From the NCBI GenBank assembly GCA_026393075.1, contig JAPLAW010000059.1, positions 1 to 34,224 on the forward strand: a DNA stretch of 34,224 nucleotides, read 5' to 3'. This DNA comes from Actinomycetota bacterium. Lineage in GTDB: Bacteria; Actinomycetota; Actinomycetes; Nanopelagicales; Nanopelagicaceae. The notes under the pieces were generated by a model. It was not told where the DNA came from. It saw only the letters and a program-made list of their open reading frames with translations, and searched no databases. A program made the position numbers and the translations under genes. Numbering within the stretch: the first letter of the stretch is position 1; each line of letters begins with the position of its first letter. Below are positions 1 to 34,224 of the stretch, in pieces.

Positions 1-141
1 ATCCGAAAAGCACCAGTTAGTGAGTTAGCTACAACGCCTGGGATAGGTGAAAAATTGGCTGAAACTATTGCCCAGTCGCTGGCTCAAATAGGCAAGAGCG
101 AGGTAGTAAATATGACTACTGGCGAAATTACTGGTGCTTGA
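1..141 (+). CDS. uvrC: UvrC, excinuclease ABC subunit C (C-terminal end only)
   Basis: Reading frame 1 is open from the window edge to TGA at 139-141 and gives 46 residues. They carry a helix-hairpin-helix core (ATTPGIGEKLAETI), the typical C-terminal DNA-binding element of UvrC, the incision subunit of nucleotide excision repair. Identification rests on this motif and on context: uvrC lies directly upstream of rapZ-yvcK-whiA in many Actinobacteria. The start and both nuclease domains lie outside the window. Another HhH protein cannot be excluded from 46 residues alone. Confidence 0.8.
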   Translation: MRKAPVSELATTPGIGEKLAETIAQSLAQIGKSEVVNMTTGEITGA

Positions 142-162
142 CAAACACGGCAGGATAGAAGC

Positions 163-1032
163 ATGAAACGCAACGAACTATTGATTTTGACCGGCATGTC
201 AGGTGCTGGTCGATCTACCGTTGCTCATTCCCTCGAAGACTTGGGTTGGTATGTCGTTGATAACTTGCCACCCTCCCTTTTGCCAGCGTTAGCCAAGCAA
301 TCTAGTGATGGCGAGCTACCGGCTTTGGCGGTTGTGGTCGATGTACGTGGTGGAAAATTTTTTGGTGATCTAAATGCCGCTCTAGCCAATTTGAAAAAGG
401 ACGGAATCGAATTCCGGTTGCTTTTTCTAGATGCCTCAGATCAATCACTAGTTGCTCGCTTTGAAAGTACTCGTCGCCCGCATCCGTTGCAGGGTAGCGA
501 TCGCATCTCCGATGGAATTGATCGCGAACGAGCCAAATTGCACGAACTTCGCGAAAGCGCCGATGTAGTGATTGATACTTCAAATTTAAATGTGCATCAG
601 CTAGCAAAACGTACTAGCGAAATTTTCGCCGAGGGAATGATCGAAGGCGTTCGCCTTAACATTCTTAGTTTCGGTTATAAGTATGGAATTCCAGTCGATG
701 CTGATCTAGTTCTAGATTGCCGATTCATTCCAAATCCACATTGGGTGCCCGAGCTGCGACCATTGACTGGACTAGATCAAGCAGTCAGTGATCGAGTCTT
801 TTCTAATGAAGGTGTAACGGAATTTGTGGGGGATTACGTCAAATTAATTAAAGATATGTTGCCTGGCTATATTCGTGAAGGTAAAAAGTATTTAACTATC
901 GCAATCGGTTGCACTGGCGGCAAGCATCGCAGTGTTGCCATCTCTACTGAAATTGCTAAGCAATTAGGTCAAACAGGAACAGATCTAGCAATCTCGGCAC
1001 ACGCAGTACATCGAGATCTCGGACGCGAATGA
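163..1032 (+). CDS. rapZ: RapZ-family nucleotide-binding protein (RNase adapter / YvcJ-like)
   Basis: 289 aa, the usual family length. An N-terminal P-loop (residues 11-19, GMSGAGRST) has Arg where a classical Walker A has Lys, a variant I associate with actinobacterial members. A Walker B-like LLFLDASD follows. The C-terminal domain has the conserved block CTGGKHRSV at residues 250-258. In E. coli RapZ directs RNase E to the GlmZ sRNA; in Gram-positives the homologue YvcJ is an NTPase of less clear role, so the exact function here is open. The ATG is preceded by AGGA at 152-155. The gene overlaps yvcK by 4 nt (ATGA), so translation is probably coupled. Confidence 0.95.
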   Translation: MKRNELLILTGMSGAGRSTVAHSLEDLGWYVVDNLPPSLLPALAKQSSDGELPALAVVVDVRGGKFFGDLNAALANLKKDGIEFRLLFLDASDQSLVARFESTRRPHPLQGSDRISDGIDRERAKLHELRESADVVIDTSNLNVHQLAKRTSEIFAEGMIEGVRLNILSFGYKYGIPVDADLVLDCRFIPNPHWVPELRPLTGLDQAVSDRVFSNEGVTEFVGDYVKLIKDMLPGYIREGKKYLTIAIGCTGGKHRSVAISTEIAKQLGQTGTDLAISAHAVHRDLGRE

Positions 1033-1979
1033 GTTCAGCTCGCGTTGTTGCACTAGGCGGGGGACATGGCCTGGCTGCAACCCTTACTTCGCTGCGTGCA
1101 ATTACCGATCAAATTACTGCAATTGTTACCGTCGCCGATAATGGTGGTTCAAGTGGTCGATTGCGCCAAGAATTTCCAATTTTTCCGCCCGGTGATTTGC
1201 GTATGGCACTTGCTGCACTTTGCGCTGATGATGAATGGGGTCGCAGTTGGGCCGAGATAATGCAGTACCGCTTTACCAGCGATGGCCCGCTCGACGGCCA
1301 CGCAGTTGGAAATCTTTTACTTGCAGCCCTTTGGGATCGCGATGAAGATCCAGTTGAAGGGTTAGATCGCGTAGGGGCTTTATTGAAAGTAGTTGGCCGA
1401 GTATTACCAATGGCTGCAGTACCACTTGATATCGAAGCAACTTTCACTACATCCATTGGGCGAATAAATGTGCGCGGACAAGCGGAAGTTGCTACTGCCA
1501 AAGGAAAGTTAGAATCGTTGCGATTGCTGCCAGAAAATCCAGCTGCACGTAGCGAAGCGCTTGCTGCAATAAGTAACGCCGATGTAATCACAATGGGGCC
1601 TGGTTCTTGGATCTCAAGTGTGCTGCCGCATTTAATGGTGCCAGCACAACGCGAAGCAATTGTGCATTCAAAGGCAAAAAAAGTTGTCTTGTTAAATCTA
1701 GATGCCAATGTGCTGACTAGCGGCGATGAATATGCTGGTTATTCGGCTGAAGATCATCTACATCTGTTGCATAAATACGCCCCAGAACTAAAAGTCGACT
1801 ATGTGATTGCAGACGCAGATGTTGTAACTGATCGTTTAGCTTTAGAAAATATCGTTAAATCACTTGGTGGTGCGCTGATTTCAGCCGATTTATCGATGGG
1901 GCCAGGCAGTTCTGCCCATGATGTCCGAAAATTGACCCCAGTTTTGGCACACATCATCGAGCAAAGACTGGTTGGATAA
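1029..1979 (+). CDS. yvcK: YvcK/CofD-like gluconeogenesis factor
   Basis: 316 aa. It opens with the family's nucleotide-binding signature ([14 protein letters not shown], residues 6-19), followed by [12 protein letters not shown] and the GPGSWISS block near residue 195. YvcK proteins resemble the 2-phospho-lactate transferase CofD, bind UDP-sugars, and are needed for growth on gluconeogenic carbon and for cell-wall homeostasis in Bacillus and mycobacteria. The ATG overlaps the rapZ stop by 4 nt. It is the middle gene of the conserved rapZ-yvcK-whiA trio. No frameshift or unusual gap is visible. Confidence 0.95.
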
Positions 1980-1983
1980 CGCC

Positions 1984-2961
1984 ATGGCAATGACCGCATC
2001 GGTGAAAGACGAACTCACCAGACTCTCAATTACCAAACCTTGCTGCCGTAAAGCCGAGGTTTCTTCGCTCCTACGTTTCGCAGGTGGGCTACATATTGCA
2101 GCTGGCAAAATTGTGGTTGAAGTTGAATTAGATACTGCCCAAAGTGCCCGTCGCTTACGCAAAGATATTGCTGATATTTACGGGCATGAATCAGATCTAG
2201 CTGTTCTTTCATCCAGTGGAATTCGCAAAGGTTCTCGTTACGTAGTTCGCGTGAATTCCGAAGGCGATGCACTTGCTCGTCAAACCGGTTTAGTCGATGC
2301 CAATGGTCGCCCAGTTCGCGGTCTACCACCACAAGTTGTTTCAGCTGCAATCTGTGATGCTGAAGCGGCATGGCGAGGTGCTTTTATTGCACATGGTTCA
2401 CTAACTGAACCAGGTCGTTCATCTTCATTAGAAATTACTTGCCCGGGGCCTGAAGCAGCTCTTGCTCTAGTTGGTGCTGCGCGTCGCTTAGGTATTGTGG
2501 CAAAAGCGCGCGAAGTGCGCGGAGTTGATCGAGTAGTAATTCGCGATGGCGATGCCATTGGAGTTTTACTAACTCGCTTAGGTGCGCACGAGTCAGTACT
2601 GGCTTGGGAAGAACGTCGTATGCGTCGCGAAGTGCGCGCTACTGCTAATCGCTTAGCGAATTTTGATGATGCAAACTTGCGTCGCTCTGCTCGCGCTGCA
2701 GTTGCAGCCTCGGCTCGAGTTGCTCGAGCCATGGAAATTTTGGGGCCAGAAATTCCAGATCATTTAAAGGAAGCTGGCGAACTGCGGATTCAACATGGCC
2801 AAGCTAGCCTCGAAGAATTAGGTTCATTAGCTGTCCCGCCAATGACTAAAGATGCAATTGCTGGACGAATCCGTCGCTTACTTGCCATGGCTGATAAGCG
2901 CGCATCAGATCTGGGAATCCCAGATACCGAGGCTGGGCTTTCGCCTGACCTACTTAATTAA
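1984..2961 (+). CDS. whiA: WhiA, DNA-binding cell division/sporulation regulator
   Basis: 325 aa from ATG 1984 ([14 protein letters not shown]), which matches the conserved N-terminus of actinobacterial WhiA. The frame also runs back to a TTG at 1972 inside yvcK, but nothing conserved lies there. An N-terminal LAGLIDADG-like domain (RRAEV-type [28 protein letters not shown]) is followed by a C-terminal helix-turn-helix ([25 protein letters not shown]). In Streptomyces WhiA works with WhiB to switch on division genes; in non-sporulating relatives it is linked to growth and division. It starts 4 nt after the yvcK stop without a strong ribosome site, suggesting coupling. Confidence 0.96.
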
Positions 2962-3071
2962 CCCAGATCTTCTAAATTAACTCAGTATTCATTTATCTGA
3001 GCGTGCCTGCGAGGGCTATCACAGCTGATGTAACTAAGTAGTAGTAAATCTCTTTGATAGGGTTAGGGCGT

Positions 3072-3087
3072 ACCCCAGCGCTGTGGT
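3072..3087. promoter_or_regulatory. Operator-like palindrome upstream of gap (site 1)
   Basis: ACCCCAGCGCTGTGGT is a gapless dyad with one mismatched pair (14 of 16 positions symmetric), about 57 nt before the gap start codon. Length and symmetry fit a repressor or activator dimer site. The binding protein is unknown. Confidence 0.35.
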
Positions 3088-3099
3088 GAGTTAAGAAAT

Positions 3100-4142
<1,043 letters not shown>

Positions 4143-4147
4143 AACCT

Positions 4148-5335
4148 ATGGCGCATCTCGAAGAGTTAGAAGTCAAAGGAAAGCGCGTTTTCTTACGCTG
4201 TGATCTCAATGTCCCATTAAAAGATGGCGTCATTAAAGATGATGGTCGTATCCGGGCATCGCTTCCTACGATTCAATATTTGTTAGACCAAGGTGCGTCG
4301 CTGGTAATAGCGGCGCACTTAGGTCGACCAAAGGGTGAAGCAAAGTCTGAACTTTCGCTAGCTCCTGTAGCTGTGCGGTTAGGTGAATTGCTCGGGATGC
4401 CGATTAAATTCGCAACTGCGGTAACTGGTCCGGAAGTAACTGCAGCTGCTAACTCACTTATTCCAGGTGAGATTTTATTGCTAGAAAATATTCGTTTTAG
4501 CGCAGCAGAGACCAGCAAAGAAGAGAGCGAGCGCGCAGTATTAGCTAGCGAGCTCGCAAAACTTGCCCATGCTTATGTTGGCGATGGTTTTGGCGCGGTT
4601 CACCGCAAGCATGCATCCGTCTATGACTTACCTAAGTTGTTGCCGAATGCCGCCGGCTACCTAGTTAGCGCTGAAGTTGAAGTTCTTAAGAAGTTAACGC
4701 AGAACCCAGATCGGCCATATGGCGTAGTTCTAGGGGGTGCAAAAGTTTCCGACAAGATTGGCGTTATCGCTAACTTGCTCGAAAAAGTAAACGTGATTGC
4801 AATTGGTGGCGGCATGCTCTTCACATTCTTGGCAGCACAAGGAAAAGAGATCGGCACCTCACTTGTTGAAGTCGATTTAATTCCAACTGTTAAAGAGTTA
4901 CTTGAACGAGCGAAGGCCAATGGCGTTGAACTGTTACTGCCAACAGATATTTTGGTAGCTCCGGCATTCGCAGCTGATTCACCAGCAACGTTAGTGAGCG
5001 CTGATGCAATTCCAGCTGATCAAATGGGTCTAGACATCGGACCCGAGACAGCTGCAGCTTTTGCAAAAGCAATCACTGGTTGTAAAACCGTTTTCTGGAA
5101 TGGCCCAATGGGCGTATTTGAATTCGCAGCTTTCTCTGGCGGAACTAAAGAAGTTGCCAGCGCGCTCACCAAGGTGGCTGGCCTATGTGTTGTAGGCGGG
5201 GGAGACTCCGCAGCTGCAGTGCGTGCACTAGGTTTTGCCGATAGCGATTTCGGATATATCTCAACGGGCGGTGGCGCCTCACTTGAGTACCTAGAAGGCA
5301 AGGAACTTCCTGGTCTTGTTGCACTTGGTATTTAA
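4148..5335 (+). CDS. pgk: Phosphoglycerate kinase
   Basis: 395 aa, normal length. The substrate-binding N-terminus VFLRCDLNVPL, the AHLGRPKG block, the GDGFGAVHRKHAS segment and the C-terminal nucleotide-binding glycine-rich run (VVGGGDSAAAVR, STGGGASLEYLEG) are all present. It makes ATP from 1,3-bisphosphoglycerate in the step after gap. ATG 4148 is 5 nt after the gap stop and has no clear Shine-Dalgarno, so it probably depends on coupling to gap translation. A 41-nt gap separates it from tpiA. Confidence 0.98.
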   Translation: MAHLEELEVKGKRVFLRCDLNVPLKDGVIKDDGRIRASLPTIQYLLDQGASLVIAAHLGRPKGEAKSELSLAPVAVRLGELLGMPIKFATAVTGPEVTAAANSLIPGEILLLENIRFSAAETSKEESERAVLASELAKLAHAYVGDGFGAVHRKHASVYDLPKLLPNAAGYLVSAEVEVLKKLTQNPDRPYGVVLGGAKVSDKIGVIANLLEKVNVIAIGGGMLFTFLAAQGKEIGTSLVEVDLIPTVKELLERAKANGVELLLPTDILVAPAFAADSPATLVSADAIPADQMGLDIGPETAAAFAKAITGCKTVFWNGPMGVFEFAAFSGGTKEVASALTKVAGLCVVGGGDSAAAVRALGFADSDFGYISTGGGASLEYLEGKELPGLVALGI

Positions 5336-5376
5336 GTAATTAACTTTTAAGCAATCTAATTCGAAAGAGGATAAAA

Positions 5377-6150
5377 ATGCGTAAGCCACTAATGGCCGGT
5401 AACTGGAAGATGAACCTCAATCACCTTGAGGCGATTGCAGTTGCGCAGAAGTTGGTTTATAGCCTTGACGATAAAGATTATGACGCAGTAGATGTGGCGA
5501 TCATTCCGCCATTTACCGATATTCGTTCAATTCAAACTTTGATCGATGGTGATCGCTTGCGCTTGCTCTACGGTGCACAAGATCTTTCCCCTGAAACAAG
5601 CGGTGCATTTACTGGCGATATTAGTGGATCAATGTTGGCAAAACTGGGTTGCACATTTGTAGTAATTGGCCACTCTGAGCGCCGTGCTATTCACAAAGAG
5701 AGCGATGCGATCGTTAACAAGAAGATCAAAGCAGCTCTCGCTAATGAGTTAACTCCAATTTTCTGTTGTGGCGAAGAATTACCTATTCGCGAAGCTGGTA
5801 CCCATGTTGAGCATGTCCTTGCTCAAGTTCGTGCTGGCCTTGCTGGTTTCACTAAACCAGAGTTAAAAAAGATTGTGATTGCCTACGAACCAGTTTGGGC
5901 AATCGGCACTGGTAAGACTGCAACTCCTGAGGATGCGCAAGAAGTATGCGCTGCGATTCGCGCCGAAGTTGCCAAGATTGGCTCACCAGAGATTGCAGAT
6001 AACATGCGCATTCTTTATGGCGGTTCCGTAAAGTCTGCAAATATCGCAGAGATCATGAAGAAGGACGATGTAGATGGCGCGCTAATCGGCGGAGCCAGCC
6101 TAGATCCGGAAGAATTGGCAAAGATCGCCCGCTATCACCGCGGAGAATAA
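5377..6150 (+). CDS. tpiA: Triosephosphate isomerase
   Basis: 257 aa. The TIM-barrel start is [15 protein letters not shown], with the substrate lysine in NWKMN. The catalytic pair is H99 (VIGHSERR) and E171 ([16 protein letters not shown]), and the phosphate-binding end is YGGSVK...GALIGGASL. It interconverts dihydroxyacetone phosphate and glyceraldehyde-3-phosphate. A good ribosome site (AGAGGA) precedes ATG 5377. It completes gap-pgk-tpiA. Confidence 0.98.
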
Positions 6151-6168
6151 GCCTGAACTACCGCTAAA

Positions 6169-6199
6169 TTGCTCACTGGCACCACTAGTGAAGTAGAAT
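6169..6199 (+). promoter_or_regulatory. Candidate sigma-70-type promoter for secG-rbpA
   Basis: TAGAAT at 6194-6199 is a good -10. TTGCTC at 6169-6174 is a possible -35, but the 19-nt spacer is long. A start near 6206 would give secG a leader of about 30 nt including its GGAGA ribosome site. Confidence 0.35.
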
Positions 6200-6236
6200 A
6201 ACGGCCTTACCTCACTTCGAAGTTGGAGAACTATTC

Positions 6237-6470
6237 GTGAAGCTAGCACTTTCAATCATCCTCATCATCACCAGCGTTTTGATGATCCTCTTGGTTTTAT
6301 TGCACAAGGGTAAAGGCAGCGGACTTTCCGATCTATTCGGTGGTGGCGTTTCATCAAACTTTGGTGGATCTTCAGTAGTTGAGAAGAACCTTGATCGCAT
6401 CACAATTGTGGTTGGTGGCCTCTGGTTCTCAGGCGTGGTTGCGCTAAGTCTTGTTCTGAAATCTGCTTAA
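6237..6470 (+). CDS. secG: SecG, protein-export membrane subunit
   Basis: 77 aa, the usual size for SecG. Two hydrophobic segments are visible (about residues 2-22 and 53-74) around a Gly/Ser-rich cytoplasmic loop (GSGLSDLFGGGVSSNFGGSS), the family pattern. SecG assists SecYE in moving proteins across the plasma membrane. The start is GTG 6237, with GGAGA just upstream. Its place after tpiA is conserved in Actinobacteria. Confidence 0.95.
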   Translation: MKLALSIILIITSVLMILLVLLHKGKGSGLSDLFGGGVSSNFGGSSVVEKNLDRITIVVGGLWFSGVVALSLVLKSA

Positions 6471-6502
6471 TTTAACTGTTTCAACTTTCTTAAGGAGCTC
6501 AA

Positions 6503-6844
6503 ATGGGTAGTGCAATTCGCGGAAGTCGTGTCGGTGCCGGCCCAATGGGCGAGGCTGAACGCGGTGAATCAATTGAGCGTTTCCATGTTTCATATTGGTG
6601 CGGCAAGGGCCACGAAGTAAAACCATCTTTTGCTAAAGAAGAAGGCGTTGTTATTCCATCTGAATGGGATTGCCCAAAGTGTGGTCTACCAGCAGGTTTA
6701 GATAAGAACAATCCACCTTCAGCCGTTAAGAACGAGCCATATAAGACTCACTTGGCTTACGTTAAAGAGCGCCGCAGTGAAGCTGAGGGCGAAAAGATTC
6801 TGGCCGATGCTCTTCGTAAGTTACACGGAGATGATGACGAATAA
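6503..6844 (+). CDS. rbpA: RbpA, RNA polymerase-binding transcription activator
   Basis: 113 aa. The N-terminal GSAIRGSRVG matches the RbpA N-terminal tail. The core has C33, H37, C57 and C60 (WCGKGH...CPKCG), the zinc ligand arrangement of Streptomyces RbpA. The C-terminal sigma-interaction helix has KTHLAYVKERRSEAEGEKIL. RbpA is an actinobacterial protein that binds the housekeeping sigma factor and RNA polymerase and stabilises open complexes. AGGAG precedes the ATG. Its stop codon directly abuts the stop of the convergent pgi gene with no spacer. Confidence 0.95.
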   Translation: MGSAIRGSRVGAGPMGEAERGESIERFHVSYWCGKGHEVKPSFAKEEGVVIPSEWDCPKCGLPAGLDKNNPPSAVKNEPYKTHLAYVKERRSEAEGEKILADALRKLHGDDDE

Positions 6845-8371
6845 TTAAAGCGCTTCGGCGGCTTTAAGCAGTTGAGCAATACCCGCACTTCGATCACTTA
6901 AATGTAATCGCAGCAGCGGGTATTTTCTTTTTGCCAGTGCTCGCAAGTCACCAAGTGCTTGAGCCATGATCAAAGTCTTGAACCCAAAACTCTGACCAGG
7001 AATTACTACATCGCCATTGGTAACACCAGTAATCTGTAAGAAGGCACCGTTTTGTTGGCCGCCTTTATGGAACTGTCCCGTTGAGTGCAGGAAACGTGGG
7101 CCCCAACCGAAAGTAACTGGTCGATTAGATTTGCGAGCAATAATTTCGCGTAACTTTGCTAAATCGCGATCACCACTGCGATCTAAATAAGCCATGACTG
7201 CGACGTAACCACCATCTGGGATTTCGTAAATGAAGTTACGAAGCGCGGCAGTTAAGTCAGAACCTGCACCAAATATTTCTACAGCGCTATCTATTGCATC
7301 AGGTGTGAACTCAGGCAGAACGCCATTCCATTCAGCTAATAGTGCGCCGGTAGCTTCTTTAGCTTCAGTTACATTCGGCTGATTAAACGGATCAATCTCT
7401 AGCGCTGCGCCAACCAAGGCGGTAACCCATTCCCAGAGGAAGAACTGTTCGCCTAGATCACCTGAAATTACCAAGTCAGCGCTACCGTCAAAAGCAATAC
7501 TGAATGCATCGCCACCAGCTGCCGCAGTTGAATTCTCGATCACAATTGGCAAGCGACCAACTTCATTCTTACCAGTTGATTCGGCTACTAATTGTTCGAT
7601 CCAATCCGAGAGCCCAGGAGCGGAAGCTGAATCGCAGTAAGTTAAATACTGGCCGGCGCTGCTGATTAGGTATGCAATATCGATTGCTACATCGGAGGAA
7701 ACTATTTGTGCTTTTGCATCAGATGCGGCATCTAGCAGAACCGAAGCATCAACACCGATTAATGCAGCTGGCACTAAACCAAATGCGGTAAGTGCGCTAA
7801 AGCGGCCACCTACTTTTGGATCAGCGTTAACTACTGTGTAGCCGTCGGCGCGAGCGCTTTTGTCTAGCGGGGAATCAGGATCAGTCACGATCACCATGTG
7901 ATCGACCGGATTCAGATTAAGGGTACAAAATGCTTCAGCAAATAATGCGCGTTGCGATGCAGTCTCAATTGTCGAACCCGATTTAGAGCCAACTACGACA
8001 ACTGTTTCGCGAAGATCACCAGCTAGCGCATGATGGATATAAACCGGATCAGTTGAATCCAGGACAAATAACTCTTTGCGATAAGTCGCCGCAATTACTT
8101 CAGGTGCCAGAGATGATCCACCCATGCCACAGAGAACAACACGGGTGTGGTTGCGGAATTTAGCGCTAATCGCATCTAGTTGTGGCAAGAGTTCGCGAGA
8201 ACTCTCAGGTGCATCAATCCAATTCAAACGGACACTTGCTTCAGCTTGGGCCGCTGAGCCCCAAATGGTTGAGTCTTTAGCAGCTAATCTGGGATTTACG
8301 GCTGCGATCTTTGTATATAGAGCGCTGCTGCGATCGATGGTGTCTAGCTTTTGACCAGATATTTTTAACAC
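6845..8371 (-). CDS. pgi: Glucose-6-phosphate isomerase
   Basis: 508 aa. Sugar-isomerase signatures are visible: CGMGGSSLAPEVI, VGSKSGSTIET, DPKVGGRFSALTAFGLVPAAL and the C-terminal HSTGQFHKGG. It interconverts glucose-6-phosphate and fructose-6-phosphate. The start is GTG 8371, sharing one base with the tal stop (TAGTG on the minus strand), so it is coupled to tal. It is the last gene of ctaA-tkt-tal-pgi and ends immediately next to rbpA. It belongs to the shorter type often found beside tal, not the roughly 550-aa E. coli type. Confidence 0.93.
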   Translation of the reverse strand: MLKISGQKLDTIDRSSALYTKIAAVNPRLAAKDSTIWGSAAQAEASVRLNWIDAPESSRELLPQLDAISAKFRNHTRVVLCGMGGSSLAPEVIAATYRKELFVLDSTDPVYIHHALAGDLRETVVVVGSKSGSTIETASQRALFAEAFCTLNLNPVDHMVIVTDPDSPLDKSARADGYTVVNADPKVGGRFSALTAFGLVPAALIGVDASVLLDAASDAKAQIVSSDVAIDIAYLISSAGQYLTYCDSASAPGLSDWIEQLVAESTGKNEVGRLPIVIENSTAAAGGDAFSIAFDGSADLVISGDLGEQFFLWEWVTALVGAALEIDPFNQPNVTEAKEATGALLAEWNGVLPEFTPDAIDSAVEIFGAGSDLTAALRNFIYEIPDGGYVAVMAYLDRSGDRDLAKLREIIARKSNRPVTFGWGPRFLHSTGQFHKGGQQNGAFLQITGVTNGDVVIPGQSFGFKTLIMAQALGDLRALAKRKYPLLRLHLSDRSAGIAQLLKAAEAL

Positions 8372-9465
8372 TAACTCATTGCTCCTTTAACACTGGCCAG
8401 GAGTTCGTTCCAGGCATCAGCAAATTTCTTTACGCCATCTGATTCTAAGTCGGCGGTGACTTTATCGATGGAAATTCCGAGTTCGGCAAGCTGATTGAAA
8501 ACAATGCGAGCTTCTTCATATTTACCGGCAATAGTGTTTCCCTTGAATACACCATGATCAATAACTGCGTCGAGCGTACTCTGCGGCATAGTGTTAACCG
8601 TGTTCGGCGCAACTAATTCCAGTACATAGCGAGTGTCATCGTAAGCTGGGTCTTTAACGCCAGTTGAAGCCCAGAGTGGGCGCTGAACATTGGCACCCTT
8701 TTGCGCAAGTGCGCTCCATCGAGTTGTTGCAAATTCCTGCGCAAACTTCTCATATGCCAAATGAGCATTAGCAATAGCTGCCGCACCTAAAAGTGAATGT
8801 GCCAGAACACCACCATCGGATTTTAAAATCGGATCAATCGCAGTGTCTAAGCGACTAATAAAAAATGAAGCAACGCTATGGATCTGAATTAAATCATGGC
8901 CGTTCTTGGCAGCAACTTCGATACCTGCGATGTAAGCCTCGATGACCTGTAGGTAGCGTTCAATGGAAAATATCAATGTGACATTAACGCTGATGCCAGC
9001 ACCAATTAACTCAGTGATGGCAGGCAGTCCAGCCAAAGTCGCCGGAACTTTAATTAGTACATTTGGGCGATCAATTATTTGCCAGAGTGATTTACCTTCT
9101 ATGACTGTGGCGGCTGTGTCATGCGCCGAGCGTGGATCTACTTCAATACTTACCCGGCCATCAATCCCATTACTTGAGCGGTAGATATCGGTAAACAAGT
9201 CACAAGCTATTCGCACATCATCAGTTGTTAGCTTGGTAATTACCTCTTCGACTGACTTGCCTTTGAGGGCAGCAATATCGTTTGAATACTCGGTGGCATC
9301 TGAGATAGCCGCTTTGAAAATTGCCGGATTAGTTGTTACGCCAACTACACCAGAGTTCTTGATGCGAGGCAGTAGCGAATGAGCATCAGTTCCAGTCAAC
9401 TTAGCTCTAGAAAGATCGTCTAACCAGACCGAACAACCAGCTTTAGCAAGGTCTGATATTTGCAT
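8371..9465 (-). CDS. tal: Transaldolase
   Basis: 364 aa, the size of the actinobacterial/cyanobacterial class. Landmarks are VTTNPAIF, the Schiff-base lysine K139 in NVLIKVPAT, and NVTLIFSIERY. It moves a dihydroxyacetone unit between sedoheptulose-7-phosphate and glyceraldehyde-3-phosphate in the non-oxidative pentose phosphate pathway. The ATG shares one base with the tkt stop (TAATG on the minus strand), and its own stop overlaps the pgi start, so tkt-tal-pgi is a tightly coupled unit. Confidence 0.96.
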   Translation of the reverse strand: MQISDLAKAGCSVWLDDLSRAKLTGTDAHSLLPRIKNSGVVGVTTNPAIFKAAISDATEYSNDIAALKGKSVEEVITKLTTDDVRIACDLFTDIYRSSNGIDGRVSIEVDPRSAHDTAATVIEGKSLWQIIDRPNVLIKVPATLAGLPAITELIGAGISVNVTLIFSIERYLQVIEAYIAGIEVAAKNGHDLIQIHSVASFFISRLDTAIDPILKSDGGVLAHSLLGAAAIANAHLAYEKFAQEFATTRWSALAQKGANVQRPLWASTGVKDPAYDDTRYVLELVAPNTVNTMPQSTLDAVIDHGVFKGNTIAGKYEEARIVFNQLAELGISIDKVTADLESDGVKKFADAWNELLASVKGAMS

Positions 9466-11510
9466 TACAGCGCTGCCTCAATCTGCGGAACAATCGCTTC
9501 GACACTAAAACCGAACTCTTTGAAAAGTACGGGCGCTGATGCAGATGCGCCGTAGTGTTCAAGCGAGATGGTTAAGCCATCACTGCCAACATAGCGATGC
9601 CAACCTTGTGAAATACCAGCTTCTATACTTACCTTAAGTGAGTCACCAGGAAGCACGGAAGCACGATAAGCAGCTGGTTGCGCATCAAACCACTCTAGGC
9701 AAGGCGCGCTAACAACTGCAGTTGAAATTGACTTTGCTTCCAGGGCCGCTGCCACATCTAGCGCTAGTGAAACTTCAGAACCTGTTGCAACCAAAGTTAC
9801 CTTCGCTTTGCGGCTAGCGGCTTTTAGTACATAAGCGCCTTTAGCAACCTCGTTGGCAGCAGCATGAGTCGTGCGATCAACAACGGGCAAATTTTGGCGG
9901 GACAAAATAATTGCGGCAGGGCAGCGGCGGGCAATGATTTCGCGCCATGCCACGCTAACTTCATTGGCATCCCCTGGGCGAATAACAGCAAGATTTGGAA
10001 TAGCGCGAAGGGCAGCGAAATGTTCGATTGGCTGATGTGTTGGGCCGTCTTCACCGACGCCAATTGAATCGTGCGTCCAAACAAAGGTACTTGGAATATT
10101 CATTAGCGCGGCTAACCGAACTGCAGGGCGCATGTAATCGCTAAAGACTAAGAAAGTTCCACCGAAGGAACGAGTTAAACCATGAAGTGCCGCTCCGTTG
10201 AGAATCGAGCCCATCGCATGTTCGCGAATTCCGAAGTGAACAATGCGGCCGTAAGGGTTGGCGTTTTTGATGGCACTGGTTGCAGGCAAGAATGATCCGC
10301 CACCATCAATATCGGTGTTATTACTTCCTGCTAAATCTGCTGAGCCACCCCAAAGTTCGGGCATCTTCTTTGCCAGTGCGTTGATCGCTTTTCCAGATGC
10401 CGCGCGGGTAGCTAGTTGTGCGCCGGCTTCAAATACGGGTAGTTCTGAATCCCAGCCAGCTGGTAGCTCTTTACTTTGCAAACGCTTTAATAACGCTGCT
10501 TCACTTGGATTGCCAGCTTGCCAAGTTGCCAGCCGAGCATTCCAATCCTTACGTGCTTTTGCACCGCGTTCTTTAACTTTGCGCACGTGTGCGAAAACAT
10601 CAGCGGGGAGTGCAAAATGTTCGTCCGGATTCAAACCCAAAATCTTTTTAGTTTCAGCAATTTCTTCAGCGCCTAATGCAGAACCATGTGACCCGGCAGT
10701 TCCTTTTGCTTTGGGTGCCGGCCAAGCAATTACAGAGTGCATGCGAATTAGTGATGGCTTGGCTAGTTCAGCTTTTGCAGAAATCATCGCGGCATCAACT
10801 GCCGGTAAATCAATTCGGCCATCGGTTGCAGCAGGGACATCAATTACTTGCCATCCGTATGCTCGATAGCGCGCAGAAACATCTTCAGTAAATGCGTTAT
10901 GAGTATCGCCTTCAATTGAAATGCGATTATCATCGTAAATCATCACCAAGTTGCCAAGTTCTTGAGTACCAGCCAATGATGAAGCTTCAGCGCTTACGCC
11001 TTCTTCTAAATCGCCATCCGAACAGATCACCCAAATAGTGTGATCGAATAATGACTGTCCAACAGCAGTTGCTGGATCAAATAAACCACGTTCGTAGCGA
11101 GCTGCCATTGCCATACCAACTGCAGTCGCAACACCTTGTCCTAATGGACCAGTTGTCATTTCAACGCCGGCAGTGTGACCGAATTCAGGATGGCCAGGTG
11201 TTAGTGAGTTCCAAGTACGAAATAACTGTAAATCAGCCATCTCTAAACCGTAACCGCTATAGAAAAGTTGAGTGTAAAGAGTTATTGAAGAGTGGCCACA
11301 AGAAAGAATAAAGCGATCGCGACCAATCCAATTTGGATCTGCTGGATCATGAACTAAATGGCGCTGAAATAAGTTGTAGGCAACTGGAGCAAGTGCCATC
11401 GCAGTACCAGGGTGGCCGTTTCCCGCCTTCTGCACTGCATCCATCGCAAGGGCGCGGGCGTAGGTGACGGCCTGATCATCTAACTCAGTCCAACCGGTCA
11501 TCTGGCTCAT
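9465..11510 (-). CDS. tkt: Transketolase
   Basis: 681 aa. The thiamine diphosphate motif runs from about residue 164 (CSDGDLEEGVSAEA) to DDN at 193-195. The catalytic His region is NGHPGTAMAL, the pyrimidine-domain signature is FGIREHAMGSILNG, and WTHDSIGVGEDGPTHQP is intact. It transfers two-carbon units in the pentose phosphate pathway. ATG 11508-11510 has GGAGC upstream (11516-11520 on the plus strand). It follows ctaA by 9 nt and overlaps tal by 1 nt. Confidence 0.97.
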   Translation of the reverse strand: MSQMTGWTELDDQAVTYARALAMDAVQKAGNGHPGTAMALAPVAYNLFQRHLVHDPADPNWIGRDRFILSCGHSSITLYTQLFYSGYGLEMADLQLFRTWNSLTPGHPEFGHTAGVEMTTGPLGQGVATAVGMAMAARYERGLFDPATAVGQSLFDHTIWVICSDGDLEEGVSAEASSLAGTQELGNLVMIYDDNRISIEGDTHNAFTEDVSARYRAYGWQVIDVPAATDGRIDLPAVDAAMISAKAELAKPSLIRMHSVIAWPAPKAKGTAGSHGSALGAEEIAETKKILGLNPDEHFALPADVFAHVRKVKERGAKARKDWNARLATWQAGNPSEAALLKRLQSKELPAGWDSELPVFEAGAQLATRAASGKAINALAKKMPELWGGSADLAGSNNTDIDGGGSFLPATSAIKNANPYGRIVHFGIREHAMGSILNGAALHGLTRSFGGTFLVFSDYMRPAVRLAALMNIPSTFVWTHDSIGVGEDGPTHQPIEHFAALRAIPNLAVIRPGDANEVSVAWREIIARRCPAAIILSRQNLPVVDRTTHAAANEVAKGAYVLKAASRKAKVTLVATGSEVSLALDVAAALEAKSISTAVVSAPCLEWFDAQPAAYRASVLPGDSLKVSIEAGISQGWHRYVGSDGLTISLEHYGASASAPVLFKEFGFSVEAIVPQIEAAL

Positions 11511-11519
11511 TGTTTGCTC

Positions 11520-12365
11520 CTAGGTTCGCTCAGCTGTTGTAATTGATAACCAAATTCGCCAAGTGGCAATCCAAACCAAAGTTGATCCAAGTAGATGCAG
11601 GATAACTAGCAGTTCAGGAAGTCCTTGCACATACTGGACGTATCCAATTAAAGCCTGGGCCAATGAAGCTGCGAAAAAATACTTGATCCGCTTTTTGGTA
11701 ACGGGTGACAAATCAGAAAGCACAAACAGTGCAAGTGAGACACCGAAGAGTGCAATTACGGCATCAGCATGAAGCCATGAAATGGCACGACTATCAATAT
11801 TTAATCTAGGTGCTTGCCAATCACCTGCATGAGGCCCGCTACCGGTTACCAAAGTACCAAGCACGATAACAATAAAAGTTAGTGCTACCTGTGCGGTAAC
11901 TAAAACTCGTAACTTAATTTCAGTGGGGCGGATTGAAACTAGGGGAGTGCGACCACGTTCGACCATAGATGCCGCACCTGCAATAAGAAATATGGAAAGA
12001 ATAAAGTGGCTGGCGACCGCAAGTGGATTTAAATCTGTAAGAACGGTTATTCCACCAAGGACGCCTTGTCCAAGAATTCCTAAAAGTTGCAGTACGGCCC
12101 GCCAAAGTAAATCTTTACGAGCTTTGCGAAACGCATAAATAATTGCCGCGATAGCCGCAAAGAAAAGTACAAAAGTTAATAAGCGATTGCCAAACTCAAT
12201 CCAAGCGTGGAAAGCACCTTCAGCTTGGCCGGCAACCGGAACGTATGAACCTGGCGTGCATTCTGGCCAAGTCGGGCAGCCCAAGCCAGATCCGGTGATT
12301 CGAACGGCGCCGCCCGTGATTACTAACCCAGCCTGCAAAATCAGCAATAGATAGAGAATCGGCAT
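11520..12365 (-). CDS. ctaA: Heme A synthase, CtaA/COX15 family
   Basis: 281 aa, a multi-pass membrane protein with about eight hydrophobic segments. Family marks are TGGAVRITGSGLGCPTWPEC (the redox Cys pair), HAWIEFGNRLLT, ASHFILSIFLI, SWLHADAVIALFG and VILHLLGSTLVW, which supply the heme-ligand histidines. It oxidises heme O to heme A for cytochrome c oxidase. The start is fixed by an in-frame TAA four codons upstream. There is little ribosome site; a CATAAG box 8 nt before the ATG may make the mRNA nearly leaderless. Heme O synthase (ctaB), often next to tkt in Actinobacteria, is not here. Confidence 0.93.
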   Translation of the reverse strand: MPILYLLLILQAGLVITGGAVRITGSGLGCPTWPECTPGSYVPVAGQAEGAFHAWIEFGNRLLTFVLFFAAIAAIIYAFRKARKDLLWRAVLQLLGILGQGVLGGITVLTDLNPLAVASHFILSIFLIAGAASMVERGRTPLVSIRPTEIKLRVLVTAQVALTFIVIVLGTLVTGSGPHAGDWQAPRLNIDSRAISWLHADAVIALFGVSLALFVLSDLSPVTKKRIKYFFAASLAQALIGYVQYVQGLPELLVILHLLGSTLVWIATWRIWLSITTAERT

Positions 12366-12373
12366 GAGGCAAC

Positions 12374-12379
12374 CTTATG
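12374..12379 (-). promoter_or_regulatory. Candidate -10 box for the ctaA-tkt-tal-pgi operon
   Basis: On the minus strand CATAAG lies 8 nt before the ctaA ATG, with no recognisable -35 at the proper distance. It would start transcription at or next to the start codon. Position is the main support. Confidence 0.3.
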
Positions 12380-12420
12380 GCAGCGGGTAGCGGCCAAGCC
12401 TGAGGCGCTCATCACTAAGG

Positions 12421-12450
12421 CTGACAGAGAGGAATCCGTCGAATTACGAT
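12421..12450 (+). promoter_or_regulatory. Candidate promoter for the suf operon
   Basis: CTGACA at 12421-12426 and TACGAT at 12445-12450 are separated by 18 nt, a good actinobacterial vegetative promoter. The predicted start is near 12457, only about 5 nt before the sufR GTG. The perfect palindrome ACATTAATGT at 12451-12460 covers this start point and could be an operator, most simply for SufR. Confidence 0.5.
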
Positions 12451-12461
12451 ACATTAATGTT

Positions 12462-13148
12462 GTGAAAAGCCAGATTATGAGTGCTCCGCCAGCCGGCGAT
12501 GATTTGCGCACCCGTGACGCGATCGCACGCTCAATCCTAGAAAATGGCCCTTCAACTGCCGTAGCTCTAGGCGAGCGGTTGGCGCTGACCCCAGCTGGCA
12601 TCCGTCGCCACCTCGATAATTTAATTGCCGACGGAATCTTAGAAGCACGTGAGCCTCACATTGGTCTTTCCCGAGGACGCGGTCGACCTTCCAAAGTATT
12701 TGTGATGACCGATCAGGGTCGGGAAAAATTTGAGCATTCTTACGATGACTTAGCGGTTGCAGCTCTTAAATTTATGTCGGCGCAATCGGGCGCCCATTTA
12801 GTTCAAGCTTTTGCAAAGACGCGCGCCGATGATATTGAACGCAAAGGTATTGAAGCGCTTAAGAAAGCTCCTAATAAGACTGAAGGCCTAGCAACTTTTC
12901 TAACTGAGCAAGGTTACGCAGCAACTGTAATAGAGCGAAAAATGGGCGAAGAAATTTGTCAGCATCACTGTCCGATCGCACACGTAGCTGCTGAATTTCC
13001 AGAACTTTGCGAAGCCGAAACTGCGGCATTCTCAGCGCTACTTGGTACCCACGTTCAACGTTTAGCAACGATCGCGCACGGCGACGGTGTTTGTACAACA
13101 TATATTCCAAATGCAGTAAACAAAACTAGTGCTCGGAGAGGCAACTAA
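12462..13148 (+). CDS. sufR: SufR-type iron-sulfur transcriptional regulator
   Basis: 228 aa from GTG 12462; ATG 12477 is an alternative. The N-terminal winged helix ([23 protein letters not shown]) binds DNA. C166, C170 and C183 in [18 protein letters not shown] match the Fe-S-ligating cysteines of SufR-like regulators. In Mycobacterium and cyanobacteria SufR represses the suf operon when it carries its cluster. Here it is the first gene of that operon and overlaps sufB by 1 nt (TAATG), which fits autoregulation. A palindrome sits at the predicted transcription start. Confidence 0.92.
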
Positions 13149-14557
13149 TGACCATCGCACATCCAGAACTCGACGGACTCGGCAATTATGAATTCGGCTG
13201 GTCCGATAAAAACGATGCGGGCGCTAATTCAAAGCGCGGCATTAACGAGGAAGTAGTTCGCGATATCTCTGCGAAGAAATCCGAGCCACAGTGGATGCTT
13301 GACCTGCGCCTAAAAGGTTTAACGCTCTTCGAAAAGAAGCCAATGCCAAATTGGGGTTCAGACTTAAGCGGTATTTTCTTCGACACCATTAAGTACTTCG
13401 TGCGCTCAACTGAAAAGCAAGCAACTACATGGGATGACCTACCGGAAGAAATTAAGAATACTTATGATCGCTTAGGTATCCCAGAGGCTGAAAAGCAGCG
13501 TTTAGTTTCAGGTGTTGCAGCGCAATATGAGTCAGAAGTTGTTTACCACTCAATTCGTGAAGATTTAGCGGCGCAAGGCGTTATTTTCCTTGATACCGAT
13601 TCAGCTCTAAAAGAGCACCCAGAGCTCTTCAAAGAGTATTTCGGTACCGTGATTCCAGTTGGTGACAATAAGTTTGCCGCTCTAAATACTTCAGTGTGGT
13701 CAGGTGGATCTTTCATCTATGTTCCTAAGGGCGTACATGTAGATATTCCATTACAGGCGTATTTCCGTATTAACACTGAGAACATGGGACAGTTCGAACG
13801 TACTTTGATCATTGCCGATGAAGATTCTTACATCCATTATGTAGAAGGCTGCACAGCACCAATTTATAAGTCAGATTCATTGCACTCAGCTGTAGTTGAG
13901 ATCATTGTTAAGAAGGGTGCTCGCGTTCGTTACACCACAATTCAAAACTGGTCTAACAACGATTATAACCTAGTAACAAAGCGCGCTACTTGTGCTGAAG
14001 GTGCAACTATGGAATGGGTTGATGGAAATATCGGTTCAAAGGTAACCATGAAGTACCCAGCGATTTTCTTGATGGGTCCACATGCAAAGGGCGAAACTCT
14101 TTCATTAGCATTTGCTGGCGAAGGTCAACATCAAGATTCTGGTGCCAAGATGGTTCACGCGGCTCCATACACATCTTCATCAGTTATTTCTAAATCAGTG
14201 GCGCGTGGTGGCGGCCGTACTTCATACCGCGGCTTAGTACAGGTGCAAGAAGGCGCGCATCATTCAAAGAGCACAGTTAAGTGTGATGCTTTATTGGTTG
14301 ACACCATTTCTCGTTCTGATACCTACCCATATGTTGATATTCGTGAAGACGATGTATCAATGGGTCACGAAGCAACAGTTTCTAAAGTAAGCGATGATCA
14401 ACTCTTCTATCTAATGTCACGTGGCTTAACTGAAGATGAAGCTATGGCAATGATCGTGCGTGGATTTATTGAACCAATCGCCCGCGAACTACCAATGGAG
14501 TACGCCCTCGAGCTAAACCGCTTGATCGAACTCCAAATGGAAGGCGCAGTTGGTTAA
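13148..14557 (+). CDS. sufB: SufB, Fe-S cluster scaffold subunit
   Basis: 469 aa, standard length. Conserved blocks include [39 protein letters not shown] (the Cys equivalent to the E. coli SufB assembly cysteine) and the C-terminal [25 protein letters not shown]. SufB forms the SufBC2D complex on which clusters are built. The ATG overlaps the sufR stop by 1 nt; sufD follows after 6 nt. Confidence 0.97.
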
Positions 14558-14563
14558 TTAAAT

Positions 14564-15658
14564 ATGTCGACTCTTACTACTAACTACTTAACGCCGACTG
14601 GGCGCGAAGAAGCTTGGCGGTTTACTCCGCTCAAACGTCTTGGTGGCTTACACAATGGCACCTTCAAATTAGCGACCCGCAACACTTTGGCCCTAACTGG
14701 TGCCGCTCCTGCTGGGGTAACTTTTGAGCGAATTGGTCGCGAATTGATTTCAGCTGAATCAGTAACTGACGATGTAATCGTTGGCCGCATCCATGAAGCA
14801 GCCAGCGAAGTTACTGTGCTAAAAATCGCAGCTAATACTGAGTTAGCTGAACCAATCTCACTTCATCGCCTTGCGGGTGGATTAACGGATGCCGAACTTT
14901 CTCGAGTTCAGCTTCGCATTGGCGCAAATGCCAAGGCAATCGTGATCATCGAAAATTCTGGTGATCATTTACTTGCCGAAGATATTGAGATCATTTGCGA
15001 ACCAGGATCTAACTTAACTGTGGTTTCACTGCAGGAATGGGATTCAAAGACAATCCATGCCGGCCGTCAACACGCCATCGTTGATAGAGATGCCACCTTT
15101 AAATCAATCATTGTCACAGTTGGCGGAGATGTAGTTCGGTTACTTCCAACTGTTGAGTTCAAGGGTCAAGGCGCATCTGTTGAACTACTAGGTGTTTATT
15201 TTGCAACTGCTGGGCAATTCTTCGAACACCGCATGTTCGTTGATCACTTAGTGCCGAATGCTAAATCTCGAGTTAATTACAAGGGAGCACTTGCTGGTCA
15301 AGATGCCCACACAGTTTGGATTGGCGATGTATTTATTCGCGCAGCTGCCGAAGGTACTGATACTTATGAGCTAAACCGCAACTTATTACTAAGTGATGGT
15401 GCTCGCGCAGATTCAGTTCCAAATCTAGAGATTGAAACTGGCGAAATCGTAGGTGCTGGGCACGCAAGTACTACAGGTCGCTTTGACGATGAACAACTCT
15501 TTTATCTGATGTCTCGCGGTATTGCGGTCGAAGATGCTCGTCGCTTAGTTGTTCGCGGTTTCTTCAATGAGATTGTTTCTGAAATCGGTAACGCAGAGAT
15601 TCAAGATCGCTTAATGACTCGCATTGATCAAGAGCTGGAAAAAGCAGGCGCACAATGA
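14564..15658 (+). CDS. sufD: SufD, Fe-S cluster assembly subunit
   Basis: 364 aa. It opens with GREEAWRFTPLKRL, typical of SufD. The beta-helix core carries GVYFATAGQFFEHRMFVDH, and the end [30 protein letters not shown] parallels SufB, its structural partner. SufD supports iron entry in SufBC2D. It starts 6 nt after sufB and overlaps the ferredoxin gene by 4 nt (ATGA). Confidence 0.95.
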   Translation: MSTLTTNYLTPTGREEAWRFTPLKRLGGLHNGTFKLATRNTLALTGAAPAGVTFERIGRELISAESVTDDVIVGRIHEAASEVTVLKIAANTELAEPISLHRLAGGLTDAELSRVQLRIGANAKAIVIIENSGDHLLAEDIEIICEPGSNLTVVSLQEWDSKTIHAGRQHAIVDRDATFKSIIVTVGGDVVRLLPTVEFKGQGASVELLGVYFATAGQFFEHRMFVDHLVPNAKSRVNYKGALAGQDAHTVWIGDVFIRAAAEGTDTYELNRNLLLSDGARADSVPNLEIETGEIVGAGHASTTGRFDDEQLFYLMSRGIAVEDARRLVVRGFFNEIVSEIGNAEIQDRLMTRIDQELEKAGAQ

Positions 15659-15954
15659 GTGATTTAATCCTTTCTAATTTACTTGAGGGCAAGCCGGTTC
15701 TCATTGAGAAAAATGGCAAATCAATCTGTGTTACTCGTGTGGGGTCTGAAGTATTTGCGATCGGTGACACATGTAGTCATTCGGATGCTTCGCTATCCGA
15801 AGGTGACGTAACGGGATTCAAGATTGAATGTTGGTTACATGGCGCAGAGTTTGATTTACGTACCGGAGTTGCTTTAACTCTTCCGGCGGTAGTACCAGTT
15901 GATGTTTATGCAGTAGTGGTTGACGGAGATTCCGTAACCGTTGAAGTTAAGTAG
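15655..15954 (+). CDS. Rieske-type [2Fe-2S] ferredoxin of the suf operon
   Basis: 99 aa. The cluster ligands are C40 and H42 (CSHSDASLSEG) and C59 and H62 (CWLHGAEFDLRTG), the two Rieske motifs of NirD/BphF-like soluble ferredoxins. It has no membrane anchor. A gene like this between sufD and sufC is usual in Actinobacteria and may supply electrons during cluster assembly, though the role is not settled. It overlaps sufD by 4 nt. Confidence 0.92.
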   Translation: MSDLILSNLLEGKPVLIEKNGKSICVTRVGSEVFAIGDTCSHSDASLSEGDVTGFKIECWLHGAEFDLRTGVALTLPAVVPVDVYAVVVDGDSVTVEVK

Positions 15955-15962
15955 GGATTGTT

Positions 15963-16715
15963 ATGAGCACACTAGAAATTCGCGGCCTTAAAGTTTCAGT
16001 TGATACTGAAAATGGCCCAGTTGAAATCTTGAAGGGTGTAGACCTAACTATCAAGAGCGGTGAAACCCATGCAATCATGGGACCAAACGGTTCTGGTAAA
16101 TCTACTTTGGCTTACTCAATTGCAGGTCACCCTAAGTATCAGATCACTGGCGGAACTGTGACTCTTGATGGCGTTGATCTTCTTGATATGACAGTCGACG
16201 AGCGTGCTCGCGCTGGCTTATTCCTAGCTATGCAATATCCCGTAGAAGTTCCAGGCGTTTCAGTTTCTAACTTCCTTCGCACAGCGGCAACTGCACTTCG
16301 AGGCGAAGCTCCTAAGTTACGTACTTGGGTTGGCGAAGTTAAGTCAGCAATGGCTGCGCTCAGCATGGATCCATCGTTTGCCGAACGCAATGTAAATGAA
16401 GGTTTCTCTGGCGGCGAAAAGAAGCGTCACGAAATAATGCAGTTAGAACTGCTGAAGCCAAAAATCGCAATCCTTGATGAGACTGACTCAGGGCTAGATG
16501 TTGATGCACTGCGCATTGTTTCCGAAGGTGTAGTTCGCGCTAAAGCTGACAACGATCTAGGGGTATTGCTAATTACTCACTACACCCGCATCTTGCGTTA
16601 CATCAAACCAGACTTCGTACATGTATTTGCTGATGGCCGCATCGTTGAAGAAGGCGGACCAGAGCTAGCTGAAAAGCTTGAAGCAAATGGCTATGCCGAG
16701 TATGTAAGCAAGTAA
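15963..16715 (+). CDS. sufC: SufC, Fe-S assembly ATPase
   Basis: 250 aa, standard length. Walker A is G40-T48 (GPNGSGKST), the signature is FSGGEKKRHEI (typical of SufC, with KKR), and Walker B is AILDETDSGLD with D172/E173. The H-loop is LITHYTRIL. SufC hydrolyses ATP within SufBC2D and is not a transporter. It starts 8 nt after the ferredoxin gene, and sufS follows 4 nt later. Confidence 0.97.
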   Translation: MSTLEIRGLKVSVDTENGPVEILKGVDLTIKSGETHAIMGPNGSGKSTLAYSIAGHPKYQITGGTVTLDGVDLLDMTVDERARAGLFLAMQYPVEVPGVSVSNFLRTAATALRGEAPKLRTWVGEVKSAMAALSMDPSFAERNVNEGFSGGEKKRHEIMQLELLKPKIAILDETDSGLDVDALRIVSEGVVRAKADNDLGVLLITHYTRILRYIKPDFVHVFADGRIVEEGGPELAEKLEANGYAEYVSK

Positions 16716-16719
16716 AAAG

Positions 16720-17979
16720 ATGACCTTTGATCCTCGTGTAGTGCGCCAAGATTTTCCAATCTTCAAGCGCACTATTCGCGAGGGCAAAAGGTTGGTTTAT
16801 TTGGATTCTGGCGCCACAAGCCAGAAACCGAATTCAGTTATCGAGGCTGAAAGTAATTTCTATCGCATGCACAATGCAGCTGTACACCGAGGTGCGCATC
16901 AATTAGCTGAAGAGGCAACTGACGCTTATGAAGGTGCTCGCGAAACCGTGGCTAAATTCTTAGGTGGCAGTGTTGATGAAATCATTTTCACTAAAGGTGC
17001 CACCGAGAGTCTGAACCTACTTGCTTATGCTTTTAGCAATGGCGGAAGCGGTAATCGTTTTAATTTGACATCAACAGATCGCATCGTGGTCACTGAAATG
17101 GAACATCACGCAAATTTAATTCCTTGGCAGCAGCTGGCCAAGCGCAGTGGTGCTGAACTCACCTGGTTTGAGGTAACACCTGATGGCCGCTTAGATCTTT
17201 CTAAATTAACTGAAATTATTACCCCAAATACTAAAGTTGTTGCACTAACTCACCAGTCAAACGTTCTGGGCACAGTTAATCCACTTGCTGCAATAGTTGC
17301 TCGTGCTCACGAAGTAGGTGCGGTCGTAGTTCTCGATGCCTGCCAATCTGCGCCACATATGCCAGTTAACGTAAAAGAGTTAGATGTTGATTTTCTGACT
17401 TTTTCTGGGCATAAGGCGGTAGGCCCAACCGGCATCGGTGTCTTGTGGGGTCGCGCGGATTTACTGAGAGATTTGCCACCATTCCTGTTCGGTGGATCAA
17501 TGATCGAATCTGTAACGATGACAGATGCGGTTTGGGCGCCATCACCACGACGACATGAAGCAGGTGTTCCGAATATGGCGCAAGCAGTTGGTTTAGCGGC
17601 GGCGCTAGATTACTTAATGCAAATTGGCATGGATAACATTTACCAGCACGAGCAAGTTTTAGGCAGCTACTTACTTAAGCGTTTACAGGAGATTCCTGAT
17701 CTGAAACTTGTTGGCCCACTTGAAATGGTTGAACGCGGGGCAGTGGCCTCATTTACCTTTGGCGACATTCATCCACATGATTTAGGCCAGTACCTAGATT
17801 CGCAAGGAATTGCAGTTCGTACTGGTCATCACTGTGCTTGGCCACTAACTCGCAAGTTAGGCGTGCAAGCTACAACTCGGGCCTCTCTATATCTTTACAA
17901 CCATGAGCAAGATGTAGATGCGCTGATCGAAGGAATTCTCGGAGCTCAAAAATATTTCGGTGGCAAGCAATGCAATTAG
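16720..17979 (+). CDS. sufS: SufS, cysteine desulfurase (group II)
   Basis: 419 aa. The PLP lysine is K232 in FSGHKAVGPTGIGVLWG. The persulfide cysteine is C372 in RTGHHCAWPLTRKLGV, the short-loop arrangement of group II enzymes. VVTEMEHHANLIPW and VLDACQSAPHMPV are conserved cofactor blocks. It removes sulfur from cysteine and passes it to SufU. The gene overlaps sufU by 10 nt. Confidence 0.97.
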   Translation: MTFDPRVVRQDFPIFKRTIREGKRLVYLDSGATSQKPNSVIEAESNFYRMHNAAVHRGAHQLAEEATDAYEGARETVAKFLGGSVDEIIFTKGATESLNLLAYAFSNGGSGNRFNLTSTDRIVVTEMEHHANLIPWQQLAKRSGAELTWFEVTPDGRLDLSKLTEIITPNTKVVALTHQSNVLGTVNPLAAIVARAHEVGAVVVLDACQSAPHMPVNVKELDVDFLTFSGHKAVGPTGIGVLWGRADLLRDLPPFLFGGSMIESVTMTDAVWAPSPRRHEAGVPNMAQAVGLAAALDYLMQIGMDNIYQHEQVLGSYLLKRLQEIPDLKLVGPLEMVERGAVASFTFGDIHPHDLGQYLDSQGIAVRTGHHCAWPLTRKLGVQATTRASLYLYNHEQDVDALIEGILGAQKYFGGKQCN

Positions 17980-18410
17980 ATAGCCTCTATCAAGAAGTAA
18001 TTCTTGATCATTACAAGCGTCCGCAGCACAAAGGTTTGGCCGTTACCTACGATGCCCAAGTGCACCATGTAAATCCCAGCTGTGGCGATGAGATAACTCT
18101 GAATGTTTCTCTCGAGGGAGATAAAGTTGCCGCAATTACCTGGGATGGAGTTGGTTGTTCAATTTCGCAAGCAAGTGTTTCTATCTTGAGTGATTTATTG
18201 CTAGGCCAAAGCATTACTGAAGCAGATCTTGTTTTGAATAACTTCACTGAGTTAATGCAGAGCAAGGGCACCATGGTGGGCGACGATGAGATCCTCGAGG
18301 ATGCTGTTGCCATGGCTGGCGTCTCCAAGTTTCCGGCTCGCATCAAGTGCGCATTATTGGGCTGGATGGCCTACAAAGATGCAGTTGTCCAAGCTCAAGC
18401 TAAGTTATAG
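17970..18410 (+). CDS. sufU: SufU, sulfur transfer partner of SufS
   Basis: 146 aa, an IscU-like fold. Zinc/sulfur ligands are C38 and D40 (NPSCGDEITL), C63 (GVGCSISQASVS) and C127 (ARIKCALLGW). The insertion between C63 and C127 is typical of Gram-positive SufU rather than IscU. It accepts persulfide sulfur from SufS. Its start lies inside the end of sufS. Confidence 0.96.
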   Translation: MQLDSLYQEVILDHYKRPQHKGLAVTYDAQVHHVNPSCGDEITLNVSLEGDKVAAITWDGVGCSISQASVSILSDLLLGQSITEADLVLNNFTELMQSKGTMVGDDEILEDAVAMAGVSKFPARIKCALLGWMAYKDAVVQAQAKL

Positions 18411-18453
18411 ATAGACTTCCGACTAGTTCAGTAGAGATAAATAGGGGCGTGTG

Positions 18454-18765
18454 ATGACAGCAGCGATTGATGATGTAACCGAGGCGATGAAGGATGTAGT
18501 TGATCCAGAGCTCGGCATCAATGTGGTCGATCTAGGTTTAATTTACGATGTGATGGTTGATGAAAACAACATCGCGATTTTGAATATGACTTTAACTTCA
18601 GCGGCCTGCCCACTTCAAGATGTAATTGAAGATCAGACTCGTCAGGCATTGGCTCCACTTACTAGTGATGTAAAAATCAATTGGGTCTGGATGCCACCTT
18701 GGGGCCCGGATAAGATTTCTGATGACGGAAGAGATCAGCTGCGCGCTCTCGGCTTCACGGTTTGA
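18454..18765 (+). CDS. SufT-like MIP18/DUF59 protein
   Basis: 103 aa from ATG 18454 (GTG 18451 is directly in front). Conserved DUF59 features: DPELGINVVDLGLIYD at the N-terminus, LTSAACPL with the single conserved Cys, and WMPPWGPDKIS. Members at the end of suf operons (SufT) help mature Fe-S proteins; relatives include PaaD. A 40-nt gap separates it from sufU and carries AGGGG as ribosome site. The assignment is from sequence and position. Confidence 0.9.
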   Translation: MTAAIDDVTEAMKDVVDPELGINVVDLGLIYDVMVDENNIAILNMTLTSAACPLQDVIEDQTRQALAPLTSDVKINWVWMPPWGPDKISDDGRDQLRALGFTV

Positions 18766-18768
18766 TAA

Positions 18769-20661
18769 ATGTCTAACCAGGCCCTCTGGATGACCTTTCG
18801 GTCCATGACCGCAGATCCTTCAGTAAAGAATCAGAAATTAAAGCCAGGTACCGTAAAGCGAATTGCATCTTTCGCGAAGCCGTATAAGACGCATATAACT
18901 GTTTTCTTGATAACCGTTGTTATCGAGGCGTTTCTAATTATTACCTCTCCACTTTTACTTCGTGAATTAATTGATAAAGGCGTAATTCCCAAAGATGGCG
19001 CATTGGTTACTAAGTTAGCTTTGGCGGTTGCGTCTATAGCAATTTTGGATCCATTAATCAGCATTGTCGGACGTTGGTTCTCAGCTCGTATTGGTGAAGG
19101 TCTTATCTACGATTTACGTTCGCAAGTGTTCGAACACGTACAGACACAATCGGTTGCTTTCTTTACCCGCACTCAAACTGGTGCGCTGATCTCTCGTATC
19201 AACTCGGATGTAATTGGCGCACAACAGGCCTTCACGGCGACCTTATCCGGCGTTGTCAGTAATTCAGTAAGCCTGATACTCGTAGTTGGAACAATGCTGA
19301 TTCTCTCTTGGCAGATCACAATAGTTTCACTCTTACTTCTACCGCTATTTCTAATTCCAACTAAATGGGTTGGAAAGAAGCTGCAATCTCTCACTCGGCA
19401 ATCATTTAATCTAAATGCCGAGATGTCTTCCACGATGACTGAGCGTTTTAATGTTTCTGGTGCCATGTTGGTATCTCTTTATGGCCGACAGAGTGACGAA
19501 AAAAGCTATTTCCGAACTCGAGCCCGCAAAGTTGCCGACATTGGTATCGAGATCGCGTTACTAAACCGAATCTTCTTCATCGCCCTAACTAGCATTGCTG
19601 CAGTTGCTACTGCAATTGCTTACGGCATTGGTGGACACCTTGCGATTAATGGCACTGTAACTGTCGGAACACTGTTAGCGATTACGGCTTTGTTAGCGCG
19701 CCTTTACGGACCACTTACTGCTCTCTCTAACGTGCGCATAGATGTCATGACAGCGTTAGTTTCGTTTGAAAGAATTTTTGAAGTTCTGGATCTAACGCCA
19801 ATGGTGCAAGATCGTCCAAACGCCAAAGAATTAGTGGGCAAAGATTTCGCCGTTGAATTTAAGAACGTTTCTTTTGCTTATCCAAAAGCTGAAGAAATTT
19901 CGCTGTCATCCCTTGAGTCAGTGGCAAAACCTGAGATCGTGGAAAGTGGCGTAGTTCTAAACGGGCTAACTTTCACAGCTAAGCCCGGAACCATGACAGC
20001 GCTTGTTGGTCCATCTGGTGCGGGTAAAACCACAATTAGCGCGCTAGTTCCGCGTCTCTATGATGTAACTGGCGGATCAATTGAAGTTGGTGGTTCTGAT
20101 ATTCGCGAACTGACTCTGAAGTCTTTGCGCGAAAATATTGGTGTTGTCATGCAAGATGCACATCTGTTCCATGACACGATCGGTGAGAATTTACGGTACG
20201 CCAAACCAGGTGCAACAGAAGCTGAGATGCAGGCAGCTTGTGAGGCAGCCCAAATTTGGTCGCTAGTTTCTTCTTTGCCAAATGGCTTTGACACAATGGT
20301 AGGAGAGCGCGGACATCGCTTATCTGGTGGTGAAAAGCAGCGTCTGGCAATCGCTCGACTACTCTTGAAATCTCCACAGGTAGTAATCCTGGATGAAGCA
20401 ACTGCTCACTTGGATTCAGAGAACGAAGCACTTGTACATGCAGCCCTAAGTGCTGCTCTAAAGGGGCGAACTAGTTTGGTGATTGCTCACCGGCTAAGCA
20501 CAGTGCGTGATGCAGACCAGATTTTGGTACTTGAAAAAGGCGTAATTGTTGAACGCGGAACCCACGATGAACTTGTAGCTAAGAACGGTTTATATGCCGA
20601 ACTCTACAATCGCCAAGACTTATCTGGATCTACGGATCAAGATTCTTCCGTAACCAACTAA
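18769..20661 (+). CDS. ABC exporter, fused membrane and ATPase domains
   Basis: 630 aa. An N-terminal six-helix export domain (about residues 30-330) is followed by an ATPase domain: Walker A G414-T422 (GPSGAGKTT), signature LSGGEKQRL from residue 518, Walker B VILDEATAHLD with D542/E543, H-loop VIAHRLSTV. A segment of about 20 residues between SFAYP and Walker A is a lineage-type insertion. It probably works as a homodimer. The substrate is unknown; its position at the end of the suf operon, 3 nt after the DUF59 gene, makes an Fe-S or thiol-linked cargo (as for Atm1) possible but unproven. Its 3' end overlaps SURF1 on the other strand. Confidence 0.9.
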   Translation: MSNQALWMTFRSMTADPSVKNQKLKPGTVKRIASFAKPYKTHITVFLITVVIEAFLIITSPLLLRELIDKGVIPKDGALVTKLALAVASIAILDPLISIVGRWFSARIGEGLIYDLRSQVFEHVQTQSVAFFTRTQTGALISRINSDVIGAQQAFTATLSGVVSNSVSLILVVGTMLILSWQITIVSLLLLPLFLIPTKWVGKKLQSLTRQSFNLNAEMSSTMTERFNVSGAMLVSLYGRQSDEKSYFRTRARKVADIGIEIALLNRIFFIALTSIAAVATAIAYGIGGHLAINGTVTVGTLLAITALLARLYGPLTALSNVRIDVMTALVSFERIFEVLDLTPMVQDRPNAKELVGKDFAVEFKNVSFAYPKAEEISLSSLESVAKPEIVESGVVLNGLTFTAKPGTMTALVGPSGAGKTTISALVPRLYDVTGGSIEVGGSDIRELTLKSLRENIGVVMQDAHLFHDTIGENLRYAKPGATEAEMQAACEAAQIWSLVSSLPNGFDTMVGERGHRLSGGEKQRLAIARLLLKSPQVVILDEATAHLDSENEALVHAALSAALKGRTSLVIAHRLSTVRDADQILVLEKGVIVERGTHDELVAKNGLYAELYNRQDLSGSTDQDSSVTN

Positions 20662-21312
20662 GCCAGCAAAGAACACCCATTGCAAGGCGTAAGCCATATG
20701 TGGGCCATCACTAAGTTCTGGTAATTGCGCTGAAACCTTTGGAGTTAGATCAGTAGTTGATCCAGATAAGAGATCTAGATAAAAACCTTCCGTTACAACT
20801 TCGTTTTGAGCATTCCATTTACTGATCAAGCCTGAGCCGCTTTCCGGTAGCGCAAAGAATGAGCCACGAGGTAGCGATGTATCCAGACGCAATCGACCGG
20901 TAATCTCAACTGTGCCAGATGGCGTGTTAGGAATAACAGGTGCAGTTAGTGCATCTTTGCCGGCAACAATCCAACCTCGGTCTACCCAGAATTTCTCGCC
21001 GTTAGAGCTAGTAAAGAGAGTTAGAAACTCAAAACCATATTTGCCTTCAAAGTATCTATTTCGTAGCAAGATAGTTTGATTAGCATCAAATATGCCCTCA
21101 GTATTAACTGAGCGCCATTCATTTTTAGCAAGATTACTTGCTGCAAAAGTTAAGGGAATATTAGGGGCAGCAATATTTTTCTCGATCAGGAAATTGCGAT
21201 GATGTCGGTCGACACCACGGTGATATTGCCATTGCGCCGCAATTAAGCAAAGACAGATAAGTGCGAGCGCCACGATTGACTTGAGAAAAACGTATTTTTC
21301 GCGTGCGCGCAT
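20620..21312 (-). CDS. SURF1-family cytochrome c oxidase assembly protein
   Basis: 230 aa. One transmembrane helix lies near each end (about residues 10-26 and 207-224) with a periplasmic domain between. Family marks are NRYFEGKYGFEFLTLF, FWVDRGWI and the C-terminal SDGPHMAYALQWVFFA. SURF1 helps insert heme A into the oxidase, matching ctaA nearby. The last 42 nt overlap the convergent ABC exporter gene. The ATG has no ribosome site; TAGAAT lies 6 nt upstream, so the transcript is probably leaderless. Confidence 0.92.
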   Translation of the reverse strand: MRAREKYVFLKSIVALALICLCLIAAQWQYHRGVDRHHRNFLIEKNIAAPNIPLTFAASNLAKNEWRSVNTEGIFDANQTILLRNRYFEGKYGFEFLTLFTSSNGEKFWVDRGWIVAGKDALTAPVIPNTPSGTVEITGRLRLDTSLPRGSFFALPESGSGLISKWNAQNEVVTEGFYLDLLSGSTTDLTPKVSAQLPELSDGPHMAYALQWVFFAGLVGYGRILIRRSR

Positions 21313-21318
21313 GACCAG

Positions 21319-21324
21319 ATTCTA
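21319..21324 (-). promoter_or_regulatory. Candidate -10 box giving a leaderless SURF1 mRNA
   Basis: On the minus strand TAGAAT is followed by 6 nt and then the SURF1 ATG, placing the likely start on the A of the start codon. No clear -35 is visible. Confidence 0.45.
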
Positions 21325-21338
21325 ATCGTAGATCGAGC

Positions 21339-21605
21339 TTAAGAAATCGAGCGGCGCTTCTCTTTGATCACAGCTGTTCCGGGGGCCATAGTTTCGCGCC
21401 CAGCATTTGCGATTACTACCGCAATATATGGCAACCCAATTGCACCGGCTAGGAAGAACCAACGAAATGGACTAGGTGTAACTACGGTGAGGATGAAACA
21501 AAGAGTACGGACCATCATTGAGATGAAATATCTTTTCTGGCGAGCCCCTTGATCACCGCTCAAACCAGGTTGGGCGGTGGTTACGTCATAAAATTCTTCA
21601 GCCAT
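21339..21605 (-). CDS. DUF3099 small membrane protein
   Basis: 88 aa. The N-terminus ([20 protein letters not shown]) and two hydrophobic segments (about residues 29-43 and 47-66, the second with [12 protein letters not shown]) match DUF3099, an Actinobacteria-restricted family of unknown function. A basic tail (KEKRRS) probably stays in the cytoplasm. It lies 26 nt upstream of SURF1 on the same strand. Its ATG has TACTCT 6 nt upstream (minus strand of 21612-21617), another leaderless-type arrangement. Confidence 0.85.
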
Positions 21606-21611
21606 GTGCCT

Positions 21612-21617
21612 AGAGTA
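21612..21617 (-). promoter_or_regulatory. Candidate -10 box for the DUF3099 gene
   Basis: TACTCT on the minus strand sits 6 nt before the ATG. On the plus strand the overlapping TAGAGT (21611-21616) could serve fabG, so the two divergent promoters may share bases. Confidence 0.35.
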
Positions 21618-21664
21618 GATGTGTTCTTAGGTTTACGCAGAAGTAACGAGTAACCTTGCCAACT

Positions 21665-22369
21665 ATGAGCGCAATCGCATTGGTAACTGGTGGCAATCGC
21701 GGCATAGGTTCGGCAATCGCTAAATCTCTAACTACGGCCGGCTATACGGTAATCGTCACCTATCGATCTGGGTCAGCGCCGACTGAATATAAATCGGTAC
21801 AGATGGATGTCACTTCAACCGAAAGCGTAGATGCTGGCTTTGACTTAATTGAGCAAACTTGGGGCTCACCTGAGATTGTGGTGTGTAATGCGGGCATCAC
21901 TAAAGACACGCTATCGATGCGCATGAGTGATGAAGACTTTGCCGATGTGATTGATGCCAATTTAACTGGCGCATTTCGAACTGCCCGGCGCGCGACTAAA
22001 GGTTTATTGAAATTAAAGCGAGGACGTCTGATTTTTATTGGTTCAGTAGTTGGTCTTTCTGGTTCAGCCGGACAAGTTAATTATTCAGCGAGCAAAGCTG
22101 GGTTAGTTGGAATGGCCCGCTCGTTTGCCCGCGAACTAGGAAGTCGTGGCATTACTTCAAACGTGGTGGCTCCTGGTTTCGTCGAGACGGATATGACCGC
22201 CACTCTTGATGAAAAGCGCCGCGATGAGATTGCTAAGTCAGTACCACTGCAACGTTTTTGTTCAGCCGAAGAAATTGCCGATGTCGTAACTTTCTTAGCA
22301 TCGCCACAAGCAAGCTATATAACTGGTGCAGTAATTCCAGTTGATGGCGGATTAGGAATGGGTCACTAA
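21665..22369 (+). CDS. fabG: 3-oxoacyl-ACP reductase FabG (MabA-like)
   Basis: 234 aa from ATG 21665; an in-frame TTG at 21656 would add three residues. It is a short-chain dehydrogenase with a TGGNRGIG cofactor loop and the catalytic triad S127, Y140, K144 (GSVVGLSGSAGQVNYSASK). The CNAG motif is present. It reduces 3-oxoacyl-ACP with NADPH in fatty acid synthesis II. fabI follows after 2 nt, the same order as mycobacterial mabA-inhA. Lack of an aromatic SDR partner and the fabI neighbour support FabG over a generic SDR. Confidence 0.92.
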   Translation: MSAIALVTGGNRGIGSAIAKSLTTAGYTVIVTYRSGSAPTEYKSVQMDVTSTESVDAGFDLIEQTWGSPEIVVCNAGITKDTLSMRMSDEDFADVIDANLTGAFRTARRATKGLLKLKRGRLIFIGSVVGLSGSAGQVNYSASKAGLVGMARSFARELGSRGITSNVVAPGFVETDMTATLDEKRRDEIAKSVPLQRFCSAEEIADVVTFLASPQASYITGAVIPVDGGLGMGH

Positions 22370-22371
22370 CA

Positions 22372-23136
22372 ATGGGAATTCTGGCCGGCAAAAAGATATT
22401 GGTAACGGGTGTTTTAACTGATGCTTCGATCGCATTTCATATTGCGCGTTTAGCCCAAGAAGAAGGCGCTACTGTGATCTTGTCTTCGTATGGTCGAGTA
22501 ATGTCGCTAACTACACGCATTGCCGGTCGATTGCCGCAACCAGCCCCAGTGATTGAACTTGATGTGACAAATGATGCTGATTTAGCTGCACTTGAATCTC
22601 GGGTGCGCGAACATGTCGATGGTCTCGACGGGGTAGTGCACTCAATTGGTTTTGCACCAGAAGCTGCCTTAGGTGGGAATTTCTTAAATACCGAATGGGC
22701 TGATGTCGCAACTGCAATGCAGGTATCGGCTTATTCTTTTAAGTCACTTGCTATGGCAACTCGTCCGTTATTCACTGGTGGCGCATCGATCGTGGGCCTT
22801 GATTTCGATGCAACTGTTGCTTGGCCAAAATATGACTGGATGGGTGTTGCCAAAGCAGCACTCGAATCAACTTCTCGTTACCTAGCTCGCGATCTAGGTG
22901 CTGAAAACATTCGCGTTAATTTAGTTGCAGCAGGTCCCATTAAAACTATGGCCGCTAAATCGATTCCAGGATTTTCAGATTTCGAAGAAGTTTGGAACTC
23001 TCGTTCACCATTAACTTGGGATGTAACTGACCCAGTGCCAGCTGCTCAAGCAGTTGTAGCCCTGTTATCTGATTGGTTCCCAAAGACCACCGGCGAGATC
23101 ATTCACGTCGATGGTGGCGTTCACGCCATGGGCTAA
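22372..23136 (+). CDS. fabI: Enoyl-ACP reductase, InhA/FabI type
   Basis: 254 aa. It starts MGILAGKKILVTGVLTDASI, very like InhA (ILV.G..TDSSIAFHIAR). VVHSIGFAP and the catalytic Y154 and K161 (YDWMGVAKAALE) follow the Y-x6-K spacing of FabI/InhA, and NLVAAGPIKT is the substrate-loop start. It performs the last, NADH-dependent reduction of fatty acid elongation. It is shorter than InhA because the helical substrate-binding insertion is reduced, which fits normal-length rather than mycolic substrates. Confidence 0.93.
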   Translation: MGILAGKKILVTGVLTDASIAFHIARLAQEEGATVILSSYGRVMSLTTRIAGRLPQPAPVIELDVTNDADLAALESRVREHVDGLDGVVHSIGFAPEAALGGNFLNTEWADVATAMQVSAYSFKSLAMATRPLFTGGASIVGLDFDATVAWPKYDWMGVAKAALESTSRYLARDLGAENIRVNLVAAGPIKTMAAKSIPGFSDFEEVWNSRSPLTWDVTDPVPAAQAVVALLSDWFPKTTGEIIHVDGGVHAMG

Positions 23137-23207
23137 GCCCGCTTACTTGCTCTGAACTAGGCTCAATTTCGCCTTTGCCCAACCCTCTAGTACCCTTTGC
23201 CTCAGAC

Positions 23208-23293
23208 CAGTAGTTCGCTACTGCAAGAGGAGTTACCGCTCCCACCTAAGAATCTTCTAGATTCCTGGTATGTCGAAGTTCAACTTAGTTGAA
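23208..23293 (+). ncRNA. Hairpin-rich leader of the infC-rpmI-rplT operon
   Basis: The 255 nt between fabI and the infC start contain four successive inverted repeats: CAGTAG-TTCG-CTACTG (23208-23223, a UUCG tetraloop), GGAG/CTCC (23229-23242), GAATC/GATTC (23250-23264) and TTCAAC-TTA-GTTGAA (23279-23293). No convincing protein is encoded here. The density of stems suggests a cis-acting mRNA leader, perhaps for L20 or IF3 feedback as in other bacteria; I cannot match it to a named family by eye. Confidence 0.45.
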
Positions 23294-23391
23294 GTCATTT
23301 CAGCTGCAGTCGGACTCCTTGGCGGTTGCTTATTTTGCATGGCGCGGTTACTGAGCGCGAAGTACCAGCAAACCGAATAAGAGGAGCAAAT

Positions 23392-23982
23392 ATCACAACT
23401 GACCCACGTATCAACGATCGAATTCGTACACCCCAAATTCGTTTAATCGGTTACACCGGTGAACAAGTTGGCGTAGTAGATATCGAAGTTGCGCTACAGA
23501 TGGCTGATGAAGTTGGTCTCGACCTAGTTGAGATCGCACCAGAAGCTAATCCACCAGTCTGCAAGATCATGGATTTCGGAAAGTACAAATACGAGATCGC
23601 TCAGAAAGCTCGGGAAGCACGCCAAAACCAGACCCACATCGTGGTGAAGGAAGTACGTATGCGACCAAAGATTGAGACTCACGATTATGAGACCAAACGG
23701 AATCACATCGAGAAGTTCTTAAAAGGTGGCGACAAGGTCAAAGTGACAATGCAATTCCGTGGTCGCGAACAAACGCGTCCTGAACTCGGTTACAAGATCT
23801 TGCAACGTCTTGCAGAAGATGTCGCAGAAATTGCTTTCGTTGAATTCGCCCCTAAACAAGAGGGACGAAATATGACAATGGTGCTTGGTCCAACTAAGCG
23901 CAAGACTGAAGCAGTAGCAGAAGCAAAGGCAGCGCGTAAAGCGAAAGCCGATGCCGCAGCAGCTGCAGCAGAGACCGAATAA
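23392..23982 (+). CDS. infC: Translation initiation factor IF-3, with an AUC start codon
   Basis: 196 aa from ATC 23392. Conservation begins immediately at [19 protein letters not shown], as in other actinobacterial IF3. A strong ribosome site (AAGAGGAG, 23379-23386) stands 5 nt before ATC, and no ATG, GTG or TTG is suitably placed; the frame's upstream TTG at 23326 has no conservation behind it. Both IF3 domains are complete ([15 protein letters not shown], then [12 protein letters not shown]...[11 protein letters not shown]). A basic Ala/Lys tail ends the protein. Rare AUU/AUC starts are a known self-control device of infC, since IF3 rejects non-standard starts. Confidence 0.93.
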
Positions 23983-24005
23983 GAACTAGCAACGGGAGAC
24001 CCAAG

Positions 24006-24203
24006 ATGCCAAAGATGAAAACCCACAGTGGTGCGAAGAAGACATTCCGCATTACTGGTTCCGGAAAAGTTATGCACGAGCGCGCCGGAAAGCGCCACTT
24101 ACTCGAGCGCAAGTCCTCACGTGTCACACGACGTTTGAGCACTGAGTCCGCAGCTAAGCCAACCGTTGCAACAACAGCCAATCGCATGCTTGGTTTGAAG
24201 TAA
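24006..24203 (+). CDS. rpmI: Ribosomal protein bL35
   Basis: 65 aa, normal size and very basic. [22 protein letters not shown] is the family start, and [14 protein letters not shown] follows. It is part of the large ribosomal subunit. GGGAGA upstream is its ribosome site. It lies between infC and rplT, the near-universal order. Confidence 0.97.
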
Positions 24204-24214
24204 GGAGCGCTTAA

Positions 24215-24574
24215 ATGAGAGTAAAACGTGGAGTCCACGCAGCCAAGAAGCGTCGTACAACTCTAGAACGTGCCAGTGGTTACCGCGGTCAACGTTCACG
24301 TCTTTTCACAAAGGCGAAAGAGCAAGTTACCCACTCAATGGTTTATGCATTCAACGATCGCAAGGATAAGAAAGGCGACTTCCGTCGTCTCTGGATCCAA
24401 CGTATCAATGCAGCAGCTCGTGAAAACGGTCTTACTTATAACCGTTTGATCCAAGGTTTAAAGGAATCTGGCGTTGAAGTTGATCGCCGTTTACTTTCAG
24501 AGCTAGCAACTAATGACCCAGCGACTTTCAAGGCGCTAGTTGAAGTTGCTCGCAAGACTTTAGCTGCACTTTAA
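24215..24574 (+). CDS. rplT: Ribosomal protein bL20
   Basis: 119 aa. The basic N-terminal arm ([31 protein letters not shown]) and the globular part with [24 protein letters not shown] are typical. L20 is an early 23S rRNA-binding assembly protein, and in several bacteria it represses its own operon. AAGGAG precedes the ATG. No normal terminator lies between it and the next gene; see the stem inside that gene. Confidence 0.98.
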
Positions 24575-24597
24575 TTCGTTAATCGAAACTAGAAGTA

Positions 24598-25395
24598 ATG
24601 ATCGAGAGCCTTCACTCGCCGCATATCGCGCGGGTGAAGGCTCTTATCAGTTCTAAGGGCGCTAAAGAACGTCGCGAAAGTGCACGTTATGTCGCCGAAG
24701 GTGCGCAGTTTGTACGCGAAGCCATTAAGGCTAAAGCTACTGATCAAGTAGATGTCCTATATCTAACAGCTAAGGGGCGTTCTCGTTTAGAGAATGATCA
24801 GATCGACTTAGCAAAATTTAAATCTGAAGATGTCACAGATGCCGTAATGAAGGCAATGAGTGAAACCATCTCGCCGCAAGGCATTCTGGCCATTTGCAAA
24901 ATTCCGAATCCACAGTTGGAATCATTGAAATTATCGGGCAAATCAATTTTACTTTATTTGCATGAAATTCAAGATCCCGGAAATGCCGGCACAATTCTGC
25001 GTTCCGCCGATGCGTTAGGTGCAACGGCTGTAATTACCTCACCAGGTAGTGTTGATATGTATTCACCCAAGGTGGTTCGTTCAACGGCCGGCTCACTTTG
25101 GCACTTGCCTATTTTCGAGCGGGTATCACTTGATTTGCTACAAACGACGATTCCAAATCTAAACTTTGCCACCTTGTCAGCAGATGGAAAAAAATCTATT
25201 CGACAATTTTTGGTTACTGAAAATACAGTTTTGATTTTCGGAAATGAAGCCCGTGGTTTAGCTGATCTCCAAGTTCCTGCAGCGACTCAGGCGCTAGCTA
25301 TACCCATGGCTGGCAATGCCGAAAGCCTTAATCTTTCAGCGGCCGTCTCGATAGTTTTATACGAGTTAACAGCAAAAATTGCCGACGATAAGTAA
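24598..25395 (+). CDS. TrmH/SpoU-family RNA 2'-O-methyltransferase
   Basis: 265 aa. The N-terminal substrate-binding domain (SLHSPHIARVKAL...YVAEGAQFVREAI) precedes a SPOUT domain with three class motifs: EIQDPGNAGTILRSADALGA, FGNEARGL and IPMAGNAESLNLSAAVSIVLYE, which form the knotted SAM site. The target is a ribose in rRNA or tRNA; which nucleotide cannot be told. This gene between rplT and pheS is common in Actinobacteria. Codons 3-16 also encode a strong RNA stem. There is only a weak AGAAG before the ATG. Confidence 0.93.
   Translation: MIESLHSPHIARVKALISSKGAKERRESARYVAEGAQFVREAIKAKATDQVDVLYLTAKGRSRLENDQIDLAKFKSEDVTDAVMKAMSETISPQGILAICKIPNPQLESLKLSGKSILLYLHEIQDPGNAGTILRSADALGATAVITSPGSVDMYSPKVVRSTAGSLWHLPIFERVSLDLLQTTIPNLNFATLSADGKKSIRQFLVTENTVLIFGNEARGLADLQVPAATQALAIPMAGNAESLNLSAAVSIVLYELTAKIADDK
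24605..24644 (+). terminator. 15-bp stem-loop inside the 5' end of the TrmH-family gene
   Basis: Arms AGAGCCTTCACTCGC (24605-24619) and GCGGGTGAAGGCTCT (24630-24644) pair over 15 bp with a single G-U wobble and a 10-nt loop. There is no U tract afterwards (CTCTTATCAG). It lies 31 nt after the rplT stop, so it may be a U-less terminator or attenuator for the infC-rpmI-rplT operon, or a translational control element for the methyltransferase. The structure is clear; the role is inference. Confidence 0.5.
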
Positions 25396-25406
25396 AGTCG
25401 ACCAAG

Positions 25407-25412
25407 TAGACT
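25407..25412 (+). promoter_or_regulatory. Candidate -10 box giving a leaderless pheS mRNA
   Basis: TAGACT is followed by 7 nt and the pheS ATG, and pheS has no Shine-Dalgarno. No standard -35 is seen. The imperfect AAGTC/GACTT repeat at 25394-25413 overlaps it. Confidence 0.35.
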
Positions 25413-25419
25413 TACGCAC

Positions 25420-26427
25420 ATGAATCCGCAAGAAATCAACGAATGGGTCAGCGCTGCCAAGTCGGCATTTGCAGCCGCTGGTGACCTCGATGAACTTAAA
25501 GCGGCTCGCTTAGCTCACACCGGTGATAAGGCTCCGATCTCACTGGCTAGTCGTGGCCTTGGCTCACTTTCACCGGAAGAAAAGGCTTCCTTCGGAAAAG
25601 TTATTGGCGAAGCTAAAGCAGCGATTGCCTCAGCTTTAGCTGATGAGACTGCCCGGTTAGAGATTGCTCGCGATCAGAAAATTTTGCTCGAAGAAGTTGT
25701 AGATATAACTCTGCCGGCAAAGCTCACACATGCTGGGGGATTACACCCAATTACGATTATCAAAAATGACATTAGTGATTTCTTTTTAGCTCAAGGTTAT
25801 TCAGTTGTTGAAGGCCCAGAACTTGAATCAAGTTGGTTGAATTTCGATGCGCTAAATATTCCAGCTGATCATCCAGCTCGAACCATGCAAGATACTTTCT
25901 TCGTTGAGCCACTTAGCGCTGGTTTAGTTCTGCGCACACAAACTTCACCGCTTCAGATTCGTACGATGCTTACCGAAGAGCCACCGATTTACATCATCTC
26001 TCCTGGCCGCACATTCCGCGCTGATGAATTAGATTCAACGCATAGTCCAGTTTTCCACCAAGTTGACGGTTTAGTAGTTGACCGCGGAATTTCAATGGCT
26101 CATCTCAAGGGCACCCTCGATAATTTTGCGCGTCACATGTTTGGTCCTGACGTAACAACCAGACTGCGCCCATCTTTCTTCCCATTTACCGAACCCAGTG
26201 CTGAAGTTGATGTTTTCTTTAATGGTCGCTGGATTGAGTGGGGTGGCTGCGGAATGGTTAATCCAAAGGTGCTCGAAACCTGTGGCGTCGATACCAACGA
26301 ATTTAGCGGCTTTGCATTCGGTATGGGTCTTGAGCGAACCCTGATGGTCCGCCATGGCATCACTGATCTACATGAAATTGTTGAAGGTGACTTGCGCTTC
26401 ACCCGTCAGTTTGGAGTTGGCCTCTAA
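25420..26427 (+). CDS. pheS: Phenylalanyl-tRNA synthetase alpha subunit
   Basis: 335 aa. The N-terminal coiled-coil arm that binds tRNA (about residues 1-85) is followed by the class II catalytic core: HPITIIKNDISDFF, FDALNIPADHPARTMQDTFF, LRTQTSPLQIR, WIEWGGCGMVNPKVLE and the motif 3 region FGMGLERTLMVRHGI. With PheT it forms the alpha2-beta2 enzyme that charges tRNA-Phe. The stop shares a base with the pheT ATG (TAATG). There is no ribosome site; translation may be leaderless. Confidence 0.97.
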   Translation: MNPQEINEWVSAAKSAFAAAGDLDELKAARLAHTGDKAPISLASRGLGSLSPEEKASFGKVIGEAKAAIASALADETARLEIARDQKILLEEVVDITLPAKLTHAGGLHPITIIKNDISDFFLAQGYSVVEGPELESSWLNFDALNIPADHPARTMQDTFFVEPLSAGLVLRTQTSPLQIRTMLTEEPPIYIISPGRTFRADELDSTHSPVFHQVDGLVVDRGISMAHLKGTLDNFARHMFGPDVTTRLRPSFFPFTEPSAEVDVFFNGRWIEWGGCGMVNPKVLETCGVDTNEFSGFAFGMGLERTLMVRHGITDLHEIVEGDLRFTRQFGVGL

Positions 26428-28871
26428 TGCTGATTCCTCGTTCTTGGGTTAATGATTTCGTTGATCTATCTGGCATTTCCGATGAAACCATTGCCGATGC
26501 TTTTGTGCGAGTTGGCTTTGAGATTGAAGAAGTTATCAAACAAGGCGCTGATCTAACTGGTCCACTTGTAGTTGCTCGAGTACTTGCCATAGAAGAGTTA
26601 GCTGAGCATAAAAAACCTATTCGCTACGTTGAATTAGATTGCAATGAAGGCCAAAGCCGTTTTGTAATCTGCGGTGCTCGTAACTTCGCGGTAAATGATT
26701 TAGTTATCGCAGCTTTGCCAGGAGCCGTCTTGCCAGGTAACTTTGCAATAAGTGCGCGTGAGACGTATGGTAAAACCAGTAACGGCATGATCTGTTCTTC
26801 CAAAGAGCTGGGCTTAGGCGAAGACCATTCCGGAATCATTGTTCTAGCTGAAGGATCAGCTGTTCTTGGGCAAGATGCGATCGATTTACTTCAAATTAAT
26901 GACACCATCTTTGACATTGCAGTTAACCCTGATCGCGGTTATGCCTTAAGTATTCGAGGTGCAGCACGTGAAATTGCAGGTGCCCTCGATCTGAACTTCA
27001 CTGACCCAATCACACATATTAAATCCCTTGAATTCAAAGAGGGCAGCGGAGCGACACCAATCAAGATTTCAGATGGTGCGATGGTTGCTTATCTTCGTTC
27101 CCTTGATAATTTTAATCCGAAAGCTTCATCTCCAATTTGGCTGAGTCGCCGGGTCGAAAAAGTTGGCATGCGTTCTATTTCACTGGCCGTTGACGTTACT
27201 AACTATGTAATGATCGAACTTGGTCAGCCGCTTCACGCGTTTGATCGTGCCAAGATCATCGATGGCTTAGAAATTACTTATGCTGCCGATAAAGCTAAGT
27301 TCAAGACCCTGGATAGCCAGGAACGTGTTTTAGCAAGCTCTGATTTGGTTGTGCGCGATAACAAACAAGTTCTAGCACTCGCCGGCACGATGGGCGGCCT
27401 AGATTCTGAAATTACCGATAGCACGACAACGATCGCGATAGAAGCGGTACGTTTTGATCCAATCGCAATTGCCAAGAACTCGCGTCGCCATAAGCTTTCA
27501 ACTGAAGCATCTCGTCGCTTAGAGCGTGGCGTTGATCCATCGTTAGCCGAACTTGCCTCAGCGCGTGCTGCCGAATTAATGATTTCACTCGGTGGTGCTA
27601 CCTATTTGGGCACCGCTAAAGCAGGCGAAGCTAAATATCCGGCGATCATCGCCCTTGATCCTAAATATGTTAATGATCGTTTAGGTACAGAGCTTTCTGC
27701 TGATGCGATCGCTAAAGCGCTCACAACTGTAGGTTGCGATGTTGATGTTAAGAGTTGGAAAGTCGATCCACCTTCTTGGCGATCAGACTTACAAATTCCA
27801 GCAGATTTAGTCGAAGAAGTGGCTCGCATTGTTGGGTATGACCAAATCCCATCAGTGCTGCCACGTAGTCCGTATGCCGCAACGCTTACACCAGCACAAC
27901 TACGTCGTCGGACTGTTGCGTCAGCACTTGCTGCTCGCGGATTAACTGAAGTTCAGAATTTCCCATTTGTTGCTGAGTCAACCATGAAAGCTCTTAACTA
28001 CACCGGCGAACGCGCAGCTACCTTCCGAATCGCTAATCCGATGTCTGAAGAAACGCCTTTGATGCGTACGCATTTGATTCCAGGATTAATTGCTGCAGCA
28101 CAACGTAACCTGTCACGCGGTGCTCGCGATTTCGCACTCTTTGAAATTGGCGCAATTTTCCGGAACACCACAAAAATGGTTGATGGCTTGTTCCCGCCGC
28201 TAGGGAAAAAGCCAGATGCGGCAACGATCAAAGCAATTTTCGACAGCGTTCCACCACAACCAATTCACTTAGGTGCCATCTTCGTTGGTAAAACAACTGG
28301 TGATAACTGGCGCACCAAAGCTCGTGCCTACGAGTGGGCCGATGCGATTGCCGAAGCACAAACGGTTTTGGATCTGTGCGGATTGCAATACACGGTTGAG
28401 CGATCTGATTTCGCCCCTTGGCATCCAGGGCGCTGTGCTGAGTTACTAGTAGATGGCAAAGCTGTGGCACATGCCGGCGAACTTCATCCGCGCGTTTGTT
28501 CTGAATTCGGTTTGCCAGCAAGATCATGCGCGTTGGTAATAAACCTTGATGCACTTCCTGCTAGCAACACGGTTAGAGCCGCGGTAATTGGTTCGATGCC
28601 AATTGCAGTTCAAGATGTAGCTCTTGTCGTGGCTGCCGATGTTTCTGCAGCCGCACTTGAGCAGGCTTTAGTTGAAGGGGCAGGGGATCTGCTTGAATCA
28701 ATCGTGCTCTTTGACCGCTACGACAAGATTGGCGATGGCAAGATTTCATTGGCCTTCACGCTTTCCTTCCGAGCCACAGATCGCACGCTTACTGGCGAAG
28801 AAATCACTGCCGCTCGCGAGGCAGCGGTGGCAAATGCGGCCAAACTTTACGGGGCAACGGTTCGTTCTTAA
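26427..28871 (+). CDS. pheT: Phenylalanyl-tRNA synthetase beta subunit
   Basis: 814 aa, normal length. Domains in order: an N-terminal OB-type tRNA-binding domain (LVVARVLAIEELAEHKK...ICGARNF), the B3/B4 editing domain (LSRRVEKVGMRSISLAVDVTNYVMIELGQPLHAFD), B5 (ADLVEEVARIVGYDQIPS), a catalytic-like core, and a C-terminal FDX-ACB domain (PIAVQDVALVV...ILVLFDRYD-type end). The editing domain removes Tyr mischarged on tRNA-Phe. The start is coupled to pheS by a 1-nt overlap, and the stop codon ends 3 nt before the first ARG box. Confidence 0.97.
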   Translation: MLIPRSWVNDFVDLSGISDETIADAFVRVGFEIEEVIKQGADLTGPLVVARVLAIEELAEHKKPIRYVELDCNEGQSRFVICGARNFAVNDLVIAALPGAVLPGNFAISARETYGKTSNGMICSSKELGLGEDHSGIIVLAEGSAVLGQDAIDLLQINDTIFDIAVNPDRGYALSIRGAAREIAGALDLNFTDPITHIKSLEFKEGSGATPIKISDGAMVAYLRSLDNFNPKASSPIWLSRRVEKVGMRSISLAVDVTNYVMIELGQPLHAFDRAKIIDGLEITYAADKAKFKTLDSQERVLASSDLVVRDNKQVLALAGTMGGLDSEITDSTTTIAIEAVRFDPIAIAKNSRRHKLSTEASRRLERGVDPSLAELASARAAELMISLGGATYLGTAKAGEAKYPAIIALDPKYVNDRLGTELSADAIAKALTTVGCDVDVKSWKVDPPSWRSDLQIPADLVEEVARIVGYDQIPSVLPRSPYAATLTPAQLRRRTVASALAARGLTEVQNFPFVAESTMKALNYTGERAATFRIANPMSEETPLMRTHLIPGLIAAAQRNLSRGARDFALFEIGAIFRNTTKMVDGLFPPLGKKPDAATIKAIFDSVPPQPIHLGAIFVGKTTGDNWRTKARAYEWADAIAEAQTVLDLCGLQYTVERSDFAPWHPGRCAELLVDGKAVAHAGELHPRVCSEFGLPARSCALVINLDALPASNTVRAAVIGSMPIAVQDVALVVAADVSAAALEQALVEGAGDLLESIVLFDRYDKIGDGKISLAFTLSFRATDRTLTGEEITAAREAAVANAAKLYGATVRS

Positions 28872-28873
28872 AT

Positions 28874-28908
28874 TTGCATAATTATGCATAAACCTGCATA
28901 ATTATTCC
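28874..28908 (+). promoter_or_regulatory. Two ARG boxes over the argC promoter
   Basis: Box 1, TGCATAATTATGCA (28875-28888), is a perfect palindrome. Box 2, TGCATAATTATTCC (28895-28908), repeats its first 11 nt exactly 20 bp downstream, the spacing expected for an ArgR hexamer gripping two operators. TTGCAT (28874-28879) and CATAAT (28897-28902) are 17 nt apart and fit a -35/-10 pair, so box 1 covers the -35 and box 2 the -10. The start would fall on or beside the argC ATG. argR is in the same operon. Confidence 0.85.
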
Positions 28909-28909
28909 T

Positions 28910-29929
28910 ATGAAAATAGCAATCGTTGGCGCTAGTGGCTATGCCGGAACTGAGCTGCTCAGACTCCTGTTAGACCATCCAAATTTTGAACCAACTGTGA
29001 TTACGGCGCATTCAAATGCTGGTGAACTAATTACCTCAGTGGCGCCACAGTTAGCCAAGCTTGGGGATCGTCGGTTTGAGACCTTTGATCTAGCGAAAGT
29101 TAATGCTTGCGACCTAGTTTTCCTTGCTCTGCCACATGGTGAATCTGCAGCGCTGATCGCGCAACTTGATCCAAACCTTAAAGTCGTTGATCTGGGCGCA
29201 GACTTCAGACTTACTAGTGCTGAAAAATGGGCGCAGTACTACGGCGGCACACATGCTGGCACTTGGACTTATGGGCTACCAGAGTTACCAGGAAAACGTG
29301 AGGTCATTGCGAAATCTTCTCGGGTGGCAAACCCAGGTTGTTATGCAACTTCAATATCACTGGCTATTGCACCGGCACTTGGTCTGGTTGATACCCGTGA
29401 CATCGTCGTAGTTGCAGCCTCGGGCACAACAGGTGCGGGCCGAAGCGCAAAAGTTAACTTGCTAGGTAGCGAAGTTATGGGTTCTCTCTCATCATATAAA
29501 TTTGGGGGAGTGCATCAGCACATCCCTGAAGTTGAAGAAGCGCTTACCCATATCGCTTGCAGCGATGTGAAGATTTCGTTCACACCAATTTTAGCTCCGA
29601 TGCCACGTGGAATTCTAAGTACAGTTACCGCAAAATTGACGTCTAGCGCAACTACCGAAACCATGCACGCGCTATATACCAAAGCCTATGCGGCCGATGA
29701 ATTTGTTACCGTTTTGCCTATCGGACAAATGCCTAAGACGAATTCGGTAATTGGTAGTAATCATGTTCACCTACAAGTGGCATCTGATGCGCATACCAAT
29801 CGGCTAATCATTTCAGCCGCCATCGATAATTTAGGTAAAGGTGCAGCCGGACAAGCCATACAAAATGCAAACTTGATTTGCGGATTGCCGGAAAACGCTG
29901 GTCTAGAGATGTTAGGGCTAGGCGTTTGA
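28910..29929 (+). CDS. argC: N-acetyl-gamma-glutamyl-phosphate reductase
   Basis: 339 aa. An N-terminal NADP fold (IAIVGASGYAGTELLRLLLDHP), the catalytic C144 in VANPGCYATS, and the histidine-rich substrate motif HQHIPEVEE (H202, H204) are present. It reduces N-acetylglutamyl-phosphate in arginine synthesis. The ATG follows ARG box 2 directly with no room for a ribosome site, indicating leaderless translation. The stop overlaps the likely argB TTG start by 4 nt. argJ, usually next, is absent. Confidence 0.96.
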   Translation: MKIAIVGASGYAGTELLRLLLDHPNFEPTVITAHSNAGELITSVAPQLAKLGDRRFETFDLAKVNACDLVFLALPHGESAALIAQLDPNLKVVDLGADFRLTSAEKWAQYYGGTHAGTWTYGLPELPGKREVIAKSSRVANPGCYATSISLAIAPALGLVDTRDIVVVAASGTTGAGRSAKVNLLGSEVMGSLSSYKFGGVHQHIPEVEEALTHIACSDVKISFTPILAPMPRGILSTVTAKLTSSATTETMHALYTKAYAADEFVTVLPIGQMPKTNSVIGSNHVHLQVASDAHTNRLIISAAIDNLGKGAAGQAIQNANLICGLPENAGLEMLGLGV

Positions 29930-30711
29930 TCGTCATTAAATATGGCGGTCACGCCATGAAGGACGAGAGTGGGGCATTCGCCCAGGCGGCAGCGGCTGCA
30001 ATTTCCCAAGGTATTGAGTTGGTAATTGTCCATGGCGGCGGCCCACAGATTGATGCTGCTCTTGTTTCAGCTGGTATCCAAAGTCAAAGTATTGGTGGGT
30101 TTCGGGTGACTACGCCAGAAATATTTGAAATCGTACAAAGTGTTCTTGCCGGAGAAGTCTGCGCAAGCGTTGTTTCTAGCCTTCGTAAATCTGGGGTTAA
30201 TGCCGCTGGCATTTCGGGTCGTGATGGAAATACATTGCAAGGAATTCGAATGACCAAGATTGTTGATGGAACTCCGGCTGAACTCGGTCTGGTTGGCGAA
30301 GTTACCAGTGTCGACACTGAGTTGATTGAATCGTTACTCGGGGAGAAATTCACTCCAGTTATTTCACCACTTGCAAATGAGATTGGTGCTGACAATGGCT
30401 TAAATGTAAATGCTGACTTAGCTGCCGCTGCGATTGCTGGTGGACTAAAAGCCGAATCTCTGATCGTCTTAACTGACGTAGCTGGCATTTATCGTAATTT
30501 CCCAGATCCAACTTCAATCATCACGGAGATATCAGCGTCTGATCTAGCTCTCATGAAAAATGATTTCCAAGGCGGCATGGCTCCTAAGGTCGCAGCATGT
30601 CTAGCTGCAATTGCCGCTGGTGCTACCACGGTTCGAATTATTGATGGAAATAGTGCCGAGAACTTATTACTGGCACTTGCAGGCAGTGGTGGAACCCTGG
30701 TGCATGCATGA
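29926..30711 (+). CDS. argB: Acetylglutamate kinase, short type
   Basis: 261 aa from TTG 29926, which overlaps the argC stop (TTGA). The frame extends to another TTG at 29878, but conservation begins at IVIKYGGHAM, so I prefer 29926. Substrate and ATP motifs are VHGGGPQID, GFRVT, LNVNADLAAAAIAGGL, LTDVAGIY and GGMAPKVAA. It phosphorylates N-acetylglutamate. Like the E. coli and B. subtilis enzymes it lacks the N-terminal helix found in hexameric, arginine-inhibited kinases such as those of many Actinobacteria, so feedback inhibition may be missing. LysZ-like activity is less likely without a LysW partner. Confidence 0.9.
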   Translation: MIVIKYGGHAMKDESGAFAQAAAAAISQGIELVIVHGGGPQIDAALVSAGIQSQSIGGFRVTTPEIFEIVQSVLAGEVCASVVSSLRKSGVNAAGISGRDGNTLQGIRMTKIVDGTPAELGLVGEVTSVDTELIESLLGEKFTPVISPLANEIGADNGLNVNADLAAAAIAGGLKAESLIVLTDVAGIYRNFPDPTSIITEISASDLALMKNDFQGGMAPKVAACLAAIAAGATTVRIIDGNSAENLLLALAGSGGTLVHA

Positions 30712-31190
30712 ACGCGAATAATGCTAACGCTAGAAAGACTGCTGTTGCGAAGTTGATTAGCACTGGAAAGATTGCCTCGCAGAGTGACTTAGTTAAGGCA
30801 CTCAAGAAACAAGGAATCATCGTTACGCAAGGAACTGCAAGTCGCGACCTGGAAGATATTGGTGCCATTCGGGTTAGAAACAGCGATGGCGAAATGGTTT
30901 ATGCTCTGACTGATTCACAACCTATTTCGACGAAGAATTCTTTCCCCAGCGAGTTAGTTTTATCGGCGACCGCAAGTGGAAATCTGGTCGTAATTAGAAC
31001 GCCTATTGCTGCTGCGCAAATGCTGGCGAGTGCGATTGATGGGCTTTCACAATCTGGAAAATTAGCAAGTGCGGTTGGAACCGTAGCTGGAGATGACACT
31101 GTCATCGTGGTTGCCGACACTGCTAACGGTGGCAGCTCATTAGCTAAGAAGATCTTAGGATTAGCCAACTCAAAAAGCGGAGGTAAGTGA
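30708..31190 (+). CDS. argR: Arginine repressor ArgR
   Basis: 160 aa. The N-terminal winged helix (TGKIASQSDLVKALKKQGII, then TQGTASRDLEDIGAIRV, with the DNA-contact SR) is followed by the C-terminal arginine-binding hexamerisation domain (LVVIRTPIAAAQMLASAID, GTVAGDDTVIVVAD). With arginine it represses synthesis genes through ARG boxes; two such boxes lie at 28875-28908. It overlaps argB by 4 nt (ATGA) and argH by 1 nt, so the repressor gene sits inside the operon it probably controls. Confidence 0.96.
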   Translation: MNANNANARKTAVAKLISTGKIASQSDLVKALKKQGIIVTQGTASRDLEDIGAIRVRNSDGEMVYALTDSQPISTKNSFPSELVLSATASGNLVVIRTPIAAAQMLASAIDGLSQSGKLASAVGTVAGDDTVIVVADTANGGSSLAKKILGLANSKSGGK

Positions 31191-32644
31191 TGAGCACCGG
31201 AGATAACCAAAACGGCGGAGCTTTGTGGGGCGGCAGATTTGCCGATGGCCCTAGCGATGTCCTTTTTGCCCTGTCTCGCAGCGTGCAGTTTGATTGGCGG
31301 CTAGCTCCATACGATCTGCGTTCATCGCTAGCCCACTTAGCAGTGCTGGAAAGCTCAAAGTTGCTACCGGCTGAAACTGTTACAAAACTTCGTAGCGCCT
31401 TGAAAGAGCTGCAGGTTGAAGTAGTGAGTGGAAAATTTGCACCAGTTGAATCTGATGAAGATGTTCATAGTGCTTTAGAACGTGGCTTAACCGAGAAGAT
31501 CGGTGCCATCGGGGGAGCGATCAGGGCCGGTCGTTCTCGCAATGATCAAGTTGCCACCGACTTACGGTTGTATGCCATCGATCATCTGTTGGCCATTGCT
31601 GCCGAACTGACGCAACTTTGCGAAGTCATCATTGCTAAAGCTGCCGAATACAGCGACGCACCTGCACCTGGATTTACACATTTGCAGCACGCGCAACCAG
31701 TTATTTTCGGCCATGAGATTGCTAAGCATGCGCATGCATTTCAACGTGATTTAAGTCGTATCAGTGATTGGTTAACTCGCACATCAGTTAGCCCACTTGG
31801 CTCTGGCGCTCTTGCTGGATCATCGCTGCCATTAAATCCAAAGGCAACAGCTGCCGAGCTTGGTTTTGCGCAATCTGCTGCCAACAGTATTGATGGCGTC
31901 AGTGATCGTGACTTCGTTTCCGAAGCACTATTTATTTTGGCGACTATTGGAATTCATTTATCTCGCATTGGTGAAGAATGGTGCATCTTGGCAACTACTG
32001 AATTCGGTTGGGCTAACGTAGCCGATGCTTATTCAACTGGTTCATCGATCATGCCGCAGAAAAAGAATCCTGATATTGCCGAACTTGCACGCGGCAAGGC
32101 TGGCCGCTTAGTCGGTAACTTAACTGGCGTGATGACCATGTTGAAAGGTTTACCTTTTGCGTACAACCGCGACTTGCAAGAAGATAAAGAACCGCTATTT
32201 GACAGTATTGAAACACTATTGGTTCTACTGCCAGCGGTATCAGGAATGATTGCAACTACTGAATTTGATCGCGCAAAAATGGCAGCAGCAGCACCGACTG
32301 GCTTTTCACTCGCTACTGAAATCGCGGACTTCTTAGTGCGTGCACATATACCTTTCTCACAGGCACACGAAGCGGCTGGAGCATGTGTTGCGCTTTGCGA
32401 AAAGAGCAATCGCGAACTTCACGAATTAACTGATGCTGAGTTTCTAGCTATTCACCCATCACTGACTGGGGGAGTGCGCGAAGTACTTACAGTTGCTGGC
32501 GCACTTTCATCGCGCACTACTGCCGGTGGCACCGCACCTGCTGAAGTTGCTAGCCAACTCAAGAATCTAACTTCCAAAAATGGTGAGTTCATAAAGTTAA
32601 TTAGCAGCCAGCACGCTGCCTTTTCAGGCATGATGAGCGCATGA
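31190..32644 (+). CDS. argH: Argininosuccinate lyase
   Basis: 484 aa from ATG 31190; GGAGG at 31179-31183 is 6 nt away, a better spacing than for the GTG at 31187. Fumarase/aspartase family marks are GGRFADGPSD, AGRSRNDQVATDLR, GFTHLQHAQP and the signature loop GSSIMPQKKNPDIAELARGK. It splits argininosuccinate into arginine and fumarate. argG, which makes its substrate and usually precedes it, is not in the window. The stop overlaps tyrS by 4 nt. Confidence 0.97.
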   Translation: MSTGDNQNGGALWGGRFADGPSDVLFALSRSVQFDWRLAPYDLRSSLAHLAVLESSKLLPAETVTKLRSALKELQVEVVSGKFAPVESDEDVHSALERGLTEKIGAIGGAIRAGRSRNDQVATDLRLYAIDHLLAIAAELTQLCEVIIAKAAEYSDAPAPGFTHLQHAQPVIFGHEIAKHAHAFQRDLSRISDWLTRTSVSPLGSGALAGSSLPLNPKATAAELGFAQSAANSIDGVSDRDFVSEALFILATIGIHLSRIGEEWCILATTEFGWANVADAYSTGSSIMPQKKNPDIAELARGKAGRLVGNLTGVMTMLKGLPFAYNRDLQEDKEPLFDSIETLLVLLPAVSGMIATTEFDRAKMAAAAPTGFSLATEIADFLVRAHIPFSQAHEAAGACVALCEKSNRELHELTDAEFLAIHPSLTGGVREVLTVAGALSSRTTAGGTAPAEVASQLKNLTSKNGEFIKLISSQHAAFSGMMSA

Positions 32645-33915
32645 AATCAGAGCTATTAGAAGATTTACGTTGGCGTGGGCTAATTGCCCAGAGCACCGAT
32701 GAGGCTGCATTGGCCGAGTCTCTAGCAAAACCAACAACTCTTTATATCGGCTTTGATCCAACTGCTCCCAGCATGCACGTCGGAAACCTAGTTGTTTTAT
32801 TGGTTATGCGTCGCTTCCAGCTAGCTGGCCACACTCCTATAGCCCTCGTGGGTGGTGCTACTGGCTTAGTGGGCGACCCAAGTGGCAAGAATGAAGAACG
32901 AACTTTGAACACCGAAGAGACTGTTGCAAACTGGGTAGAGCGCATTAAGACTCAACTTTCACAGTACTTAGATTTCAACGCGCCAAAGAATGCAGCGATT
33001 ATGGCGAACAATCTTGATTGGACTTCACCGTTATCTGCCATTGAATTCTTGCGTGATATCGGAAAGCATTTCAGTGTTAATCAAATGCTTTCTAAAGATT
33101 CGGTTTCTGCACGGTTAGAAGCAAGTGGAATTTCTTATACCGAGTTTTCATACCAAGTTTTGCAAGCACTTGATTACCTTGAGTTATATCGACTCCATAA
33201 CTGCACTTTGCAAATGGGTGGTTCAGATCAATGGGGAAATATCGTTGCTGGTCTAGATCTAATTCGTAAAGTTGAACAAGGTAGTGCGCACGCATTAACA
33301 GTTCCGCTATTAACAAAAGCCGACGGAACTAAATTTGGCAAGACTGCTGGCGGAAGTGTTTGGCTTGATCCAGAGATGACTTCGCCATATGCATTCTTCC
33401 AATACTGGTTAAACACTGATGATAAAGATGTAGTTAACTTCTTAAAAGTGTTTTCCTTTAAATCGCACGAAGAAATAATTGAATTAGAAAAAGCTCACAA
33501 TGAAAATCCAGGTGCGCGTACTGCGCACCGCGAATTAGCGCGTGAATTAACTTCGCTTGTGCATTCACCTGAAACATGTGTTCGTGTAGAAGCTGCTGCA
33601 AAAGCACTTTTCGGACAAGGCGAACTCGCAGAATTAGATGAAGCAACTTTAACTGCGGCACTTTCCGAATTACCGCGCACAACAGTTAAGCGCAGCGAAC
33701 CAATGCCAACTTGGGTTGATCTAATTGCAGCAACCGGAGTCGTAGATTCCAAATCTGCAGCGCGCCGAATCGTTAAAGAAAATGGCGCTTACTTAAATAA
33801 CGCCAAGGTGACTGCCGAAGATTTCGCCCCTTCAGAATCTGACTTTTTATGCGGAAAATATGCAGTTTTACGCAAAGGAAAGCGCGATCTGGCAGCGGTC
33901 GAGCTGGTCGATTAA
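32641..33915 (+). CDS. tyrS: Tyrosyl-tRNA synthetase
   Basis: 424 aa. Class I features: Y35 for tyrosine binding (YIGFDPTAPS), the HIGH-type H46-VGN-49, GGATGLVGDPSGK, the GGSDQWGNIVAGLDLIRK substrate block, and KFGKT at 231-235 as the KMSKS equivalent. A C-terminal S4-like RNA-binding domain (about residues 355-424, KSAARRIVKENGAYLNNAKV) contacts the tRNA. The ATG overlaps the argH stop (ATGA), so tyrS can be read from the argC promoter. A strong terminator follows about 70 nt downstream. Confidence 0.97.
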   Translation: MKSELLEDLRWRGLIAQSTDEAALAESLAKPTTLYIGFDPTAPSMHVGNLVVLLVMRRFQLAGHTPIALVGGATGLVGDPSGKNEERTLNTEETVANWVERIKTQLSQYLDFNAPKNAAIMANNLDWTSPLSAIEFLRDIGKHFSVNQMLSKDSVSARLEASGISYTEFSYQVLQALDYLELYRLHNCTLQMGGSDQWGNIVAGLDLIRKVEQGSAHALTVPLLTKADGTKFGKTAGGSVWLDPEMTSPYAFFQYWLNTDDKDVVNFLKVFSFKSHEEIIELEKAHNENPGARTAHRELARELTSLVHSPETCVRVEAAAKALFGQGELAELDEATLTAALSELPRTTVKRSEPMPTWVDLIAATGVVDSKSAARRIVKENGAYLNNAKVTAEDFAPSESDFLCGKYAVLRKGKRDLAAVELVD

Positions 33916-33955
33916 CTCTTCGGATAACCCCAGCCGGACCAATCTCACCCCGGCT

Positions 33956-33983
33956 TTGACCAATATCAAAAGCTATATATTGT
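33956..33983 (+). promoter_or_regulatory. Candidate promoter directly upstream of the tyrS terminator
   Basis: TTGACC (33956-33961), a 16-nt spacer and TATTGT (33978-33983). The predicted start near 33990 falls at the beginning of the terminator stem. The AT-rich run TATATATTG also allows other -10 choices. Confidence 0.35.
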
Positions 33984-33988
33984 GAAAG

Positions 33989-34031
33989 AAAGCCCTGAAA
34001 CCCTTATAAATCAATGGTTTTAGGGCTTTTT
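33989..34031 (+). terminator. Intrinsic terminator after tyrS
   Basis: Arms AAAGCCCTGAAACC (33989-34002) and GGTTTTAGGGCTTT (34016-34029) pair over 14 bp with one G-U wobble and a 13-nt loop, followed by a T run to 34031. It is the clearest factor-independent terminator in the window and closes the argC-tyrS operon. Confidence 0.88.
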
Positions 34032-34093
34032 CTATTCTTGCAGTTGTTGTCTCATCATGTGTCCTACACCTCAGCAAATGGCACTTAGCCGAT

Positions 34094-34122
34094 TTGACCT
34101 GCCCAGTTCTACTGCCTATAGT
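34094..34122 (+). promoter_or_regulatory. Strong sigma-70-type promoter
   Basis: TTGACC (34094-34099), a 17-nt spacer and TATAGT (34117-34122), near consensus at both boxes. Start predicted near 34129. It points rightward, away from tyrS, into an operon that is outside the window. Confidence 0.75.
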
Positions 34123-34195
34123 TACGCTCCTTGCTGTGAAACGGACGATTTAGGCCGAACAGCATCGGATTCCCGCAGAAATAGGCTGGACTTAG

Positions 34196-34210
34196 CGCGG
34201 TTTGACCGCG
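34196..34210 (+). promoter_or_regulatory. Palindromic -35 element of a second rightward promoter
   Basis: CGCGGT-TTG-ACCGCG is a perfect 6-bp inverted repeat containing TTGACC at 34202-34207. A -10 with a 17-nt spacer would start at 34225, just past the edge, so the promoter cannot be confirmed here. The repeat could also fold in RNA made from the upstream promoter. Confidence 0.4.
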
Positions 34211-34224
34211 TGAGCGTCTATGCA

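Follow-up and report, generated by a model that had tools for sequence, protein, structure and literature searches.

Does the beginning of a methyltransferase gene in a freshwater actinobacterium also control transcription arriving from the ribosomal-protein genes ahead of it? The question arises at a gene junction where an earlier note, made from the sequence alone, had picked out an RNA stem just behind rplT and suggested that the same letters may both encode protein and act as a terminator, an attenuator or a brake on translation. Synonymous-site constraint and covariation support this dual use. A terminator or attenuator seems the best of the three options, because the T-biased tail behind the stem is constrained, stem and tail are fixed to one another, and the distances to the flanking start and stop codons vary.

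The rplT–tsnR locus

The window, by which we mean the whole 34,224-nucleotide stretch of DNA analysed, belongs to the genus of Candidatus Planktophila lacus (a same-genus tsnR match lies at 668051 in NZ_CP016769.1, our genome G070) and to the family Nanopelagicaceae (NCBI taxonomy), whose members are tiny freshwater actinobacteria. The ORF list and profile searches give the gene order infC, rpmI, rplT, tsnR, pheS, pheT, where infC, rpmI, pheS and pheT are named from sequence and order, and "tsnR" is a shorthand label for a SpoU/TrmH-family RNA 2′-O-methyltransferase gene. The features discussed are as follows.

24215–24574, + strand: rplT (ribosomal protein L20), the end of infC-rpmI-rplT; Pfam Ribosomal_L20 at 144.6 bits, NCBIfam rplT_bact above its cut-off
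24598–25395, + strand: tsnR, SpoU/TrmH-family RNA 2′-O-methyltransferase; Pfam SpoU_methylase at 114.9 bits
24605–24619, + strand: 5′ arm of the hairpin, coding within E-S-L-H-S-P; fold, covariation and codon constraint
24620–24629, + strand: apical part, a loop with two inner pairs; fold, with codons 8 and 10 free of synonymous constraint
24630–24644, + strand: 3′ arm of the hairpin, coding within R-V-K-A-L; fold, codon constraint and covariation
24643–24654, + strand: T-biased tail, codons 16–19, with an excess of third-position T; proposed U-tract and putative release site
25420–28871, + strand: pheS and pheT, downstream genes; ORFs named by sequence and order

That the stem lies within the opening codons of a TrmH-family gene, as the earlier note had it, is borne out: the SpoU_methylase score of the ORF at 24598–25395 compares with a Pfam cut-off of 29.7 bits and places the host gene in this family, and the MRM3-like and SpoU substrate-binding domains also exceed their Pfam cut-offs. 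All 12 of its NCBIfam matches fall under the curated cut-offs, including those for RlmB (TIGR00186, 107 against 160.15) and TsnR/NshR (NF000477, 56.3 against 425) equivalogs.

The arrangement is shared across the family, for which our counts refer to 118 loci from 116 genomes, out of 180 genomes with a match (L033/L083 and L034/L084 are identical loci retrieved twice, and L118, L120 and L121, fragments lacking the N-terminus, were left out). In all 118 loci rplT is immediately 5′ of tsnR, and a pheS match follows in all 75 that have at least 300 nt of flank. The final codons of tsnR, at 25363–25386, show mild synonymous constraint of their own (8-codon windows up to 0.16 over expectation), perhaps a promoter or start signal for pheST, or small-sample noise. 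Genomes without tsnR were considered as a natural experiment and set aside: of the 13 checked, 11 also lack rplT, and in the other two rplT is no more than about 210 bases from the edge of a contig, which makes assembly gaps the likely reason. Seven public MAG records whose titles name Bifidobacterium breve or Streptomyces griseus (L144, L145, L151, L154, L196, L199 and L208) encode a Nanopelagicaceae tsnR, in two cases 93–95% identical to that of the window, and their organism labels therefore look wrong.

A hairpin within the first codons of tsnR

Folding of 24605–24644 gives 15 continuous pairs, the stem length that had been claimed, plus two inner pairs, at −29.7 kcal/mol. None of 200 dinucleotide shuffles is as stable (z −6.82), and this hairpin heads the 50 that were detected when both strands of the window were scanned, which agrees with its earlier description as one of the strongest stems present. 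The transcript thus has one of the components of an intrinsic terminator, a stable RNA hairpin that contains G+C. It begins at the eighth base of tsnR, and 30 bases separate it from the end of rplT at 24574; the note was right that it follows the rplT stop codon closely, though not in the figure of 31 nt. Its coordinates likewise hold for the stem, although the constrained element is longer and takes in T-biased codons up to 24654. A simple consensus terminator scan reports no terminator-like site at the rplT–tsnR junction, probably because fewer than five of the eight bases 3′ of the stem are T.

A repeat element was considered and rejected, as the 13-nt arm sequence recurs exactly just once more in the genome, within an ABC-transporter ATPase-like ORF and with no stem; a copy with one mismatch is found on another contig, in surroundings without this hairpin.

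Conservation of the stem in relatives

The earlier note had named loss of the stem in close relatives with the same protein as the outcome that would speak against it. We find the reverse: in a first search all 29 same-genus loci keep 13–15 of the 15 pairs, and 25 of them keep all 15. Named public loci, a set that overlaps with our other (unnamed) loci, have 14 or 15 pairs in 80 of 80 cases, P. lacus and P. versatilis included. Across the 118 family loci, read in the same register, 13–15 pairs are present in 101, 9–12 in 12 and four in five. Those last five are four loci of genus g31 and one of g38, and g31 has an unrelated stem of its own, AACCGCCGACA...TGTCGGCGGTT, at the same place. Stem length and the apical pairs vary within the family; outside the apical pairs the arms are nearly invariant, though only within the main lineages, since in g31 they are replaced. 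Genus g30 (L063–L067, L099 and L108) has lost the Arg of the R-V-K motif and mostly keeps the stem, apparently bulged; in one of its members, L065, the stem is weak in the synonymous shuffles described below.

Covariation within the paired arms

Covariation was scored over 106 distinct sequences, of which four are out of register (three from g31 and one from g38) and lower the score. There are several features of interest. First, the 15 stem pairs hold a standard base pair in 92.2% of cells, and when the partner is shifted by 1–3 columns pairing falls to 23–51%. Second, the covariation that had been proposed as a check is found, with changes on both sides at 8 of the 15 pairs; neither this count nor the paired-cell fraction is reached in any of 500 shuffles. 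Third, there are 71 double-change cells versus 24.4 in shuffles, again with no shuffle of the 500 having as many. Many of these cells nonetheless represent few events, because the main double change arose in two clades: a tree of 115 proteins, built with the stem-coding residues excluded, places A-U at this pair in two separate clades. In this main swap, codon 6 changes at its first base (His to Asn) together with the synonymous third base of a Val codon. All 68 loci with C at this base of codon 6 have GTG as the Val codon, and 44 of the 50 with A have GTT; the other six are the out-of-register loci of g31 and g38, which have GTG (5), and one locus with ATT.

Finally, among the 102 in-register rows G-U cells outnumber A-C cells by 83 to 9, which indicates that the thing selected is the plus-strand RNA, with the proviso that some of the G-U cells are C/T wobble within the His/Asn codon. 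The same imbalance leads us to disfavour a DNA operator or cruciform.

Codon constraint and a T-biased tail

The synonymous-site constraint that had also been proposed as a check is found in both arms and extends into the T-biased codons 3′ of the stem. When synonymous codons are shuffled under an unchanged peptide the stem is lost (median z −5.3), and none of 300 shuffles is as stable as the native sequence in 98 of 112 distinct regions; z lies above −3 in seven (L062, L065, L081, L111 and L115–L117). At ten well-conserved stem codons, codon identity at the same residue is 0.72 against 0.28 expected, as compared with 0.38 against 0.35 for 91 conserved codons in the rest of tsnR. Codons 4, 5 and 14–16 are nearly fixed, while synonymous choice is free at loop codons 8 and 10. 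At the level of sequence comparison, the presence of a selected RNA hairpin within the protein code is established.

These data bear on whether a protein motif merely happens to be coded by a near-palindrome. The motif does resemble the N-terminal S-P-x-x-R-V-K-A of outgroup homologs, and part of it is presumably needed by the protein since the outgroup N-termini are similar. The synonymous shuffles, however, retain the peptide and lose the stem, the paired positions covary, and g31 has a stem of unrelated sequence. We accordingly give coincidence next to no chance, and a chance palindrome imposed by the peptide is ruled out by the covariation and the shuffles.

The constraint does not stop at the stem. 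Codon 16 (Leu) is CTT in 103 of 110 cases versus 23% elsewhere in tsnR, codon 18 (Gly) is GGT in 76 of 80 versus 28%, and codon 19 (Ser) is TCT in 73 of 94 versus 19%; by codon 21 the bias is absent (GGT in 38 of 106). Among 255 four-codon windows, the one that starts at codon 15 has the largest excess of third-position T. The resulting tract is interrupted, with six T in a 12-nt window here and seven in typical relatives. For comparison, over 400 kb of the genome of a relative, G015, the 12-nt tails of 13 post-gene hairpins hold a mean of 4.5 T (the best has 8) and those of 85 coding hairpins a mean of 3.2. Of 112 family regions, 100 have a positive terminator score (d>0) of the d'Aubenton-Carafa type, as compared with 0 of 168 control windows drawn from these genes. 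Regions of the family with d<=0 number 12 and include L012 (G015's own copy) and L045, in which the tail is broken, and L115–L117, which have a weakened stem and no U-tail. Stem and selected U-rich tail together point to the anatomy of an intrinsic terminator.

Two other strong hairpins lie near predicted gene starts in G015, at 717374–717405 (L228, with a long U-tail) and 875828–875872 (L236); these may be further embedded terminators or miscalled starts.

The tail also helps in judging whether the hairpin is a processing or stabilising element, that is, an RNase III site or a 3′-end protector by which a long-lived rplT mRNA would be separated from a short-lived one for tsnR. A long paired stem directly behind ribosomal-protein genes would suit such a role, as would the fact that in 118 of 118 family loci its place behind rplT is the same. 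Such an element does not predict a T-biased tail, and it sits poorly with the variable stem length and apical pairs; we think it very unlikely.

A proposed leaky attenuator

We consider it probable that the hairpin and U-rich tail form an intrinsic (Rho-independent) terminator that acts as a leaky attenuator within codons 2–19 of tsnR. RNA polymerase leaving infC-rpmI-rplT would form the hairpin right after the rplT stop codon; part of the complexes would halt at the tail, and the remainder would continue into tsnR and pheST. The hairpin would in this way fix how much methyltransferase mRNA is made relative to ribosomal-protein mRNA, and pheS and pheT would share the read-through unless they have a promoter of their own. 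Termination, its efficiency and the purpose of the hairpin are what we infer here.

The position of the start codon is central to this proposal. Since the hairpin lies downstream of it, any full-length tsnR mRNA, from whichever promoter, is a read-through product if that start is used; such an mRNA must cross the hairpin, so that the hairpin can be no complete stop, and hence the leaky attenuator reading. An in-frame ATG, GTG or TTG is present at or above residue 1, by 0 to 30 nt, in 118 of 118 family loci. Misassignment of the start codon is disfavoured by this upstream start and by the likeness of the motif to outgroup N-termini; a start inside or below the stem may still be in use. The stem and tail form a fixed unit, and what varies among species is how far this unit lies from the start codon and from the rplT stop, the latter distance from 4 to 63 nt (median 20) in the family and about 30 nt here.

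Initiation signals provide a further contrast. Shine-Dalgarno pairing of −4 kcal/mol or better is found at tsnR in 3% of 118 loci, versus 97% of 68 for rpmI, 100% of 37 for rplT and 28% of 43 for pheS. For an attenuator, the lack of a Shine-Dalgarno sequence at tsnR would keep translation low and ribosomes off the truncated transcripts. The same data are equally pertinent to the main rival, in which the stem is a translation brake that slows ribosome loading on tsnR and leaves transcription untouched. With the stem 8 nt into the gene, and with almost every family locus lacking Shine-Dalgarno pairing, a strong stem near the start should indeed hinder initiation, and a brake may add to attenuation. 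As the explanation of the element it seems unlikely, in that the nearest start codon moves from 0 to 30 nt above residue 1 according to species while stem and tail stay unmoved, and the T bias in the codons 3′ of the stem is left unexplained.

To return to the proposed attenuator, PMC4824070 bears on whether ribosomes would permit it. In E. coli, terminators in the initial 100 bp of a coding region are described there as working, and translation cost one placed 30 bp past the AUG only ~10% of its efficiency. Those situated shortly after an upstream stop codon were repressed by ribosomes up to ~27 nt away. PMC2753549, from another group, speaks against this: it states that a terminator within a coding region is not functional, and gives one example from M. 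leprae. Terminating rplT ribosomes may tune the leak in some species.

The family distances between rplT stop and stem fall within the E. coli range of ribosome repression given in PMC4824070, and this would also suit a regulated attenuator, in which an effector or antiterminator (the methyltransferase, L20 or a translation signal) switches read-through. In several loci (L003, L010, L012, L018, L027 and others) AGAGCCTT of the 5′ arm is present a second time in the final codons of rplT. This copy offers an alternative partner for the 3′ arm, though not a general one: only 27 of 118 loci have a partner of at least 8 nt in the 120 nt upstream, so the 3′ arm has no conserved alternative. Nor did we find, among the 118 loci and by Rfam search, which returned no match, the conserved, mutually exclusive antiterminator expected of a leader-peptide or riboswitch system, and the arms are nearly invariant only in the main lineages, being replaced in g31. 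A dedicated switch is in our estimation distinctly unlikely.

The same junction in the class Actinomycetes

At class level 77 of 80 loci were usable, three being left out because rplT was not in reach. When the rplT–tsnR spacer is 69 nt or more, a hairpin at least as stable as −21 kcal/mol is present in the spacer of 25 of 25 loci, to be read with the caution that these organisms are mostly G+C-rich and that long G+C-rich spacers give more room for chance hairpins; in L136, L259 and L283 the best hairpin is not wholly inside the spacer. When it is under 31 nt, 23 of 26 loci have their best hairpin starting within tsnR, in unrelated sequences (for example of the GGCGAGCC...GGCTCGCC type), given that start codons were chosen by script and that the region searched varies with spacer length. 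The mean z of the start window is −1.83 for short spacers (n=26; 13 below −2), −0.66 for intermediate (n=23; 6 below −2) and −0.20 for long (n=28; 3 below −2). Short-spacer starts differ from long-spacer starts (p = 0.00014) and from control windows of the same genes (p = 0.00016), in statistics that ignore relatedness. These figures are suggestive of a tendency for short spacers to go with stems inside tsnR and long ones with stems in the spacer. Against a terminator, the embedded stems at class level lack a U-rich tail, with a mean of 1.8 T in the 10 nt behind the hairpin for short spacers and 1.6 for long.

A class-wide scheme can be drawn from this, which we put forward tentatively and lean slightly against. 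A terminator ending infC-rpmI-rplT would be the constant and its place would drift: as the spacer shrinks, the terminator would be absorbed into tsnR, repeatedly re-invented with unrelated sequences. The N-terminal peptide would then be partly terminator-shaped, and tsnR, perhaps pheST too, would depend on obligatory read-through of ribosomal-protein transcription.

Implications

One DNA stretch thus appears, from its pattern of conservation, to be both protein code and volume control. If it does terminate transcription, it would be a natural, family-wide terminator that doubles as obligatory protein code, with arms and U-tail alike visible as synonymous-site constraint. It would mean that streamlined genomes can retain a regulatory signal after the loss of its spacer, and that gene starts may hold terminators that intergenic scans miss; constrained arms together with T bias in the next codons would be a simple comparative test for others. 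An RNA methyltransferase, and perhaps PheRS, would be coupled to ribosomal-protein transcription through a fixed leak.

Comparison with known systems

Internal read-through terminators set stoichiometry within operons, and the proposed attenuator is similar in being a leaky stop between strongly and weakly expressed genes of one operon. Those known to us are intergenic or lie over the end of the upstream gene, never in the opening codons of the downstream one, and in open-licence papers we found no description of a terminator in the opening codons of tsnR. The E. coli rplT-pheM-pheST attenuator, with its Phe-rich leader peptide and alternative stems, is also located between rplT and pheST; unlike it, the locus described here has no conserved alternative stem or separate leader ORF that we could find. 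The spacer hairpins of other Actinomycetes occupy the same junction and presumably have the same task, but these putative terminators are in long spacers outside coding sequence, unlike the tsnR stem. Closest in geometry is the tR2 terminator placed in an E. coli coding region, as described in PMC4824070, which is likewise a hairpin terminator shortly past a start codon. That case was engineered into a short test ORF, whereas the tsnR hairpin is natural, lies in the conserved N-terminus of an enzyme and is present family-wide.
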